DNA from: Flavobacterium arcticum | Lineage (GTDB): Bacteria > Bacteroidota > Bacteroidia > Flavobacteriales > Flavobacteriaceae | Length of the DNA stretch: 64,000 bases | NCBI RefSeq assembly: GCF_003344925.1 | Contig: NZ_CP031188.1 | Span: 1,114,501 to 1,178,500, forward strand | Reading direction: 5' to 3' | In this document: piece by piece, positions 1 through 64,000 of the stretch | Layout of the letters: each line of letters begins with the position of its first letter | Position numbering within the stretch: the stretch's first letter is position 1 | Program-made: the position numbers and the translations under genes | Notes under the pieces: model-generated | Told to the model about the DNA's origin: nothing | The model's input: only the letters and a program-made list of their open reading frames with translations | The model's database searches: none

Positions 1-140
1 ATAATGTTTGTTTAAACTAAAAACATCAGCTTTTTATAGATTTTGAAAATTTCTATATTTAAGTTTTTCAACTGGCTAGATTATTGTTGTAATGGAATCA
101 AGTAAACAAATTGTGGGGACAATTCATTAAAGACTAAGAA

Positions 141-614
141 ATGCAAATAGAATATTTACAAGATTTGTTAAACTATCCTACTAGACCAGGCAATACTAAG
201 TCTTATTGGTTTAATACACCAATTCCAGAAACAGAAATAACAGCTTTAGAAGACTTATATAATAATGGAGCACCTTTTCCTAAAGCATTACAGGAGTTAC
301 TATATTTAGCGGGAGATTATTGTTATGTACTGGATTATGGGATTAATGAATCTCAGCAAGAATTACAAGAAGATGTACGAGAGCTCATAAATGAATATGG
401 AAAACAAATAACACGACCTTTTTATGCTGTAGATGTTTATAATGGTAACGACCAGTGTTTATTTATTTATCTTGACGAAGGAGATGACCCCTTTGTACAT
501 GAGGGATATTATTCTGACCCTGAATCTACATGGATAACTAAATTAAAATTAAAATTATCTGAATTTATAAACTATCGGGTAAAAAGAGTACAAGAAGGAC
601 GAAGTCCTTTTTGA
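141..614 (+). CDS. SMI1/KNR4 (SUKH) family protein, probable immunity protein
   Basis: A 157-residue cytoplasmic acidic protein without signal peptide or membrane segment. The pattern PIPETEITALEDLY near residue 28, followed by FPKALQELLYLAG and later an acidic strand segment (FIYLDEGDDPFVHE), is what SUKH-superfamily proteins of Bacteroidota look like. SUKH proteins commonly protect a cell against a polymorphic or contact-delivered nuclease toxin; that role here is inferred from family only. It lies 16 bp upstream of another small gene on the same strand, so the two are probably co-transcribed. No toxin gene is visible, though the window starts 140 bp upstream. The region is AT-rich compared with the suf genes beside it, which fits an accessory gene. 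Family call fairly sure, function uncertain. Confidence 0.65.
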   Translation: MQIEYLQDLLNYPTRPGNTKSYWFNTPIPETEITALEDLYNNGAPFPKALQELLYLAGDYCYVLDYGINESQQELQEDVRELINEYGKQITRPFYAVDVYNGNDQCLFIYLDEGDDPFVHEGYYSDPESTWITKLKLKLSEFINYRVKRVQEGRSPF

Positions 615-630
615 AATTATTGTAATTAAA

Positions 631-1047
631 ATGACTAAGAGAGAAGTATACAATTTAAAATTCTACAAAGGGCTAAATGGTTTTGGCACTATTGAGCATA
701 TGATAGATGCAAGTGATGCAGTAGGACTGTATGCAAGACTTTTTTTTATAGATATATTATACCCCATTGAAATAGAGAGTTTTATTCATGAGATTGAGTT
801 AATAGAAAATAACCAGCCGTATGACCCTGAATTTCTAATTTCTGGTGGAACAGAAGGAATACACATAGAGTTTGTCCACCCTAATGTTATAATTGATTTT
901 GATCTCATAATTCATATGAGTGATTTTAAAGAATTATTAATAGAATGGAGAGAGTTTAGAACAGAAGATACACCTACAAAGAAAGAGACTTTTATAGCAA
1001 AAATTTTACGGAAATTACAAGCAATTAAAACTAAACTTTACAGCTAG
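631..1047 (+). CDS. hypothetical protein, possible immunity-type partner
   Basis: A 138-residue protein that I do not recognise. It has no signal peptide or membrane helix. The middle alternates acidic and hydrophobic strands (VHPNVIIDFDLIIHM), and the last 25 residues are basic (KKETFIAKILRKL and onward). It follows the SUKH-type gene by 16 bp and ends 28 bp before a hairpin that separates it from the oppositely oriented sufD, so it is the last gene of a short plus-strand unit. Size, acidity and position next to a SUKH gene suggest a second immunity-like protein, but nothing in the sequence proves this. Confidence 0.6.
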   Translation: MTKREVYNLKFYKGLNGFGTIEHMIDASDAVGLYARLFFIDILYPIEIESFIHEIELIENNQPYDPEFLISGGTEGIHIEFVHPNVIIDFDLIIHMSDFKELLIEWREFRTEDTPTKKETFIAKILRKLQAIKTKLYS

Positions 1048-1074
1048 AGGAGCAAGAAGTATAAAAACAAAAAA

Positions 1075-1097
1075 CGACCTTGAATAAGGTCGCTTTT
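1075..1097. terminator. bidirectional terminator between accessory pair and sufD
   Basis: A 7-bp stem CGACCTT/AAGGTCG with loop GAAT, preceded by an A-run and followed by CTTTTT, lies between the convergent plus-strand gene ending at 1047 and sufD ending at 1120. It can terminate transcription from both sides. Confidence 0.75.
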
Positions 1098-1119
1098 TAA
1101 ATATATATTGTATTGAATA

Positions 1120-2436
1120 TTAAAGATCAAAACCCATATTAACGCCTAGTTTTTTGGCGATAAGCTTAGTAATTCTGCTTTTTAATTCTGGTATTTTAAT
1201 ACTCTCGATAACTTCGTTGCTAAAGGCGTACATTAGTAATGCTTTGGCTTCTTTTTTAGGGATACCACGCGACTGCATATAAAACATTGCACTCTCGTCG
1301 AGCTGCCCAATGGTACATCCGTGAGAACATTTTACATCGTCGGCAAATATCTCAAGCTGTGGCTTAGCGTTTATTGTTGCTTTTTCGCTTAATAACACAT
1401 TGTTATTCTGCTGAAAAGCATCGGTTTTTTGTGCTTCTTTCTCTACGTATATTTTACCATTAAACACTCCTGTGGAGTTACCGTCAAAAATACCTTTGTA
1501 GTTTTGGTGACTCTCGCAGTTAGGTGTTGCGTGCTGTACTAGCGTATAGTGATCTACGTGTTGTTTATCGCCTATAATGGTAATACCCTTCATAGTGCTC
1601 TCTATATGCTCCCCTTGGTGGTAAAAGTTCAGGTTGTTACGGGTAACATTACCCCCAAAAGAGAACGTGTGTACCGATGCATTGCTATCTCCTTTTTGAG
1701 CGATATAAGTATTATCTACTATGTTAGCTGTTTGTACGTCGTTTTGTATCTTGTAATAGTCTAAAATAGCGCGCTCTTGCACAAACATCTCAGTAACACT
1801 GTTAGTTAACACAGGGTTGCTGTTAAGGCTCTGGTGGCGCTCTATGATTTGCACCTGCGCATTTTCGCCTACTATAACCAAGTTTCTTGGCTGCACCATA
1901 AGTGCTGCTTCGTTACCTGTAGATAGGTACATGATTTCGATAGGCTTATCGGCTACTTTACTTTTAGGGATGTTTATAAACGCTCCCTCTATAGCAAATG
2001 CAGTATTTAGCGATGTAAGGCTATCATCAGTATTAGCTATCTTATTAAAGTAAGTATCTACTATATCTTTATACTTTGGCTTTGTTAATGCCGATGACAT
2101 AAGGCATACATCAATACCATCGTGTGTGGTAGAGGAAAGGTATGAACTAAATACACCATCGATAAAAACTAACTTGTATGTATCTATATCGTGTAGGAAA
2201 TACTTTTTTACATCGGCATAATGAAGTGCCGTTTCTGATTTAGGGAATACACTAAAATCGTTTTTAAGGATGCTGTTAAGCGATGTATATTTCCATGCTT
2301 CCTCTTTTTTGGTAGGGAAGCCTTTATTTTCGAAATTCTTAATGGCATCTGTACGAATATCGTGCAGGGTAGAGTGTACATCTACACGTTCTTCGAAAGC
2401 CATGAAAGAAGATAATAATTTGTCTTTTAAATCCAT
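1120..2436 (-). CDS. sufD: Fe-S cluster assembly protein SufD
   Basis: A 438-residue subunit of the SufBCD scaffold complex, which assembles iron-sulfur clusters in the cytoplasm. The N-terminal third has the helical SufD region (NFENKGFPTKKEEAWKYTSL). The C-terminal part is the beta-helix with the conserved VKCSHGCTIGQLDESAMFY segment, shared with SufB, followed by SRGIPKKEAKALLMYAF. Length is normal. It is the last gene of the minus-strand suf operon and is separated from sufC by an inserted four-helix-bundle gene. sufS and sufE, which usually follow in flavobacteria, are not here: the operon stops at the bidirectional terminator and a plus-strand accessory pair follows. Confidence 0.96.
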   Translation of the reverse strand: MDLKDKLLSSFMAFEERVDVHSTLHDIRTDAIKNFENKGFPTKKEEAWKYTSLNSILKNDFSVFPKSETALHYADVKKYFLHDIDTYKLVFIDGVFSSYLSSTTHDGIDVCLMSSALTKPKYKDIVDTYFNKIANTDDSLTSLNTAFAIEGAFINIPKSKVADKPIEIMYLSTGNEAALMVQPRNLVIVGENAQVQIIERHQSLNSNPVLTNSVTEMFVQERAILDYYKIQNDVQTANIVDNTYIAQKGDSNASVHTFSFGGNVTRNNLNFYHQGEHIESTMKGITIIGDKQHVDHYTLVQHATPNCESHQNYKGIFDGNSTGVFNGKIYVEKEAQKTDAFQQNNNVLLSEKATINAKPQLEIFADDVKCSHGCTIGQLDESAMFYMQSRGIPKKEAKALLMYAFSNEVIESIKIPELKSRITKLIAKKLGVNMGFDL

Positions 2437-2462
2437 TTTATTCTAGTCAAAAGTTTTAAAGT

Positions 2463-2870
2463 CATAAAGTCATAAAGACTCTCTGGCTTTATTTACTAAG
2501 GTATTTTATAAAGCCACTAAGCAGCTTTGCTATATCAGTAATTTCTGTTAGTAATTCATTAAAAATCTCGCTAGAGATATAATTAAGATCGTAGGCAAGA
2601 TATAATTGTGACCTTAGCTCACCCGCCGAACCTTTAGCTATGTATAAAAAATGTATAAATTCTTTATCTGTATTACGTTCAAAACCTTCTGCTATATTAG
2701 AAGATATTGACACAGAGCACCTTCTCATCTGTCGAGCCAAATCAAAGTCTTTCTTAAAAGCCAGAGCGTCTGTAATGAGGTATATCTTCTTATTAAGAAC
2801 TCTTGCTTTTTGCCAAGAATTAATTTCTTCAAAAGAATTAAACTTCCCCATAGTTCTTTACGACTTTATG
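2463..2870. repeat. imperfect inverted repeat bracketing the four-helix-bundle gene
   Basis: The left arm CATAAAGTCATAAAG (2463-2477) and the right arm CTTTACGACTTTATG (2856-2870) are inverted copies with 14 of 15 matches. They lie just outside the stop and start of the 120-residue gene between sufC and sufD. More AAAGTC-like words continue outward on both sides (for example around 2871-2890). This layout suggests that the gene and its flanks were inserted as one short cassette. Confidence 0.6.
2489..2851 (-). CDS. four helix bundle protein (23S rRNA intervening-sequence type)
   Basis: A 120-residue all-helical protein of the TIGR02436 type, recognised by FNSFEEINSWQKARVLNK at the N-terminus, LARQMRRCSVSISSNIAEGF in the middle and FLYIAKGSAGELRSQLYLA after it. 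The family was first met in open reading frames inside intervening sequences of 23S rRNA; most members in Bacteroidota are free-standing and of unknown function. It also shares its fold with the Avd protein of diversity-generating retroelements, but no reverse transcriptase or variable repeat is present here. It interrupts the suf operon between sufC and sufD, with short inverted repeats on both sides, so it looks like an insertion that keeps the operon transcribed through. No role in Fe-S assembly is implied. Confidence 0.85.
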   Translation of the reverse strand: MGKFNSFEEINSWQKARVLNKKIYLITDALAFKKDFDLARQMRRCSVSISSNIAEGFERNTDKEFIHFLYIAKGSAGELRSQLYLAYDLNYISSEIFNELLTEITDIAKLLSGFIKYLSK

Positions 2871-2890
2871 GCTTTCGACCTTCGACTTTA

Positions 2891-3640
2891 TTATACGTTT
2901 TCAGCTTTAAGCCAGTCGTATCCTTTTTCTTCTAGCTCATGAGCCAGTTCTTTACCACCCGATTTTACAATTTTACCATTGTAAAGTACGTGTACAAAAT
3001 CTGGAACTATATAATCTAAAAGTCTTTGGTAGTGTGTAATTACAATAACTGCATTGTCTTTACTACGCAGCTTGTTAACACCGTTAGACACGATACGCAA
3101 TGCATCAATATCAAGACCAGAATCGGTTTCATCAAGTATCGCTAGTTTTGGCTCTAGCATTGCCATCTGGAAAATCTCATTACGTTTCTTTTCTCCACCA
3201 GAGAAACCTTCGTTTAACGAACGTGATAAGAACTTACGGTCTATTTCTAAAAGCTCACTTTTTTCACGAATAAACTTAAGCATCTCATTTGCTGGCATAT
3301 CTTCTTTACCTTGTGCTTTACGGGTTTCGTTAATCGCTGTTTTCATAAAGTTAGTTACCGATACTCCTGGTATCTCTACAGGGTACTGAAATGAAAGGAA
3401 AACACCTTTGTGGGCTCTTTCTTCTGGAGCAAGCTCGCCAATATCTTCACCTTCAAAGATAATTTCACCACCTGTCACTTCATATTCTTCTTTTCCGGCT
3501 ATAACCGATGATAGTGTACTTTTACCAGAACCATTAGGTCCCATTATAGCGTGCACTTCACCTGCTTTTACTTCAAGGTTTATACCTCTTAAAATTTCTT
3601 TATCTTCGACACTTGCGTGTAAATTTTTTATTGATAACAT
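2891..3640 (-). CDS. sufC: Fe-S cluster assembly ATPase SufC
   Basis: The ABC-type ATPase of the SufBCD complex, 249 residues from the chosen start. Walker A is GPNGSGKST, the signature region is EGFSGGEKKRNEI, Walker B is LAILDETDSGLD and the H-loop is VITHYQRLL. An upstream in-frame ATG at 3691 would add 17 residues and overlap the end of sufB; I prefer 3640 because the protein then begins MLSIKNLHASVEDKEIL, as SufC homologues do. It is 31 bp downstream of sufB and expressed with it. ATP hydrolysis by SufC drives rearrangement of the SufB-SufD scaffold during cluster formation. Confidence 0.96.
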   Translation of the reverse strand: MLSIKNLHASVEDKEILRGINLEVKAGEVHAIMGPNGSGKSTLSSVIAGKEEYEVTGGEIIFEGEDIGELAPEERAHKGVFLSFQYPVEIPGVSVTNFMKTAINETRKAQGKEDMPANEMLKFIREKSELLEIDRKFLSRSLNEGFSGGEKKRNEIFQMAMLEPKLAILDETDSGLDIDALRIVSNGVNKLRSKDNAVIVITHYQRLLDYIVPDFVHVLYNGKIVKSGGKELAHELEEKGYDWLKAENV

Positions 3641-3671
3641 TAATTTGGAAATTTGTTGATTTGGGAATTTA

Positions 3672-5120
3672 TTAACCGACTGAACCTTCAAGGCTTATTT
3701 CTAAAAGTTTTTGAGCTTCTACAGCAAACTCCATCGGTAGTTTATTAAGTACTTCTTTACTAAAGCCGTTTACTATAAGTGCGATTGCCTTTTCTGTAGG
3801 AATACCACGCTGGTTACAGTAAAACACTTGGTCTTCGCCAATTTTACTTGTAGTAGCCTCATGCTCTATTTTGGCTGTTGTATTTTTAGACTCTATATAC
3901 GGGAATGTATGCGCCCCACAGTTGTTACCCATTAGTAATGAGTCACATTGCGAAAAGTTACGCGCATTTTCGGCACGACTGTTTATTTGTACTAAACCAC
4001 GGTAGCTGTTTTGCGATTTTCCTGCCGAGATACCTTTAGAGATAATAGTACTCTTAGTATTCTTGCCAAGGTGTATCATTTTAGTACCTGTATCTGCCTG
4101 CTGATAGTTATTGGTAACTGCAATAGAATAAAATTCTCCTACTGAGTTATCACCTTTTAGCACACAACTTGGGTATTTCCATGTTACTGCAGATCCTGTC
4201 TCTACTTGTGTCCAAGATATTTTGGCATTCTTTTCGCAAAGTCCACGCTTGGTTACAAAGTTGTACACACCACCTTTACCCTCTTTATTACCAGGGAACC
4301 AGTTTTGTACTGTACTATATTTAATTTCAGCATCGTCCATTGCTATAAGCTCTACTACCGCAGCGTGCAACTGGTTTTCATCACGGCTTGGTGCGGTACA
4401 ACCTTCTAGGTAACTTACATAACTACCTTCGTCGGCAACTACAAGTGTACGTTCAAATTGTCCTGTTCCTGCTTGATTGATTCGGAAATAAGTAGAAAGT
4501 TCCATTGGGCAACGTACTCCTTTTGGTATATAACAAAAAGACCCATCGGTAAATACTGCTGAGTTTAACGCAGCATAAAAATTATCTTTTTGCGGCACTA
4601 CAGTACCAAGATATTTCTTTACTAACTCTGGATGCTCTTTAATAGCTTCGGATATGGGGCAGAATATAATGCCCTTTTCGGCAAGTGTTTTCTTGAATGT
4701 AGTGGCTACAGAAACAGAGTCTACAACAATATCTACCGCCACATTATTCATCTTCTTTTGCTCATCGATAGAGATGCCCAGTTTTTTATACATTGCCAAA
4801 AGCTCAGGGTCTACATCATCAAGCGTTTTATTTGGGTCTGCTTTTTTTGGTGCAGAGTAATATGATATCGCCTGAAAATCGGGTTTTTGGTAATGTACAT
4901 TTGCCCATTCAGGTTCAATCATTTGTTCCCATGCTCTAAAAGCCTCAAGTCTCCACTCTGTCATCCACTCTGGCTCTTCCTTTTTAAAAGAAAGCGCACG
5001 AATAACATCTTCGTTAAGCCCTATTGGGAAAGTATCACTCTCTATATCGGTATAAAAGCCATATGCATACTCTTTATTTTCGAGCTCGACTTTTAATTCT
5101 TCTTCTGTATATTTACTCAT
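3672..5120 (-). CDS. sufB: Fe-S cluster assembly protein SufB
   Basis: A 482-residue scaffold protein of SufBCD on which the nascent Fe-S cluster is built. Conserved features include [19 protein letters not shown] in the middle, [20 protein letters not shown], and the C-terminal block [20 protein letters not shown] followed by [11 protein letters not shown]. Length and order are typical of bacterial SufB. It is the second gene of the operon, 77 bp after the SufA-like gene, and is followed by sufC. The cysteines that hold the cluster in E. coli SufB have plausible counterparts here, but I did not align them. Confidence 0.97.
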
Positions 5121-5197
5121 AACTTAATTTGTTTCGGGTTTAACATTACTAAACGTTTACTATTAAACACCGAACTTTCAACTTTACAACTCATTAA

Positions 5198-5527
5198 TTA
5201 TAATGAAAAACTCTCCCCACAACCGCAGGTTCTTTGTGCATTTGGGTTGTTAAACACAAAGCCTTTTCCGTTAAGACCACCAGAATATTCTAGTATTGTT
5301 CCTGCAAGGTACAAGAAGCTTTTTTTGTCTACGGCTATCTTTATGTTGTTGTCTTCAAATAATTTATCATTCTCGCCCATGGCTTTGTCAAACTTCAGGT
5401 CATACGACAAGCCTGAACATCCGCCACTCTTTACGCCTACTCTCACATAGTCGATAGTAGCATCAAAACCGTCGTCCTCCATAAGGTTCACGATTCTTTT
5501 TCTTGCTGTTTCAGAAACTTTTATCAT
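5198..5527 (-). CDS. HesB/IscA family A-type Fe-S carrier (SufA-like)
   Basis: A 109-residue A-type carrier that receives Fe-S clusters from the scaffold and passes them to target proteins. The three ligand cysteines are visible: one in SGGCSGLSYDL near residue 37 and two in the C-terminal CGCGESF. Length matches IscA/SufA/ErpA. It is the first gene of the minus-strand suf operon, behind a clear promoter of Bacteroidota type, and 77 bp before sufB. The exact subtype (SufA or ErpA) cannot be told from sequence alone; the operon position favours SufA. Confidence 0.93.
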   Translation of the reverse strand: MIKVSETARKRIVNLMEDDGFDATIDYVRVGVKSGGCSGLSYDLKFDKAMGENDKLFEDNNIKIAVDKKSFLYLAGTILEYSGGLNGKGFVFNNPNAQRTCGCGESFSL

Positions 5528-5560
5528 GTTCGTATTATATATAATTAATCTAATTTAGTG

Positions 5561-5590
5561 CAAAGATACCCACAATTTTACAGATTGCAA
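5561..5590 (-). promoter_or_regulatory. suf operon promoter (Bacteroidota type)
   Basis: On the minus strand TTG (5588-5590) is followed after exactly 19 bp by TATCTTTG (5561-5568), matching the Bacteroidota -33/-7 pattern. The start codon of the SufA-like gene lies 33 bp downstream of the -7 element. Confidence 0.75.
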
Positions 5591-5707
5591 TAAAAGGTGT
5601 CTGTTTTATGCTTATAAGTATATAGGCAATGTTTATACCATGTTTTAAATTATAATTATTCTTATCAAAATTTGTAACTTGCTGGCTTTAAAACTCAAAC
5701 AAACAAC

Positions 5708-6568
5708 ATGAAATTATACCCAATAGAGAGCGGTAACTTTAAGCTCGATGGCGGTGCTATGTTTGGCGTAGTCCCAAAAACCCTTTGGAGCCGTACCAAC
5801 CCTGCCGATGATAAGAACCTTATAGATATGGCAGCGCGTTGCTTACTAATAGAAGATGGCAACAGGCTAACCCTTATCGATACGGGAATGGGGAACAAAC
5901 AAAGCGAAAAATTTTTTGGTTATTACTCCATGTGGGGCGACCATTCTATAGATAAGTCACTGGCAAAATATGGTTTTAGCCGTGATGATATTACTGATGT
6001 GTTTTTAACACACCTGCATTTTGACCACGTGGGCGGTGCTATACAATGGAATAAAGACCGAACGGGTTATGAAACTGCTTTTAAAAATGCACATTTCTGG
6101 ACAAATGATAACCACTGGGAATGGGCAACTAAACCTAATGCGCGCGAAAAAGCATCTTTCCTTACAGAGAATATTATGCCAATGCAGGAAAGCGGACAAC
6201 TTAAATTTATAGAACGCCCCAAAGGCGATTTTAAAGAAAGTAGCGAAATGGGCTTTGGGATATTTTTTGCCGACGGGCATACCGAGAAGCAAATGTTACC
6301 TCATATAAATTATATGGACAAAACTTTTGTGTTTATGGCTGACCTTTTGCCAACAGCAGGGCATATACCGCTACCTTATGTAATGGGCTATGATACACGA
6401 CCGTTGCTTACGCTTGACGAAAAAGCTAAATTTTTAAATACGGCTGCTGATAAAGAATATTATTTGGTACTAGAGCATGACGCACATAATGAAATAATTA
6501 CAGTACAGCATACCGAAAAAGGCGTTCGTCTTAAAGAGGTTTTAAAATGGGACGATATATTAATGTAA
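5708..6568 (+). CDS. metallo-beta-lactamase fold hydrolase
   Basis: A 286-residue cytoplasmic protein of the MBL superfamily. The metal-binding motif HLHFDHVGG is at about residues 104-112. An early strand with the LIDTGMG turn, the later FFADGHTEKQM (third histidine) and the terminal LVLEHDAHNE complete the usual order. It resembles the lactonase/quinone-oxidase-like MBL proteins annotated as MBL fold metallo-hydrolases in flavobacteria; substrate unknown. There is no signal peptide. It stands alone, divergent from the suf operon, with 180 bp between the two start codons. Confidence 0.85.
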   Translation: MKLYPIESGNFKLDGGAMFGVVPKTLWSRTNPADDKNLIDMAARCLLIEDGNRLTLIDTGMGNKQSEKFFGYYSMWGDHSIDKSLAKYGFSRDDITDVFLTHLHFDHVGGAIQWNKDRTGYETAFKNAHFWTNDNHWEWATKPNAREKASFLTENIMPMQESGQLKFIERPKGDFKESSEMGFGIFFADGHTEKQMLPHINYMDKTFVFMADLLPTAGHIPLPYVMGYDTRPLLTLDEKAKFLNTAADKEYYLVLEHDAHNEIITVQHTEKGVRLKEVLKWDDILM

Positions 6569-6645
6569 TGTTAATTATCGCCATACTTGTAACAAATGAT
6601 TAATAAATTAGACTCATTTTCTATAAAAGTAAACTAAATCAAGAT

Positions 6646-8253
6646 ATGAAATTTAAATCAATTTACCTGTCGGCTGCCCTCGCCCTATTTCTTGTAGGAT
6701 GTAGCGCAACTAAAAAAATAACGGCAGAACCTATTACTATCTCGTCAATAACACCTAAAAAGGCAGACTTGACTGAAAACGAACTAGAACGCTGGAGTCA
6801 TTTAGATATAGTAACCGATACTATACCTGGAATGAGTGTAGATAAAGCGTATAAACTACTTGAAGGCAGAAAAGCCAAAAAAGTAATTGTAGGTGTTATT
6901 GACTCTGGGGTAGATATTGAGCACCCTGACTTAAAAGATGTTATCTGGACAAACGATAAAGAGATTGCTGGTAACGGTAAGGATGATGACAAAAACGGAT
7001 ATATAGACGACGTACACGGATGGAACTTTCTTGGTGACATAGCACACGAAAACTTAGAGTTTGTACGTATCGTTAAAAAAGGGGACGATGGCTCTGAAAC
7101 GTATAAAAAAGCGAAAGCTGAATACGACCAAAAGTATGGCGCTGCTATGGCTGGAAAACAGCAAATGGAGGCAATAATGGGTGCTGATAAAGCTATTAGA
7201 GAAGCACTAGGTAAAGATGATTATACTGCCGAAGACCTAAAAGGTTTAGAAACTGACGATGCAATGATAAATAGCATTAAGCCTCGTTTTGTTATGATTT
7301 TAAGTAACGTTTCTAGAGAAGAACTTATTAGTCAGATACAAAGAGGTATGGATTACTACGGTGGTCAGTTAGAGTATAACCTAAACCTTGACTATAACCC
7401 TCGTCAAGAGATATTAAAAGATGACGCTGATAACTTCGACGTTCGTGGTTATGGTAATAACAATGTTATAGGTCCAGATAAAGAAGAAGCAAAACATGGT
7501 ACTCACGTTTCCGGTATTATTGCACAAGCAAGAGGTAACGGTATAGGTGGCGATGGTGTTGCCAGCAACGTAGTAGAGATTATGCCTGTACGTGCCGTGC
7601 CAGATGGTGATGAGTATGACAAAGATGTAGCTTTGGCTATTCGTTATGCAGTAGATAACGGAGCAAAAGTAATTAACGGAAGTTTTGGTAAATACTACGC
7701 TACACACAGCGAATGGGTATATGATGCTATTAAATATGCAGCAGAAAAAGATGTACTTATTGTTTGTGCATCAGGTAACGAAGGTACAGACCTTAACAAA
7801 GAAGGTGGTGTAGAGCGTTACCCTAACGATAACAGAAATGGTGGTGCTGAGATTTCAGATAACTTCCTATCCGTAGGTGCATTAAACCACCCCCTAGATG
7901 TTAATCTTATTGCTGATTTTTCTAACTACGGTAAAACAGATGTAGATGTATTTAGCCCAGGTGTAGAGATATATGCTACAACACCAGATAACAACTATGA
8001 GTTCTTGCAAGGAACATCTATGGCATCGCCAAATGCGGCAGGTGTAGCAGCACTTATCCGTGCTTACTACCCTAAACTAAAAGCAGCGCAAGTAAAACAA
8101 ATCATAATGCAGTCAGGACTTCCTATTAACATAGAGGTAGCTGCAGGTGGCGACACTAACGATATGAGAGCTTTTAGCGATGTGTCTATGACAGGACGAA
8201 TTGTTAATGCTTATAACGCTATTATTCTTGCCGATAAAATGTCAAGAATGTAA
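6646..8253 (+). CDS. S8 family serine peptidase, lipoprotein
   Basis: A 535-residue subtilisin-like protease with a lipoprotein signal: hydrophobic stretch LSAALALFLVGCSA, with the lipid-carrying Cys at about residue 19. The catalytic triad is visible as GVIDSGVDIEHPD (Asp), HGTHVSGIIAQ (His) and GTSMASPNAAGVAAL (Ser). Between the Asp and His blocks lies a helical, charged insertion of roughly 150 residues, common in Bacteroidota S8 enzymes. Expected location is the periplasmic or outer face of a membrane; degradation of periplasmic or extracellular protein is likely. It is a single-gene unit ended by a strong hairpin. Confidence 0.93.
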   Translation: MKFKSIYLSAALALFLVGCSATKKITAEPITISSITPKKADLTENELERWSHLDIVTDTIPGMSVDKAYKLLEGRKAKKVIVGVIDSGVDIEHPDLKDVIWTNDKEIAGNGKDDDKNGYIDDVHGWNFLGDIAHENLEFVRIVKKGDDGSETYKKAKAEYDQKYGAAMAGKQQMEAIMGADKAIREALGKDDYTAEDLKGLETDDAMINSIKPRFVMILSNVSREELISQIQRGMDYYGGQLEYNLNLDYNPRQEILKDDADNFDVRGYGNNNVIGPDKEEAKHGTHVSGIIAQARGNGIGGDGVASNVVEIMPVRAVPDGDEYDKDVALAIRYAVDNGAKVINGSFGKYYATHSEWVYDAIKYAAEKDVLIVCASGNEGTDLNKEGGVERYPNDNRNGGAEISDNFLSVGALNHPLDVNLIADFSNYGKTDVDVFSPGVEIYATTPDNNYEFLQGTSMASPNAAGVAALIRAYYPKLKAAQVKQIIMQSGLPINIEVAAGGDTNDMRAFSDVSMTGRIVNAYNAIILADKMSRM

Positions 8254-8276
8254 TTAGTAACTATTATATGATTTTT

Positions 8277-8318
8277 AAAAACCCCGCAAATTACTACTGT
8301 AGTTTGTGGGGTTTTTAT
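8277..8318 (+). terminator. terminator of the S8 peptidase gene
   Basis: The stem AAAAACCCCGCAAA/TTTGTGGGGTTTTT (8277-8290 and 8303-8316, one mismatch) with a 12-nt loop and a T-run follows the stop codon by about 24 bp. Confidence 0.85.
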
Positions 8319-8333
8319 TTGTTTTCGACTCAT

Positions 8334-8450
8334 AGTCATTGTGCTAAAAAATTATTATGCTCGCAATGGCTAACACTGTAATTCTGAATGTAGCAAAGCA
8401 GAATACAGCATCTAAAAAAAATAGATGTTTCGTACCCCAGCATGACGAAA
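8334..8450. repeat. intergenic REP-like element (degenerate)
   Basis: A 115-bp noncoding stretch with the words GTCATTGTGC, GCTCGCAATGGC, AATTCTGAATGTAGCAAAGC and CCCCAGCATGAC. Related words occur in the elements at 22536-22615 and 54991-55029 in this window. These resemble the dispersed GTCAT...ATGAC intergenic repeats common in Bacteroidota. It sits between the S8 peptidase terminator and the M1 peptidase gene. Confidence 0.5.
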
Positions 8451-8509
8451 AAAAAAATTAGTATCACTATCAACTTTATAACTTTAAAAACTTTGTTTAT
8501 TTTTAACCC

Positions 8510-10393
8510 ATGAAGAAATTAGCACTACTCGCCCTGCTGGCTATCGGCAACCTATGGGCACAAGAAAACAACCCTAACCCCGGGTACTGGCAACAACATG
8601 TAGATTATAAAATGGATGTGAATATGGACGTGAAGTCTTACACATACACGGGAAATCAGGAATTGGTGTACACCAATAACTCACCAGATACATTGTACCG
8701 CGTGTTTTATCACTTATATCCTAACGCCTTTCAGCCGGGTAGCGAAATGGATGCTCGTCTTACTAGTATTGCTGACCCAGACAAGCGTATGGTAAAAAGC
8801 TTTAAGCGAGGTACAGAAACCATAAACGAAAGCCGTATAAGTACTTTAAAGCCTGACGAAATAGGGTATTTAAAAATAAAGAACCTAAAACAAGATGGCA
8901 TTAATGCCGCAAACACCGTAGGCGGTACAGTACTAGAAGTAAATCTTGCTAAACCTATTGCTCCAGGAGCATCGACAACTTTTACACTCGATTTTGAAGG
9001 GCAAGTACCATTACAGGTGCGCCGTTCGGGTAGAGAAAGCGAAGAGGGTGTAGCCCTATCTATGACGCAATGGTACCCAAAAATTGCCGAATATGACTTT
9101 GAAGGTTGGCATGCTGACCCTTACATAGGGCGTGAGTTTCACGGTGTATGGGGTGATTTTGATGTAAAAATTACTATTGATAAAAAATATACTATTGGTG
9201 GGTCTGGTTACCTTCAAAACAAAAACGAAATAGGTAAAGGCTACCAAGACGAAGGCGTTGAGGTAAAACACCCTCGAAAAACTAAAACCCTTACTTGGCA
9301 CTTTGTTGCCCCTATGGTACACGATTTTGCTTGGGGAGCAGATAAAGATTACATTCACGACAAAGTAATGGGTCCTAATGATACTGAACTGCATTTCTTT
9401 TATAAGGATAATAAAGAATATAACGACAGTTGGAAAAAAATGCAACCTAAAGTTGTAGAACTTCTGGAGTATTACAACACCCATGTGGGGGTCTACCCTT
9501 ATAAGCAATACTCTATTGTACAAGGTGGCGATGGTGGTATGGAGTATGCTATGTGTACCCTTATTACAGGCAAGCGTAGCTATGGTAGCCTTGTGGGGGT
9601 TACAGCTCATGAGTTTGCACACTCTTGGTTTCAGCATATTTTAGCATCGAATGAAGCAAAACACGAATGGATGGATGAGGGCTTTACCTCTTACATATCT
9701 GATTTGGCTATGGAGGCGGTAATGCCATCTAAAGAAGAAAACAACAACCCTTTTGCAGGAGCATATTCTAACTACTTTTATATGGCATCATCGGGTAAAG
9801 AGCAACCACTAAGCACCCATGCTGACAGGTATGACCAAAATGTATTGTACGGTATTTCGGCATACAGTAAAGGAGAAATATTTTTAACACAATTAGGCTA
9901 CCTCATCGGGCAGGATAATTTAAATAAAACGCTTAAAAAATTCTATGCTGATTATAAATTTAGCCACCCAACGCCTAATGATATTAAAAGAACTGCCGAG
10001 CGTATAACAGGTGCACATTTAGACTGGTATTTAAACGAATGGACACAAACAACCAGTACTATAGATTATGGTATTAAAGAGGTTAAAGAAAATGGCGAAA
10101 CTACTACAATAACCTTAGAGCGTATAGGGCGTATGCCAATGCCTATAGATATTATTGTAGCCTATGCCGATGGTACACAAGAGAGTTTTTATATACCGTT
10201 GCAAATGATGCATTACCAAAAAGATAACCCATACCCTAACTTAAAACGTACTATAGAAAAGGAATGGAACTGGGCACACCCAACCTATACATTTACTATA
10301 AACAAGCCTAAGAGCGCTATAAAAGTAATGGCAATAGACCCTACAGAGCTTATGGCAGATGTAAATAAAGAAAATAACTTGTTTACTCCTTAA
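8510..10393 (+). CDS. M1 family metallopeptidase
   Basis: A 627-residue secreted zinc aminopeptidase-like protein. It has a signal peptide (LALLALLAIGNLWAQE, cut near residue 18), an N-terminal beta domain, and the gluzincin motif HEFAH followed 18 residues later by the third zinc ligand in WMDEGF. The exopeptidase-type GGMEYAM segment (normally GxMEN) lies about 30 residues before it; here the Asn is replaced by Tyr-Ala, as in many Bacteroidota M1 proteins. The C-terminal third is helical and then beta-rich. Likely periplasmic peptide degradation. It is transcribed alone. Confidence 0.92.
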   Translation: MKKLALLALLAIGNLWAQENNPNPGYWQQHVDYKMDVNMDVKSYTYTGNQELVYTNNSPDTLYRVFYHLYPNAFQPGSEMDARLTSIADPDKRMVKSFKRGTETINESRISTLKPDEIGYLKIKNLKQDGINAANTVGGTVLEVNLAKPIAPGASTTFTLDFEGQVPLQVRRSGRESEEGVALSMTQWYPKIAEYDFEGWHADPYIGREFHGVWGDFDVKITIDKKYTIGGSGYLQNKNEIGKGYQDEGVEVKHPRKTKTLTWHFVAPMVHDFAWGADKDYIHDKVMGPNDTELHFFYKDNKEYNDSWKKMQPKVVELLEYYNTHVGVYPYKQYSIVQGGDGGMEYAMCTLITGKRSYGSLVGVTAHEFAHSWFQHILASNEAKHEWMDEGFTSYISDLAMEAVMPSKEENNNPFAGAYSNYFYMASSGKEQPLSTHADRYDQNVLYGISAYSKGEIFLTQLGYLIGQDNLNKTLKKFYADYKFSHPTPNDIKRTAERITGAHLDWYLNEWTQTTSTIDYGIKEVKENGETTTITLERIGRMPMPIDIIVAYADGTQESFYIPLQMMHYQKDNPYPNLKRTIEKEWNWAHPTYTFTINKPKSAIKVMAIDPTELMADVNKENNLFTP

Positions 10394-10463
10394 CAGAGAT
10401 AAGCCAAAGTTGGTTTAACAGAAGTTTAGGAAACCTTTACCATATCTTTTTGAATATGGACGC

Positions 10464-10548
10464 TACATTTGTAATGTAATAAAGGATAATTAGTTGGATG
10501 TGCCGGAAACGGCAAAAAACCGCCGGTGGTAGTGCCTGGCGGTTTTTT
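10464..10548 (+). ncRNA. candidate small RNA with its own promoter
   Basis: TACATTTG (10464-10471) matches the Bacteroidota -7 element, without a well-spaced -33. It is followed by about 30 unstructured bases, a hairpin GCCG-GAAA-CGGC closed by a GNRA-type loop (10502-10513), and then a strong terminator hairpin (10514-10548). A transcript of roughly 70 nt would start near 10478. There is no open reading frame. The simpler reading is that this is only the convergent terminator of the M1 peptidase and S24 repressor genes with a chance promoter match. Confidence 0.35.
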
Positions 10549-10550
10549 TT
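10514..10550. terminator. bidirectional terminator between M1 peptidase and S24 repressor
   Basis: AAAAAACCGCC (10514-10524) pairs perfectly with GGCGGTTTTTT (10538-10548), giving T-runs on both strands. The repressor stop codon overlaps its right edge. Confidence 0.85.
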
Positions 10551-11244
10551 ATGTCATAGCATTTATACGAATACTAGCCTTTACTAGTGCAAGTGCTTTT
10601 ACCTGAGCTAACGGCACTTCTTTATCCTGATGGTGCTTGTTTTCGCTTACCAGTTTTATATAATGGTTGTCTTCTGCTTTTTGTACATACTTTACTGTTA
10701 TGTACTCTTCGCCACCCATATCAACGCTTAGCAAGTACATTTCGCCCCAAAAAATACTATTAGCAATATCGTTTATCTCTTTATACATAACAATATCGCC
10801 GCTCTTTAATAATGGGTACATACTATCGCCTGTTATATACACTGCACCATCACATTTGGGCAGATGCGGTATCATAATATGATCTACTGGCTGAAAAGCT
10901 TTGTTATCGCCAAAAAGTGGCACTAAACCCGCTACAGCTTCTAGGTTATACAATGGTATTTGCTGACTTTCTACAGATGTATCGGTTTTTAGCCTATAAG
11001 TATTAATACTACTATTTTGCCAAGCGCCATTATCTAGCAGCATATCGCCCTCGCCTGTAAGTAGCCACGTAGGGTTGAGGTCATTGTATAGCAAAAGAAT
11101 TTTTTCTAGCATATTAGAGCCAATGCTCTTACCATCTTTTACCGCCTTAGATATACTACCCCTACTCGCTTCTAAACTGTTTTCGAAAGCATAAAAACTT
11201 ATTCCTTTTGCCTCTATATACTTCCCTACTCTTGCTGATACCAT
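10549..11244 (-). CDS. S24 family repressor-type transcriptional regulator (HTH + peptidase-like domain)
   Basis: A 231-residue protein with an N-terminal helix-turn-helix (residues about 1-65, with FENSLEASRGSISKAVKDGK) and a C-terminal LexA/CI-like S24 domain. The serine of the self-cleavage dyad is in TGDSMYPLLKSGDIVMY and a lysine candidate is in EYITVKYVQK. The N-terminal WLLTGEGDML segment is typical of Bacteroidota CI-like regulators. No phage genes surround it, so it is either a domesticated repressor or a stress regulator. An inverted repeat lies over its own start codon, suggesting autorepression, and it is divergent from rnpA. Confidence 0.87.
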   Translation of the reverse strand: MVSARVGKYIEAKGISFYAFENSLEASRGSISKAVKDGKSIGSNMLEKILLLYNDLNPTWLLTGEGDMLLDNGAWQNSSINTYRLKTDTSVESQQIPLYNLEAVAGLVPLFGDNKAFQPVDHIMIPHLPKCDGAVYITGDSMYPLLKSGDIVMYKEINDIANSIFWGEMYLLSVDMGGEEYITVKYVQKAEDNHYIKLVSENKHHQDKEVPLAQVKALALVKASIRINAMT

Positions 11245-11269
11245 ATTGTTGTACTATTTTACCACAATA
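11244..11269. promoter_or_regulatory. inverted repeat over the S24 repressor start, probable operator
   Basis: TATTGTTGTA (11244-11253) and TACCACAATA (11260-11269) are inverted copies with 9 of 10 matches and a 6-bp spacer. The left arm touches the repressor start codon. Dyads of this size just upstream of an XRE/S24 repressor gene are usual autoregulatory operators. Confidence 0.55.
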
Positions 11270-11289
11270 ATAAGAAAATAATCTGACAC

Positions 11290-11331
11290 GTACATTATAT
11301 CGTTTTGAGATTTTAAAATAATGTACCTTTG
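11290..11331 (+). promoter_or_regulatory. rnpA promoter overlapping a perfect 9-bp inverted repeat
   Basis: TTTG (11304-11307) and TACCTTTG (11324-11331) form a Bacteroidota-type promoter with 16-bp spacing. GTACATTAT (11290-11298) and ATAATGTAC (11318-11326) are perfect inverted copies, and the right arm runs into the -7 element. The rnpA ATG begins 6 bp after the -7 element, so the message would have almost no leader. Confidence 0.6.
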
Positions 11332-11337
11332 CGCTTT

Positions 11338-11721
11338 ATGGAAAAGAAGCAATATACCTACCCAAAACAAGAAAAGCTGAAAAGCAGAAACACAATAGAT
11401 AGAATGTTTACCGAAGGGAAATCGGTGGGCAAGTATCCGTTGCGATTGGTATATGTACCTCTAGAAAATGCCGATGAGGGTATGATAAAAATGGGCGTTT
11501 CGGTTTCTAAAAAACACTTTAAAAAAGCCGTTGACAGGAATTATTTTAAACGAATACTGCGCGAAACCTACAGGCTTAACAAACACCTGCTTACCGATAA
11601 GCTATCAAAACCTACCGCCTTTATGTTTTTTTACCAAACTAAAGACAGGCTTACCTATGAGGAAATACACACCAAAACGGTACAGCTATTCGAAAAATTT
11701 ATAGCACAGGAAGAGTTATAA
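11338..11721 (+). CDS. rnpA: ribonuclease P protein component
   Basis: The 127-residue protein subunit of RNase P, which with the catalytic RNA removes 5' leaders from pre-tRNAs. Recognised by the basic family core: FTEGKSVGKYPLRLVYVP, MGVSVSKKHFKKAVDRNYFK and RILRETYRLNK. A TTG at 11329 would extend the frame by three codons, but it lies in the promoter -7 element, so the ATG at 11338 is chosen. The usual partner rpmH is not next to it; instead a DUF4349 lipoprotein and an S41 protease follow. Confidence 0.95.
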   Translation: MEKKQYTYPKQEKLKSRNTIDRMFTEGKSVGKYPLRLVYVPLENADEGMIKMGVSVSKKHFKKAVDRNYFKRILRETYRLNKHLLTDKLSKPTAFMFFYQTKDRLTYEEIHTKTVQLFEKFIAQEEL

Positions 11722-11791
11722 TCAATTCTGTTCTAAATTGTTGTACTAAGTAGGTATCTTTTTACGTTTTATTGGGTAAAACCACCCAAAT

Positions 11792-12637
11792 ATGAAAAAA
11801 TGCATTTATACCCTATTTATACTGTTGGCTCTTGCCGGATGTAAAGACAATTATGATGAAAACGACTATGCCGCTGAAGCCGTCGAAGAGATGAGCATAG
11901 TTGAAGAAGTAAAATACAAATCGTTGGAAGCAAATAGAGCGTCCTCTGCCGATTATGCCGAAGAAAGTGCTTACGACCCTAAAATCATTAAAAATGCCAA
12001 TCTGGCTTTTGAAACTAATGATTTAGATGCTACCGCCAACACCATACAAACGGCTGTAAAAAAATATAAAGCACAGGTAAAAAGCGACTCCGAAAGCAAA
12101 AGCAGTTACCAAATGAGCCGTAATATTGTAGTGCGAATCCCATCAAAACATTTTGAGAATTTTATTGCCGACATCGGCACGGGAGTTGCTTACTTTGACC
12201 GTAAGGAAATAAGTTCACAGGATGTAACCGCCGAGTATATAGATGTAGAAGCCCGTATAAAAGCAAAGAAAACACTGGAAAGTCGCTATTTAGAACTGCT
12301 GAAAAAGGCAAACAAAGTGAGCGAAATGCTGGAAATAGAAAAAGAACTCTCATCAATTCGTGAAGAAATAGAGGCTCAGCAAGGCAGGCTCAACTACATG
12401 AAAAACCGTGTAGCAATGAGCACTGTAAACATTGAATTTTATAAATTAGCCGAAGCACAGGCGGGTGCAACAGTATCCTATGGTTCTAAAATGGGTAACG
12501 CCATAAAATCGGGCTTTAACTCGCTTTCAAGTTTCTTTATCGGTTTGCTCTATCTTTGGCCTTTTATCCTTATTTTCGTAGTTACATTATTTGTAATCCG
12601 CAGAAAATTAAAACGAAAAAAACATAAATCATTATAA
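11792..12637 (+). CDS. DUF4349 domain-containing lipoprotein
   Basis: A 281-residue envelope protein. The signal FILLALAGCKDN carries a lipobox with Cys at residue 17. The central region (about 65-220) matches the DUF4349 pattern: KIIKNANLAFET, VVRIPSKHFENFI, then EYIDVEARIKAKKTLESRYL and a coiled coil (SEMLEIEKELSSIREEIE). One membrane helix (SFFIGLLYLWPFILIFVVTL) and a strongly basic tail end the protein. A lipid anchor plus a C-terminal helix suggests both ends are held in membrane. The function of this family is not known. It ends 4 bp before the S41 protease start, so both are one operon. Confidence 0.88.
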   Translation: MKKCIYTLFILLALAGCKDNYDENDYAAEAVEEMSIVEEVKYKSLEANRASSADYAEESAYDPKIIKNANLAFETNDLDATANTIQTAVKKYKAQVKSDSESKSSYQMSRNIVVRIPSKHFENFIADIGTGVAYFDRKEISSQDVTAEYIDVEARIKAKKTLESRYLELLKKANKVSEMLEIEKELSSIREEIEAQQGRLNYMKNRVAMSTVNIEFYKLAEAQAGATVSYGSKMGNAIKSGFNSLSSFFIGLLYLWPFILIFVVTLFVIRRKLKRKKHKSL

Positions 12638-12641
12638 AATT

Positions 12642-14279
12642 ATGCTCTCCAAATTCAAGAAAAGATATGTTGTCACAACGCTTGCTGCTGTTTTTCTGTT
12701 CGTTGGTGCCAGCTTTCAAAATGATTTCTTTGAAATCGCAAAGCAAATAGAAATATTCACTACACTGTTTAAAACCGTTAACACCAACTATGTAGACGAA
12801 ACCAACCCTGGCGAGCTTATGGATACTGCAATTAAAAGTATGCTTGCCGACTTAGACCCTTATACCAACTATTTTAACGAGGCAGATGTAGCTAAGTTTA
12901 AAATAAATAGTACAGGAGAATATACAGGCATTGGTGCGCTAATAACGCGCAAAGATGGCAGGTTAATAATAAAAGAGCCGTATAAAGACTATGCTGCCGA
13001 TAAAGCAGGACTTAAAGCAGGCGACGAGATTATACAAATAGGCGATGTAAACCTTGCCGATTTTAAAGAAGATGCTGGCGAATTATTAAAAGGTACACGT
13101 AACACTAAAATCGATATTAAATACAAGCGTCAAGGCAAAATGCTAAGTACACAATTAATACTCGATGAGGTAGACCTTAGAGCGGTACCTTATTTTGCTA
13201 TGGCAGATAAAGAAACAGGCTACATAGTGCTATCGCAATTTAATGCAAAAGCATCTAGCGAAACCAAAGCAGCATTATTAGAGCTTAAAAACCAAGGGGC
13301 TACTAAAATAATACTCGACCTTAGAGGTAACCCAGGTGGGCTGCTTAATGAGGCGGTAAATGTATGTAACATTTTCTTGCCAGAAAACGAGGTAATTGTG
13401 ACTACAAAATCGAAAAACGAAAAATATAATACTACCTATAAAACCAAAAAAGCACCTGTAGATACTGAGATTCCTTTGGTTGTTTTAGTAGATGGTAAGA
13501 GTGCCTCGGCATCAGAGATTGTTTCGGGCGCATTACAAGATTTAGACCGTGCCGTAGTAGTGGGCAGCCGTAGTTTTGGTAAAGGTTTAGTACAGCGTCC
13601 GCTAGAGCTTACCTATGGTACACAGGTAAAAGTAACCATATCGCGCTACTACACTCCATCTGGGCGTGGTATACAAGCATTAGATTATACGCATAAAGAT
13701 GCCGATGGTAAAGCAATACGTATTGACTCAAAAGACTATAACGCTTTTAAAACCCGTAAAGGTCGTACAGTATATGATGGTGGTGGTATACTACCCGATG
13801 TAGTTTTGGAAGAGTCGAAACAAAGCACCATAGCCGATGCACTACAGCGCAATGATGCTATATTTAACTTTATTACTACTTACTACTACAAGAACCCAAT
13901 TTTAGATAACACACTGCCTAAGATAACCGATAGCGATTTCGAAGATTTTAAAAAATTCCTTAAAAAAGAAGATTTTGATTTTGATACCGAAACCGAGAAA
14001 GCACTAAAAGTTATGTATGAAGCATCGGTAAAAGAAAAAATTGACGAAAACATTGCCAAAGAATACAAACAGCTAGTAATGGCGTTAGAAAAAAGTGAGG
14101 AAAAAGAAATAAACGAACATAAAGACGAAATAAAAAAACTAATGCTGGACGAAGCTATAAAGCGTTACCAATATAAAGAAGGGCTGTATAAACACTACAC
14201 TACCAGTAACTCCGAAATTATAAAAGCCACAGCGTTATTAAAGAATACTACCGAATACAACAGGATTCTGCTTAAATAG
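12642..14279 (+). CDS. S41 family carboxy-terminal processing peptidase
   Basis: A 545-residue Ctp/Prc-type serine protease with an N-terminal signal or anchor helix (VVTTLAAVFLFVGASF). A PDZ domain spans about residues 80-165 (GEYTGIGALITRKDGRLIIKE ... AGLKAGDEIIQIGD cover it in part). The protease core follows with GYIVLSQFNAK, ILDLRGNPGGLLNEAV, catalytic serine in DGKSASASEIVSGAL and catalytic lysine in RSFGKGLVQ. A lysine-rich helical C-terminal extension is typical for Bacteroidota. It acts in the periplasm, trimming C-termini of envelope proteins. It is 4 bp downstream of the DUF4349 gene. Confidence 0.95.
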   Translation: MLSKFKKRYVVTTLAAVFLFVGASFQNDFFEIAKQIEIFTTLFKTVNTNYVDETNPGELMDTAIKSMLADLDPYTNYFNEADVAKFKINSTGEYTGIGALITRKDGRLIIKEPYKDYAADKAGLKAGDEIIQIGDVNLADFKEDAGELLKGTRNTKIDIKYKRQGKMLSTQLILDEVDLRAVPYFAMADKETGYIVLSQFNAKASSETKAALLELKNQGATKIILDLRGNPGGLLNEAVNVCNIFLPENEVIVTTKSKNEKYNTTYKTKKAPVDTEIPLVVLVDGKSASASEIVSGALQDLDRAVVVGSRSFGKGLVQRPLELTYGTQVKVTISRYYTPSGRGIQALDYTHKDADGKAIRIDSKDYNAFKTRKGRTVYDGGGILPDVVLEESKQSTIADALQRNDAIFNFITTYYYKNPILDNTLPKITDSDFEDFKKFLKKEDFDFDTETEKALKVMYEASVKEKIDENIAKEYKQLVMALEKSEEKEINEHKDEIKKLMLDEAIKRYQYKEGLYKHYTTSNSEIIKATALLKNTTEYNRILLK

Positions 14280-14293
14280 AAAAACACAAAACC

Positions 14294-14326
14294 CCCTACT
14301 TACTATAAAAGCTAGGGGATTTTTTA
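14294..14326 (+). terminator. terminator after the S41 protease gene
   Basis: CCCCTA (14294-14299) pairs with TAGGGG (14314-14319), followed by ATTTTTT. It lies 14 bp after the stop codon. Confidence 0.75.
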
Positions 14327-14379
14327 TGCTTAAAAATTAAATATCAGTAGGTAATAAATGCCTAATAGTTAAAAACATA

Positions 14380-14387
14380 TACCTTTG
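14380..14387 (+). promoter_or_regulatory. promoter -7 element for the KUP gene
   Basis: TACCTTTG matches TAnnTTTG, 21 bp upstream of the GTG start; the -33 element is weak. Confidence 0.55.
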
Positions 14388-14408
14388 CAGCTTTAACCCA
14401 ATTATAAA

Positions 14409-16376
14409 GTGAGCAGTAATCACAGTAACCTTAACAAAGTAACAGCAGGAGGACTCATTGTTACTTTAGGAATAATTTACGGAGATATAGGAACTTCACC
14501 CCTATATGTTATGAAGGCTATAATGGGCGAAGTTCCTATAAAAGAAGAGGTTGTGCTTGGTGCGCTTTCTTGTATTTTTTGGACACTTACCTTACAAACC
14601 ACCCTAAAATATGTACTGCTTACACTACAAGCCGATAATAATGGCGAAGGTGGTATCTTTTCGCTCTACACACTTTTAAAGAGGTTTAAGAAAAAATGGA
14701 TGATAATTCCCGCCATCATTGGGGGTAGTTGTCTACTTGCCGACGGGTTTATAACCCCTCCTATATCGGTTTCCTCGGCGGTAGAGGGGTTAAAAGTTTT
14801 TAACCCCACCATTAATACCATTGCTATTGTAATAGGCATTCTCTTTGCTCTTTTCTTTATACAGCGTTTCGGGACAAAATTTTTAGGTAAGTTTTTTGGT
14901 CCTATGATGCTTATTTGGTTTAGTATGCTGGGTATACTGGGTATGGCTCAAATAGTAGGCGATTTAACTGTTTTTAAGGCATTAAACCCTTACTATGCTA
15001 TTCATTTACTAAGCATACACCACGAAGGCTTTTATGTGCTTGGTTTTGTATTTTTATGTACTACGGGTGCCGAGGCTTTGTATAGCGATATGGGTCATTG
15101 CGGTAGGAACAACATTAGGATGAGTTGGATTTTTGTAAAAACAATGCTGGTGCTAAACTACTTTGGGCAAGGTGTGTACTTAATGAAATATTCGGGTAAA
15201 ACACTTATAGATCTTGGTACATCTGGAAATCCAGGAAACCCTTTTTATTTACTAATGCCCGACTGGTTTTTACCCATCGGAATTGCTATAGCGACATCGG
15301 CAGCAATTATTGCCTCGCAGGCACTTATAAGTGGCTCGTTTACCATGATAAGTGAAGCGATGCGACTTAACCTTTGGCCAAAGGTATCGGTTAAGTTCCC
15401 TACAGAGCTGAAAGGACAATTATACATCCCTTCTATCAACTGGTTATTGTTTTTTGGGTGCTGTGCTATTGTTTTATATTTTGAAGAATCGAGTAAGATG
15501 GAAGCTGCCTATGGGCTTGCCATAATAATTTGTATGCTAATGACTACTTCTTTACTGGGTATGTTTATGGCTACAAAGCGCTATCCGCTCTGGATCATTG
15601 TATCAATTATATCGGTTTACTTGGTTATAGAAGGTGCTTTTTTTGTTGCTAATATAGATAAGTTTCACAACGGTGGTTATGTTTCGGTAATTATTACTGG
15701 CGTGCTTTCTGTAGTTATGACAACATGGTACACCGCCAAGAAAATACGAAGTGGTTATACCGAATTTACAAAAGTAGAGAATTACAAAACAGTACTCTCT
15801 GAGCTTAGTAACGACCTTACTATCCCTAAATATGCAACGCATTTGGTGTATTTAACCAATGCGCAGTTTAGCGACGAAATAGAATCGAAAGTACTATACT
15901 CTATATTGCAAAAAAGACCTAAACGCGCCGACTTATACTGGTTCTTACATGTTAATGTGGTAGATGAACCTTATCGTATGGATTATCGTGTACGCGAAAT
16001 TATTGAAGGCGATGTTATTCGTATCGATTTTTATTTGGGCTTCCGTGTACCACCAAGAATCAACCTTTTGTTTAAAGAAGTGGTAAAAGATATGGTAGAG
16101 CGTGGCGAGGTAGATATTACAAGTCGCTATGAATCTTTAAACCGAAACAATGTTATTGGCGATTTTAAGTTTGTTATTATAGAGAAGTTTATGTCTTATG
16201 ATAACGACTTGCCTTGGTATGAAAGAATAGTGCTAGATATATACCATGTACTGAAAAAAATAAGCCTTTCTGAAGGGCGTGCTTTTGGGCTTGACAGTAG
16301 CTCTGTTAAAGTAGAAAAATTCCCAATAGTAATTCATCCGCCCGAAGATGTAGCCCTAACAAGGGTAGATGAGTAA
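14409..16376 (+). CDS. kup: KUP/HAK/KT family potassium transporter
   Basis: A 655-residue inner-membrane potassium importer with about twelve membrane helices in the first 430 residues and a soluble C-terminal domain. Diagnostic segments are GGLIVTLGIIYGDIGTSPLY at the N-terminus, GGIFSLYTLLKR, TTGAEALYSDMGHCGRNNIR and SQALISGSFTMISEAM. The start is GTG at 14409, giving MSSNHSNLNKVTAGG; no better ATG exists upstream. It stands between the S41 terminator and an OmpA-like gene that begins 24 bp after its stop, so the two may be co-transcribed. Confidence 0.95.
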   Translation: MSSNHSNLNKVTAGGLIVTLGIIYGDIGTSPLYVMKAIMGEVPIKEEVVLGALSCIFWTLTLQTTLKYVLLTLQADNNGEGGIFSLYTLLKRFKKKWMIIPAIIGGSCLLADGFITPPISVSSAVEGLKVFNPTINTIAIVIGILFALFFIQRFGTKFLGKFFGPMMLIWFSMLGILGMAQIVGDLTVFKALNPYYAIHLLSIHHEGFYVLGFVFLCTTGAEALYSDMGHCGRNNIRMSWIFVKTMLVLNYFGQGVYLMKYSGKTLIDLGTSGNPGNPFYLLMPDWFLPIGIAIATSAAIIASQALISGSFTMISEAMRLNLWPKVSVKFPTELKGQLYIPSINWLLFFGCCAIVLYFEESSKMEAAYGLAIIICMLMTTSLLGMFMATKRYPLWIIVSIISVYLVIEGAFFVANIDKFHNGGYVSVIITGVLSVVMTTWYTAKKIRSGYTEFTKVENYKTVLSELSNDLTIPKYATHLVYLTNAQFSDEIESKVLYSILQKRPKRADLYWFLHVNVVDEPYRMDYRVREIIEGDVIRIDFYLGFRVPPRINLLFKEVVKDMVERGEVDITSRYESLNRNNVIGDFKFVIIEKFMSYDNDLPWYERIVLDIYHVLKKISLSEGRAFGLDSSSVKVEKFPIVIHPPEDVALTRVDE

Positions 16377-16400
16377 AAAAATTATTAAATTAGCAGAACA

Positions 16401-17219
16401 ATGAAAACAATTTTCAACATATTAGTTTTACTGCTAGTTACCAACATTACACTTGCCCAAGAAGAAACCGTTTACTCTATATATTTTGAATTTGATAAAT
16501 ATAATTTAGATGATAAACAGGGCAATAATGTTGTAGCTTTTATAAACGCTATAGATACTACCCGAATAGAAAGCATACAGATATTTGGCTATACTGATGA
16601 CCGTGGTAAAGACGAATATAACTACAAGCTATCTAACAATCGTGCCAATACCATTAAAGAAAAAATGATAGGTAGTGGTATTAAAAACAAAATTATTGTA
16701 ACCATAGAGGGAAAAGGGCGCATATTGTTGCAAGATGATATCGACAACGTATCAGAAGCGCGCTCTAAAAATCGCCGTGTAGATGTGGTAGTAAACTTTG
16801 AGCCACTCCCCCCACCTAAGCTAGAACCGGGTGTATATAACACGGTTAAAAAAGACATGATAGTGGGCGACCGTGTGTACCTTCAAAATATTCTTTTTGA
16901 ACGTGGTAGTAGCAAACTAACTGGAAAATCGAGAGTAGAACTCGAAAGGATAGCACGCCTGCTGCACAAGTATAGAAACCTACAATTTGAGATACAAGGT
17001 CATGTATGCTGTACTCCTACCTTCCAGAAAGAGGCTATAGATAAAGATACTCGTAAACGCGAACTCTCTATAAATAGAGCAAGAACGGTGTACAAATTTT
17101 TATTACGTAAAAGAATACCCGAAAGCAGAATGAGTTATAAAGGCTATGGTAATACCGTACCGCTAGGTAAAGGCTCTGAATATGACCGTAGGGTAGAGCT
17201 TGTGATTACTAAGATTTAG
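16401..17219 (+). CDS. OmpA family protein with two OmpA-like domains
   Basis: A 272-residue secreted protein (signal peptide NILVLLLVTNITLAQEE) made of two OmpA C-terminal-like peptidoglycan-binding domains in tandem. The first, about residues 25-135, has FEFDKYNLDD, IFGYTDDRGKDEYNYKLSNN and ARSKNRRVDV. The second, about 150-272, has ILFERGSSKL, IQGHVCCTPTF and SINRARTVYKFL then YDRRVELVITK. There is no N-terminal beta-barrel, so it is a periplasmic wall-binding protein rather than a porin. The second domain carries an unusual Cys-Cys where TDN or TDS is common. Confidence 0.88.
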   Translation: MKTIFNILVLLLVTNITLAQEETVYSIYFEFDKYNLDDKQGNNVVAFINAIDTTRIESIQIFGYTDDRGKDEYNYKLSNNRANTIKEKMIGSGIKNKIIVTIEGKGRILLQDDIDNVSEARSKNRRVDVVVNFEPLPPPKLEPGVYNTVKKDMIVGDRVYLQNILFERGSSKLTGKSRVELERIARLLHKYRNLQFEIQGHVCCTPTFQKEAIDKDTRKRELSINRARTVYKFLLRKRIPESRMSYKGYGNTVPLGKGSEYDRRVELVITKI

Positions 17220-17268
17220 TATTTAGCACACAGTTTTCAGTTGCAGTGCGTTATTAAGTACAACTAAT

Positions 17269-17730
17269 TTATTGTCGTTTCATCCTGATGTGCGGAATAT
17301 CGTCTTCAAGATACCCCTCGCCTACCTGCACAAAACCATGACTTTCGTAAAACTTTTTTAAGTACAACTGTGCCGATATGGTAATGGCTGTAGTAGTATA
17401 ATGCTTTGAAATACCTGCTATAGCAGCCTCCATAAGGTTGTGCCCCCATTTACGGTCACGATATTTCTCATTAATAACGACCCTACCAATGGCAGCTTCT
17501 TCAAAATAATACCCTGGTTCAAAAAGGCGTGCATAAGCAACAACATTACCTTCATAAATGCCGAGTAGATGTAATGCCTTTTCATCTTTACCATCTATAT
17601 CCTGATATACGCAGTTTTGCTCTACTACAAACACCTCACTGCGTAATTGTAGCACTGAGTATAGTTCATCTAGTGAAAACTCGTTAAATTGCTTTATTTT
17701 GAATATTGGTTGTTTTGTAATTTCCGACAT
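17269..17730 (-). CDS. GNAT family N-acetyltransferase, ElaA type
   Basis: A 153-residue cytoplasmic acetyltransferase. The ElaA signature is clear: LYSVLQLRSEVFVVEQNC followed by YQDIDGKDEKALHLLG. Motif A, the acetyl-CoA site, is GRVVINEKYRDRKWGHNLME, and the C-terminal part has FYESHGFVQVGEGYLEDDIPH. The substrate is unknown. Its ATG overlaps the stop of the upstream lipoprotein gene by one base (TAATG), so translation is likely coupled within the minus-strand operon mltD-DUF4837-lipoprotein-elaA. Confidence 0.92.
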   Translation of the reverse strand: MSEITKQPIFKIKQFNEFSLDELYSVLQLRSEVFVVEQNCVYQDIDGKDEKALHLLGIYEGNVVAYARLFEPGYYFEEAAIGRVVINEKYRDRKWGHNLMEAAIAGISKHYTTTAITISAQLYLKKFYESHGFVQVGEGYLEDDIPHIRMKRQ

Positions 17731-18386
17731 TATTCTTTAAAATATTTAAGATGACTAACATAATCTGTAAACTTTAGAAATCTGCCGTTTCGTTTCATCT
17801 TTTCATTTTCGAAATATATGTATTGATTCTCCATAATCAATTCTATTTCAAAAATATTAGCAGTTCTATCCTTTATGGTATATTTTGAATTTTTTTCAGA
17901 TAATCCAATAGAAAAAACAGTTATAGTATCTATTTCAGCAGTCTTATCAAAATAAATTTTCCCTTCAGAATCAGTTAATAAATACTCTCCCGAATCATTT
18001 ATCTTAATACTCCACCCCGGTAAGGGAAACTTATCTTCATTTTGATTTAGATTTAACTGTATATAAGGCTTTCCTTCAGTATGTTTTTCTTCTACTATCA
18101 AATAATCGTTTTTACAATAATCATAACTGTTTAAAATTATATTATTGCCCTCTATATGCCACGTTCCTTGAGATTCCTTATAATATAAGCCGGCTCTATA
18201 AGTATAAGAAAATGCTGTATCGTTAAGGGTTATTTCTGAATATAGATAAGGATTATTTTTTCTTTTGCAGACATAGTTACCCTTTAGCTGAGTTACTTTT
18301 ATTGGACTACAAGAAACTAAAAAAAATCCTATGATTAATGTATATGAAAGTAAAGCAGATAAATACTTTATTTTGAATTGAATCAT
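17730..18386 (-). CDS. hypothetical lipoprotein
   Basis: A 218-residue protein I do not recognise. The N-terminus is a lipoprotein signal: LLSYTLIIGFFLVSCSP, with Cys at about residue 26. The mature part is beta-rich, with strand-turn patterns such as GTWHIEGNNIILNSYD and DKFPLPGWSIKINDSGEYLL that recall lipocalin-like or copper-resistance-like beta sheets, but no family can be named. It is joined on both sides: its ATG directly abuts the DUF4837 stop and its stop overlaps the acetyltransferase start. AT content is higher than in the flanking genes, so it may be a later insertion in this operon. Confidence 0.75.
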   Translation of the reverse strand: MIQFKIKYLSALLSYTLIIGFFLVSCSPIKVTQLKGNYVCKRKNNPYLYSEITLNDTAFSYTYRAGLYYKESQGTWHIEGNNIILNSYDYCKNDYLIVEEKHTEGKPYIQLNLNQNEDKFPLPGWSIKINDSGEYLLTDSEGKIYFDKTAEIDTITVFSIGLSEKNSKYTIKDRTANIFEIELIMENQYIYFENEKMKRNGRFLKFTDYVSHLKYFKE

Positions 18387-19364
18387 TTATTGAAATTGTA
18401 ATGACTTGATAATCGACTCCAGCTCTATGATGAGGTCGCGCTTGGGCGACGAAGGGCTGTAAATAAACCCTTCTATTACCAAATAACATTGATGCTTATC
18501 GTCGCGAATGGCGTAGTTAAGGAAAGGTCCATTCATAAAGTCATTTTCCATTTCCCAATTACCACGTGTTTCAAAAGCACGATTATCTTTAAAACTTGTC
18601 ATGAATAAGTAAGGCGAGTAAGCCTCTTCTGTTTTCATGTAAGTATTCTCTTCTTGCCCGTGTATGTATAGACTACCTATAGAGTCGCGCATACTGATAA
18701 TGTTACTCAATATCGTTTTTTCTTGCTCTATTGTTTCATAAGGCACACTATACAGTAGTATGTTGGTATTACCGCTTGGTATATCTTTTTTTAGCCAAAC
18801 AAACTTATCATTTTCTATAGCATAGGTATAGGTAGCAGGAACCATTATCGAGATGCCAAACTGTTCTTTAAAAGGTATTGTGTCTAGTAATCCTGCTTTT
18901 CGGTTACGCTTTTGGTTTTCGCATATTTCGGTTTCTTTTATTTTCATGATAATCTCATCAGAGTGCATTTCTATGAGATCTAGTAAATCGTCGATGCTTT
19001 TTCCGCTAAAGGTAAACACATTTTGTGGCGTGCAAAAACTGTTTTTTTTTGAAGTATATTCCTTTTCGCCTCCTTTGTTTATTATAATAATATTTCTGCC
19101 TTTTTTAAGGGCTTCATCAAAGGTACTTTCGTGATATTGGTTTAGTGTAAAAAGAGGTTCTTCTTGTGTAAGACCATCAACTGGTGCAGCTAGTTTTTTG
19201 CGCAGGCTGTCGCCTATGTCGCCACTCCATAGCACATCATTTATAATGATAGATATCTCATTAATATTCCCTTTGGATGCTACTGCATCTGCATCGCTGT
19301 CATCTTTGCAAGCTGTAGCACAAAGAACAAAAACAAAAAATACTATTTGTTTTATTCTTTTCAT
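18387..19364 (-). CDS. DUF4837 family lipoprotein
   Basis: A 325-residue protein from the chosen start. The frame is open to an ATG at 19397, but that would overlap the upstream gene; the ATG at 19364 gives MKRIKQIVFFVFVLCATACK, a regular lipoprotein signal with Cys at residue 19. The body has the DUF4837 pattern, including NEISIIINDVLWSGDIGDSL, KKGRNIIIINKGG and, near the C-terminus, ETRGNWEMENDFMNGPF. Function unknown; the family is confined largely to Bacteroidota and commonly lies beside the LysM transglycosylase gene, as here (19 bp gap). Likely outer-membrane anchored on the periplasmic side. Confidence 0.85.
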   Translation of the reverse strand: MKRIKQIVFFVFVLCATACKDDSDADAVASKGNINEISIIINDVLWSGDIGDSLRKKLAAPVDGLTQEEPLFTLNQYHESTFDEALKKGRNIIIINKGGEKEYTSKKNSFCTPQNVFTFSGKSIDDLLDLIEMHSDEIIMKIKETEICENQKRNRKAGLLDTIPFKEQFGISIMVPATYTYAIENDKFVWLKKDIPSGNTNILLYSVPYETIEQEKTILSNIISMRDSIGSLYIHGQEENTYMKTEEAYSPYLFMTSFKDNRAFETRGNWEMENDFMNGPFLNYAIRDDKHQCYLVIEGFIYSPSSPKRDLIIELESIIKSLQFQ

Positions 19365-19383
19365 GATAATAAACTCCTTTACT

Positions 19384-21129
19384 TTAGTTAACAACAACCT
19401 TTAGCTTCATGCCAGGTTTAATGCTTTCTCCTTTTATTTTGTTCCAGTTTTTAAGGTTCTCTACTGTTACACCAGGATGTTTTTTTGCGATACTGAATAA
19501 AGAGTCTCCTTTTTGAACAATATACAAATGCTCCTTTTCATAATCAAAGTCTTTAAACTTATTGTCTTTATGAGTATCAGTCGCCACCTCAAGTGTTTCG
19601 GCTTCCTCTTCTGCTATTTCAGTATCTTCAATAACCTCATCTTCATCAATTACTATACCTTCATCAACGGGTATTATAGGTTTAATAATTGCGGCTTTTA
19701 GCGGCTTTAATTTTTCCTTTTTAACCTCTTTAGGTTTTATCTCGGCTATAGCCTCTACTTTTGGCATAGGCGGTATATCTACAATAGTTTCTACCTTAAT
19801 TTTCAGGTTTTGCCCTACCCTAATCATATTACCTCTAAGACCGTTCCACTTTCTTAATTCTGTTACTGATACATCATTCTTGTTGGCTATTGCTCCAAGG
19901 TTATCACCACGTCTTACCTTATAGGTTTTGGTGGTGGTAATTATCTTTTTACCATCCATTATTTTGGTTTGTGCAAGTGCCTCTTCGCGTTCTATTACAA
20001 AGTGAGGTTTCTCTCTTTGGTCAGCTTCATAGTCTATATAAGCATAGATTCCTTTTTCGTTAGAGGTAAATAAACCAATCTTATCTTTAGGTAACCTCAG
20101 GTAATGTGGCTTCTCTGTAGTATAAGGTATAACATCTAGTTTATAAATAGGGTTTAATAGCTGTAATTGCTCCATAGGTACATCTAATAAATCGGCAACT
20201 TGCTTAAACGACATTTGACGTTTTACCATTACAGTATCCGTTTCAAAGTACGTCATTGGTGCTTTATTAGCCGTAATACCGTGCTCGCTAGCATATTCAT
20301 ATACATACATAGTAGCTAGGAAAGCAGGCACATAGCCCCGTGTTTCTCTTGGTAATTTTGGTCGTATGTTCCAGTAATTTTTACGATTGCCCGAACGGCG
20401 TATTGCTTTATTAACATTGCCCGGTCCTGCATTGTAAGACGCTAAAACTAAATCCCAGTCGCCAAAAATATTGTATAAACTTGATAAATACTGGCAAGCT
20501 GCCTCGGTAGCCTGTATAGGGTCGCATCTTTCGTCAACATATGAGTTTACCTCAAGGTTAAACTGCTTACCTGTAGGGTACATAAATTGCCAAAGTCCTG
20601 TAGCGCCTACCCTCGATTTTGCACGTGGGTTTAGTGCCGACTCTATAACGGCAAGATACTTTATTTCCATAGGTACATCATACTTGGCAAGGTATTCTTC
20701 GAATAATGGGAAGTAATACTCTGATAGTGCCATAAGCCTGCTAAACGATTTTGGTCGGTTTTTCAGGTATGATTTTATGATGTTTTCTAACCCTTTGCTG
20801 TATTCTATATGAAATGGCGAGACAGCATCCAGCTTGGCAAGCCTTTCTTTTAATAAAGCCGTAGATAGGTTATAATCTACCTCTTCATCGGGATCTATAT
20901 TTTGTATATCCTCTTGCATGGTTGCAAAAAGATCTTTATTAGTCAGTTCCTTTACCCAAAGGCTGTCCATACAAGCTAGCTCTTCGTTATGAATAAAGGT
21001 TGTTTTTAACGAATCGATATAAGAAAGTTTTACTTCCTGTGCACTCACGGCTGTTTCGGCACCTTCTTGTGCAAAAGCCACAAAAGAAAAGAATGCAAAA
21101 ACAGCAGACAATATCCTTTTTTTGTTCAT
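19384..21129 (-). CDS. mltD: lytic murein transglycosylase with LysM repeats (MltD-like)
   Basis: A 581-residue secreted peptidoglycan lyase. After the signal peptide (ILSAVFAFFSFVAFAQEG) comes a helical region, then the SLT domain at about residues 150-290 with catalytic glutamate in LAVIESALNPRAKSRVGATG, and the GLWQFMYPTGKQF and LASYNAGPGNV blocks. Two LysM domains follow near residues 410-455 (YKVRRGDNLGAIANKNDVSV) and at the C-terminus (YIVQKGDSLFSIAKKHPGV), separated by a Glu/Lys-rich linker. It cleaves glycan strands with 1,6-anhydro ends, in wall turnover. It is first in the minus-strand operon. Confidence 0.95.
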   Translation of the reverse strand: MNKKRILSAVFAFFSFVAFAQEGAETAVSAQEVKLSYIDSLKTTFIHNEELACMDSLWVKELTNKDLFATMQEDIQNIDPDEEVDYNLSTALLKERLAKLDAVSPFHIEYSKGLENIIKSYLKNRPKSFSRLMALSEYYFPLFEEYLAKYDVPMEIKYLAVIESALNPRAKSRVGATGLWQFMYPTGKQFNLEVNSYVDERCDPIQATEAACQYLSSLYNIFGDWDLVLASYNAGPGNVNKAIRRSGNRKNYWNIRPKLPRETRGYVPAFLATMYVYEYASEHGITANKAPMTYFETDTVMVKRQMSFKQVADLLDVPMEQLQLLNPIYKLDVIPYTTEKPHYLRLPKDKIGLFTSNEKGIYAYIDYEADQREKPHFVIEREEALAQTKIMDGKKIITTTKTYKVRRGDNLGAIANKNDVSVTELRKWNGLRGNMIRVGQNLKIKVETIVDIPPMPKVEAIAEIKPKEVKKEKLKPLKAAIIKPIIPVDEGIVIDEDEVIEDTEIAEEEAETLEVATDTHKDNKFKDFDYEKEHLYIVQKGDSLFSIAKKHPGVTVENLKNWNKIKGESIKPGMKLKVVVN

Positions 21130-21223
21130 AAATTATTTATTAACCGTTACTACACCCTAAATGCTACTAAGGCATAAGAGGTATAACTTTAAAACAGTTG
21201 GTATTCGTATAAATTTTAACAGA

Positions 21224-22411
21224 CTACTCTAATATAGCAGCAATACCTGGTAAGGTTTTACCCTCTAGCATCTCTAGCATAGCCCCGCCACCTGTAGACA
21301 CATAGCTCATTTTTGGCTCTAGCCCAAATTGCTTAACTGCCGAAACAGAGTCGCCACCACCTACAAGCGAGAAAGCACCTTTTGCTGTAGCTTCGGCAAT
21401 AAATTCGCCTAATGCTATAGTCCCTTTAGCAAAGCTTTCCATTTCGAAAACCCCAAGAGGACCATTCCAAAGTATGGTTTTTGACTCTAATATCACTTTT
21501 TTAAAGTTCTCTAACGATTTTGGTCCTGCATCAAGCCCTTGCCATCCGTCAGGAATTTCGTTAACATCAACTATTTGTGTGTTAGCATCATTTTTAAAAC
21601 CATCAGCAGCCACAACATCTACAGGAATATGTATTTGTACATTTTTAGCCTTCGCTTGTTTCAGTATTTCAAGGGCAAGCTCTTGCTTGTCGTCTTCACA
21701 AATAGAGTCGCCAATTTTTCCGCCTAATGCCTTAACAAAGGTGAAGGTCATACCACCACCAATAATGAGGTGATCTACTTTATCTAATATATTTTCGATA
21801 ACAGTAATTTTAGAAGATACTTTACTTCCGCCCAAAACAGCTGTAACTGGCTTTTCGCTATTTTTTAATACTTTATCTAAACTCTCTATTTCTTTAGCAA
21901 GAAGCGCACCAAAAACTTTATTTTCAGGGAAAAACTTTGCAACTATAGTGGTAGAGGCATGCGCACGGTGTGCTGTACCAAAAGCATCGTTTACATAAAC
22001 ATCGCCTAGTTTTGATAATTTTTGAGCAAATGCTTCGTCGCCTGCTGTTTCTTCATCATAAAAACGTAGGTTTTCTAACAGTAATACTTCTCCTGGTTTA
22101 AGGTCGGCAGCAGCTTTTTCAACCTCATCGCCTACACAGTCATTTACAAATTTTACATCCTTGCCTAAAACCTCCGATGTTTTTGCAACAATATGTTTAA
22201 GCGAGTATTTATCTTCTTTTCCTTTTGGTCTACCCAAGTGGCTCATCAGGATAACACTCCCGCCATCATTTAAAATTTTATCGATAGTTGGTTTTGCCGC
22301 ATCAATACGTGTAGTATCGGTAACGTTAAAATTCTCATCAAGAGGCACATTAAAGTCTACTCTAATTAATGCCTTTTTACCTTTAAAATCAATATCTGAA
22401 AGCGTTTTCAT
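21224..22411 (-). CDS. pgk: phosphoglycerate kinase
   Basis: The 395-residue glycolytic enzyme that converts 1,3-bisphosphoglycerate and ADP to 3-phosphoglycerate and ATP. The N-terminal substrate block is [20 protein letters not shown], followed by [11 protein letters not shown] and [11 protein letters not shown]. The C-terminal nucleotide block is [16 protein letters not shown] and then [15 protein letters not shown]. Length is normal. It has its own promoter and is followed 94 bp later by the mltD operon. Confidence 0.98.
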
Positions 22412-22447
22412 ATGTGTATTTTTTATTTAGTTTTTAATGAAGCGTAG

Positions 22448-22455
22448 CAAATATA
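22448..22455 (-). promoter_or_regulatory. pgk promoter -7 element
   Basis: On the minus strand TATATTTG matches TAnnTTTG, about 36 bp upstream of the pgk ATG. Confidence 0.6.
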
Positions 22456-22535
22456 ACTTTTTCTGATAATAGTTTGAAAAATAGCGATTGAAAAATGAAA
22501 CTATAAAAAAATCACTCGTTGTAGTTGTTAAGTAC

Positions 22536-22615
22536 TGTCATGCTGAGAAATGAAGCATCTCTATTTCCTGCTTGTTTTAGATTCTTCACTACGCTCTGCT
22601 ACGTTCAGAATGACA
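22536..22615. repeat. REP-like intergenic inverted-repeat element
   Basis: An 80-bp element that begins TGTCATGCTGAG and ends TTCAGAATGACA, so the two ends are imperfect inverted copies. Inside are GATTCTTCACTACGCTCTG and CTACGTTCAGAATGACA, the wording typical of dispersed intergenic repeats in Bacteroidota. It lies between the divergent pgk and holB genes. Confidence 0.6.
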
Positions 22616-22661
22616 GCGTAATCTTCATCAATCATAACACACCAAATCCCCTAAATTCTGC

Positions 22662-22669
22662 TATATTTG
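22662..22669 (+). promoter_or_regulatory. holB promoter -7 element, nearly no leader
   Basis: TATATTTG ends only 4 bp before the holB ATG at 22674. If it is used, the transcript begins at or within a few bases of the start codon. Confidence 0.5.
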
Positions 22670-22673
22670 TTCC

Positions 22674-23822
22674 ATGCTTTTTTCAGAAATTTTAGGACAG
22701 GAACACATTAAAAACCACTTAACCAAAAGTACCGATAGCGGACGCATTCCGCATGCGCAATTGTTTGTAGGTCCAGAGGGTTCTGGTGCGCTCGCTATGG
22801 CTATTGCCTATGCGCAGTATATTTTGTGCGGTAATACCAGTGGCGAAAACAGCAACGGTAATGCTGCTTGTAACCTGAAGTTTCAGAACTTTTCGCATCC
22901 TGATTTGCATTTTGTGTTCCCAGTAGCGCCCAATGGAGAGGTAAAAAGCCACCCTGTGAGTGCTAACTTTATGAAATCGTGGCGCGAGTTTATTACCCAA
23001 ACGCCTTATGGTAGTCTTTTTGACTGGTATAAAAAAATAGGCATTGCCAACAAGCAAGGGCAAATAGGGGTAGATGAAGCGCAGGAGATTATGAAATCGC
23101 TTTCGCTAAAAGCATACGAGGGTGGTTATAAAGTAATGATTATTTGGATGGCAGATAAAATGAATACTGCTACCGCTAATAAACTCCTGAAACTGCTAGA
23201 AGAACCGCCACAAAAAACGGTTTTCTTGTTGGTAACAGAAGATGAAGACGATATACTACAAACCATACTGTCGCGCTGTCAAGTGTTACACTTTGGTGGG
23301 CTTAGCGAACAAGCTATAGCCGATGCATTGGTTTCTCGTGAAAATATAGAACCAGCCGTAGCGCAGAAGTTAGCCCACCAAGCGCAGGGCAATTATAACC
23401 AAGCAACGCATTTACTACACAAAAAGGGTGACGATTACCCCTTTGAAGAGTGGTTTGTACAATGGGTGCGTGCTGCTTTTCGCGCCAAGGGGAATGCTGC
23501 TGCGATACACGATCTGATAAGTTGGAGCGAACAAATAGCGGGTATAGGGCGCGAAGCGCAAAAACAGTTTCTTGATTTTTGTATTACTATGTTCCGCCAA
23601 GCATTAATGCTTAACTATCAGGCTAAGGAGCTGGTATATATAGAGCCTACTGTAGATAAATTTAAACTAGAAAATTTTGCACCGTTTGTTAACGGCAACA
23701 ACATTAACGATATTTTTAAAGAGCTTTCAGATGCCATTTACCATATAGAACGTAATGGTAATGCTAAAATAATTTTGACTGACTTATCTATTAAACTAAC
23801 ACGACTAATCCATAAAAAATAA
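22674..23822 (+). CDS. holB: DNA polymerase III subunit delta' (clamp loader)
   Basis: A 382-residue AAA+ protein of the replication clamp loader, which opens and loads the beta sliding clamp. Recognised by MLFSEILGQEHIKNHLTKS, then IPHAQLFVGPEGSGALAMA, VMIIWMADKMNTATANKLLK and ILSRCQVLHF. The P-loop position reads GPEGSGA, without the lysine of an active Walker A, as expected for delta', which does not bind ATP productively. The start is ATG 22674 right behind the promoter. It is followed 5 bp later by the DoxX-like gene. Confidence 0.92.
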   Translation: MLFSEILGQEHIKNHLTKSTDSGRIPHAQLFVGPEGSGALAMAIAYAQYILCGNTSGENSNGNAACNLKFQNFSHPDLHFVFPVAPNGEVKSHPVSANFMKSWREFITQTPYGSLFDWYKKIGIANKQGQIGVDEAQEIMKSLSLKAYEGGYKVMIIWMADKMNTATANKLLKLLEEPPQKTVFLLVTEDEDDILQTILSRCQVLHFGGLSEQAIADALVSRENIEPAVAQKLAHQAQGNYNQATHLLHKKGDDYPFEEWFVQWVRAAFRAKGNAAAIHDLISWSEQIAGIGREAQKQFLDFCITMFRQALMLNYQAKELVYIEPTVDKFKLENFAPFVNGNNINDIFKELSDAIYHIERNGNAKIILTDLSIKLTRLIHKK

Positions 23823-23827
23823 ACACT

Positions 23828-24208
23828 ATGATGACTTACGCAATAATCGCCGTACTACTTTTTCTTGCTATAACATTTATACAATCGGGCTACGATAAAG
23901 TAATGGACTGGAAAGGCAACGTGGGTTGGCTAAAAGGTCATTTTGCTGAAACATTCCTAAAAAACATGGTTCCGTTAGCTGTATTTATTATTCTTGCTCT
24001 TGAGGTAGTAGCAGGTGCTTTATCGCTAATAGGGGTTATAGAGCTACTAGTAAGTGGCGAGACTGATTTCGCGTTTTATGCAGCTTGCCTATCGGCTGTT
24101 ACGTTTTTGTTCCTGCTTTTAGGGCAGCGTGCTGCTAAAGATTATGATGGTGCAAGAACCATAGTGATTTACTTTATACCAGTAGTATTGTTGTTAAGCT
24201 GGTTGTAA
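23828..24208 (+). CDS. DoxX-like membrane protein
   Basis: A 126-residue protein with four membrane helices: YAIIAVLLFLAITFIQSGY, VPLAVFIILALEVVAGALSL, FYAACLSAVTFLFLLLG and IVIYFIPVVLLLSWL. The IQSGYDKVMDWKGNVGWLKGHF segment after helix one fits DoxX-like proteins of Bacteroidota (shown in parts: SGYDKVMDW, GNVGWLKGHF). It lies 5 bp after holB and is probably co-transcribed, but there is no evident functional link. Activity unknown; DoxX proteins are linked to redox processes in other bacteria. Confidence 0.75.
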   Translation: MMTYAIIAVLLFLAITFIQSGYDKVMDWKGNVGWLKGHFAETFLKNMVPLAVFIILALEVVAGALSLIGVIELLVSGETDFAFYAACLSAVTFLFLLLGQRAAKDYDGARTIVIYFIPVVLLLSWL

Positions 24209-24240
24209 AATGAATTTATAACCTATAACCTCAAAATGAC

Positions 24241-24816
24241 ATGAAGTACTTTATTCTAATCCTAAGTTTTCTAGCAGCTTCTTGCACAATTAATCGACAG
24301 ACGAGTATAAAATTTGAGAAGCAGAATAAGAAGACTATGACTAACTATCTTAATAAGAAAGGTTATGAAGTATCAGCTAATGAAATTGCAACGTTAAATG
24401 GTATTAATACCTTCATCGAGTATAATAATTCTGAAAAATTAGTTATACCTGAAGCTTATTTCTTCAATAAAGATGGATATCTAATATCAGGATTTGAAGG
24501 TACAGGATGTGGTATGGCTATAAGTAATATTGATGAAATTAGTAATGCTAGTTCAGACAATAAAGAACATTTTAAGGATTGGATAACCAATTATAATTTC
24601 CTTTCTAGTGACAATACAGAAGCCAGTTATGATGCTTATGTAATTATAAATTGGGCAATGTTTGTTGATGGTATGAACGATGATACATCGTACAACTGGT
24701 ATAAATCCCTTAAAAACAACAAGGATTTAAACATACGCATCATTTTTCTTAACTTAGATATTCAAGAGAATTGGAAATTATCAGATGATAATAAAAAAGT
24801 ATTAGGGTTAGAATAG
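24241..24816 (+). CDS. hypothetical lipoprotein
   Basis: A 191-residue protein I do not recognise. It has a signal peptide with lipobox, LILSFLAASCTIN (Cys near residue 15). The mature part contains VIPEAYFFNKDGYLISG, GTGCGMAISNIDEI and NIRIIFLNLDIQENW. The strand-helix alternation and the GTGCGM segment recall a thioredoxin-like arrangement, but there is no CxxC motif. It is AT-rich compared with holB and lies 32 bp after the DoxX-like gene, convergent with the helicase gene behind it. Probably an accessory envelope protein. Confidence 0.7.
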   Translation: MKYFILILSFLAASCTINRQTSIKFEKQNKKTMTNYLNKKGYEVSANEIATLNGINTFIEYNNSEKLVIPEAYFFNKDGYLISGFEGTGCGMAISNIDEISNASSDNKEHFKDWITNYNFLSSDNTEASYDAYVIINWAMFVDGMNDDTSYNWYKSLKNNKDLNIRIIFLNLDIQENWKLSDDNKKVLGLE

Positions 24817-24841
24817 CAACAACTGATTATTTGTAACCTAT

Positions 24842-27124
24842 CTATTCATTAGTTATACTCGCTCTGTAGAGCCTTAGCTCGCCCCAAGAAAATTGATCTC
24901 CGCTTTTTTGTTTTACTTCGGTTAAGGATTGCCCGTCAAAATCAGTAAATGCCGTTTTAAGAGCTTCTATTTTATCTTTTGGTAATACATCGGTTACTTG
25001 TACTTTTCCTTTTTGTATCAATCCCGCAAAATGACTTTGTATTGTAGTTTCGGTGAGCTTACGTTTGGTGGCAATTTCGGAAATCGACATTTTTTGCTGC
25101 CATAGCTCAAAGGTTTCTTCGAGGGTCGATTTTTTAGGCTCTTTGCTCTTTTTCTTTTTAGGCGCATAACTAGCTGAGTAATCTTCTTCGTAGTCATCGT
25201 CTAAGAAGGTAGGCGCAGCAGGCATTTTTTTGCGAATAGTAGCCAGCTTGTCTTTTTTATACGACTGTATTTCGGGAGATGTAAGGTTATCGCGGTTTAT
25301 TTCTACCCCTGCTACTACGGCTTGCATTAGCAATTTTGCTTTCATCAGTTGCAGTACGGCATTGGTTTGTAGTTCCTCTAGCTCGGTAAGTTCTTCATAA
25401 AAACCCTTGGCTTTTCGCTGTCGCTTTATTTCTTCCATTTTTGCCAATATCTCACCCGTTAATCCATCCATTACAGAGAAAAAGTAATTGTAGGCTGCCA
25501 CTACCCTTTCTTTTACAAAAGTCATATCGGTGTCGGGCTTATAAAACAAACTATTAAGCTGATTGATAAACTTACCCGCAGGGTCTAACAATTTGTGTAT
25601 TTTGTCTTCTTGTTGCTGCGCCCACTGTCTGTATTTGCTTTTCAGAGCTTTATCGCCTTCTTGCAGATAGCTCATTTTGTGTTTTTGCCATTGGGTAGCT
25701 AGGTCTTTCCATTCGAAACTGTTTATCAGGAAATTGCCTATAAATACTTTGGTTTCTTGTTGTAATGAGGCTTCAAGGTCATCTGTCTTAGCTTTTTCGG
25801 CAGCATATTGCATTACATCGGCATCATTAAGAATACCGTTCATTTGCATCGGAGAAAGCAAAACAAGCCCTTCTAACGAACGTAAACGTGATAAAGCAAC
25901 GTATGCCTGACCTGGCATAAAAACACGCGATACATCGAGTACCGCTTTATCAAATGTTAACCCTTGACTTTTATGCACCGTTATTGCCCAAGCCAGCTTT
26001 AACGGGTACTGTACAAATGTGCCTAATATTTCTTCTTTTATTTCTTTGGTTTGTTCATCTACGTAGTAACGGATGTTTTGCCATTCATATTTTTCGGCTT
26101 CAATGGTAAGGTCTTCTTCAGGGAAATGTACCATGATTTCACCTTCTGATAATGATTCGATTACCCCTATTTTTCCGTTAAAATAATTCTTCTCTGGCGA
26201 TGGGTCGTTTTTAACGAACATTACCTGTGCGCCAATTTTCAGCTTTAGCTCTTCCTCTACAGGGTATATCTTTTCGGGAAAATCATCTACAATTTCAGGT
26301 AGGTAGGTATGCGCTTTGCCTTTAAGGTCTTTAAGCGCATTAGCATTCATGGTGTCTGCCTTAGCGTTGTGGGTGGTTAGGGTAATATAACCAGGGTTAT
26401 TTTTAATATCAAAATCAGGTTTTACAAACTGATTTAATACTTGCAAATCATCATTAGTAATAATATTATTTCTCAGGTTATTGAGTACGCTTATAAATTG
26501 TTCATCCGTTTGGCGGTATATTTTATCTAACTCAATATACAAAGGCGGGTTTTGCTGTACTACGTGCGAATGAAAGAAAAACTTACCTCTGTAAAACTGG
26601 CGTAGTACCTCCCACTCCTCATTGCGTACAACGGGCGGAAGTTGTAATAAATCGCCAATGTACAACACTTGCACACCACCAAAAGGCATATCTTTTTTGC
26701 GTACACTCCTGAGCATAAAATCTATAGCATCTAATAAATCGGCACGAAGCATACTAACTTCATCTATAACAAGCAGTTGTAAGTTCCTGAGTACTGTTTG
26801 CTTGTCTGCTCGCATTTTAAAATGCCTGCGTAAGGTATCTTTAGTTTCAAATTTTACCCTATCAGAAAATTGTGGCGGATGGTTAAACTCTGGTATAAAA
26901 CCCGCAAAGGGCAACTGAAACATAGAGTGTATGGTAACGCCACCTGCATTTAGTGCTGCAATACCCGTGGGTGCTACTACTACTACATTTTTATGCGTGG
27001 TCTTGATAATCTCTTTTAACAGCGTGGTTTTACCCGTGCCCGCCTTACCTGTAAGAAATATAGACTTGTTCGTTTGGTTGATAAAACGAAGGGCATATTG
27101 GGCTGTAGTAGAGAGGGATTGCAT
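24842..27124 (-). CDS. PIF1/RecD-like DNA helicase with C-terminal helix-turn-helix
   Basis: A 760-residue superfamily 1 helicase. Walker A is LTGKAGTGKTTLLKEI near residue 25, Walker B is LLVIDEVSMLRADLL, and the later SF1 motifs include the UvrD_C_2-type AWAITVHKSQGLTFDKAVLD with VALSRLRSLEGLVLLSP. A Lys/Glu-rich linker and a C-terminal helix-turn-helix of HTH_40 type (LWQQKMSISEIATKRKL) follow. Such proteins are common in Bacteroidota and annotated as helix-turn-helix AAA proteins. Likely roles are replication fork or recombination work. It is a monocistronic minus-strand gene. Confidence 0.9.
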   Translation of the reverse strand: MQSLSTTAQYALRFINQTNKSIFLTGKAGTGKTTLLKEIIKTTHKNVVVVAPTGIAALNAGGVTIHSMFQLPFAGFIPEFNHPPQFSDRVKFETKDTLRRHFKMRADKQTVLRNLQLLVIDEVSMLRADLLDAIDFMLRSVRKKDMPFGGVQVLYIGDLLQLPPVVRNEEWEVLRQFYRGKFFFHSHVVQQNPPLYIELDKIYRQTDEQFISVLNNLRNNIITNDDLQVLNQFVKPDFDIKNNPGYITLTTHNAKADTMNANALKDLKGKAHTYLPEIVDDFPEKIYPVEEELKLKIGAQVMFVKNDPSPEKNYFNGKIGVIESLSEGEIMVHFPEEDLTIEAEKYEWQNIRYYVDEQTKEIKEEILGTFVQYPLKLAWAITVHKSQGLTFDKAVLDVSRVFMPGQAYVALSRLRSLEGLVLLSPMQMNGILNDADVMQYAAEKAKTDDLEASLQQETKVFIGNFLINSFEWKDLATQWQKHKMSYLQEGDKALKSKYRQWAQQQEDKIHKLLDPAGKFINQLNSLFYKPDTDMTFVKERVVAAYNYFFSVMDGLTGEILAKMEEIKRQRKAKGFYEELTELEELQTNAVLQLMKAKLLMQAVVAGVEINRDNLTSPEIQSYKKDKLATIRKKMPAAPTFLDDDYEEDYSASYAPKKKKSKEPKKSTLEETFELWQQKMSISEIATKRKLTETTIQSHFAGLIQKGKVQVTDVLPKDKIEALKTAFTDFDGQSLTEVKQKSGDQFSWGELRLYRASITNE

Positions 27125-27203
27125 AGGCGTATAATAAAGCCGAAAAATAAGGATTTTTCGGCGTTAGTACATAAAAAAACTATAATAATCCCTAACTACA
27201 CCA

Positions 27204-27830
27204 TCACCCTAGAGGCGTAGTTGATAATTGTTGTTTAAAGGCATTGATTAAGTGTTTGGTATAGGTTTCTTTATACTCATCTACCATTTGTTGGGTTACA
27301 TTTTTTTCTAAGTCATGAAAATGTATACCGTCTATCTTTTCTAACGACATAAACTGATTCATCTTATGAAAACCAAATAATACCCCGTCATCTACACTTT
27401 TTTGGTCAAAAAATTCATCTGGGAGGGTAAATGCTGTTTCGGGAGCATTCCATGTAGTTGTTACCATATATTTCCTGCCTTGCATGCTACCACCAGTACC
27501 ATAATTAATATCGGGATTATGACTTTTACGTCCGTCGCTATAATAAAGTCCTTTTTTATGCCCTGCGGTAAAAACGATGTCTATATATGCTTTTAGCTTA
27601 TGCGGCATAGAAAACCACCAGACAGGGAAGTGATAAATAATAACATCTGCCCAAACGTATTTTTGTACCTCTTCATCAGGGTTATACTCCTCATTAATAT
27701 CGGTTACTTTAAGTTCAAAGCCATTTTCTTGTGTAAAAAAGGCTTTATCTAGCTCTGTAAGTGTTGCATTAAACTTACCACCTGAGTGACCAAAGTGCTG
27801 TCCTCCGTTAATTACAAATATTTTTGTCAT
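27204..27830 (-). CDS. NAD(P)H-dependent oxidoreductase, MdaB-like flavodoxin fold
   Basis: A 208-residue cytoplasmic flavoprotein resembling MdaB (modulator of drug activity B), a quinone reductase. Visible features are the N-terminal FMN/FAD-binding start KIFVINGGQHFGHSGGKFN, the core ADVIIYHFPVWWFSMPHKLK followed by YIDIVFTAG, and YMVTTTWNAPETAF. It is divergent from a LysR regulator 96 bp away, the classical arrangement in which the regulator controls the reductase, here presumably in response to quinones or electrophiles. Confidence 0.9.
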   Translation of the reverse strand: MTKIFVINGGQHFGHSGGKFNATLTELDKAFFTQENGFELKVTDINEEYNPDEEVQKYVWADVIIYHFPVWWFSMPHKLKAYIDIVFTAGHKKGLYYSDGRKSHNPDINYGTGGSMQGRKYMVTTTWNAPETAFTLPDEFFDQKSVDDGVLFGFHKMNQFMSLEKIDGIHFHDLEKNVTQQMVDEYKETYTKHLINAFKQQLSTTPLG

Positions 27831-27895
27831 ATTTCTTTTACTTTACTAATTACAGGGACAAAATTAGAACACATCAATCACTAATAAAAATAATG

Positions 27896-27903
27896 TAACT
27901 TTG
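27896..27903 (+). promoter_or_regulatory. promoter -7 element for the LysR gene
   Basis: TAACTTTG matches TAnnTTTG, 23 bp upstream of the lysR-type ATG, within the 96-bp divergent spacer that should also hold the regulator's binding site. Confidence 0.6.
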
Positions 27904-27926
27904 CATAAAGTATAATAATAATTATA

Positions 27927-28841
27927 ATGAAAGCTAATCTTGAATGGTTCAGAACTTTTAGAGCGATATATGAAACAGGCACAATGAGCGGTGCAGCAAA
28001 ACAGTTATATGTTTCGCAACCTGGTATAGGATTGCATTTAAATGCTTTAGAAGCCTATACGGGTTTTCCGTTATTTGAACGTACAGCACGCAAAATGCTA
28101 CCTACCGAAAAAGGTAAACTCCTTTACCAACAAATGATAAACTCATTGCTATGTATGGAGGATATTGAAAGTAGGTTTCAGCGCAAGTCAGGTAACGACA
28201 GGGCTACTGTAAATGTTGGTATGTGTGTAGAAACTTTTCAGCAAGCGCTAGAAAAACATATCCCCGATTTAGGTTTTAATCTAATTATGCAATTTGGTAG
28301 TACTAACGAGTTAATTCAAGCGCTAGAGCATGGCTCTGCCGATTTAATATTAACTACCTCTACTACAGCAGTAAATAATTTAGTCTATACTCCTTTTGCA
28401 GCCGAACGGTTTATAGTTGTGGCAGGAAACAGTACCGATATATCGGAATTTGAACGTTTAAATAAAAATAATAAAGACGAGGTTAAAGACTGGCTAAAAT
28501 CGCAGTTGTGGTACAGTACCGCTGCCGATATGGATGTTTTAAACTTATTTTGGGAGAATAATTTTGGCGAACGCCCAAATTTTTTACCTAACTACATTGT
28601 GCCCAATAAGTTTTCTATAATTAGGTGTTTATCTAAAGGCAGAGGTATTGCTGTTTTACCCTATTTTTTGTGTAAAGAAGCAATGGACAACCAAAATGTA
28701 TTTAAAATATGGGAAGGTTATAAACCTCTTGAAAACACGCTATATTTTGGCAAACGAAAACAATCTATACTTATGGATGAAATAAAGTGTATAGAAGATA
28801 TTTTGTTCAGTGAATTTCAGGATAATACTACTTCTAAATAA
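27927..28841 (+). CDS. LysR family transcriptional regulator
   Basis: A 304-residue regulator. The N-terminal winged helix-turn-helix is clear: WFRTFRAIYETGTMSGAAKQ, LYVSQPGIGLHLNALEAYTG and FPLFERTARKMLPTEKG. The C-terminal effector-binding domain spans about residues 90-295 (for example FGSTNELIQALEHGSADLIL). It sits back to back with an MdaB-like NAD(P)H oxidoreductase, its likely target. Inducer unknown. Confidence 0.93.
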   Translation: MKANLEWFRTFRAIYETGTMSGAAKQLYVSQPGIGLHLNALEAYTGFPLFERTARKMLPTEKGKLLYQQMINSLLCMEDIESRFQRKSGNDRATVNVGMCVETFQQALEKHIPDLGFNLIMQFGSTNELIQALEHGSADLILTTSTTAVNNLVYTPFAAERFIVVAGNSTDISEFERLNKNNKDEVKDWLKSQLWYSTAADMDVLNLFWENNFGERPNFLPNYIVPNKFSIIRCLSKGRGIAVLPYFLCKEAMDNQNVFKIWEGYKPLENTLYFGKRKQSILMDEIKCIEDILFSEFQDNTTSK

Positions 28842-28849
28842 TCATTAAA

Positions 28850-28881
28850 AAAGCGTTATATACCAAGGTATATAACGCTTT
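28850..28881. terminator. bidirectional terminator between lysR-type gene and ompH-type gene
   Basis: A perfect 15-bp inverted repeat (28850-28864 and 28867-28881) flanked by A- and T-rich sequence lies between the convergent genes ending at 28841 and 28904. Confidence 0.85.
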
Positions 28882-28903
28882 ACACTAGTTATAAAACTGT
28901 ATA

Positions 28904-29491
28904 TTATTTTGCTGCTGTGGTGTCTTCTTCTTTAGCTTCAGGAGTTTCGGTTGTAGTAGCCTCTCCTTTATAGTTTTTGTTAAGGTCTTTAAGTATAACA
29001 TCTGTTATCTCATACTCTTCTTTACCATATAGTATGCTTGCAGCATCGCCTGTACCGTATATATAATCGTAACCCTCTTTTTTACCGTACTCTTTGATAT
29101 GTCTTTTCATTTGCGAAAGTATGGTATCTCTTTTTACACCAAATTCTTCCTGAAGTTGCATCATCATAGTTTCTTGCTTAATGCCAAGATCTCTTTGTCT
29201 TTTTTGTAGTTCTTGGTATTTTAACTCAGCCCACTGTCTTCCTTTAGACTGCATTTCATTCTGAAAACTCGCTGCATCAAGCTCTAGTTTACGTGCTTCT
29301 TCTTGAAGCTCGCGTTCCATCTCTTCTTTCTTTACTTTTCCTTTCGATTCCCAATCTTTTAACTCTTCATAATTCTCCATCAATTCGACAGTATCGATAT
29401 AAGCTGTTTTTAAACCAGCAGATGATGATGTTCCTTTATCACAAGAAATCATGGCAAGGGCAGCACCCAATAGTATAAGCGATTTTTTCAT
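28904..29491 (-). CDS. OmpH/Skp family periplasmic chaperone, lipoprotein form
   Basis: A 195-residue protein with a lipoprotein signal (LILLGAALAMISCDKG, Cys near residue 17) and the OmpH plan: a short strand TAYIDTVELMENYEELKDW, a long coiled coil of about 90 residues rich in Glu, Gln and Lys, and the terminal strands GYDYIYGTGDAASILYGKE and YEITDVILKDLNKNY. Skp holds unfolded outer-membrane proteins in the periplasm; the lipid anchor found here differs from soluble Skp. A threonine/glutamate-rich tail ends the protein. It has its own promoter (-7 TACTTTTG at 29522-29529 on the minus strand). Confidence 0.88.
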   Translation of the reverse strand: MKKSLILLGAALAMISCDKGTSSSAGLKTAYIDTVELMENYEELKDWESKGKVKKEEMERELQEEARKLELDAASFQNEMQSKGRQWAELKYQELQKRQRDLGIKQETMMMQLQEEFGVKRDTILSQMKRHIKEYGKKEGYDYIYGTGDAASILYGKEEYEITDVILKDLNKNYKGEATTTETPEAKEEDTTAAK

Positions 29492-29521
29492 TTTATGAAT
29501 TTAGTTATTTAAAAATTTCGA

Positions 29522-29529
29522 CAAAAGTA
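29522..29529 (-). promoter_or_regulatory. promoter -7 element for the OmpH-like gene
   Basis: On the minus strand TACTTTTG matches TAnnTTTG, 30 bp upstream of the ATG. Confidence 0.55.
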
Positions 29530-29640
29530 ATAATTACTTCTTAATGTACAACACAACTGTTTTTATAGACTGTTTATTGTGTTTTTATCACTATAAAGGT
29601 TAACTATAGTTTTTAAATTAGCTATAACTATAATTAATAA

Positions 29641-29733
29641 AAAGCGACTTGTTTATCTTTATGCTGCTTTGCTTTTGAATCAGCAGCTATGGTAATTACT
29701 ATTATCAACTATAAAAGTAGCTTAAATCGCTTT
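29641..29733 (-). terminator. nested stem-loop, possible terminator of the mnmG operon
   Basis: AAAGCGA (29641-29647) pairs with TCGCTTT (29727-29733), enclosing a second stem GCTGCT/AGCAGC (29663-29668, 29682-29687). On the minus strand it starts 11 bp after the methyltransferase stop and ends in TTTTTATT. The outer loop is long for a terminator, so another structured RNA role is possible. Confidence 0.35.
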
Positions 29734-29743
29734 ATTTCGTGTT

Positions 29744-30592
29744 TTAGGTGTTTTTAATGATATAAATATGGGACGAATACTCAAAATTGCGTCTTGCTTT
29801 AGTATTTGACTTTAACCCGACCCAAAACCCTTTTACAAAATTCATTTTGCCGTTTTTATATTTCTCTGAAAGCAGACTTACATAAAAACTATCAAAAAGC
29901 ATGGGTACTATTTTTACAACATCCATGCCTTGCGCCCCAAAAAGTTGTTGCATGGCTGTTTTACTAAAATGCCATAAATGCCTTGGTACATCATAAGCTG
30001 CCCAATAAGCACCATAATATTTGGCATCGTATGATTTAAAGTTTGGTACAGCCACCACAATAACACCATCGGGTTTTATTATACGTTTTAGTTCTGAGAT
30101 TTGCTTTTCTACATCTGGTACATGTTCTAATACATGCCATAGGGTTACCGCATCAAACGAATGGTCTTGAATATCGACAAGACTATCTGCAAATGATACT
30201 CCTTTTGATTGTGCAATACCTTTTGCCTTTTCGCTTGGCTCTATACCTGTAATGCTCCACCCATGGTTTTTTGCCATTACTAAAAAATCGCCTGTACCTG
30301 CACCTATATCCAGCAACTTCCCTTTTTTAGGCTTAAAGCTTTGCAATAACTTTATCTTGTCGTGAAGTGCTTTTTGCTTTATGGTATGATACAGTTTTTC
30401 AAAAAATGAACGTTTACCATCGGTATGCGAAATGTAATCGTCACTTTCATAATAGCGCCCTAAATTTTCGGCACTAGGTTGCGGATGCGTTTTTAAAAGC
30501 TGTAACTCTTCATTAAGTAATAACTCAAATTCCTCTCCCGAAACGGAGTGGTCTTTTACAGTAAGATGATTTGTGGCGTTAGTAAAATCCAT
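29744..30592 (-). CDS. class I SAM-dependent methyltransferase
   Basis: A 282-residue methyltransferase of the Methyltransf_23 kind. The SAM-binding motif I is GKLLDIGAGTGDFLVMAKNH at about residue 90, and the post-motif acidic region VTLWHVLEHVPDVEKQISEL follows, then GVIVVAVPNFKSYDAKYYG with WAAYDVPRHLWHFS, a signature of methyltransferases encoded near polysaccharide or lipid genes. The target molecule is unknown. It is the last gene of the operon ybeY-mnmG-lipoprotein-methyltransferase; its ATG directly follows the preceding stop. Confidence 0.9.
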   Translation of the reverse strand: MDFTNATNHLTVKDHSVSGEEFELLLNEELQLLKTHPQPSAENLGRYYESDDYISHTDGKRSFFEKLYHTIKQKALHDKIKLLQSFKPKKGKLLDIGAGTGDFLVMAKNHGWSITGIEPSEKAKGIAQSKGVSFADSLVDIQDHSFDAVTLWHVLEHVPDVEKQISELKRIIKPDGVIVVAVPNFKSYDAKYYGAYWAAYDVPRHLWHFSKTAMQQLFGAQGMDVVKIVPMLFDSFYVSLLSEKYKNGKMNFVKGFWVGLKSNTKARRNFEYSSHIYIIKNT

Positions 30593-31114
30593 TTAGTTAT
30601 TCAGGTATTCGTCTTTTAATTGTTTTAAATGCTTTATGGCAATGCTTCGAAATAACGAATTTTCGCCAAGGCAATCTTCATTCGAGGCATCGGTCATAGA
30701 CAGCGCTATAAATTTTGCTTTAGATCCTACAATGTTTACTTCTGTTTCTACATTAGTCACCATAAACTCTGATATATCAAAATACTTCTCTATATCTGAA
30801 TTTTCATATACAAATACTTTATATCTATTGCCATTTATAGTTACCCAGTAATTTACATCATGGTAACTGCCCACATTATATTTATCGGCTACAAACTGCT
30901 GAAAAGGAATTTTTCTCGGGTTGTTCTCGAACATAAAAGCCGTTAACCCCTTCTCTTTTCCTAAAATTTCTATTCCGTTTTCTAATAAAATATAATCGTT
31001 GATCTCTACTGTATGCCTTGGCGTAATACACGATACTGCAAACATAGTTATACAAAACAGAAAAAACCCTCTTCTAAAAAGGGTTTTTATCTTGTGTTCC
31101 ACGTGAAACATCAT
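30593..31114 (-). CDS. hypothetical lipoprotein beginning within a parS-like site
   Basis: A 173-residue protein of unknown family. The signal is GFFLFCITMFAVSCITP with lipobox Cys near residue 29. The mature part includes ENGIEILGKEKGLTAFMFEN and YWVTINGNRYKVFVYENSDI; no motif is recognised. Its ATG overlaps the mnmG stop as ATGA, indicating translational coupling. The first codons encode MMFHVEHK, and the FHVEH part is the translation of a 16-bp parS-like site (31095-31110), so the coding start and the site share the same DNA. A start at the second Met is equally possible. Confidence 0.75.
   Translation of the reverse strand: MMFHVEHKIKTLFRRGFFLFCITMFAVSCITPRHTVEINDYILLENGIEILGKEKGLTAFMFENNPRKIPFQQFVADKYNVGSYHDVNYWVTINGNRYKVFVYENSDIEKYFDISEFMVTNVETEVNIVGSKAKFIALSMTDASNEDCLGENSLFRSIAIKHLKQLKDEYLNN
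31095..31110. promoter_or_regulatory. parS-like site 1 (TGTTCCACGTGAAACA)
   Basis: All 16 positions match the parS consensus TGTTNCACGTGAAACA known from Bacillus subtilis. It lies within the first codons of the lipoprotein gene after mnmG. Confidence 0.8.
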
Positions 31115-32982
31115 CGTCCCATGTGTATTAAAAGCACCGAAACATCGCTTGGCGATACACCGCTAATGCGTGATGCCTGCGATATGGTTACGGGGCGAAT
31201 CTTCTTCAATTTTTCGCGAGCTTCCATAGAAATTGATTTTATTTTATCGAAATCAAAGTTCTCAGGAATTTTCACATCCTCTAAACGGTTTAGTTTATCG
31301 GCATTGTTTTTCTCTTTATCAATATAGCCCGAATACTTAACCTGTACTTCTGCTTGCTCTATTACTTCTCTATCTAAACCTTTTTCGGCTACATATTGCT
31401 TTACTTTATCAAACTTCAAGATGTCCTCCAAGTCAATTTGCGGACGCGAAAAGACTTTAAACATTTTATCTGACTGTGTCATTAATGAAGAACCTTTCTC
31501 TTCGAGAATCGGGTTAGCTTCATCTTTAGTAACGCTAGTTTCTTTAAAGAATGTTACAAAAGCATCACTTTCGTCACGCTTCTTTTCCATTCTAATCAAT
31601 CTATTTTCTTTTGCCAAACCTATTTCGTATGATAACTGCGTAAGCCTAAAATCAGCATTATCTTGTCGTAATAATGTTCTATACTCTGCGCGTGAAGTAA
31701 ACATACGGTAAGGCTCTTCTGTACCCTTAGTAATAAGGTCGTCTATTAACACCCCTATGTAAGCTTCATTACGTTTTAATATAAAAGGCGCTTTTTCGTT
31801 TACTTTTAGGTGGGCATTTATACCCGCCATTAAGCCTTGCGATGCAGCCTCTTCATAACCTGTAGTACCGTTTATTTGTCCTGCAAAGTATAATCCTTCT
31901 ACCAGCTTCGTTTCTAGCGTGTGCTTTAATTGTGTTGGTGGGAAATAATCATACTCAATAGCATATCCTGGACGGAAGAATTTTACATTCTCAAATCCTG
32001 CTACAGAACGCATGGCTTTAAATTGTACATCTTCGGGTAAAGATGTAGAGAAGCCATTTACATATACCTCTACAGTATTCCAACCCTCTGGTTCTACAAA
32101 AAGCTGATGTCTGTCTTTATCGGCAAAGCGGTTTATTTTATCTTCGATAGATGGACAATATCGTGGCCCAAGGCTTTTAATTCGACCATTAAACATTGGC
32201 GAACGATCAAAACCTTCGCGCAAAACATCATGCACGGCTTCTGAAGTATAAGTCATGTGGCACGAACGCTGATGCGTTAATGGCTTTGTGATATCTAAAT
32301 AAGAGAATTTGTCTGGGTTTTCATCACCTGGCTGTTCTATCATTTTAGAGTAGTCTAACGAGCGCCCATCAACACGTGGTGGTGTACCTGTTTTCATTCT
32401 GCCCGATTCGAAACCTACTTTTACTAAATCCTCGGTAATACCAAATGAAGCTCCTTCTCCTGCTCTACCACCACCAAAATTTTTGTCACCAATATGTATC
32501 ATTCCGTTAAGAAAAGTACCATTGGTTAATACAACAGATTTGGCTTTTATGGTTAACCCTAAAGAGGTTTTTATACCGACTATTTTACCGTTTTCTATAA
32601 CTACGCCCGAAACCATCTCTTGATAAAAATCAAGATTTGGAGTCTGCTCTAACATCAATCGCCACTCTTCGGCAAAGCGCATTCTGTCACTCTGCACACG
32701 CGGACTCCACATAGCAGGTCCTTTCGATTTGTTTAGCATTCTAAACTGTATAGCGGTCTTATCTGAGACTATACCCGAGTATCCGCCTAAGGCATCTATT
32801 TCGCGCACTATTTGTCCCTTTGCAATACCACCCATAGCAGGGTTGCACGACATCTGGGCAATGTTTTGTAAACTCATAGTGACCAACAAGGTTTTAGAAC
32901 CCATATTGGCAGCAGCGGCAGCAGCCTCTGAACCAGCGTGCCCTCCTCCTACTACTATAACATCATATACATCCTGAAACAT
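31111..32982 (-). CDS. mnmG: tRNA uridine-5-carboxymethylaminomethyl(34) synthesis enzyme MnmG
   Basis: The 623-residue FAD enzyme (GidA) that, with MnmE, modifies the wobble uridine of certain tRNAs. The FAD-binding start is DVIVVGGGHAGSEAAAAAAN, followed by CNPAMGGIAKGQIVREIDAL, TGTPPRVDGR, the family signature LGPRYCPSIEDKI and EYDYFPPTQL. Length is normal. The C-terminal MnmE-interacting region ends in VTISQASRISGVSPSDVSVL. In many bacteria mnmG lies near the replication origin and near parS; here four parS-like sites flank it. Overlaps the downstream lipoprotein gene by 4 bp. Confidence 0.98.
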   Translation of the reverse strand: MFQDVYDVIVVGGGHAGSEAAAAAANMGSKTLLVTMSLQNIAQMSCNPAMGGIAKGQIVREIDALGGYSGIVSDKTAIQFRMLNKSKGPAMWSPRVQSDRMRFAEEWRLMLEQTPNLDFYQEMVSGVVIENGKIVGIKTSLGLTIKAKSVVLTNGTFLNGMIHIGDKNFGGGRAGEGASFGITEDLVKVGFESGRMKTGTPPRVDGRSLDYSKMIEQPGDENPDKFSYLDITKPLTHQRSCHMTYTSEAVHDVLREGFDRSPMFNGRIKSLGPRYCPSIEDKINRFADKDRHQLFVEPEGWNTVEVYVNGFSTSLPEDVQFKAMRSVAGFENVKFFRPGYAIEYDYFPPTQLKHTLETKLVEGLYFAGQINGTTGYEEAASQGLMAGINAHLKVNEKAPFILKRNEAYIGVLIDDLITKGTEEPYRMFTSRAEYRTLLRQDNADFRLTQLSYEIGLAKENRLIRMEKKRDESDAFVTFFKETSVTKDEANPILEEKGSSLMTQSDKMFKVFSRPQIDLEDILKFDKVKQYVAEKGLDREVIEQAEVQVKYSGYIDKEKNNADKLNRLEDVKIPENFDFDKIKSISMEAREKLKKIRPVTISQASRISGVSPSDVSVLLIHMGR

Positions 32983-33005
32983 TATATTCTCCTTCTTTAT
33001 TTAGT

Positions 33006-33021
33006 TGTTCCACGTGGAACG
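33006..33021. promoter_or_regulatory. parS-like site 2 (TGTTCCACGTGGAACG)
   Basis: Differs from the perfect palindrome TGTTCCACGTGGAACA at the last base only. It lies in the gap between ybeY and mnmG, 24 bp upstream of the mnmG start codon. Confidence 0.75.
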
Positions 33022-33052
33022 TGTTATCTGTATTCAATAAATTATTAACACG

Positions 33053-33068
33053 TGTTCCACGTGGAACA
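33053..33068. promoter_or_regulatory. parS-like site 3 (perfect palindrome)
   Basis: TGTTCCACGTGGAACA is a perfect 16-bp palindrome, and the symmetry extends to 22 bp (33050-33071). It lies in the same gap as site 2, 31 bp away. Confidence 0.8.
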
Positions 33069-33094
33069 CGTATTGGGCAAAGAATAAAAAAACA

Positions 33095-33514
33095 TTAAGG
33101 TTCCACGTGGAACAGTTTAATTTTTTCTTCTTCTTTACTTCGCATTAACGCTGCATCATCTTCTGATTTGTCTTTATAGCCACAGTAGTGCAACACACCG
33201 TGTGCCATAACGCGCTTTAATTCTTCTTCAAAAACAACGTTGTATTCTGTAGCATTTTCGCGTACACGCTCTACAGATATAAACACATCGCCACTAATTA
33301 AGTTACCCATAGTATAGTCGAAACTAATAATATCAGTAAGTGTATCGTGGTTAAGGAACTCAATATTTTTTTGCAACAAGTACTCATCATCACAAAATAT
33401 ATAGTTTACCTCGCCTGCTGTTTTATCTTCCGATTCGATTACGCGGGTAATCCAATCTTCATACTGTGATTCATTCTCCAACTCAAAGTTGGTTTCGTAA
33501 TTAAAACTAATCAT
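33095..33514 (-). CDS. ybeY: endoribonuclease YbeY
   Basis: The 139-residue zinc-dependent RNase for rRNA maturation and ribosome quality control. The family core is LNHDTLTDIISFDY and the metal site is MAHGVLHYCGYKDKSEDD. In the usual pattern HGxLHxxGYDH the third ligand is His; here the equivalent place carries Asp (GYKD), a variation I believe is common in Bacteroidota. The last codons (FHVEP) run through a parS-like site. The gene overlaps the end of the upstream DUF4175 gene by 8 bp, so expression is coupled. Confidence 0.93.
   Translation of the reverse strand: MISFNYETNFELENESQYEDWITRVIESEDKTAGEVNYIFCDDEYLLQKNIEFLNHDTLTDIISFDYTMGNLISGDVFISVERVRENATEYNVVFEEELKRVMAHGVLHYCGYKDKSEDDAALMRSKEEEKIKLFHVEP
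33099..33114. promoter_or_regulatory. parS-like site 4 (GGTTCCACGTGGAACA) in the end of ybeY
   Basis: Fifteen of 16 positions match the perfect palindrome; only the first base differs. It lies in the last codons of ybeY, read there as Phe-His-Val-Glu-Pro. Confidence 0.75.
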
Positions 33515-36500
33515 CTTTCCTAAAGTAGGTTTGCACCTTTTGGTTAAAATTCGGGCGCAAAGGTAAGGCTTGGCGGTTTAATATCTCTACACTATTTAAA
33601 TATTCTTTCAGTGCGTCAGGAAGTTGGGTAGCCTGATTATTAAACTCTTTTTTATTGGTTTGCGACTGCCTTTTATTCTCTTCGCCTTGTTGCTGTATTG
33701 CTTTATCTAGCTTTAAAAGTTCGTGCTTTAAATTTTGCATACGCTGCATGGTTTCGTTATTAAAACCTTTGTTAAGCAATTGCTTTTCTATCTCTTTCAT
33801 TTGGCGCATGGCATTTTGACCATTACCGCCCATACCTTTCTTTTCTAATTCTTTTTGTAAAGCCTCTCGAAGTTGTTGCTGCTCTTTATATATTTCTAAA
33901 AGCCTTCCTGCATCACCCTCACCTTGTCCTTTACCTTCTCCTGGTTTTCCTTGTTCGCCTTCACCATTTGGCTTACCTTTTTCGCCAGGTTTTCCTTCAC
34001 CTTCTTTCTCCCCTTTTTTCATTCCTTTCTTCATCTCCTCAGATAGCCCTTCTTGCTTTTTAATAATATCTGGAAGTTGCATCCCCTCTCCTTCTCCAGG
34101 CTTAGGTTTCCCCATGCCCATACCTTGCATTTGCATCTGCATACTGTTTAGCATATCGCTAAGCATATCGGCAAGTTTATTTGCCGATGATACGGCATAT
34201 TGCTGATTTGAGACACCACGCGGCACTTGATTATCGGCAAGATCTGTTAATGCTTTACCTACATAGTAATGTACATTACCCACCTCGGTAGTTACCATTT
34301 CGGTGATTTTTGGATTACGAAGTGACAAAGCAAAAATACTATCGTCTACATGTCCAAATTGCTGTTTTAAATCTTGCTGTCTTTTTAGATACTTACTAAA
34401 TGAAGCCGAACGAGAGTTTGAATTTTTAAACTGACCCATCACATCTTCTTGCGAGAAAGAATATGCCAAAAGGTTGTCTAATATTTGGCGAAGCATTTTT
34501 ACATCTTCTTCCATTGTTTCCATTTCACTACTCATCATCATTTGCATCATTTGCCCGCCCATCTTTTTCATCTTCTTTCCAGCCGATTTTTGCTTTGGCT
34601 TGGCTGCATCTTTGTTTTGCTTTTGGAGTTCTTCTTCGGCTTTCTCCATGTCTTCTTCAATGTTTTCCTCTTCGGCTTTATCAGTAGGAATATCCATGGG
34701 TCTTTTTAGCTCCTCGTTTTCTTTTTCAAGAGCGCGCATTTCTTCTTGTAGCTTGTCAAATTCATTATTGATATCATCTTGCTTCTTTGCCGAGTTCTCT
34801 TTGTCTTCTGCAAGCTGTTCTTGTTTTTCGCCTAGTTTTTGTAATTTATCAGCAAGCTGTTCGGCTTTTTTCTCTACATAAAAACGCTTTGTTAGTTCTA
34901 CTAACTGCTCTAAGTTCTTCGTCTGGTTTTTGGCTTTTTGTTTAAACTTGTCTATCTTTTCGGCAAGTTCTTCTTTGTTAATTTTATCGGTAAGTTTTTT
35001 AAGCTCATCTAGCAGTTTCTTATTTTTCTCTGCCTCTTCCTCATTCTTTTCAAGGCGTTTCATTAACTCCTCTTTAAACTCGTCTTTCTTTTCTGGGTTA
35101 AACTGTTCTAAATTATCTTCTAGTTTTTTAGAAAACTCCTTCATCATATCTTCTTGCTGCTTTTGCTTCTTGATAAAGTCTTCTATTTTCTTCTGGTCAT
35201 TAAAGTCTAGCTCGGTCTTCTCTTTATTCATTTTGCGGAGCTTGTCTAGCTCGCTTATTTGTTTGTCTTGATTTTTAATCGACTTTTCTAAGCTATTGAT
35301 GTTGCTGTTTTGTTCCTGTAGTACTTGTTCCTGCTTTTCATCATCGGTTAGCTCTCTGTGAGAAAATACTGAAGACTTCGTACTCTTGTAATTATGTACC
35401 GCATCGTTATCAAATACCTCAAAGTAGTATTCATAGTTAACTCCTGCTGTAATAGCAAGTCCTTCGGGAAAGGTATATATAAACCTGTCGTAGGTATCTT
35501 TTTGAACTAACAGATTGTATTTCTTAGCAGTATCAGGATTATCTTGCGGGTAATAAACTATTTGTAATTTAGTCAACCCATAATCATCAGATACCTGCCC
35601 TACCAGTACCTCTTGTTTTAACTGTAAACTATCGGGAGCAGTAGTTACCGTTATGCTTGGGTGCTGATCTTTTATTGTAGTTATTTGATACTGTAGCTTT
35701 TCGTGATTTTTTATCTTATCATTCGATGTAAGTATCTGATAGTCTGTATTATTAAAGATATTTTTAGATAAACTAAAGTTTTTTTCGCCCAAATTAAAGT
35801 CTGAAGTGCTTTCGCCCGATACCCACTCGATACCTGTGGTAGCTAATGACTCTACTTTCCAAGTTACTTTAGTACCTTCGGGTACAACGGCGTTACCTGT
35901 TCCACGCACAACTTCGGTAGTCTTGCGCAAATAGGCTGGGTAGTTTAGCACCATTTCAAAATTGGTAATAGTAGGCACAGCAATAACATTCAACTCATAG
36001 GGTTGCGATACTACATTGTTTGCCTTTAACTGAAAATCAATATTTTTAGATGGCTTTTCAAATTTATACTGAAACACACCATTACCCATATTCTCTAAAT
36101 AATAATTCTCTTCGCCTATGGTTATCATAGCATTTTCGGGAATTATATTGCCTTGTGTTTTTACCTTAAGTAGAAAATCAGTCTCTTGTTGTGCAGTCAA
36201 GTTTTTATTCAGTACTACAAACTCGAATGGTGCAGGTGGTGCATAGTGCTTGTCATAATGCACTACCCTATCGAAACTTTGCGTAATAACACCACTGTTA
36301 CCGCTTAGCATAAAAAATAGTATCAGCAATAATGGTACCGCCGCATAAGGAACGTATTTTAAATTCTTTTTAAAATTAACGGCATTAGTAAATGGTACGG
36401 GTTGTAAACCGTTAGCCTTTTGTTCTATAGATGCAGCTAATAATTCTGATTGGTGCGATTGCCCACTTAGTTGTAAAAAATTGGTTAGCTTATCTGATAC

Positions 36501-36809
36501 CTCAGCAAAGTGATTGCCTATTATAGCTGATGCTTGATTGTAATTAATTCCTTTTTGAAGTTTAAACAATTTAAACAACGGAAAAAGTATGAAACGAAAA
36601 AGTAAAAATACCTCTACCGCAATAAATACCCAAAACAATGCCGTTCGTCCGCCTTGTGGCAACCACAGGAAATATTCGACTAGTAGTGTAACTATAAAAT
36701 ACAACAGCCCAAGCGCTACAAAAAATATACTACCACGAATAAGCTCATTAGTATAATACTTTTTTATAAAGTCTTCTAGCTTTTGATATATGATGTTTTT
36801 TGCTTCCAA
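33507..36809 (-). CDS. DUF4175 family membrane protein with long coiled coil
   Basis: A 1100-residue protein of the DUF4175 type. Two membrane helices near the N-terminus (FFVALGLLYFIVTLLVEYFL; FWVFIAVEVFLLFRFILFPL) and a third near residue 155 (VPLLLILFFMLSG) are followed by beta-rich segments with DYGLTKLQIVYYPQDNP. From about residue 490 to 760 runs a very charged coiled coil (Glu, Lys, Gln). A Met/Gln/Gly-rich zone with low-complexity GEGxGKPGE repeats follows at about 920-985, and a last helical segment ends the protein. Function unknown; a periplasmic or membrane structural role is plausible. It is the first gene of the operon ahead of ybeY and mnmG. Confidence 0.88.
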   Translation of the reverse strand: MEAKNIIYQKLEDFIKKYYTNELIRGSIFFVALGLLYFIVTLLVEYFLWLPQGGRTALFWVFIAVEVFLLFRFILFPLFKLFKLQKGINYNQASAIIGNHFAEVSDKLTNFLQLSGQSHQSELLAASIEQKANGLQPVPFTNAVNFKKNLKYVPYAAVPLLLILFFMLSGNSGVITQSFDRVVHYDKHYAPPAPFEFVVLNKNLTAQQETDFLLKVKTQGNIIPENAMITIGEENYYLENMGNGVFQYKFEKPSKNIDFQLKANNVVSQPYELNVIAVPTITNFEMVLNYPAYLRKTTEVVRGTGNAVVPEGTKVTWKVESLATTGIEWVSGESTSDFNLGEKNFSLSKNIFNNTDYQILTSNDKIKNHEKLQYQITTIKDQHPSITVTTAPDSLQLKQEVLVGQVSDDYGLTKLQIVYYPQDNPDTAKKYNLLVQKDTYDRFIYTFPEGLAITAGVNYEYYFEVFDNDAVHNYKSTKSSVFSHRELTDDEKQEQVLQEQNSNINSLEKSIKNQDKQISELDKLRKMNKEKTELDFNDQKKIEDFIKKQKQQEDMMKEFSKKLEDNLEQFNPEKKDEFKEELMKRLEKNEEEAEKNKKLLDELKKLTDKINKEELAEKIDKFKQKAKNQTKNLEQLVELTKRFYVEKKAEQLADKLQKLGEKQEQLAEDKENSAKKQDDINNEFDKLQEEMRALEKENEELKRPMDIPTDKAEEENIEEDMEKAEEELQKQNKDAAKPKQKSAGKKMKKMGGQMMQMMMSSEMETMEEDVKMLRQILDNLLAYSFSQEDVMGQFKNSNSRSASFSKYLKRQQDLKQQFGHVDDSIFALSLRNPKITEMVTTEVGNVHYYVGKALTDLADNQVPRGVSNQQYAVSSANKLADMLSDMLNSMQMQMQGMGMGKPKPGEGEGMQLPDIIKKQEGLSEEMKKGMKKGEKEGEGKPGEKGKPNGEGEQGKPGEGKGQGEGDAGRLLEIYKEQQQLREALQKELEKKGMGGNGQNAMRQMKEIEKQLLNKGFNNETMQRMQNLKHELLKLDKAIQQQGEENKRQSQTNKKEFNNQATQLPDALKEYLNSVEILNRQALPLRPNFNQKVQTYFRKDD

Positions 36810-36968
36810 ATTATTGACAATTGTTAATAACTGATAAAATTACAATTTATATTGAATAGATAAACGTTAAATATCGGTTTATATGGATGATAGCTTTTTA
36901 TTAAAACAACTTATTATAAGCCTACTGTAATACAACTGCAAAATAGCTGCCAAAAATACATGGAGCAG

Positions 36969-36991
36969 TACAATTCATAATTGTATATTTG
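36969..36991 (+). promoter_or_regulatory. gltX promoter -7 element within a small palindrome
   Basis: TATATTTG (36984-36991) matches TAnnTTTG. TACAATT-CAT-AATTGTA (36969-36985) is a perfect 7-bp inverted repeat that overlaps its left end and might be an operator. The gltX ATG follows 18 bp after the -7 element. Confidence 0.5.
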
Positions 36992-37009
36992 CGTCAAAAC
37001 TTAGTAACA

Positions 37010-38524
37010 ATGTCAAGACCAGTACGTGTGCGTTTTGCACCAAGCCCTACGGGACCGCTACATATAGGTGGTGTGCGCACTGCCCTATTTAACTATCTAT
37101 TTGCCAAAAAACATAATGGTGTATTCTACCTAAGAATAGAAGATACCGACCAAAATCGCTATGTGCCAGGAGCTGAAGACTATATTATTGAAGCGCTGAA
37201 CTGGTGCGGAATACCATTTGACGAAGGCGTGGGTAAAGAAGGAAAATTTGGACCGTACCGCCAAAGTGAGCGTAAAGCAATGTATAAAGACTATGCACAA
37301 CAGCTTGTTGATACCGGATGGGCTTATTATGCTTTTGATACTGCCGAGTCACTAGACGCTGCACGAAAAGAAGCCGAAAGCAAAGGCGAAACTTTTATAT
37401 ACAACCATACTAACCGCGAAAAGCTGGTTAACTCGCTACATCTTAATGAAGAAGACGTAAAGCAACGTATTGCTAATGGCGATGACTATATTATACGCTT
37501 TAAAATGCCTGTGGGCGAAACTATAGTTTTGAACGATATGGTAAGAGGCGAAGTAAAATTTGAATCGTCGTTACTTGATGATAAAGTATTGTTTAAAAGT
37601 GATGGTATGCCTACCTATCACCTTGCTAACATTGTAGATGATTACCTTATGGAAACATCGCACGTTATTCGTGGTGAAGAGTGGTTGCCTTCGCTCCCAC
37701 TCCATGTGCTTTTATATAAAGCCTTTGGATGGGAAGCTCCAGAGTTTGCACACCTGCCATTAATATTAAAACCTGTGGGTAACGGTAAACTAAGCAAACG
37801 CGATGGCGATAAATTTGGTTTCCCTGTATTCCCGTTACAATGGGATAATGAAGATGGTACATCGTCTATGGGGTATAGAGAAGAAGGCTATTTACCTGAA
37901 ACCGTTGTTAACTACTTAGCTTTATTAGGCTGGAACAATGGTGATGACCGTGAGTATTTTACGCTAGAAGAGTTAATACAAACGTTTGATATTAATAAAG
38001 TACAAAAAGCAGGTGCCAAGTTTGACCCTGCCAAGATAAAATCGATGAACCATCATTATATACAGCAAGTTGACGATGCTGTATTAGCTGAACAATTTAT
38101 GCCAATACTTACAAGTAAAGGTATAAATGAGCCAATAGAAAAGGTAACAAAAATTGTAGGTATTGTTAAAGAACGTGCTAACTTTCCTAATGAGTTATGG
38201 GACTTGAGTAGTTACTTTTTTATACCTCCTACTAGCTATGACGAAAAGGCTGCCGCTAAACAATGGAAGCCTACTACTAATGATATATTGACTCAGCTAG
38301 TAACTGTACTACAAAACACCGAAGATTTTTCATCGGCTAACATAGAAACCGTTGCAAAAGCTTGGATGGAAGAAAAAGAGCTAGGTATGGGCAAAGTTAT
38401 GCCATCATTACGTTTAAGCCTTGTGGGAGAGATGAAAGGTTCTCACGTATTTGATATTATGGAAATTATTGGAAAAGAAGATACCATAAACCGAATTAAC
38501 AAAGCAGTTACTACATTATCATAA
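37010..38524 (+). CDS. gltX: glutamate--tRNA ligase
   Basis: A 504-residue class I aminoacyl-tRNA synthetase from the chosen start. The HIGH-type motif is in FAPSPTGPLHIGGVRTALFN, and the KMSKS-type motif is KLSKRDGDKFG. A TTG start at 36989 would add seven residues, but it falls inside the promoter; the ATG at 37010 gives MSRPVRVRFAPSPTG as in homologues. glnS is encoded separately at 40989-42671, so this enzyme probably charges only tRNA-Glu. It is monocistronic with a terminator behind it. Confidence 0.97.
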   Translation: MSRPVRVRFAPSPTGPLHIGGVRTALFNYLFAKKHNGVFYLRIEDTDQNRYVPGAEDYIIEALNWCGIPFDEGVGKEGKFGPYRQSERKAMYKDYAQQLVDTGWAYYAFDTAESLDAARKEAESKGETFIYNHTNREKLVNSLHLNEEDVKQRIANGDDYIIRFKMPVGETIVLNDMVRGEVKFESSLLDDKVLFKSDGMPTYHLANIVDDYLMETSHVIRGEEWLPSLPLHVLLYKAFGWEAPEFAHLPLILKPVGNGKLSKRDGDKFGFPVFPLQWDNEDGTSSMGYREEGYLPETVVNYLALLGWNNGDDREYFTLEELIQTFDINKVQKAGAKFDPAKIKSMNHHYIQQVDDAVLAEQFMPILTSKGINEPIEKVTKIVGIVKERANFPNELWDLSSYFFIPPTSYDEKAAAKQWKPTTNDILTQLVTVLQNTEDFSSANIETVAKAWMEEKELGMGKVMPSLRLSLVGEMKGSHVFDIMEIIGKEDTINRINKAVTTLS

Positions 38525-38549
38525 AAAATAAATAGCATTTTATAAAATT

Positions 38550-38576
38550 AACCTCCTATAATGGGAGGTTTTTTTA
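38550..38576 (+). terminator. gltX terminator
   Basis: AACCTCC (38550-38556) pairs with GGAGGTT (38564-38570), followed by a T-run, 26 bp after the stop codon. Confidence 0.8.
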
Positions 38577-38685
38577 TGCTTTACAGTAATAGTACGATTA
38601 CTATGTAACATTTGCATACCTTTATATACTTATCTAGTAGTGATCATTTATTTTTTAACCAACCAATTTAAAAACAAACTATATT

Positions 38686-39696
38686 ATGGAAAATGCAGGT
38701 CTTTTTCTATTTCTTTTCTTAGCCTTAATTGTCTTATTTCTATCCTTTTTTACCGTAAAACAGCAAACAGCAGCTATTGTAGAGCGTTTCGGGAAGTTTC
38801 TTAGCATTCGTCAAGCAGGTTTACACTTAAAAATACCTGTTATTGATAAAATATCAGGTCGTATAAACCTAAAAATACAGCAGCTTGATGTTATTATCGA
38901 AACAAAAACAAAAGAGAATGTATTTGTAAAAATGAAAGTTTCGGTACAGTTTAAAGTTATACAAGACAAAGCATACGAAGCATTTTATAAACTAGAGTAT
39001 CCTCACGACCAAATAACATCATACGTGTTTGACGTGGTGCGTGCCGAAGTGCCTAAACTGAAACTGGATGATGTTTTTGAGCGTAAAGATGATATTGCCG
39101 TTGCTGTAAAAAGAGAGCTTAACGAAGCTATGACTTTATATGGCTATGATATTATAAACACACTAATAACAGATATTGACCCAGATATTCAGGTAAAAAA
39201 TGCCATGAACCGTATTAATGCTGCTGATAGAGAGAAATCAGCCGCAGAGTATGAAGCTGAAGCATCTAGAATACGTATTGTAGCTAAAGCTAAAGCAGAA
39301 GCAGAAAGCAAAAGACTACAAGGACAAGGTATTGCTGACCAACGTAGAGAAATAGCTCGCGGACTGGTAGAAAGTGTAGATGTACTTAACCGTGTGGGTA
39401 TCAATTCTCAAGAAGCCTCTGCGCTTATTGTGGTTACACAACACTATGATACTTTACAAGCTATAGGTGCAGATACTAACTCTAACCTGATACTATTGCC
39501 TAACTCTCCACAAGCAGGTAGCGATATGCTTAACAATATGGTAGCATCTTTTACAGCATCTAACCAAGTGGGCGAAGCAATGAAGCGCGGTAATGAGAAA
39601 AGAATAGAGCAAGAGCGAAAAGATGCACAACCCTTACCTCCTAAACCAACTTCGGGATATGATGATGAGGACGAGAGTGAAGAAACTGATGAATAG
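38686..39696 (+). CDS. SPFH/stomatin-like membrane protein (QmcA type)
   Basis: A 336-residue protein with one N-terminal membrane helix (LFLFLFLALIVLFLSFFTV) and an SPFH domain at about residues 25-190: QQTAAIVERFGKFLSIRQAG, LDVIIETKTKENVFVKM and YVFDVVRAEVPKLKLDDVFE. A coiled coil rich in Ala, Glu and Lys follows (EAEASRIRIVAKAKAEAESK), then a conserved C-terminal helix region and an acidic tail. SPFH proteins form membrane-attached rings and cage-like assemblies involved in membrane order and proteolysis. No NfeD partner gene is adjacent. Confidence 0.92.
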   Translation: MENAGLFLFLFLALIVLFLSFFTVKQQTAAIVERFGKFLSIRQAGLHLKIPVIDKISGRINLKIQQLDVIIETKTKENVFVKMKVSVQFKVIQDKAYEAFYKLEYPHDQITSYVFDVVRAEVPKLKLDDVFERKDDIAVAVKRELNEAMTLYGYDIINTLITDIDPDIQVKNAMNRINAADREKSAAEYEAEASRIRIVAKAKAEAESKRLQGQGIADQRREIARGLVESVDVLNRVGINSQEASALIVVTQHYDTLQAIGADTNSNLILLPNSPQAGSDMLNNMVASFTASNQVGEAMKRGNEKRIEQERKDAQPLPPKPTSGYDDEDESEETDE

Positions 39697-39714
39697 ATAG
39701 ATTCTATAATAAAT

Positions 39715-39747
39715 AAAAAAAGTGCCAATTACATTGGCACTTTTTTT
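39715..39747. terminator. bidirectional terminator between SPFH gene and the small membrane-stress genes
   Basis: AGTGCCAAT-TAC-ATTGGCACT, extended by A7 and T7 runs, lies between the convergent genes ending at 39696 and 39746. Confidence 0.9.
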
Positions 39748-39988
39748 ATTTAAATATCTTTTTAAAAATGAGCGTGAGTGCTGCATTTTTTAAAGGTCCT
39801 GATAACATAGATAAAAAGCTAAATATTTTAGCAGGTGTTTTACCAATAAGGTTTTCAGGCTCAAAACTTTCTTTAGTTGTAGCTAGTTCTCTTTTAAACC
39901 TGTAGTAAGAAAGATCTTTTTCAACCTTCATTACTTCAAGATCTCTATCTATATCATTAAATGTTGTATATACTTTGCCAGATTCCAT
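39746..39988 (-). CDS. small hypothetical protein
   Basis: An 80-residue basic protein: YTTFNDIDRDLEVMKVEKDL followed by SYYRFKRELATTKESFEPEN and a hydrophobic, lysine-ending tail. It resembles small proteins that accompany YtxH and holin-like genes in flavobacteria (possibly the DUF6327 group, from memory and not certain). Its start lies 2 bp after the stop of the holin-like gene, so it is the third gene of a three-gene minus-strand unit. Probably a peripheral membrane-associated partner. Confidence 0.7.
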   Translation of the reverse strand: MESGKVYTTFNDIDRDLEVMKVEKDLSYYRFKRELATTKESFEPENLIGKTPAKIFSFLSMLSGPLKNAALTLIFKKIFK

Positions 39989-39990
39989 AA

Positions 39991-40344
39991 TTAGTCGTCT
40001 TTTAAAAATATTTTAGAAAAATTGGCAATAAGTGGTCCGTCAACAATTTTATTTCTCATTTTATATACAATAAAAGCCAACAGTAAATAAAAAACTCCTA
40101 CAATTAAGAAACCATAACCATAATTACCTAATGCTTCTCCTAAAGCAAAAGCACCTGCAAACGAAAAGAAAAATAATACTAATAACAATAGTGTACCAAG
40201 CAACAAAGCTTTAGCCACCATTACATTGGTTTTCATAAACATCTTAAAAGCCAAAAGCTTGTAATATTTTACATTAGCGTTAAATACCTCTTCGCCTTGT
40301 GCTTTTAGATCTTCAATATTTTCTTTTACTTCTTCAAATGCCAT
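39991..40344 (-). CDS. phage-holin-superfamily-like membrane protein
   Basis: A 117-residue protein with two central membrane helices (LLLGTLLLLVLFFFSFAGAF and YGYGFLIVGVFYLLLAFIVY) between a charged amphipathic N-terminal helix and a basic C-terminus. This is the layout of the holin-superfamily III/YqjE-like proteins that accompany YtxH genes in Bacteroidota. No lysis gene or phage gene is near, so a lytic role is unlikely. It lies 18 bp after the YtxH gene and 2 bp before the small third gene. Confidence 0.78.
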   Translation of the reverse strand: MAFEEVKENIEDLKAQGEEVFNANVKYYKLLAFKMFMKTNVMVAKALLLGTLLLLVLFFFSFAGAFALGEALGNYGYGFLIVGVFYLLLAFIVYKMRNKIVDGPLIANFSKIFLKDD

Positions 40345-40362
40345 AATAGCCTTTATATATTA

Positions 40363-40677
40363 TTATTTTGTAGCTGCTTTAAGCTCTTGTAATTTTTTTT
40401 CGAGTGTAGCAATAACATCATCTGTTTTCTCTTCTACATTTGCTACAAGTCTATCGATACCAACTTCTAAATCTTCTTTAGATGAACCAAACTTGCCTTT
40501 TACTTGCTCGCTAAGTTCGTGAAGTTTATCGTGCAATTCATCTTTTTTAGAATCATAACCCTCTTTAATTCTCTTTCTTGTTTTGCTTCCCTCATCAGGA
40601 GCAAATAATATTCCCACTACTGCACCTATAGCTGCACCTGCAACCATTGCTACTAATGTATCTGTTTTACCTGACAT
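40363..40677 (-). CDS. YtxH domain-containing protein
   Basis: A 104-residue protein. One glycine/alanine-rich membrane segment (LVAMVAGAAIGAVVGILFAP) is followed directly by DEGSKTRKRIKEGYD, the YtxH signature, and then a long amphipathic helix. YtxH proteins are general-stress proteins in Bacillus; here the gene heads a three-gene unit with the holin-like and 80-residue genes. On the minus strand a TATCTTTA element near 40717-40724 could be its promoter. Confidence 0.88.
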   Translation of the reverse strand: MSGKTDTLVAMVAGAAIGAVVGILFAPDEGSKTRKRIKEGYDSKKDELHDKLHELSEQVKGKFGSSKEDLEVGIDRLVANVEEKTDDVIATLEKKLQELKAATK

Positions 40678-40938
40678 AATTTTTAGTTTTTTTAAGTTAT
40701 CTAATTTATTTTATATAAAGATACTCACTTTAACATTTGTAGGATGTTAACAGGTAGTTAATTGAAATATAAACTATGTGAAAACTTAAATAATGAGCTT
40801 ATATAAACTATTATTGCCGCAAACACACAAATACATTAATCTAAATAAATAATAGATTAGAACGCTTTAAATAAAGCCGTTTTTTATAAAAAATAATTAT
40901 ACAACATCACTACACTATTAGGAATAGTAATAATAAAC
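40678..40938. other. AT-rich gap between ytxH-type gene and glnS
   Basis: No open reading frame with coding character is seen here. It should hold the ytxH promoter on the minus strand at the left. Near 40861-40888 an imperfect hairpin (AACGCTTT and AAAGCCGTT) is followed on the plus strand by TTTTTTA and could end an unidentified plus-strand transcript. Otherwise nothing is recognised. Confidence 0.5.
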
Positions 40939-40964
40939 AAACAGCCTGCATTAGCAGGCTGTTT
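40939..40964 (-). terminator. glnS terminator
   Basis: A perfect 11-bp stem AAACAGCCTGC/GCAGGCTGTTT with a 4-nt loop, T-rich on the minus strand, 25 bp after the glnS stop. Confidence 0.85.
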
Positions 40965-40988
40965 ATAAATAAAATTTATTATAGTAAT

Positions 40989-42671
40989 TTACTTACTTTC
41001 TACTTTTGTCCAAGTATCTCTAAGTCCTACTGTTTTGTTAAAAACAATTTTCTCTGGAGTAGTATCTCTATCTACGCAGAAATAACCCAGTCTTTGAAAT
41101 TGAAATTGTTCGCCATCTTTAACATCTTTAAGACTTGGCTCTAGATAACCTGTAATAACCTCTAGCGAATTTGGGTTTATGTAACTCTTAAAGTCAACCT
41201 CTTTATCGCCATCAGGGTTTTCGTTAGTAAATAGCCTGTCATATATTCTTATCTCTGCTGGTATAGCGTGTTGTATAGATACCCAGTGTAGTGTACCTTT
41301 TACTTTTCGCATACTCGCTTCGCTACCGCTACCACTACGGCTATCGGCATCATAAGTACAATGTATCTCTGTAATGTTACCTTCACTATCTTTTACAACG
41401 CTTTCTCCTTTTATAATGTAGGCATTTTTAAGGCGTACCTCTTTACCTAGTGTAAGACGGAAATATTTGCGAGAAGCCTCTTCCATAAAGTCTTCACGCT
41501 CTATATAAAGCTCTTTAGAGAATGGTACTTTTCTAGATCCTGCGCTTTCATCTTCAGGGCTATTTTCGGCATCAAGCCACTCTTCTTCTCCTTCTGGATA
41601 ATTATCTATAACCAGTTTTACAGGATCTAAAACTGCCATAACACGCGGTGCTGTCTTGTTTAAATCTTCGCGAACACAAAATTCTAATAACGATACATCT
41701 ACAAGGTTAGTACGCTTAGCAATACCTATGGTATCGGCAAAATTACGGATAGACATAGGAGTATATCCTCTGCGTCGCAACCCTGATATGGTAGACATAC
41801 GAGGGTCGTCCCAGCCTGTTACATGACCTTCTTGAACCAGTTGCAATAGCTTACGTTTACTCACAACGGTATGGCTTAGGTTTCTACGGGCAAATTCGCG
41901 CTGTTTAGGGCGTGTTTGGTTGTCATCATATACTTGGTCTAAGAACCAGTCATAAAGCTCTCTATGCATCGAAAATTCGAGTGTACAAAATGAGTGCGAT
42001 ACGCTTTCTATATAATCACTCTCACCATGTGCCCAGTCATACATAGGGTATATGTGCCATGAATCGCCTGTGCGGTGGTGGTGTTTGTTTAATATTCTAT
42101 ACATAATAGGGTCGCGCATCAACATATTAGATGATGCCATATCTATTTTAGCCCTAAGTACATGGCTTCCTTCAGGAAACTCACCATTTTTCATTTTCTC
42201 GAAAAGCTCAAGGTTCTCTTCTACCGATCTATTTCTGTATGGACTATTAGTACCTGGTTGTGTAGGTGTACCTTTTTGCTTAGCCATATCTTCACTACTT
42301 TGGCTATCTATATAAGCAAGACCACGCTGTATAAAATTGACTGCCCAGTCGTATAGTTGTTGGAAATAATCAGAGGCATAGCGTTCTTCTGCCCACTCAT
42401 ACCCTAGCCATTCTATATCGCGTTTAATGGCATCTACATACTCCTGCTCTTCTTTTGCAGGGTTTGTATCATCAAAACGCAAGTTTACGGGTGCGTTATA
42501 TTTTAGTCCTAAACCAAAGTTAAGGCATATAGAGCTGGCATGCCCAACGTGCAGGTAACCATTAGGTTCTGGCGGGAAACGGAAACGGAGTTCGTCCTGC
42601 TGAAGTCCTTTTTTAAGGTCTTCTTCTATTATAAGTTCAATAAAATTGAGCGATCTTTCTTCGTTTGACAT
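40989..42671 (-). CDS. glnS: glutamine--tRNA ligase
   Basis: A 560-residue class I synthetase that charges tRNA-Gln directly. The HIGH motif is in FPPEPNGYLHVGHASSICLN, the KMSKS-type motif is TVVSKRKLLQLV, and the GlnRS segment GWDDPRMSTISGLRRRGYTP follows. The C-terminal half is the beta-barrel anticodon-binding domain. Having GlnRS means the transamidation route for Gln-tRNA is not required. The promoter -7 element is TAACTTTG on the minus strand (42697-42704). It is divergent from folB. Confidence 0.97.
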   Translation of the reverse strand: MSNEERSLNFIELIIEEDLKKGLQQDELRFRFPPEPNGYLHVGHASSICLNFGLGLKYNAPVNLRFDDTNPAKEEQEYVDAIKRDIEWLGYEWAEERYASDYFQQLYDWAVNFIQRGLAYIDSQSSEDMAKQKGTPTQPGTNSPYRNRSVEENLELFEKMKNGEFPEGSHVLRAKIDMASSNMLMRDPIMYRILNKHHHRTGDSWHIYPMYDWAHGESDYIESVSHSFCTLEFSMHRELYDWFLDQVYDDNQTRPKQREFARRNLSHTVVSKRKLLQLVQEGHVTGWDDPRMSTISGLRRRGYTPMSIRNFADTIGIAKRTNLVDVSLLEFCVREDLNKTAPRVMAVLDPVKLVIDNYPEGEEEWLDAENSPEDESAGSRKVPFSKELYIEREDFMEEASRKYFRLTLGKEVRLKNAYIIKGESVVKDSEGNITEIHCTYDADSRSGSGSEASMRKVKGTLHWVSIQHAIPAEIRIYDRLFTNENPDGDKEVDFKSYINPNSLEVITGYLEPSLKDVKDGEQFQFQRLGYFCVDRDTTPEKIVFNKTVGLRDTWTKVESK

Positions 42672-42696
42672 ATAATGTGGTGTATTTCAAGTGGTG

Positions 42697-42704
42697 CAAA
42701 GTTA
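42697..42704 (-). promoter_or_regulatory. glnS promoter -7 element
   Basis: On the minus strand TAACTTTG matches TAnnTTTG, 25 bp upstream of the glnS ATG. Confidence 0.55.
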
Positions 42705-42802
42705 TTCAAAAAAAGCAGATAAAAAGGATGCGTTTAAAAGTTTTAAACTGCAAAATAAAGCCAAGAAATGTTTATTTTTACAAAAGGAAATATATTTATA
42801 TT

Positions 42803-43162
42803 ATGGGAATTATACGATTAGAAAATATACGCACTTTTTCTTACCATGGGTGTTTGATAGAAGAAGGTAAAATAGGATCGGATTACTTGGTAAATCTTGA
42901 AATAAAGACCGACTTGCGAAAAGCCCGCGATACAGATGAGCTTGCCGATACTGTAGATTATGTACAGCTAAACAAAATAGTTGTTGAAGAAATGGCTATA
43001 CGTGCTAAGTTATTAGAATATGTAGCTGAGCGTATTATAAAACGTATTTTTAGCGAAATACCCTCGGTATCAAGAATATTAGTAGCGGTTTCTAAAATAA
43101 ACCCCCCTATAGGTGGCGATGTAGCTGCTGTAACGGTACAGCTAGAAGAATATAGAAATTAA
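42803..43162 (+). CDS. folB: dihydroneopterin aldolase
   Basis: A 119-residue enzyme of folate synthesis that converts 7,8-dihydroneopterin to 6-hydroxymethyl-dihydropterin and glycolaldehyde. The family start is MGIIRLENIRTFSYHGCLIE, with GSDYLVNLEIKTDL, the ADTVDYVQLNKIV block and the catalytic-region KINPPIGGDVAAVTV. The frame is open upstream to 42665, but the extra 46 residues are basic and non-homologous, so the ATG at 42803 is chosen. It precedes the tRNA-Cys gene. Confidence 0.93.
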   Translation: MGIIRLENIRTFSYHGCLIEEGKIGSDYLVNLEIKTDLRKARDTDELADTVDYVQLNKIVVEEMAIRAKLLEYVAERIIKRIFSEIPSVSRILVAVSKINPPIGGDVAAVTVQLEEYRN

Positions 43163-43192
43163 TACTAAATGGTAAAATTTACAATAAATGTC

Positions 43193-43222
43193 TTGTGTTA
43201 GTCTAAAATATATGTAAATTTG
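43193..43222 (+). promoter_or_regulatory. tRNA-Cys promoter
   Basis: TTG (43193-43195), 19 bp, TAAATTTG (43215-43222): an exact Bacteroidota -33/-7 arrangement, 11 bp upstream of the mature tRNA. Confidence 0.75.
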
Positions 43223-43233
43223 CCAACCTAAAT

Positions 43234-43304
43234 GGCATCGTGGCCGAGTGGCTAGGCAGAGGTCTGCAAAACCTTGTACAGCGGTTCGAATCCGCTCGAT
43301 GCCT
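43234..43304 (+). tRNA. tRNA-Cys (anticodon GCA)
   Basis: A 71-nt cloverleaf. The acceptor arms GGCATCG and CGATGCC pair perfectly; discriminator U, as usual for tRNA-Cys. The anticodon loop CTGCAAA holds GCA at 43266-43268, and the T arm contains GGTTCGAATCC. CCA is not encoded. A terminator follows 7 bp later. Confidence 0.97.
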
Positions 43305-43310
43305 CTACAA

Positions 43311-43340
43311 AAAAAGCTGTTACTTTAGTAACAGCTTTTT
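43311..43340. terminator. bidirectional terminator between tRNA-Cys and LysE-type gene
   Basis: A perfect 13-bp inverted repeat AAAAAGCTGTTAC/GTAACAGCTTTTT with a TTTA loop. Confidence 0.9.
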
Positions 43341-43364
43341 TTATGCCTTATATATTTTATTCTT

Positions 43365-44045
43365 CTAGTTGTTATCTGATTCTAATTGTTCCATTACAAA
43401 TTTGCGCTCTGAAGGTGACCATGCTTGTGCTAACAATACTATACCGAAAATTATGAGTATAATACTTATTACTTTTTTGATTTTAAGTATGTTACCTGAT
43501 GTTAACTTATTGCGAAGTTGTTTTGCTAATACTATTTTAAAAATATCAGTACATAAATAACCTGCTAATACCGATATAAAAAATGTAAGTATCCTACTCT
43601 GATTCATATCCAGTTGTGGTCCTACGGTTATAATTATAGCTAACCAAAAACCCAGTACTCCCACATTAATTATATTAAGTATAAAACCTTTTAAAGCTAA
43701 TGTAAAATAATCTTTTTTTAGAATTTCATTGGTTTTGCTTTCAGAGAGTTCATCTTTAGCAATGCGTTTTTGTTTTATAAATGACACAAGTCCATAAATA
43801 ACCAATATGAGTCCGCCAAATATAAATAAAGCAGGTTCATCTTTAATGCTTTGTATAAGCCTATAACTACTAAAATAAGCAAGGCAAATAAAAACTATAT
43901 CGGCAAGTATAACGCCTAAATCAAATGTTATAGCAGCTCTAAATCCTTTTACAACACTGGTTTCAAGAAGCACAAAAAACACTGCTCCTGGCATGAAACT
44001 AAGAAGAAATCCTAAAGGCAATGCCGCAAGTATATCGTCAATCAT
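43365..44045 (-). CDS. LysE family translocator
   Basis: A 226-residue inner-membrane protein with six predicted helices, beginning ILAALPLGFLLSFMPGAVFF, the LysE/RhtB N-terminal motif with the conserved Pro-Gly. Later helices include LGVILADIVFICLAYF and LNIINVGVLGFWLAIIITVG. The family exports amino acids or related small molecules; the substrate here is unknown. It is a single gene on the minus strand. Confidence 0.88.
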   Translation of the reverse strand: MIDDILAALPLGFLLSFMPGAVFFVLLETSVVKGFRAAITFDLGVILADIVFICLAYFSSYRLIQSIKDEPALFIFGGLILVIYGLVSFIKQKRIAKDELSESKTNEILKKDYFTLALKGFILNIINVGVLGFWLAIIITVGPQLDMNQSRILTFFISVLAGYLCTDIFKIVLAKQLRNKLTSGNILKIKKVISIILIIFGIVLLAQAWSPSERKFVMEQLESDNN

Positions 44046-44161
44046 TCAGTATAAAAATATGGGAATGCAAGTTACCATTTATATTTTTAAAGCTGAAAAT
44101 TTAATGACAGGAATGTACTAACCTCTCTAAACTGTTTTTTTTGATTACCTCAAATTATAAC

Positions 44162-44803
44162 TTACTTCACAATAACTTCTGCATCACTACTTACTACCTT
44201 GTTAACCTGTTTAGGGTTACCATATATTTCGAGAGAAGCATCTGAAGATGCGGTAGCATTTACCTGTTTTTTAGCGGTAATTACTCCTATAGCATCTGAT
44301 GATAATACGATATTTGTATTTTCTGTAACAAGATTTTTAGCATTCAACTCAGCATCAGAATTAAAAACCGCAGTATGATTTTTGGCTTTTCCTGTAAGCG
44401 TTACTTCAGCATCAGAGTTAGCTGTTGTTTGTAAATTCTCTACATCTATTTTAAGGATCACTACAGCATCTGAAGCTGCTGTAATAGTAAGTGAATTTGA
44501 TTTAATTTCGTCGTCACATTCTAAAACAGCATCTGAGGCAATTGTAATATTGTTTATATCATTTTTATAATACAAAGTATAATTACCGTCACTACTAAGC
44601 ACAAGCGAACCTCCTGCGTTGTTAATATAGGTACTGTCGTCGTCTGAATCGTTTATTACTAACTTATTTTTATTAGATTTAACCATAGTAACCTCTGTAT
44701 CAGACCCTACTGTAAGACTTGAAAAATCTTTAAGTTCAACTGTTTTTTGCGCAATAGCAAGATTAAAAATACCTAGTGTAGCAAATAAAAATACTTTTTT
44801 CAT
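44162..44803 (-). CDS. GIN domain-containing secreted protein (DUF2807)
   Basis: A 213-residue secreted protein: signal peptide KVFLFATLGIFNLAIAQ, then a right-handed beta-helix-like GIN/DUF2807 domain beginning VELKDFSSLTVGSDTEVTMV. Short turns of the type S-D-A recur about every 20 residues (for example TIASDAVLECDDE, AASDAVVILKID, SSDASLEIYG), as expected for coils of a beta-helix. The function of GIN proteins is unknown. It is a tandem paralogue of the next upstream gene, 125 bp apart, and carries an alternative repeat residue set (Ser-Asp-Ala where the neighbour has Gly-Gly). Confidence 0.88.
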   Translation of the reverse strand: MKKVFLFATLGIFNLAIAQKTVELKDFSSLTVGSDTEVTMVKSNKNKLVINDSDDDSTYINNAGGSLVLSSDGNYTLYYKNDINNITIASDAVLECDDEIKSNSLTITAASDAVVILKIDVENLQTTANSDAEVTLTGKAKNHTAVFNSDAELNAKNLVTENTNIVLSSDAIGVITAKKQVNATASSDASLEIYGNPKQVNKVVSSDAEVIVK

Positions 44804-44873
44804 GATATAAATATGTTAGTTTATGTAAAGACACAGCTTATTATAAATTGTTACAGTTTACTATAAAAAATAA

Positions 44874-44910
44874 AACCTCATAAACACCAATGTATGATAT
44901 TTATGAGGTT
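44874..44910 (-). terminator. terminator of the upstream GIN gene
   Basis: AACCTCATAAA and TTTATGAGGTT (44874-44884, 44900-44910) form an 11-bp stem, with a T-rich tail on the minus strand, 18 bp after the stop of the gene at 44929. Confidence 0.8.
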
Positions 44911-44928
44911 AAAATGATTTTATTTTTA

Positions 44929-45600
44929 TTACTGTATTATACTAATATCGCCACCTGCAAAGGTTTTCTTATTGACTTGGCTTGGATTTCCATACACGTC
45001 AATAGTACCTCCAGCTCTTACTTTAGCATCTACAAAATCAGTAGCATATATTTCTACTTCGCCACCTGCACTAACACTTATTTTTGTTTGTTTAGTAATA
45101 AGCTCTTCTCCATTGAGTATGCCTCCAGAGTTTACTTTAGCATCATGATAATCACACTTTCCGTAAAGTTCTAGAATACCACCCGATGTAGTTTTAGATT
45201 CAAGGCTCTGTACATCAAGTATTACTTTTATAGTAGCACCTTCTTTTGCATTTACATCAAAAGCAATTGCTTTAAAAGTATCTGCCGAGCCTACAAACGA
45301 ACCTTCGTTTGCCTCAATAGCTTGTATAGTGCCATTATAGTATAAAGTAGCCTCTATATCTTCGCCAGCGAGTAGCTTAGTAAAATTCATTTTTATTTTT
45401 AGTACATCATTCTTAGTAACTAGTGTTACCTCATCTGCCCTATTACCTTTTATAACAATCTTGTTTACGTCAGATTTTACAAGGGTTACATTTATTTGAT
45501 CGAATACCTTAACGGTAGTAAAATCGCCTAAATTTTTAGTAACCTGAGCATTAGCAAATTGACTGATAATTATAAATAGTATAACTATTACCTTTTTCAT
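44929..45600 (-). CDS. GIN domain-containing secreted protein (DUF2807), paralogue
   Basis: A 223-residue protein with signal peptide VIVILFIIISQFANAQV and a GIN domain starting NLGDFTTVKVFDQINVTLVK. Recurrent turns here are of SGG/AGG type (TTSGGILELYGK, VNSGGILNG, VSAGGEVEIYA, RAGGTIDVYGNPSQVN). The C-terminal YGNPSQVNK matches YGNPKQVNK in the neighbouring paralogue, showing common origin. Expected location is the periplasm or cell surface. Confidence 0.88.
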   Translation of the reverse strand: MKKVIVILFIIISQFANAQVTKNLGDFTTVKVFDQINVTLVKSDVNKIVIKGNRADEVTLVTKNDVLKIKMNFTKLLAGEDIEATLYYNGTIQAIEANEGSFVGSADTFKAIAFDVNAKEGATIKVILDVQSLESKTTSGGILELYGKCDYHDAKVNSGGILNGEELITKQTKISVSAGGEVEIYATDFVDAKVRAGGTIDVYGNPSQVNKKTFAGGDISIIQ

Positions 45601-45694
45601 GTTGATTGATTTTAAAATTGATGATTATATATTTCACTACATAAACAAAGACGAGAATAAACAACCAAAGGTTACTGTTATAGCATAAAAAAAT

Positions 45695-47884
45695 TTACTT
45701 TTTATCAATTGCTTTTCCTAAAAAAGTAAAATCAAGCTGTTTTTTAACCAAATCGGCATTTTTAACTTTTACATATACCTCATCGCCAAGTTGCAGTAAA
45801 TTACGAGTCACCTCGCCTACTAGTGCATATTGCTTGTCATCAAAAGTATAATAATCATCTTTTATTTCACGGATGCGACACATTCCTTCGCATTTATTTG
45901 CTTCAATTTCTACATATATACCCCACTCTGTAACGCCAGATATTACACCTAAGAACTCTTCGTCTTTATGGTCTAGCATATACTTAACCTGCATGTATTT
46001 AATACTATCACGCTCGGCATTTACAGCAAGATATTCCATACTAGAACAATGGGTACATTTTTCTTCATACTCATCTTCATCTACCGATTTTCCTCCGTCT
46101 AAATAATGTTGTAGCAATCTATGTGCCATAACATCGGGATAACGACGTATGGGCGATGTAAAGTGTGAATAGTAATCGAAAGCTAAGCCATAATGACCAA
46201 TATTATCAGTAGAATATTTAGCTTTACTCATACTCCTAATAGCAAGGGTATCTACAAGGTTTTGCTCTTTTTTACCATGTGCATCTGCCATTAACTGATT
46301 TAACGATTGCGATATGGTTTGCTTAGTTTTAAAATTAACGCTATACCCAAATTTAGCTATCACTGTTTGCAGGTTCATTAGCTTATCAGTATCGGGTTCA
46401 TCATGTATTCTATATACATACGTTTTATTTTGTTTACCAATAAACTCAGCTACTTTACGGTTAGCAAGCAGCATAAATTCTTCTATAAGGTGGTTAGCGT
46501 CTTTCGATTCTTTAAAGTAAACGCCAATAGGTTCGGCATTTTCGTTAAGGTTAAATTTCACCTCTACTTTATCAAAAGATATAGCACCATTTGCCATACG
46601 CTTGCTTCGCATTATTTTTGCTAGCTCATCCATTTTAAGTACAGCATGCCTTACCTCCTCTCCTACTTCATAACTTTCGTTGGTAAGCGAAATCTCGGCA
46701 GGTATAGTGTTTTCTTTTGTTTCTATAATGTGCTGTGCCTCCTCGTAAGCAAAACGCTGATCTGAATAGGTTACTGTGCGCCCAAACCACTTGTTTTTAA
46801 GCTCTGCTTTATCATTTAGTTCAAATACTGCCGAAAAGGTATATTTCTCTTCATGTGGTCGCAATGAACACGCAAAATTAGAAAGTACCTCAGGTAACAT
46901 AGGTACTACCCTATCTACTAAATAAACAGATGTAGCACGATTATAAGCTTCTTCGTCTAATATTGTTCCTTCTTGCAGGTAATGCGATACATCGGCAATG
47001 TGTATGCCTATTTCATAATTACCATTTTCTAGTACTTTGAATGACAATGCATCATCAAAATCTTTTGCATCTTTAGGGTCTATGGTAAACGTAAGTGTAT
47101 CACGCATATCTCTCCTACGGGCAATTTCATCTTCATGTATTTCGGTATCTAGCTTTTGTGCATATACCTCTACATCTACAGGAAAATCATAAGGCAGTCC
47201 ATACTCAGCAAGTATAGCGTGTATCTCTGTATCGTGTTCTCCTGGTCTCCCCAGTACACGTATTACTTCGCCAAAAGGGCTGTCTGCCTTGGCAGGCCAA
47301 TCTTCTATTTTTACCAATACTACATCGCCATTTTCGGCATTACCAAGTTTATCTTTTGGTACAAAAATATCAGTATACATTTTAGGGTTAGCAGTAGATA
47401 CAAAAGCAAAATTCTTTTGTACATCTATTACGCCCACAAAATCAGTTTTGGCTCTTTCTAGTATCTCTACTACTTCACCTTCAGGTCTTCTGCCCCTTCT
47501 TCGGTTATAAATATATACCTTAACCTTATCGCCATCTAACGATTTATTAAGATTATTAGTAGGTATAAATACATCTTCTTCTAGATCTGGAGATACAAAA
47601 TAAGCAGTTTTTCTGCTTGTCATATCAATTTTTCCTTCTACATAATCAGCTTTAGCAATTACACTATATTTTCCTCTTTCTGTTTCCTCAATCTTTTCTT
47701 TAGATGCTAAGTACTTTAATTCCTTAATAATTTGATTTCTGCTCTGGGTATCGTTTAGTTCCAGTATGGCAGCAATTTGTTTATAGTTAAATGATTTGTT
47801 GGGATCTTTAGAAAGGATTTTAAAAATCTTGTGTGAAAAATCTTTCTCTTTTTTAGCTGACGGTCTTCCGTTCTTTTTACTCAT
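45695..47884 (-). CDS. rnr: ribonuclease R
   Basis: A 729-residue 3'-to-5' exoribonuclease that degrades structured RNA. The order is an N-terminal helix-turn-helix (FNYKQIAAILELND), two cold-shock domains (about 65-235), the RNB catalytic domain with the metal-binding aspartates in FTIDPKDAKDFDDALSFK and HIADVSHYL, and the C-terminal S1 domain (EFLGVISGVTEWGIYVEIEA). Length is typical. It is monocistronic and the last minus-strand gene before the candidate origin region. Confidence 0.97.
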   Translation of the reverse strand: MSKKNGRPSAKKEKDFSHKIFKILSKDPNKSFNYKQIAAILELNDTQSRNQIIKELKYLASKEKIEETERGKYSVIAKADYVEGKIDMTSRKTAYFVSPDLEEDVFIPTNNLNKSLDGDKVKVYIYNRRRGRRPEGEVVEILERAKTDFVGVIDVQKNFAFVSTANPKMYTDIFVPKDKLGNAENGDVVLVKIEDWPAKADSPFGEVIRVLGRPGEHDTEIHAILAEYGLPYDFPVDVEVYAQKLDTEIHEDEIARRRDMRDTLTFTIDPKDAKDFDDALSFKVLENGNYEIGIHIADVSHYLQEGTILDEEAYNRATSVYLVDRVVPMLPEVLSNFACSLRPHEEKYTFSAVFELNDKAELKNKWFGRTVTYSDQRFAYEEAQHIIETKENTIPAEISLTNESYEVGEEVRHAVLKMDELAKIMRSKRMANGAISFDKVEVKFNLNENAEPIGVYFKESKDANHLIEEFMLLANRKVAEFIGKQNKTYVYRIHDEPDTDKLMNLQTVIAKFGYSVNFKTKQTISQSLNQLMADAHGKKEQNLVDTLAIRSMSKAKYSTDNIGHYGLAFDYYSHFTSPIRRYPDVMAHRLLQHYLDGGKSVDEDEYEEKCTHCSSMEYLAVNAERDSIKYMQVKYMLDHKDEEFLGVISGVTEWGIYVEIEANKCEGMCRIREIKDDYYTFDDKQYALVGEVTRNLLQLGDEVYVKVKNADLVKKQLDFTFLGKAIDKK

Positions 47885-48023
47885 ATAATTTAAAATAATG
47901 CTTAAAATTACAAATAAGTCTACGATTTTACTCTCTATTTAATGAAATAATAACTTTTTTGATTCAAAATTAATTTACACGAAACAACAAAAATGAGTAT
48001 CTTTATGAGTATAACTTACTCTT

Positions 48024-48263
48024 ATGAAAGAATTTGTTACTATAGCCGTTTTTACTTACCCTCACGAAATAGCAATACTAAAACACTTACTCATAGAAAG
48101 CGGTATTAATTTCTTTTTCGAAAACGAAACCATGACAGCTATAGTACCTATGTATTCTTTTGCACTGGGTGGCATAAAACTAAAAGTACACCCTAACGAT
48201 ATAGAAACTGTAAAAACTATACTCAAAGACTTTTCATCTAATACTAATCTTAGAATTGTATAA
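48024..48263 (+). CDS. DUF2007 domain protein (putative signal-transducing protein)
   Basis: A 79-residue protein with a ferredoxin-like DUF2007 fold: FVTIAVFTYPHEIAILKHLL at the start, NFFFENETMTAIVPMYSFAL in the middle and the terminal IKLKVHPNDIETVKTILK. Despite the family name, no biochemical function is established. It is divergent from rnr (139 bp between starts) and followed by a long AT-rich gap. Confidence 0.88.
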   Translation: MKEFVTIAVFTYPHEIAILKHLLIESGINFFFENETMTAIVPMYSFALGGIKLKVHPNDIETVKTILKDFSSNTNLRIV

Positions 48264-48812
48264 ATTTATTTTTAAAGTTTCAAAGTTGTTAACATTTATA
48301 ATATAATACAAAATAGATTTATTTAAATTTAAAAAAGAATGATGGTTATTATAGCGTGTTAATAATAGGCATAACTTTTAGTTATATTTTTGTTTTGTCT
48401 ACTTGTAGTAAGTTATACAGAATAATCAACAATGTTAATTTAATGTAAACTACTGATAAGTAAGTATATTTAAATTCTGATTATTGAGTTATCAACAGTT
48501 GTTAATAATACAGTTTATCTATATTTTTTTGATAAGTCAGGTTGTTAATTAGTGTTAATAACTAGTAGTAAACCTTGCATAAAAATATGTAAAAAAGCTG
48601 AAACTTTTCTTGCATTTTACAATTGAACTGCTGTATGTAAAAAAATTGTTAACTAACCAGAAAAATTTATAATTTTCGTTCTTTACTTATCAACAATATT
48701 AGTTAATTTATAACTCCTTTATTTACAGTATATTTTAATACTTATTAACATTGCCTTATTTTAACATTTTTATTGTTATATTATTAGCCTCTAATGTTAA
48801 TTAAATAATATG
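48264..48812. other. AT-rich gap with repeated DnaA-box-like nonamers, candidate oriC
   Basis: About 550 bp without a gene. Six exact copies of TTAT[C/T]AACA occur: minus strand at 48357-48365, 48500-48508 and 48553-48561; plus strand at 48489-48497, 48687-48695 and 48742-48750. The pair at 48489-48508 forms TTATCAACA-GT-TGTTAATAA. Near copies with one change are at 48423-48431 and 48543-48551. The DnaA box consensus is TTATNCACA, so these differ by one base. The stretch 48720-48810 is extremely AT-rich, as an unwinding element would be. Gene direction changes here. dnaA itself is not in the window. Confidence 0.45.
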
Positions 48813-48852
48813 ATGCTGGTTAACAGCATATTAAAATTGTTTGGTAAATTTG
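48813..48852 (+). promoter_or_regulatory. rpiB promoter -7 element and upstream palindrome
   Basis: TAAATTTG (48845-48852) matches TAnnTTTG, 32 bp before the rpiB ATG. ATGCTG-GTTAA-CAGCAT (48813-48829) is a perfect 6-bp inverted repeat placed about where a regulator or the -33 region would be. Confidence 0.5.
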
Positions 48853-48884
48853 CACCCATAAACAACATAACACAACAACGAAAT

Positions 48885-49316
48885 ATGAAAATTTCAATAG
48901 GCAACGATCACGCTGCACCCGATTACAAAAAAGCAATAGTACAACATTTGGAACAAAAAGGTATAACAGTTATTAACCACGGTACCGATACTTTTGATAG
49001 TGTCGATTATCCTGACTTTGTACACCCTGTAGCCGAAGATGTAACCAATGGTACTGTAGCTATGGGTATTATTATTTGCGGAAGCGGTAACGGAGCAGCC
49101 ATGACAGCTAACAAACATAAAGGTATTAGAGCTGCACTATGCTGGACGAAAGAAATTACCGAACTGGCACGCCAGCACAACGATGCTAATATACTAAGCA
49201 TACCGGCACGCTACACATCCATACAACAAGCTATAGGAATGGTAGATGCTTTCCTGAATACGGAATTTGAAGGTGGTCGTCACCAAAACCGTGTAGATAA
49301 AATAGCGTGTAACTAA
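48885..49316 (+). CDS. rpiB: ribose-5-phosphate isomerase B
   Basis: A 143-residue enzyme interconverting ribose 5-phosphate and ribulose 5-phosphate in the pentose phosphate pathway. The RpiB features are MKISIGNDHAAPDYKKAI, the TDTFDSVDYPDFVHPVAEDV block, GIIICGSGNGAAMTANKHKG with the active cysteine, and the EFEGGRHQNRVDKIAC end. The frame is open to 48810, but those residues overlap the promoter, so the ATG at 48885 is used. A degenerate second copy of its 3' end lies about 1 kb downstream (50246-50316). Confidence 0.95.
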   Translation: MKISIGNDHAAPDYKKAIVQHLEQKGITVINHGTDTFDSVDYPDFVHPVAEDVTNGTVAMGIIICGSGNGAAMTANKHKGIRAALCWTKEITELARQHNDANILSIPARYTSIQQAIGMVDAFLNTEFEGGRHQNRVDKIACN

Positions 49317-49340
49317 TAATTACTCGTTTTATATATACTA

Positions 49341-49369
49341 AAAATCCGCTCTCTCAAGCGGATTTTTTT
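49341..49369 (+). terminator. rpiB terminator
   Basis: AAAATCCGCT (49341-49350) pairs with AGCGGATTTT (49357-49366), followed by a T-run. Confidence 0.9.
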
Positions 49370-49479
49370 ATTACGCAGTAATAAAATTTAGTCTAAAAAT
49401 TCCTTTATTTACAGTAGTTAGACACAAATGTCGTAAAAATGCCGTACTAAAACCGCTATCAAAATGGAGGTGCTGAGGG

Positions 49480-49487
49480 TAATTTTG
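49480..49487 (+). promoter_or_regulatory. promoter -7 element for the HTH membrane protein gene
   Basis: TAATTTTG fits TAnnTTTG, 26 bp upstream of the ATG at 49514. Confidence 0.5.
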
Positions 49488-49513
49488 TACCATAATCTTA
49501 AAACATATATACT

Positions 49514-50080
49514 ATGACAACTATTGGTAAAAAAATTGCAACAATACGCAAACAAAAAGGACTAACACAAGAGGAAGTTGCCGAAACCGCCAACATAAAC
49601 CTGCGTACCCTGCAACGTATAGAAAAAGACGAAACCGAGCCACGCGGCAACTCGTTAAACGGCATTTGTAGCGCACTCGGCATAGCTATAGAAGATATAC
49701 TGGACTATGGTAAAAACGAAGACAAAAGTTACCTGATATTTCTGCATCTTTCTATACTTAGTTTTTGTGTAATACCCTTAGGCAATATTATACTGCCGCT
49801 TATATTATGGCTCAACAAACGGGATAAAATTACCGATGTACAACAGCAAGGTGCCAATATTATTAACTTTCAAATTATGTACACGTTTATAACCTATGGC
49901 GTACTTCTTTTTGCAGTATTTAGTAAGTTATGGAACTATAACGTGTCGTTTAACGGAATACTATTGGGCTTACTGGCAGTGAGTATTTTCAATTTTATCT
50001 ACGCTATTAGTAATGCCATACGTATTAATAGAGGGATCGTTAAGAATTTTTATCCGGTGTTATTCAGGATTGTGAAATAA
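49514..50080 (+). CDS. XRE-type HTH protein with DUF4870-like membrane domain
   Basis: A 188-residue protein joining an N-terminal helix-turn-helix (residues about 5-60: GKKIATIRKQKGLTQEEVAE, then NLRTLQRIEKDETEPRG) to a membrane part with three or four helices (FLHLSILSFCVIPLGNIILP, QIMYTFITYGVLLFAVFSKL, GILLGLLAVSIFNFIYA). A soluble DNA-binding head tied to a DUF4870-like membrane region suggests a membrane-held regulator; signal and target are unknown. It lies between rpiB and a decayed copy of the rpiB end, so it is probably an insertion. Confidence 0.82.
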   Translation: MTTIGKKIATIRKQKGLTQEEVAETANINLRTLQRIEKDETEPRGNSLNGICSALGIAIEDILDYGKNEDKSYLIFLHLSILSFCVIPLGNIILPLILWLNKRDKITDVQQQGANIINFQIMYTFITYGVLLFAVFSKLWNYNVSFNGILLGLLAVSIFNFIYAISNAIRINRGIVKNFYPVLFRIVK

Positions 50081-50084
50081 TTTA

Positions 50085-50109
50085 AAAATCCGCTTGAAAG
50101 AGCGGATTT
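50085..50109 (+). terminator. terminator after the HTH membrane protein gene
   Basis: AAAATCCGCT/AGCGGATTT with loop TGAAAG: the stem is the same sequence as the rpiB terminator at 49341-49366. A second hairpin CGCTT-CT-AAGCG followed by GGGTTTTTT lies at 50161-50180. Confidence 0.75.
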
Positions 50110-50245
50110 CTTATATCATACCATAATAGTGATAATTATAGCGAGTACGCCATCGCTAAACGCTTCTAAGCGGGTTTTTTGCATTGGTTTATTCCTGTTG
50201 GTTCAGGTTTTAAATGTATGGAATTTTGTAATACTGTAAAGGTTT

Positions 50246-50316
50246 GATATTATTCCGAAGACTGAATTTGAAGGTGGACATCACAAAACAAAATAGATGA
50301 AATAACTTGTAAATGA
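50246..50316 (+). pseudogene. decayed copy of the rpiB 3' end
   Basis: Seventy bases align with rpiB codons DAFLNTEFEGG through the stop. ATTTGAAGGTGG is identical, and TAGAT, AAATA and TGTAA match later. With one missing base restored the copy would read DIIPKTEFEGGHH, one unknown residue, then NKIDEITCK and stop, a plausible RpiB C-terminus of another strain. Similarity seems to continue about 20 bp past the stop (ATTAC and TTTTAT). No start or body of the gene is present. Confidence 0.7.
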
Positions 50317-50332
50317 AGATTACGAGATTTTA

Positions 50333-51166
50333 TTATTCATAATCGTCATACCATTCACTAGTATCTACAGCTAAGTCCTCTACTGTGTAATTTTTTGATG
50401 GGAAATCGTCATCGATTTTATACTTAATGCTGCAATCAAAGGCAAAATATTCATATAAATCGAGACCATCATCTTCACGTCTCTCGTTTTTAGATCCATA
50501 CTCTAAAACTACGTGAACGTATCCTGAAACTTCTACGCAGATCTCATCGCTTGTTATGTCAACTACTTCGAATTCTTCAACATCACTATGTTCTATATAG
50601 TGATGCGTAGACAAAATATCAATTTCACTAAATATAGTAGACGTAACTTCCGAAAATATTTGATCATGAATAACCCTATCTATTTCGTTTCTCAAATCAT
50701 CTCTATAATCTAAAATAGTCATTACAAATTTTGAAAAAGTTGAGAGCACAAGTGAACTTTTCTCAGTCACTTCATCATCTAGTAAATTATATGTATCTTC
50801 ATTTATATGTGTATACTTACTTAAAGAATCAATAATACGTTTCGTTTCGATAATAGTATCTCTAAGTTCTTCTAGATCTAAACCTAGTTGTTCTATATAC
50901 TCATCAGACAAGCCACCTTTTACGGCATATTTAATTCGCTGAGATCTGGAAGGAGCACCGTTGTGAGTTTCTTTTATAAACCAGTTACAATTTATTACCT
51001 GATTATCAGGCGATAATGAATGCAAGAAATGTCTGGAAAGTTCTCGAATGCTATAAGCAAAATTGTTATATCTTAATTTATTAGATTTATCATTTAAGTT
51101 TTCTATAGCTGAATCAAACAAACTTTTTTGAAACTCTGTTTTTAATATTTTCTTGATATTATCCAC
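50333..51166 (-). CDS. hypothetical protein, possible pPIWI-associating-nuclease-like
   Basis: A 277-residue acidic cytoplasmic protein I cannot assign firmly. The N-terminal 160 residues are helical with SIRELSRHFLHSLSPDNQV and CNWFIKETHNGAPSRSQRIK, followed by KYAVKGGLSDEYIEQLG. The C-terminal 90 residues are beta-rich (EFEVVDITSDEICVEVSGYV and an acidic end). From memory, this layout resembles domains named predicted pPIWI-associating nuclease, often found as single accessory genes, but no catalytic motif is certain. It lies between the rpiB relic and tex on the opposite strand, is AT-rich and is probably accessory. Confidence 0.7.
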   Translation of the reverse strand: MDNIKKILKTEFQKSLFDSAIENLNDKSNKLRYNNFAYSIRELSRHFLHSLSPDNQVINCNWFIKETHNGAPSRSQRIKYAVKGGLSDEYIEQLGLDLEELRDTIIETKRIIDSLSKYTHINEDTYNLLDDEVTEKSSLVLSTFSKFVMTILDYRDDLRNEIDRVIHDQIFSEVTSTIFSEIDILSTHHYIEHSDVEEFEVVDITSDEICVEVSGYVHVVLEYGSKNERREDDGLDLYEYFAFDCSIKYKIDDDFPSKNYTVEDLAVDTSEWYDDYE

Positions 51167-51250
51167 TTAGTAATATATTTAGTATTAAGCCTCTAACTTA
51201 CAAAAACTTTCTTAAATCATTTTTTAAATATTACCCTTAAAATATCCCGT

Positions 51251-51258
51251 TATCTTTG
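51251..51258 (+). promoter_or_regulatory. tex promoter -7 element
   Basis: TATCTTTG matches TAnnTTTG, 19 bp upstream of the tex ATG. Confidence 0.6.
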
Positions 51259-51277
51259 TAAGCTATAATCAGAAAGC

Positions 51278-53401
51278 ATGACAAACATTCAGTATATAGC
51301 GGGCGTGGTAACCGCACCTGTAAAAAGCATAACCGCCACCTTACAACTCCTTAGCGAAGACTGCACCATACCCTTTATAGCCCGTTATCGTAAAGATACC
51401 ACCGGCAACCTCGATGAGGTAGACATAGAGCAAATAGCGAAGCTCAGCCAAGCGTATGAGGCAATTATAAAGCGTAAGGAAGCCATACTAAAAAGCATCG
51501 AAGAGCAAAATGCCCTTACACCCGAATTACAGGATAAAATCAGCACTACTTTCGACCTCACGGAGCTGGAAGACTTGTACCTGCCCTACAAAAAACGCCG
51601 AAAAACCAAAGCCGACACCGCCCGCGAAAACGGACTCGAACCGTTGGCAAAAATAATCATGGCACAAAACGCCGATGACATCGACTATATAGCAGGCAAG
51701 TACCTGAACAGTAACGTTGCTAACGAAGACGACGCATTGCAAGGCGCACGCGACATTATAGCGGAGTGGATAAACGAAAATATGTATATCCGTAAAAGTT
51801 TACGTCGCATTTTTAGTCGCAAAGCAACCATTACTACTAAAGCGGTTAAAACCGCCGACCCTGAAAAGGCACAAAAGTTTTCGCAATACCTCGACTGGAG
51901 CGAGAACCTAACCAAAGCGCCATCGCACCGCTTGTTGGCAATATTACGTGCTGAAGCAGAGGGAATCATCAAATTCAAAATAGAAGTTGATAATGATGAG
52001 GTGCTCGACCTTATGGAGCAGTCAATCATCAAAAAACCGAATGTAGCAACCACAGCACAACTGCAAAAAGCCATAGCCGACAGTTATAAACGCCTGCTTG
52101 CTCCCGCCATTAGTAATGAGGTATTGCAGGAGGCAAAAGCCAAAGCCGATGCAGTGGCAATACAAGTATTCGCCGATAATTTAGGGCAGTTATTGCTCGC
52201 ACCGCCCTTGGGTGAAAAGCGCATTTTGGCTATAGATCCCGGGTATCGTTCGGGGTGTAAAGTAGTATGCCTCGATGAGAAAGGGGACTTGCTGTATAAC
52301 GAAACGATATTTCCGCATCCGCCACAAAAAGAGTCGGCTATAGCCATGAAAAAAATCCGTTCTATGGTCAATGCTTACAAAGTAGAGGCAATATCCATAG
52401 GCAACGGCACCGCAAGCCGCGAAACGGAGCATTTTATTAAAAAAATAGCGTGGGACACACCACCGGAAGTATATATGGTAAGCGAGGCAGGGGCATCGGT
52501 ATATTCTGCATCAAAAATTGCCCGTGCCGAATTCCCGAATTACGATGTAACCGTTAGGGGAGCGGTATCTATTGGGCGCAGGCTCAGCGACCCGCTTGCC
52601 GAACTGGTAAAAATAGAACCCAAAGCCATAGGCGTAGGGCAGTACCAGCATGATGTTGACCAAACCAAGCTAAAAGATGAGCTTGACACGGTAGTGATGC
52701 GTTGCGTAAATGCGGTAGGCGTAAACCTGAATACTGCCAGTGGAGCATTGCTCAGTTATGTATCGGGTATAGGGGAGAAGCTTGCCGAAAATATAGTAAA
52801 CTACCGTAGTGAAAACGGTGCTTTTGAAGATAGAAAGCAACTGAAAAAAGTACCCCGATTGGGCGAAAAAGCCTATCAGCAGGCAGCAGCATTTGTGCGC
52901 ATACCCAATGCTAAAAATCCGCTGGATAATAGCGCGGTGCACCCCGAAGCGTATGCTATTGTCGAAAAAATGGCAAAAGACCTGAAACTGAAAACATCCG
53001 ATTTAGTTTCCAATAAGGAAGCGATTGCTAAAATAAACCCATCAACTTATGCCACCGAAAAAGTGGGTATTTTGGTACTACAAGACATACTAAAAGAGTT
53101 GGAAAAACCGGGACTTGACCCGCGTAAGTCGGCTAAAATGTTTGAGTTCGACCCCAATGTAAAATCGATTACCAACTTGCATACAGGTATGATATTACCG
53201 GGTATTGTGAATAACATTACCAACTTTGGTTGCTTTGTAGATGTCGGTATTAAAGAAAGCGGACTTGTCCATATTTCGCAACTCAAAGAAGGCTTTGTAA
53301 GCGATGTAAACGAAGTAGTAAAGTTACATCAGCACGTTACAGTAAAAGTTATTGAGGTAGATGAAGCGAGGAAACGTGTAGCGTTAAGTATGATTATTTA
53401 A
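51278..53401 (+). CDS. tex: Tex family RNA-binding transcription accessory protein
   Basis: A 707-residue conserved protein. The N-terminal Tex helical region has CTIPFIARYRKDTTGNLDEV. The YqgF/RNase-H-like domain has LAIDPGYRSGCKVVCLDE and ISIGNGTASRETEHFIK. The helix-hairpin-helix part (NTASGALLSYVSGIGEKLAE) and the C-terminal S1 domain (LPGIVNNITNFGCFVDVGIK) complete the order. Tex acts on transcription and RNA; mechanism not settled. Its GC content is clearly higher than that of the accessory genes on both sides. An 83-bp duplicate of its end lies 1567 bp downstream. Confidence 0.96.
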   Translation: MTNIQYIAGVVTAPVKSITATLQLLSEDCTIPFIARYRKDTTGNLDEVDIEQIAKLSQAYEAIIKRKEAILKSIEEQNALTPELQDKISTTFDLTELEDLYLPYKKRRKTKADTARENGLEPLAKIIMAQNADDIDYIAGKYLNSNVANEDDALQGARDIIAEWINENMYIRKSLRRIFSRKATITTKAVKTADPEKAQKFSQYLDWSENLTKAPSHRLLAILRAEAEGIIKFKIEVDNDEVLDLMEQSIIKKPNVATTAQLQKAIADSYKRLLAPAISNEVLQEAKAKADAVAIQVFADNLGQLLLAPPLGEKRILAIDPGYRSGCKVVCLDEKGDLLYNETIFPHPPQKESAIAMKKIRSMVNAYKVEAISIGNGTASRETEHFIKKIAWDTPPEVYMVSEAGASVYSASKIARAEFPNYDVTVRGAVSIGRRLSDPLAELVKIEPKAIGVGQYQHDVDQTKLKDELDTVVMRCVNAVGVNLNTASGALLSYVSGIGEKLAENIVNYRSENGAFEDRKQLKKVPRLGEKAYQQAAAFVRIPNAKNPLDNSAVHPEAYAIVEKMAKDLKLKTSDLVSNKEAIAKINPSTYATEKVGILVLQDILKELEKPGLDPRKSAKMFEFDPNVKSITNLHTGMILPGIVNNITNFGCFVDVGIKESGLVHISQLKEGFVSDVNEVVKLHQHVTVKVIEVDEARKRVALSMII

Positions 53402-53421
53402 ATATAAATAAATGTCTAATT

Positions 53422-54885
53422 ATGAAAAAATTATTTATTGTATCATTGTTTATAATGTATACAGGGGTTAAAGCTCAAAATTTGTTTCCGGTAAAACTTG
53501 AAAATTGTAATACTGAATATTTTTGTTTGGATTGTGGAGATATAAAAGCCTCATATGATGAGGCTAAGTTTGAGAAGATGTTAAAGAGGCTAAATAAGTC
53601 GCTTGACCTAAAGGACGCCAAAGGGGGAGTAATGTTCCAAATACTTATTGATACTAAAGGAAGAGGATGTACATTAAGTCATACAGATATGGGTAAAAGT
53701 TATATATCAAAAGAAATTATAAAGGAATTAAATAATTTTAAAGGTTGGAAACCCGCATATAATAAAGATGGGATAAAAGATAAAGTATCAATAAATATGC
53801 GTTTTACCATTCAGGATAACCATATTACAGGAAAAATAGAGCGTGTTGATACTGATGCTTTTGGAAAATCATTTGACAGACCTGTAGATCCTGAAATTTA
53901 TAACGACCATTATACTTATACCAATGAGAATTTAAAAAACTATAGCTTTACTATATGGAATTCTTCAAACTCATCTTTACCTGATAATAGTGTAAATCAT
54001 ATAGCTGCAGACTCAAAAGGTAATATATGGGCTATCGCTGATAGTGAACTACTCTACTTAAGCGGAAATGAGATACAATTAGCACCTGAAAATACTACTG
54101 AAGAAGAGATTAAAAAGCGAAAATATTTTGCTTTGGGTATTGATGATAATGACAGGGTATGGACAGATGGTGTCTCTGCAATATTTAGTCTTGAAAATGA
54201 TGAATGGAGAAAATATAAAGAAGATGAAATAGGTATTCCTGATGCTTATGGTTTTGTGAACAACCCATCTTCCGATGAGTTTTTTATTTGTTCCAAAACA
54301 GGATTAGTTATAAAAACCAACGAAGGGTTTAAAATGATTACAAAATCAAAAATTAAAGAATTTCCTTCTGATAGAGTTGACTTTGCAAAGCGAGATTCTA
54401 AAAACAGGTTATGGATAGGAACATTTGATGGGTCTGTAATGATAGATGAAAATAGCAAAGCAACAAGCTTTAATGATACTAAAGAAATGCTAAAAGGTTA
54501 CTGTATTACCTCTATGGATGAAGATGATGAAGGTAATTTATATTTTGGTCTTTATGAGCTTAATCCTAAAGATCGTAAACAAGCAAATAGAAATGAGGGT
54601 ATTGCTATTTTCCATAATAATGGTACTTGGGAACACTTTACTACTAAAAATTCAGGAATGCCTTTTAATCATACTACTCGTGTGTTGTTTGACAAAAGAG
54701 AAAAAATTTTATGGGTTTCAACTGACAGAGCCGGATTAGTACGCTATGACCTGAATGGCAACTGGGAAAACTATCATAACCTAAACTCTCATATACCAAC
54801 ATCTTATATTGCAGATATGTGTTTTGATAAAGAAGGAAATCTGTATTTAGCTACTCGACAAGGTATTGTTAAAGTAGAGAAGTAG
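53422..54885 (+). CDS. secreted protein with TonB-C-like domain and beta-propeller repeats
   Basis: A 487-residue protein with signal peptide (FIVSLFIMYTGVKAQN). Residues about 35-130 resemble a TonB C-terminal fold (GVMFQILIDTKGRGCTLSH, KGWKPAYNKDGIKDKVSINM) without a membrane anchor. The rest is a two-component-regulator-type propeller: blades NHIAADSKGNIWAIADSE, IDDNDRVWTDGVSAIF, KRDSKNRLWIGTFDGSVMI, DDEGNLYFGLYE, EKILWVSTDRAGLVRYDLNG and DKEGNLYLATRQGIVKVE. No kinase follows. It begins 21 bp after tex and its stop codon lies within the duplicated tex end, so it was inserted between tex and that copy. Role unknown; probably periplasmic. Confidence 0.8.
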   Translation: MKKLFIVSLFIMYTGVKAQNLFPVKLENCNTEYFCLDCGDIKASYDEAKFEKMLKRLNKSLDLKDAKGGVMFQILIDTKGRGCTLSHTDMGKSYISKEIIKELNNFKGWKPAYNKDGIKDKVSINMRFTIQDNHITGKIERVDTDAFGKSFDRPVDPEIYNDHYTYTNENLKNYSFTIWNSSNSSLPDNSVNHIAADSKGNIWAIADSELLYLSGNEIQLAPENTTEEEIKKRKYFALGIDDNDRVWTDGVSAIFSLENDEWRKYKEDEIGIPDAYGFVNNPSSDEFFICSKTGLVIKTNEGFKMITKSKIKEFPSDRVDFAKRDSKNRLWIGTFDGSVMIDENSKATSFNDTKEMLKGYCITSMDEDDEGNLYFGLYELNPKDRKQANRNEGIAIFHNNGTWEHFTTKNSGMPFNHTTRVLFDKREKILWVSTDRAGLVRYDLNGNWENYHNLNSHIPTSYIADMCFDKEGNLYLATRQGIVKVEK

Positions 54886-54968
54886 TAAAACTACATCAGC
54901 ACGTTACAGTAAAAGTTATTGAGGTAGATGAAGCGAGGAAACGCGTAGCGTTGAGTATGATACTGTAG
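54879..54968 (+). pseudogene. duplicated 3' end of tex
   Basis: Bases 54879-54961 match tex 53312-53394 at 79 of 83 positions. The frame is intact from a Val-Val-Lys-Leu start to ALSMIL and stop (54966-54968). All four differences within the block are synonymous (AAG/AAA, TTA/CTA, CGT/CGC, TTA/TTG); just after it the final codons differ (ATT ATT TAA against ATA CTG TAG). There is no start codon or gene body, so it is only a tail remnant. It begins inside the last codons of the propeller gene. Confidence 0.9.
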
Positions 54969-54990
54969 TTACGGGTTACGTGTCATTACT

Positions 54991-55029
54991 TCGTCATTGC
55001 GAGCGTAATGAAATGGAGCGTGGCAATCT
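54991..55029. repeat. REP-like intergenic element
   Basis: The stretch starts TCGTCATTGCGAGCGTAATG and ends GGAGCGTGGCAATCT; GATTGCCA/CGTCATTGCGAG wording is typical for dispersed intergenic repeats in many bacteria. It lies between the tex relic and a minus-strand accessory gene. Confidence 0.6.
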
Positions 55030-55069
55030 TTATGGATTGTTATTAAGATAACTTAGATGATAGTAGTAT

Positions 55070-55612
55070 TTATGAAACCCATCTCATTTGATAATTTATA
55101 ATTTTCCAGAATCCATCTATTTTTTCTAAAAAGAATATTCCACCACTACCACAAAGCCCCCCGCAAACATATGCTCCATAAACTACGGCTTTTTTATTAT
55201 CAACTGAGATTAATGGATAGGAAATAAAAGCTATAGGGCGTTTTTTTCTATTATTTTCGAGCTTTTTATTAGTGTATTTATTTATTCTTTTATTATCAGT
55301 TTTATTTATGTTATTATCTAAATTTAGATAAAAGGGTAATTTAAAATATTTTTTCGCATAATCCAGATTGTATGCTAATGTATCAACATAAAATTCATTT
55401 AATCTTTCATCATCAAGGTTTTCAATTTCAAAGAAATATCTTCTTTCTATGTCGGATAATAGGTTAGTATTCTTAAACCTATTGTAAATATAGGTGCTGT
55501 CAGGGTTATATTCCTGTATGACAAGACTGATTATCTGAGAAACATCTTCTTTTGTCTGGCTTGATACAAAACAAGATATTAATATAAAAATTGATGTAAG
55601 TATTGTTTTCAA
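55070..55612 (-). CDS. hypothetical secreted protein
   Basis: A 180-residue protein of unknown family with a signal peptide (LTSIFILISCFVSSQTK; the ISCFVSS part could also be a lipobox). The body is rich in Asn, Tyr and Lys (NKTDNKRINKYTNKKLENNR), strongly AT-biased, and ends in beta-type segments (KKAVVYGAYVCGGLCGSGGI, FFLEKIDGFWKIINYQ) that resemble the end of NTF2-like or lysozyme-inhibitor-like secreted proteins. It lies between the tex relic and the tatA terminator and fits the accessory zone. Confidence 0.72.
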   Translation of the reverse strand: MKTILTSIFILISCFVSSQTKEDVSQIISLVIQEYNPDSTYIYNRFKNTNLLSDIERRYFFEIENLDDERLNEFYVDTLAYNLDYAKKYFKLPFYLNLDNNINKTDNKRINKYTNKKLENNRKKRPIAFISYPLISVDNKKAVVYGAYVCGGLCGSGGIFFLEKIDGFWKIINYQMRWVS

Positions 55613-55650
55613 GATAGAATAATTATATATGTAAAACTAAAAATAATAAA

Positions 55651-55677
55651 AAACCCCATAGCATTGCTACAGGGTTT
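55651..55677 (-). terminator. tatA terminator
   Basis: AAACCC and TAGC pair with GCTA and GGGTTT around an ATT loop, with one internal mismatch zone and a T-run on the minus strand, 24 bp after the tatA stop. Confidence 0.75.
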
Positions 55678-55700
55678 ATTTATATAACCAAAAGTAGTTA

Positions 55701-55910
55701 TTATAGTTTATTCTCTTCTTGTTGTTTTTTAGATGTTTGGTGTGGCTGATCGTCGTCTTTTGCTGCATTTTTAAATTCCTTAATACCAGACCCAAGTCCT
55801 TTCATTAATTCAGGAATTTTCTTTCCTCCAAACAACAATACAATTAGTACTACCACTACAGCTATTTGCCATGGTCCTACTATTCCTAAAAAAAATGCTA
55901 ATGCGTTCAT
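55701..55910 (-). CDS. tatA: Sec-independent protein translocase subunit TatA
   Basis: A 69-residue protein of the twin-arginine translocase that exports folded proteins. The pattern is complete: short N-terminus, one membrane helix (GPWQIAVVVVLIVLLFGGKK), the hinge FGGKKIPELMKGLGSGIKEF forming the amphipathic helix, and an acidic/polar tail. tatC is not adjacent. The promoter -7 element TAACTTTG lies on the minus strand at 55933-55940. Confidence 0.95.
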   Translation of the reverse strand: MNALAFFLGIVGPWQIAVVVVLIVLLFGGKKIPELMKGLGSGIKEFKNAAKDDDQPHQTSKKQQEENKL

Positions 55911-55932
55911 AATAGTAAAATATATTTCGATG

Positions 55933-55940
55933 CAAAGTTA
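55933..55940 (-). promoter_or_regulatory. tatA promoter -7 element
   Basis: On the minus strand TAACTTTG matches TAnnTTTG, 22 bp upstream of the tatA ATG. Confidence 0.6.
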
Positions 55941-56065
55941 ATGATAAATTTATTACAATAATTATTTACAACAATTATTTGGATATGGTTTACGTTAAAT
56001 AAAATAAAAGTTAATGACCAATTGCTTTTCGTGCAGATACCATTTCATTCTCCTGCAGAGATTAG

Positions 56066-56073
56066 TATATTTG
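56066..56073 (+). promoter_or_regulatory. promoter -7 element for the M23 peptidase operon
   Basis: TATATTTG matches TAnnTTTG, 17 bp upstream of the M23 gene ATG. Confidence 0.55.
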
Positions 56074-56090
56074 TCAATTAAACTGTTACA

Positions 56091-56960
56091 ATGGCAAAGA
56101 AGAGGCTAAAAAGACAGGTAATCAAAAAAAAGCTGTTCAACAAGAGCCGTTTGGTTATACTGGACGAGGACAACTTTGAGGAAAAATTTTCTCTCAAACT
56201 CAATCTTATGAATGTGTTTGTAGTGATAACACTTGTTAGTATTGTAATGATAACACTTACAACCTACATTATTGCATTTACACCACTACGCGAATACATA
56301 CCAGGATATAATTCTACTCAGCTTAAAAGAGAAGCAGCTCAAAATGTTATAAAGGTCGATTCGTTACGCCAAGAACTAGAAGCTAATACAGCATATATGG
56401 CTTCAATAAAAAAAGTGCTTACAGGCGATTTAGAAATGACTAAACTAAGTCGTGACTCTATATATGTACCTGAGCATAAAGAAATGCCACATATAGACGT
56501 AAATCCATCTGAAGCGGAAGCAAAACTAATAGAAGAAGTAGCGCTAGAGGATAAATATAATTTATTTGAAGAAGCACAAACGCGTGTTGGGTTTGTATTA
56601 TTTTCTCCTGCAAAAGGACATATTACAGAGCCTTATAATTCTAAAAATAAACATTTTGCTGTAGATATTGCTTTGGCAAAAGATACACCCATAAAATCGG
56701 TTGCTGCGGGTACGGTGCTTTTTGCCGACTGGACACCTACTAACGGCAATGTTATTATAGTACGCCATAACGATGGTATTATATCGGTATATAAACACGC
56801 TGCTTCGTTAACTAAAGAGCAGGGCGATGTAGTACGTTCGGGCGAGGTTATAGCGCTTGCAGGCTCTACAGGAAAGCACTCTACAGGTGTACACTTGCAT
56901 TTTGAGTTATGGAAAGATGGCTACCCGATAAACCCAACACAGTATATAGACTTTGAATAA
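56091..56960 (+). CDS. M23 family metallopeptidase (LytM type)
   Basis: A 289-residue membrane-anchored peptidoglycan peptidase or its regulator. A basic cytoplasmic start is followed by one membrane helix (NVFVVITLVSIVMITLTTYI), a short coiled coil, and the LytM domain at about residues 165-285. Zinc ligands are in KHFAVDIALAKDTPI (HxxxD) and TGVHLHFELWKDGYP (HxH), so the active site looks complete. It cleaves or senses wall cross-links in the periplasm. It ends 6 bp before the GH3-like gene, so the two form an operon. Confidence 0.93.
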   Translation: MAKKRLKRQVIKKKLFNKSRLVILDEDNFEEKFSLKLNLMNVFVVITLVSIVMITLTTYIIAFTPLREYIPGYNSTQLKREAAQNVIKVDSLRQELEANTAYMASIKKVLTGDLEMTKLSRDSIYVPEHKEMPHIDVNPSEAEAKLIEEVALEDKYNLFEEAQTRVGFVLFSPAKGHITEPYNSKNKHFAVDIALAKDTPIKSVAAGTVLFADWTPTNGNVIIVRHNDGIISVYKHAASLTKEQGDVVRSGEVIALAGSTGKHSTGVHLHFELWKDGYPINPTQYIDFE

Positions 56961-56966
56961 CAATTT

Positions 56967-58448
56967 ATGTCATTAAAATCATTTGCCGCAAAAATATTCG
57001 CGCACAAGGTGTATAACGATACACAAAAATGGGCAAATAACCCTGTAGCAACCCAGCAAAAGGTTTTCGAACAGTTGTTGGCAAAAGCTAAGGATACAGT
57101 TTTTGGTAAAGACCATGATTTTAATGCTATATATACCCATACCGATTTTACAGCTCGTGTACCTGTACGCGATTACGAAGATTTAAAACCCTATGTAGAA
57201 CGTGTTGTAAAAGGCGAAGCTGATGTGCTATGGGTAGGTAAACCTATTTATTTTGCCAAAACATCGGGTACAACATCGGGGGCTAAATATATACCACTCA
57301 CAAAGGAGTCGATGCCTTACCATATAGAGGCAGCGCGTAATGCTATATTACTCTACGTACACGAAACGGGGAAAGCCGATTTTGTAGACGGTAAAATGAT
57401 ATTTTTGCAAGGTAGCCCCATACTAGAAGAGAAAAACGGAATTAAGTTCGGTAGGCTTAGTGGTATTGTAGCGCATTATGTACCCGCTTACCTGCAACGT
57501 AACCGAATGCCAAGTTGGGAAACCAACACGATAGACGATTGGGAAACCAAAGTAGATGCAATAGTAGCCGAAACCTTTAACGAGGATATGAGCGTAATAT
57601 CGGGCATACCATCTTGGGTGCAAATGTATTTTGAACGCTTACAGCAAAAAGGCAATAAAAAAGTAGGCGATATTTTTAAAAACTTTAGTCTGTTTATATA
57701 CGGAGGAGTTAACTACGAACCCTACCGCGCTAAGTTTGAAAACCTCATTGGGCGCAAAGTAGATAGTATAGAACTTTTTCCTGCATCCGAAGGTTTTTTT
57801 GCCTATCAGGATAAACAAGGCGAAAAAGGGATGCTGCTGCTGCTCAACTCGGGTATTTTTTATGAGTTTATAAAATCGGATGAGTTTTTTACTGAAAATC
57901 CGAAACGTTATACTATAGGCGAAGTAGAACAAGGTGTAAATTATGTTTTGATTATTTCTACCAATGCAGGTTTATGGGCATACAATACTGGCGATACTGT
58001 AGCGTTTACTTCACTGCAGCCGTATAGGGTTATTGTTACAGGCAGGATAAAACATTATATATCGGCGTTTGGCGAGCATGTTATTGGTAAAGAAGTAGAG
58101 AGTGCACTTAACCAAGCGATGGAGGGTACAGATGTGCGCGTAAATGAGTTTACCGTAGCCCCTCAAATAAACCCCGATAGCGGATTGCCTTACCACGAAT
58201 GGTTTATAGAATTTGAAAATGAACCGCAGGATATAAATACTTTTGCCTTAGCTATAGATAAAGCGATGCGTAAGCAAAATTTATATTATGATGACCTGAT
58301 AGGGGGTAATATACTCCGCACAGTAGTAGTTACTAAAGTGAGCAAGAATGGTTTTCAGGAATACATGAAATCTATTGGTAAGTTGGGTGGTCAAAACAAG
58401 CTACCTCGACTAAGTAACGATAGGAAAATAGCCGATGTATTAAGGTAA
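56967..58448 (+). CDS. GH3 auxin-responsive promoter family protein (acyl-adenylating type)
   Basis: A 493-residue protein related to plant GH3 amido synthetases, a branch of adenylate-forming enzymes. Nucleotide-binding segments are FAKTSGTTSGAKYIPLT, SLFIYGGVNYEPYRAKFENL, ELFPASEGFFAYQD and AYNTGDTVAFTSLQPYRVIV followed by TGRIKHYISAFGEHVIG. In plants GH3 joins amino acids to hormones; the bacterial substrate is not known. It is common in Bacteroidota, frequently after an M23 peptidase gene as here. Confidence 0.92.
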   Translation: MSLKSFAAKIFAHKVYNDTQKWANNPVATQQKVFEQLLAKAKDTVFGKDHDFNAIYTHTDFTARVPVRDYEDLKPYVERVVKGEADVLWVGKPIYFAKTSGTTSGAKYIPLTKESMPYHIEAARNAILLYVHETGKADFVDGKMIFLQGSPILEEKNGIKFGRLSGIVAHYVPAYLQRNRMPSWETNTIDDWETKVDAIVAETFNEDMSVISGIPSWVQMYFERLQQKGNKKVGDIFKNFSLFIYGGVNYEPYRAKFENLIGRKVDSIELFPASEGFFAYQDKQGEKGMLLLLNSGIFYEFIKSDEFFTENPKRYTIGEVEQGVNYVLIISTNAGLWAYNTGDTVAFTSLQPYRVIVTGRIKHYISAFGEHVIGKEVESALNQAMEGTDVRVNEFTVAPQINPDSGLPYHEWFIEFENEPQDINTFALAIDKAMRKQNLYYDDLIGGNILRTVVVTKVSKNGFQEYMKSIGKLGGQNKLPRLSNDRKIADVLR

Positions 58449-58513
58449 GGTAAAACGTACCAATAAGTAATAGCGACACAGGTATTACTTTAATCAACTA
58501 AAATAAAAAATCC

Positions 58514-58521
58514 TACATTTG
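58514..58521 (+). promoter_or_regulatory. promoter -7 element for the DUF6909-like gene
   Basis: TACATTTG matches TAnnTTTG and ends on the first base of an in-frame GTG, which speaks against GTG 58521 as the start. Confidence 0.6.
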
Positions 58522-58541
58522 TGGGTAAAATAAGAAAAAGA

Positions 58542-60227
58542 ATGAGCAGTACTAAAAATATATCACGCACAAGAGCACAAGAATCTTCTGCGGCAATAGA
58601 GCGACTTTACATAACTATGCGCCACCTTTTTAACCGTGGTTTTTATAAACCAATGGGTGTATCTGGCGAAACACTTAGAGAAGCATTATTGCAACTTCGC
58701 CCTGAGATATATGGTTCTATAGCTGATGAAAAAGCAGAGCTTAATGGATTGTTATATGTTATAGAGCGTTTGCCTATAGGTATAGAAGAATGTCGATTTG
58801 TTAACCTCACGTCAGATGAAGGCTATTCTAAATCACATTTTCAAACAATAGTACCACCTAAAAGGCGACGAAACTGTTATCGTATAGACGAAGAGCAGAT
58901 GAATGTAGATATTACACGAGGACGGTCGGATATATATGATATACTTACGCACCTTACCTTTATATTTATAGAATCGCACAAAATAAGAACCCGTGTATTA
59001 ATAGACGAATCGGGCGAGGTAACTCGCGATTGGCAAAAGCTAGAGCAGGTAATACTGCAAAACAAAAAACTAAATCTTGTAGAGCGCGAGATAGCGATAT
59101 CGCACGTGTCTAATATACTCGGGCGCACCTTTGCAGAGGTTACCGATATTTATGATTCTTTTGGTAATGCTAATGTGCCAGATAGATTTTTGCACGTAGT
59201 TTATTGGTTAGGAAAACTAGCTATAGACGAGGCTTTGGGCGGACCAAAACGCACCATAACTTTTAGCCCTATATTACGCGAAAGATTAGGGCACCATATA
59301 CATGGTGAAATATGGGCAGATAATATAAAGGCGGTACTAAAGCAAAACGGACTACTAGAAAGACCTATACACATTATAAGTGCTAATATGCACAGTGTTA
59401 TGAACTCTATATTTGCACCCCATGTACTTAAAGCAAAGTATAAAGACACGTCAGATTTTACGATATATGAAGAACTAAGCAAGTCGGGTAATACTGATAG
59501 GGACAAAGTAGAAAAATTTGCGCTTAAAAACGGTATGATTGCTATGCCCGATGCATCAGGTACTAATATAGATGTACAAATATTTGACTCGGCAAAGATT
59601 GATTTTTCAAAGTCAGCATTTCCATCAGCACAGTTAGCAGAAGATAAACCCGTTATTATTGTAATGGATTATGCTTTTGGTGAGCAGGCTTATGAAACTA
59701 TAGACGAGTTATTGAAACCTTATAAAGAAGATGCTGCTAAAACCTTACTTAATGTAGCGTCGGTTTCTATAATGGGTAAAGCAGGTATCTTAGAAGGTAA
59801 TAAAGGCGACATCATGATACCTTCGGCACATATAAATGAAGGTACAGGCGATAACTACCCTTTTGAAAATGAATTAAATGCCGAAATGTTTGATGGTGGA
59901 GGTATACCAGTATATAGTGGCTCTATGGTAACAGTATTAGGTACTTCGCTTCAAAATAAAGACTTACTTAAATTCTTCCACGAATCTACTTGGGGCGTTA
60001 TAGGGCTAGAGATGGAAGGTGCTTATTATCAAAAAGCCATACAATCGGCATCCAAAATCAGAAAAAGTATAAACCCCGATGTAAAAGTACGTTATGCTTA
60101 CTATGCATCAGATAATCCACTAGAAACGGGCAGTACGTTGGCTTCGGGCGGATTGGGTACTACAGGTGTAAAACCTACCTACTTAATAACAATAAAAATT
60201 TTAGAACAACTTTTTAACTGTAAATAA
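58542..60227 (+). CDS. DUF6909 family protein
   Basis: A 561-residue cytoplasmic protein from the chosen ATG at 58542; a GTG at 58521 overlaps the promoter and is rejected. The N-terminus is SSTKNISRTRAQESSAAIER with YITMRHLFNRGFYKPMGVSG, and the body ends in a phosphorylase-like region: KPVIIVMDYAFGEQAYETID, GKAGILEGNKGDIMIPSAHI and GVIGLEMEGAYYQKAIQ. The MEGAY segment and its setting recall nucleoside-phosphorylase-like folds (MEAAA and similar). From memory this matches DUF6909 of flavobacteria; function not established. It begins a plus-strand run toward the rfb genes. Confidence 0.8.
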   Translation: MSSTKNISRTRAQESSAAIERLYITMRHLFNRGFYKPMGVSGETLREALLQLRPEIYGSIADEKAELNGLLYVIERLPIGIEECRFVNLTSDEGYSKSHFQTIVPPKRRRNCYRIDEEQMNVDITRGRSDIYDILTHLTFIFIESHKIRTRVLIDESGEVTRDWQKLEQVILQNKKLNLVEREIAISHVSNILGRTFAEVTDIYDSFGNANVPDRFLHVVYWLGKLAIDEALGGPKRTITFSPILRERLGHHIHGEIWADNIKAVLKQNGLLERPIHIISANMHSVMNSIFAPHVLKAKYKDTSDFTIYEELSKSGNTDRDKVEKFALKNGMIAMPDASGTNIDVQIFDSAKIDFSKSAFPSAQLAEDKPVIIVMDYAFGEQAYETIDELLKPYKEDAAKTLLNVASVSIMGKAGILEGNKGDIMIPSAHINEGTGDNYPFENELNAEMFDGGGIPVYSGSMVTVLGTSLQNKDLLKFFHESTWGVIGLEMEGAYYQKAIQSASKIRKSINPDVKVRYAYYASDNPLETGSTLASGGLGTTGVKPTYLITIKILEQLFNCK

Positions 60228-60232
60228 AACCA

Positions 60233-61231
60233 ATGGCAAACCAAACCCACAACTCCAACGAGGACTTAGATCTAGCATTGGTATCTGGTAAGATTAAAAA
60301 ATATATAGGACGTATAAACGACTGGTTTTTTGACTGGATATTATTTTTAAAGCGTAATATTATATTAGTAGCAATAGTAATTATTGCTGGTGTAGCACTG
60401 GGCTATTATATGGATAGCAACGAAAAAATTTATGAGCAACGAATAGTTGTAATGCCCAATTTTGGGAGTATAGATTATTTATATGATAATATTGAGCTGA
60501 TAAACGAAAAAATAAAAGAGAGTGATGGCGAGTTTTTAAGTAGTATTGGTTTTAATGGCGGAGCTGCAATAGGTGGTATTACAGTAAAACCTGTAATAGA
60601 GATATACGATTTTATTGATGATGAAGAAGATGAGCAGCAGAAAAAACTTCAGGTATTTAGACTTTTAGCAGAGAGTGATAATATAGAAGATGTAATGGAG
60701 GATATGCCTACTTCTAGAAACTATACTAAACACCTGATTACTATATATACTGCTGGTAATGCAAGCCATGAAGCAACTGTAGAGCCGTTAATGAAATACT
60801 TAAATCAAGATGCTTATTTTTTAAAGGTTAAGGAAGAATATACTAAGAGCCTTGAACAAGAAATTGTAGCTAATGATAGTACAATAAATAATATAGATGC
60901 TTTGCTAACAGGTTATTCTGTTAACGGTAGAAAGACTCCTGTGGGTAATCAAATGTACCATAGCGATAATACACAGCTGGATGAGGTTATAATCCTTAAA
61001 AATAAACTCATAAAGAAGCAAAATAAAAATAGGGTAAACCGTATAAACTATAGCAAAATTATTAAAGAAAATAGCGTAGTACTTAATGTTAAGCGAGATA
61101 ACATTCTTGCCGGCAGAATGAAGCTAATAGTACCGTTTCTTCTTTTCTTCTTTATTTTTATGCCAATTGTATCGTTTATAAGTTACTACAAAAGGCAAAT
61201 AAAAAAACGAAAAATGATTATCAATGAATAA
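60233..61231 (+). CDS. Wzz/GumC-type chain-length regulator-like protein
   Basis: A 332-residue inner-membrane protein with two membrane helices, near residues 43-61 (NIILVAIVIIAGVALGYYMD) and at the C-terminus (LIVPFLLFFFIFMPIVSFIS), with a periplasmic domain between them. This is the plan of polysaccharide co-polymerases that set O-antigen or capsule chain length. The proline-rich motif usually next to the second helix is weak here, so the assignment rests on topology and position: it lies 5 bp after the preceding gene and overlaps rfbB by 8 bp. Confidence 0.72.
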   Translation: MANQTHNSNEDLDLALVSGKIKKYIGRINDWFFDWILFLKRNIILVAIVIIAGVALGYYMDSNEKIYEQRIVVMPNFGSIDYLYDNIELINEKIKESDGEFLSSIGFNGGAAIGGITVKPVIEIYDFIDDEEDEQQKKLQVFRLLAESDNIEDVMEDMPTSRNYTKHLITIYTAGNASHEATVEPLMKYLNQDAYFLKVKEEYTKSLEQEIVANDSTINNIDALLTGYSVNGRKTPVGNQMYHSDNTQLDEVIILKNKLIKKQNKNRVNRINYSKIIKENSVVLNVKRDNILAGRMKLIVPFLLFFFIFMPIVSFISYYKRQIKKRKMIINE

Positions 61232-62240
61232 AGCGATAGTAATAACAGGAGGAGCAGGATTTATAGGAGCAAATTTTATTGTGCATTTTCTTGCCGAAAA
61301 CCCTGATTATTTTGTGGTAAACCTTGATTTGCTTACTTATGCAGGTACACTAGATAATCTTACAGAAATTGAGAATAACCCAAATTATAAGTTTGTAAAA
61401 GGAGATATTTGCGATAGACCTTTTTTACAAGAGTTATTTGCAACATATGATTTTAGAGGGGTAATACATTTTGCTGCGGAGTCGCATGTAGATAATTCTA
61501 TTTCAGGACCAGAAGCCTTTATAAAAACCAATGTATTGGGTACTTTTAACTTGCTAGAAACCGCAAGACAACATTGGATGGATGCACCTAACGCGTATAA
61601 ATCAGGATATGAAAATTGCCGTTTCCACCATATCTCTACTGATGAGGTATATGGTACACTAGGTGCCGAAGGCTTATTTACAGAGGAAACTCCTTATGCA
61701 CCGAATAGTCCTTACAGTGCTTCAAAAGCATCATCTGACATGGTAGTACGAAGCTATTTTCATACTTATGGGATGAATGTAGTTACTACTAACTGTTCTA
61801 ATAACTATGGACCAAAACAGCATCAAGAAAAGCTAATACCTACTATTATAAGGAAAGCCATATCAGGAGAAAATATTCCTATTTATGGCGATGGTAAAAA
61901 TGTGCGCGACTGGTTATATGTGTTAGACCATTGTACAGGTATAGAGCTTGCTTATAAAAATGGTAAGGCAGGCGAAACCTACAACATAGGTGGAAGAAAC
62001 GAGCGCAATAATTTATATATTGCTAACAAGATATGTGAACTGCTCGATACAATGCAGCCAAAAGCAGAAGGTAGTTATAAAGATCAAATTACATTTGTGA
62101 CAGACAGACCAGGGCACGATTTGCGCTATGCGATAGATGCTACTAAAATAGAGAATGAATTAGGCTGGAAAGCCGCCGAAAATTTTGAAACAGGAATTGT
62201 AAAAACCATAGAATGGTATTTACAGAAACTAACAAAATAA
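61224..62240 (+). CDS. rfbB: dTDP-glucose 4,6-dehydratase
   Basis: A 338-residue short-chain dehydrogenase, the second step to dTDP-L-rhamnose. The NAD-binding start is [20 protein letters not shown], the substrate region is [20 protein letters not shown], the catalytic residues are in [12 protein letters not shown] and [13 protein letters not shown], and the sugar-binding [12 protein letters not shown] follows. It overlaps the upstream Wzz-like gene by 8 bp and is 1 bp from rfbA, so it is tightly operonic. Confidence 0.97.
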
Positions 62241-62241
62241 C

Positions 62242-63102
62242 ATGAAAGGAATAATATTAGCCGGAGGTTCAGGTACAAGACTACATCCACTTACGCTTGC
62301 CGTAAGTAAGCAGTTAATGCCTATTTATGATAAACCGATGATATACTACCCATTATCTACCCTTATGTGGGCAGGTATTAGGGAAATACTTATTATATCT
62401 ACCCCACACGATTTACCGTTGTTCCGTCATCTTTTAGGCGATGGTAGTAAACTAGGGTGTCGTTTTGAGTATGCCGTTCAGGAGCACCCTAACGGGCTTG
62501 CAGAGGCATTCGTTATCGGTAAAGAATTTGTAGGTAACGATAAGGTAGCGCTAATACTGGGCGACAATATATTTTATGGTACAGGTCTTGGCGATTTACT
62601 GCAAAGCAATAACAATCCCGAAGGCGGTATTATTTATGCCTACCATGTACACGACCCTGAGCGTTATGGTGTGGTAGATTTTGATAAAGAGGGTAATGCA
62701 CTATCTATAGAAGAAAAGCCAGAGAAACCAAAGTCGAACTTTGCCGTACCAGGCATTTATTTTTATGATAATGATGTCCTTGATATTGCAGCTAATATAA
62801 AACCAAGCCATAGAGGTGAACTAGAAATTACTGATGTAAACAAGGAATACTTGAAGCGTGGTAATCTTAAGGTTAGTATACTAGATAGAGGTACAGCTTG
62901 GTTAGATACAGGTACATTTAACTCATTAATGCAAGCAGGGCAGTTCGTACAAGTAATAGAAGAACGCCAAGGGCTTAAAATAGGGGCTATAGAAGAAGCT
63001 GCCTATAAAATGGGATATATAAATAAAGAAGAACTTACAGCACTTGCAGAGCCGTTATTAAAAAGTGGTTATGGAACACATTTGCTAAGTATAATAGAAT
63101 AA
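62242..63102 (+). CDS. rfbA: glucose-1-phosphate thymidylyltransferase
   Basis: A 286-residue enzyme that makes dTDP-glucose from dTTP and glucose 1-phosphate, the first step of the pathway. The nucleotide-binding motif is [20 protein letters not shown] followed by [18 protein letters not shown]. Metal and sugar contacts are in [10 protein letters not shown] and [16 protein letters not shown]. Length is standard. It starts 1 bp after the rfbB stop. Confidence 0.97.
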
Positions 63103-63110
63103 AAGAAAAG

Positions 63111-63662
63111 ATGGCAGCTATACCAACCAAACTGGAAGGATGTTTTATTATTGAGCCAAACGTGATACCTGATGAGCGTGGCTATTTTATGGAAAGCTAT
63201 AATGAGAAACGTTTTGAAGCTGAAACAGGAGCTAAAGTACATTTTGTGCAAGACAATCAGTCGTTTTCTACACGAGGAGTATTGCGTGGGTTACATTATC
63301 AAACAGGAGAACACGCACAAGCAAAACTGGTAAGAGTATTGCAAGGCGAAGTGCTAGATGTAGCGGTAGATGTTCGTCCTGGTTCGCCAACTTATGGGCA
63401 GCATGTAGCAGTATTGCTTTCAGCAGAAAATAATAGACAACTTTTTGTACCGCGTGGTTTTGCACATGGCTTTTTAGTTGTGAGCGAAACAGCTACCTTC
63501 TTTTATAAATGTGATAATTTTTATAATAAAGAGTCTGAAGGTGGTATTATGTATAACGATGCTATTATTGATATAGACTGGGGTATGGAAGCATCGGAGC
63601 TTATTATATCACAAAAAGACACCATATTACCTAATCTTGAAAATGCAAGACCCATATGGTAG
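63111..63662 (+). CDS. rfbC: dTDP-4-dehydrorhamnose 3,5-epimerase
   Basis: A 183-residue cupin-type epimerase for the third step. Visible features are EGCFIIEPNVIPDERGYFME, the substrate region FVQDNQSFSTRGVLRGLHYQ with active His, AKLVRVLQGEVLDVAVDVRP and FVPRGFAHGFLVVSE with YKCDNFYNKESEGG. It lies 8 bp after rfbA and overlaps rfbD by 7 bp. Confidence 0.97.
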   Translation: MAAIPTKLEGCFIIEPNVIPDERGYFMESYNEKRFEAETGAKVHFVQDNQSFSTRGVLRGLHYQTGEHAQAKLVRVLQGEVLDVAVDVRPGSPTYGQHVAVLLSAENNRQLFVPRGFAHGFLVVSETATFFYKCDNFYNKESEGGIMYNDAIIDIDWGMEASELIISQKDTILPNLENARPIW

Positions 63663-64000
63663 TACTAGTAACAGGAGCATCGGGTCAGCTAGGTCAGGCA
63701 TTGCAGGCAATAGCGTCACAGTATAATACAATACAGTTCCACTTTGCTACTTCGGCAGAGGTCGACATTACAAGTAAAGAAAATTTGGAAGCAATATTCG
63801 GCATTATAAAGCCGAATTTTTGTATTAATGCAGCAGCTTATACTGCTGTAGATAAAGCCGAAAGCGAGCCCGAAAAAGCACATTTGGTAAATGTTATAGG
63901 TGCAAAAAACCTTGCAGAAGTTTGCAAAGAGCATAACACTACGTTAATACACGTTTCAACTGATTTTGTATTTGATGGCAGTAAAGATACACCTTATACT
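63656..64000 (+). CDS. rfbD: dTDP-4-dehydrorhamnose reductase (partial, cut by window end)
   Basis: The first 115 residues of the last enzyme, which reduces the epimerised keto sugar to dTDP-L-rhamnose. The reading starts MVVLVTGASGQLGQALQAIA, the Rossmann motif, and includes PNFCINAAAYTAVDKAESEP and LIHVSTDFVFDGSK with the conserved serine-threonine-aspartate. The ATG at 63656 overlaps the end of rfbC by 7 bp, as is usual in this operon. The rest lies beyond the window. Confidence 0.95.
   Translation, partial: MVVLVTGASGQLGQALQAIASQYNTIQFHFATSAEVDITSKENLEAIFGIIKPNFCINAAAYTAVDKAESEPEKAHLVNVIGAKNLAEVCKEHNTTLIHVSTDFVFDGSKDTPYT

Follow-up and report, generated by a model that had tools for sequence, protein, structure and literature searches.

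Many small bacterial accessory genes have no visible vehicle. Minimal mobile elements of Neisseria are alternative gene sets that lie between two conserved neighbours and are swapped by homology, and in integron cassette arrays each new arrival enters beside a fixed gene and shifts the existing cargo further away. Insertion with long target duplication, as found in H. pylori (Nobusato and others 2000, as cited in PMC1643837), places a foreign gene between a segment and a long direct copy of that segment. The T6SS loci of Vibrio cholerae, as described in PMC5361080, contain displaced effector 3' ends with immunity genes, as well as orphan Rhs 3' regions. In an E. coli conjugation assay that used cut plasmids, the PCR product of a partial homologous gene-end duplication was reported for 56 of 60 Lac-minus clones (PMC3240628). 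According to the same source, the 14 duplications sequenced were 109-950 bp in length and were read by the authors as the product of a circle and a single crossover, while the remaining four clones were homology-facilitated illegitimate events.

The layout characterized here is a variant of such known phenomena, specifically displaced gene ends and insertion with long target duplication. The window (the whole stretch of DNA analyzed: 64,000 nt of Flavobacterium arcticum GCF_003344925.1, NZ_CP031188.1, 1,114,501-1,178,500, forward strand) contains a tex gene with its own end, an insert carrying a propeller gene and a second, downstream tex end (Table 1). We refer to the first tex end as T1 (copy 1) and to the second as T2 (copy 2). 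With a probability of roughly 0.68, we propose that T2 is the resident tex end, displaced when incoming DNA made up of a tex end plus cargo entered resident tex by homologous recombination. No report of tex-end duplications or of a tex-tatA hotspot was found in the literature searched, in which few subscription papers were covered.

Table 1. Positions of the tex and rpiB features in the window
Feature	Position	Strand	Description
rpiB end	49251..49336 (gene 48810-49316)	+	source of second, older displaced-end pair
HTH + DUF4870 gene between two rpiB ends	49514..50080	+	
Decayed second rpiB end	50253..50336	+	62-nt BLAST match, 79%, E 9e-8; indels
tex	51278..53401	+	707 aa; Tex_N, YqgF, HHH and S1 domains
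T1 (first tex end)	53312..53401	+	repeat block 53312-53394, last codons, stop TAA
Propeller gene in insert	53422..54885	+	487 aa; Reg_prop; two-component-regulator propeller repeats PF07494, E 2.8e-17
T2 (second tex end)	54879..54968	+	repeat block 54879-54961, last codons, stop TAG 54966-54968
Native-type tex downstream DNA	54969..55060	.	contains repeated GTCATTGCGAGCG element
180-aa open frame between T2 and tatA	55070..55612	-	no Pfam match
tatA	55701..55910	-	usual convergent neighbour of tex

The earlier note had reported that the tex end recurs behind the insert with synonymous differences in the block and a final change from Ile to Leu, and each of these points was seen again. On re-measurement, the direct repeat is 83 nt in length with 79 identities and a spacing of 1567, and T2 is in the tex register and open to its stop codon. 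All four differences within the block are synonymous; beyond it, the last codon changes from ATT to CTG and the stop codon from TAA to TAG. The ungapped match scores 71, compared with 16 or less in reverse-complement and codon-shuffled controls (44 junctions scanned), and the shuffle controls rule out a chance repeat as the source of T2. The propeller gene, which is matched in 16 of the 398 genomes of the genus (its own included), starts 21 nt past the tex stop, and its stop codon (TAG, 54883-54885) is built from bases of T2. Judged by eye, the N-terminus of its protein appears to resemble a signal peptide. T2 and tatA are separated by the 180-aa open frame and are not direct neighbours.

In a search with 37 aa of tex, to which 377 of the 398 genus genomes gave any match, two tex ends were found in 14 genomes (F. 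arcticum included). Three further genomes with shorter copies, G080, G066 and G017, emerged from protein and nucleotide scans. Most T2 copies came to light through protein similarity, and the collection is thus biased towards copies with few amino-acid changes; a T2 class rich in non-synonymous changes was absent from the nucleotide scan of 44 junctions, a small sample. An insert with long direct copies of the target segment on both sides is present in the 15 T2 loci that could be read in one piece. Their inserts fall into ten types, none of which clusters with another, including Septu, a type IIG restriction-like enzyme, a DUF433/DUF5615 pair and a hydrolase set. Empty tex-tatA junctions, which the earlier note had proposed to look for in other strains, are frequent (48 of 88 read). 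A mirror image of the layout, with copying of the tatA end, was absent from the 44 junctions scanned. Three high tatA-end scores (G022, G027 and Myroides) are read as probable tandem tatA-like genes.

In the duplicated layout, the right edge lies at the tex stop or a few bases off and tex is complete. Together with the defence-type cargo of some loci, this could suit a site-specific integrative element with its attachment site in the 3' end of tex and a tex end of its own as part of the element, but such an element is very improbable: the left edge of T2 lies anywhere from 26 to about 280 nt before the stop in the 15 loci, leaving no fixed core, none of the insert proteins covered by the scans (part of the full set, which for instance extends to those of G080 and G017) belongs to an integrase-like family and the inserts are also found without any second end.

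Pooled over 14 loci, T1 and T2 differ by 128 synonymous and 33 non-synonymous changes (pN/pS 0.07). Against a null model in which T2 decays freely, with an expected non-synonymous share of 0.65, P is 0.016 for the window alone, 7e-31 for the 14 loci pooled and 1e-22 for nine cargo types represented by one locus each. Local duplication followed by free decay is rejected by codon pattern for 11 of the 14 loci individually (P < 0.05); for G272, G234 and G106 the test does not reject it. The codon pattern is as if both ends had evolved as working gene ends, in line with the argument first made from the window, that a silent pattern speaks against duplication and decay. Mostly silent differences might also be expected if T2 were retained for a small S1-domain protein translated from it, and the copies in G065 and G309 have open frames of 70 or 68 codons that span about the S1 domain and begin with ATG or an alternative start. 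This is nevertheless the least probable of the explanations weighed here. T2 in the window corresponds to under half of the S1 domain and has no usable reading frame because the tex frame is closed by a TAA shortly before the copy (54870-54872) and offers no ATG, GTG or TTG ahead of the last six codons. At 25-45 residues, other copies fall short of the length of an S1 domain.

The DNA that follows each copy was compared with that of other genomes, accepting matches at E 1e-6 with a shift of no more than 120 nt. For 12 of 15 loci, there are genomes with a tex insert and no T2 that are colinear with the insert after T1, starting close to the stop codon, and in 13 of 15 loci the DNA after T2 is colinear with sequence behind tex in other genomes. 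As both junctions are native-type in other genomes, it follows that two native tex junctions were joined. For example, the DNA after T1 in G066 matches that of G079, a genome with a tex insert and no T2 (bases 5-3015 versus 4-3016, 82%), while the DNA after T2, starting at the stop codon, matches that of F. hibisci (1-1500 versus 3-1495, 86%). Cargo appears in both roles, the same ATPase being the insert in G272 and the resident gene behind T2 in G389, and it is mobile: the inserts of G099 and G185 are 96.2% identical, compared with 85.3% for the tex body.

In the window, the DNA behind T2 matches the tex downstream sequence of G228 (59 nt, 95%) and G380 (39 nt, 100%), a short match that includes a repeated element; neither genome has the propeller gene. 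The window insert was found behind tex elsewhere only in G309, which itself bears a T2, and no genome with tex, propeller gene and a single tex end was found among the 398. It had been suggested that one tail should match relatives without the propeller gene and the other relatives with it. This held for context, in the short matches of G228 and G380 after T2 and in the T2-free insert genomes for 12 of 15 loci; the tails of donor-type and of resident-type genomes, by contrast, do not group with T1 and T2 respectively. The broader claim of the earlier note, that two tex ends from separate lineages were joined and the resident end left behind, is supported by the codon pattern and the junction contexts.

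T1 and T2 of the window are closest to each other (74/78, versus 69/78 for the next genome), an outcome that the earlier note had named as a refutation of its reading, indicating local duplication; as the collections hold one genome per species, a donor of the same species is not separable from a local copy in this comparison. In quick trees, T1 and T2 paired in three of three genomes tried (SH-aLRT 97.7 for G309, 80.6 for G099 and 73.8 for G185), a pairing that local duplication would produce as well. The tails of the window and G309 are 91% identical within a genome and 76-80% between genomes (88-89 nt). Those of G099 and G185 are more alike within than between genomes in the 5' part, with nine sites at which T1 equals T2 within a genome versus one T1/T2 site, despite the common insert. 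Because these tails are genome-specific and the insert is shared, later homogenisation or two entries are needed.

This pairing and within-genome likeness would be accounted for by an insertion with long target duplication, of the kind described in H. pylori (PMC1643837): entry behind the tex stop by some process duplicates the recipient's own tex end, and exchange of tex alleles among strains then gives the silent T1/T2 differences. We consider this unlikely. It requires two separate processes, its simpler form (duplication with free decay) fails in the 11 loci noted above, and the same inserts lie behind tex without a second end in 12 of 15 loci. Furthermore, T2 is nearer to the tex of other species than to its own T1 in 5 of 14 loci (G056, G099, G389, G080 and G066), by 1 to 7 bases. 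The H. pylori insertions resemble the tex loci in having restriction-modification genes among their cargo (PMC1643837), but differ from them in three respects: the tex copies have diverged mostly silently, each is in the native junction of a different genotype and the layout recurs at one housekeeping gene across the genus. Based on the silent divergence and the native junctions of different genotypes, one tex copy was likely imported.

Where T1 and T2 carry different bases, donor-type genomes favour T1 (72 versus 53, first-listed genome each) and resident-type genomes also favour T1 (74 versus 51, first-listed each); as both lean to T1, the tail sequences do not tell which copy came in. Sorting the tails by likeness to the tex body or to the downstream gene gave a mixed result (71 loci, two T2 loci skipped). 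A breakpoint scan of tex in the window, G228 and G380 was not decisive, with identity to G380 dropping from 94 to 80 per cent towards the end, and none of the genomes compared is a donor close enough to map one crossover point in both tails.

In the reading that we prefer, displacement of the resident tex end, the incoming DNA would have come from another strain or species and would probably have carried its tex end followed by the propeller gene, such that T1 and the insert arrived together. By the route that we favour, the ends of the fragment would be joined to form a circle, which would enter through one crossover inside the tex tail. A single crossover of this type would automatically leave a partial tex tail on the far side of the insert, and the ragged left edge of T2 would mark the point where the incoming fragment had been cut. 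With a complete tex left ahead of the insert, such an event would carry little cost, and the tex-tatA junction could therefore be filled repeatedly. The tex loci have the partial gene-end duplication behind the insert that is expected of ligated-circle entry. The laboratory conjugation assay in E. coli (PMC3240628) gave the same kind of duplication, 109-950 bp in length, behind the inserted DNA; the tex case is inferred from genomes and involves natural cargo and mostly shorter homology.

The same product could be formed by homology-facilitated illegitimate recombination, in which a linear fragment, paired through its tex end, would be attached at the opposite end straight to the resident tex tail, never forming a circle. 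The tex loci do have one homologous junction (on the left, in tex) and one non-homologous junction (between the DNA behind the cargo and the tex tail), and the process would suit their ragged left edge, at which no consistent microhomology was seen by eye. Such recombination has been invoked to explain how effector genes are additively displaced in Vibrio cholerae (PMC5361080) and how effectors are swapped in Pseudomonas aeruginosa (PMC11751169). However, its expected product is a deletion rather than a duplication (4 of 60 clones, versus 56 duplications, in PMC3240628), and a loss of resident DNA is not seen at the tex loci, where the tail is present twice and resident-type downstream DNA is kept in 13 of 15. 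We regard it as somewhat less likely still than long target duplication. As at the V. cholerae T6SS loci described in PMC5361080, a module coming in would find its anchor in conserved sequence and be added there, moving the former 3' part downstream, and stacking is possible. In contrast to those loci, the anchor at tex is a housekeeping gene, the cargo is unrelated to it and what is displaced is a piece of that same gene, without evident use, and not an immunity gene.

Gene starts were examined as the mirror image of gene ends. Across 800 kb of the chromosome, start matches link full-length relatives except for one internal motif at 330715-332235, and the same is true of end matches, the NIF3-like gene aside. 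In a scan of 206 loci, the start matches re-checked in L161, L077, L224 and L220 join tandem relatives, while matches of 18-29 nt in L052, L225, L215, L075 and L048 have no full-length relative. A tentative generalization, which we hold to be possible but on balance doubtful, is that conserved gene ends (tex in Flavobacterium, a metG-like gene in Maribacter, rpiB and the NIF3-like gene) act as recombinase-free loading ports: pieces consisting of a host-gene end plus cargo might enter by a single homologous crossover and stack before earlier cargo like integron cassettes, with one countable scar per entry. Unlike in integron arrays, the separator at tex is a piece of a host gene, and no integrase was found among the proteins scanned. 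Unlike the minimal mobile elements of Neisseria, the 15 tex loci have the new set added before the old junction, with a scar left.

As a caution, a short tex fragment, or an assembly that breaks at the end of a gene, may be genuine. Displaced gene ends would keep a legible record of gene entry, with both parental junctions still in place, and the tex-tatA junction offers many repeats of the same experiment within one genus. Such scars would allow entries to be counted and adding to be told from swapping, and they would help to find defence genes (Septu and restriction-like enzymes) and toxin-antitoxin-like pairs.

The tex gene of F. arcticum is followed in the window by a second tex 3' end (T2, as opposed to T1, the end of the complete gene). 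As the earlier note had claimed, 83 bases at the end of tex are repeated downstream with 79 identities, and the second end remains in frame as far as a TAG stop codon (Table). The two ends are separated by a single 487-aa gene with propeller repeats; the insert is AT-rich, with a GC content of 0.31 versus 0.45 for tex. As the stop codon of the propeller gene is built of T2 bases, the join is tight. A repeated element of the GTCATTGCGAGCGTAATGAAATGGAGCGTGGCAA type lies behind T2, and is also found after tex in the compared genomes G228 and G380.

Of 398 genomes of the genus searched for the last 37 tex residues, 377 had a match and 14, including that of the window, had two. A full-length tex search (E-value 1e-5) also found the second end in 10 of the 13 other genomes, missing G106, G272 and G389, where the copies are short. 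Direct self-comparison found it in each of the twelve single-piece loci among these 14, the window included. In G131 and G137 the second tex end is on a separate contig; because the two tex-end contigs of G137 overlap by 347 nt at 95.7% identity, a single gene cut in two was ruled out there. Protein and codon-blind nucleotide scans of 44 filled junctions (480 nt or more) between tex and tatA, normally its convergent neighbour, added second ends in G080, G066 and G017. The empty tex-tatA junctions that the earlier note had proposed to look for were found: among 88 genomes read from an even draw of 101, the spacing was below 300 nt in 48, 300-479 nt in 3 and 480 nt or more in 28, with tatA not found in 9. 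Of the 28 long junctions, 6 held a second tex end, as did 1 of the 9 in which tatA was not found.

Inserts of ten kinds fill the 15 loci readable in one piece (Table). The ATPase inserted in G272 (locus L143) is the older resident behind T2 in G389 (L144), such that cargo is stacked. G130 (L155) has a relative of the propeller gene not behind tex but upstream of it, close to an HTH gene. The displaced ends of G309 and G065 each contain an open frame that covers approximately a whole S1 domain and could be translated.

Features at tex and other genes, and inserts between the two tex ends by genome
Feature	Location	Strand	Remark
rpiB end	window 49251-49336		
rpiB end, decayed copy	window 50253-50336		HTH-DUF4870 gene between
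Putative nuclease gene	window 50333-51166	-	
tex	window 51278-53401	+	stop at 53401
83-base block, second copy	window 54879-54961		
TAG of second end	window 54966-54968		
Repeated element	window 54967-55030		
Displaced tex end, G309	L130 3818-4024		
Displaced tex end, G065	L132 7261-7473		
Presumed NIF3-like gene	C1:22862-23956		L239
Copy of its end	C1:24563-24659		
Presumed metG	L046 2173-4263		
Copy of its end	L046 5777-5871		
Prevotellaceae MAG gene	L064 120-1868		
Copy of its end	L064 2630-2671		
Propeller insert	window, G309		
DUF433 + DUF5615 pair	G056, G106, G389		version without long frames in G234
Outer-membrane-like + sigma factor + third gene	G065		
Hydrolase + Yip1 + DUF2089	G099, G185		
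Type IIG-like enzyme + neighbour	G204		
PtuA + PtuB of Septu	G363		
ATPase	G272		
Three-gene set	G066		
832-aa repeat protein	G080		
220-aa protein	G017		

The strongest evidence that two native junctions have been joined is the sequence following each tex end. In G066, the insert behind T1 is colinear with the tex-downstream DNA of G079, a genome without a second end. Starting at the stop codon, the DNA behind T2 of G066 is colinear with that after tex in G060 and F. hibisci, and to a lesser degree in G075 and G042. At an E-value of 1e-6 and with a shift of no more than 120 nt, comparison of contexts across 122 genomes gave 12 of the 15 loci a donor-type counterpart, a genome that lacks T2 and carries the insert of that locus directly after tex; for 13 it gave a resident-type one, in which the tex-downstream DNA matches that behind T2. 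Among these genomes the window and G309 had their insert in common with no genome but each other, G204 had no donor-type counterpart and G363 and G099 no resident-type one, G099 being judged on little DNA behind T2. The earlier note had expected one tail to match relatives with the propeller gene and the other those without it, and for the DNA that follows the tails this holds in part: G228 and G380 (tex about 89-90% identical, averaged over sliding windows), in which the propeller gene had no match, do match behind T2, but among the 122 genomes only G309 shares the propeller insert behind tex. As the resident-type match of the window covers a short stretch, part of which is a repeated element, its weight lies in the register behind the stop codon.

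A copy decaying beside a working gene should show about 65% non-synonymous changes. Pooled over 14 loci with last codons excluded, T1 and T2 show 128 synonymous and 33 non-synonymous differences (20% non-synonymous, P = 7e-31). As most copies were detected via protein similarity, this count is biased towards silent change, and the bias cannot be fully removed. With each of nine cargo types represented by one locus, the decay model gave P = 1e-22, and the codon-blind scan of the 44 filled junctions revealed no missing class of copies rich in non-synonymous changes. The window's own differences inside the block are all synonymous, as originally noted (4 versus 0, P = 0.016).

In quick trees T1 paired with T2 in all three cases tried, the outcome that the earlier note had taken to indicate local duplication. 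In G099 and G185 the inserts are 96.2% identical and the tails remain species-like. Both observations are explained by a donor of the same species or by later exchange between T1 and T2; the main rival, target duplication followed by allele exchange, also accounts for them. In the window tail as far as position -7, T1 and T2 differ at five sites; there, 27 comparisons with nine relatives agree with T2 and 10 with T1, as expected if copy 1 had entered. The split is reversed in G309 (70 versus 29), and over the pooled loci donor-type and resident-type genomes both lean towards T1. The tails are short and the donors distant, and we make no claim from them on the direction of import.

For the joining of two native junctions, we infer a route in which an incoming fragment, starting somewhere inside tex and ending behind the cargo, would be ligated into a circle. 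A single crossover in the tex tail would then leave a complete tex, the cargo, a partial tex end and the old downstream DNA. In E. coli, an assay aimed at illegitimate recombination mostly yielded duplications of this kind (PCR product in 56 of 60 clones), and the 14 that were sequenced measured 109-950 bp (PMC3240628).

Displaced ends also occur at other genes, including rpiB in the window (Table). A putative nuclease gene of the window (Table) matches the PADLOC Aga_Nuclease model (E-value 2e-79) and Pfam pP_pnuc_1 and 2 (pPIWI-associating nuclease). A scan of 626 ORFs over 800 kb of the window's chromosome gave one further candidate, a gene that we take to be NIF3-like, whose end has a 71% copy roughly 600 nt downstream. 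Other matches in the 800 kb were between full-length relatives, except for one internal motif, and the scan of gene starts turned up no lone copy there. In Maribacter zhoushanensis (L046), the end of a gene that is presumably metG has a 91% copy of about 104 nt behind a 480-aa gene, directly upstream of tex; by our own reading of the alignment, the copies differ by 4 silent and 4 non-silent changes, and the copy looks like one in decay. In a Prevotellaceae MAG (L064), a gene end with a terminator-like hairpin is repeated downstream (42 nt, identical), which may stem from the process that acted at tex or from the assembly.

Displaced 3' ends are already known from T6SS and Rhs loci (PMC5361080), and H. 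pylori has known cases of long target duplication (PMC1643837). The tex loci differ from these in that the displaced end belongs to a housekeeping gene, the cargo is unrelated, the event is recurrent and both parental junctions are readable. As far as the literature searches made can tell, it is new for the end of a housekeeping gene to be displaced repeatedly in this way by cargo unrelated to it.
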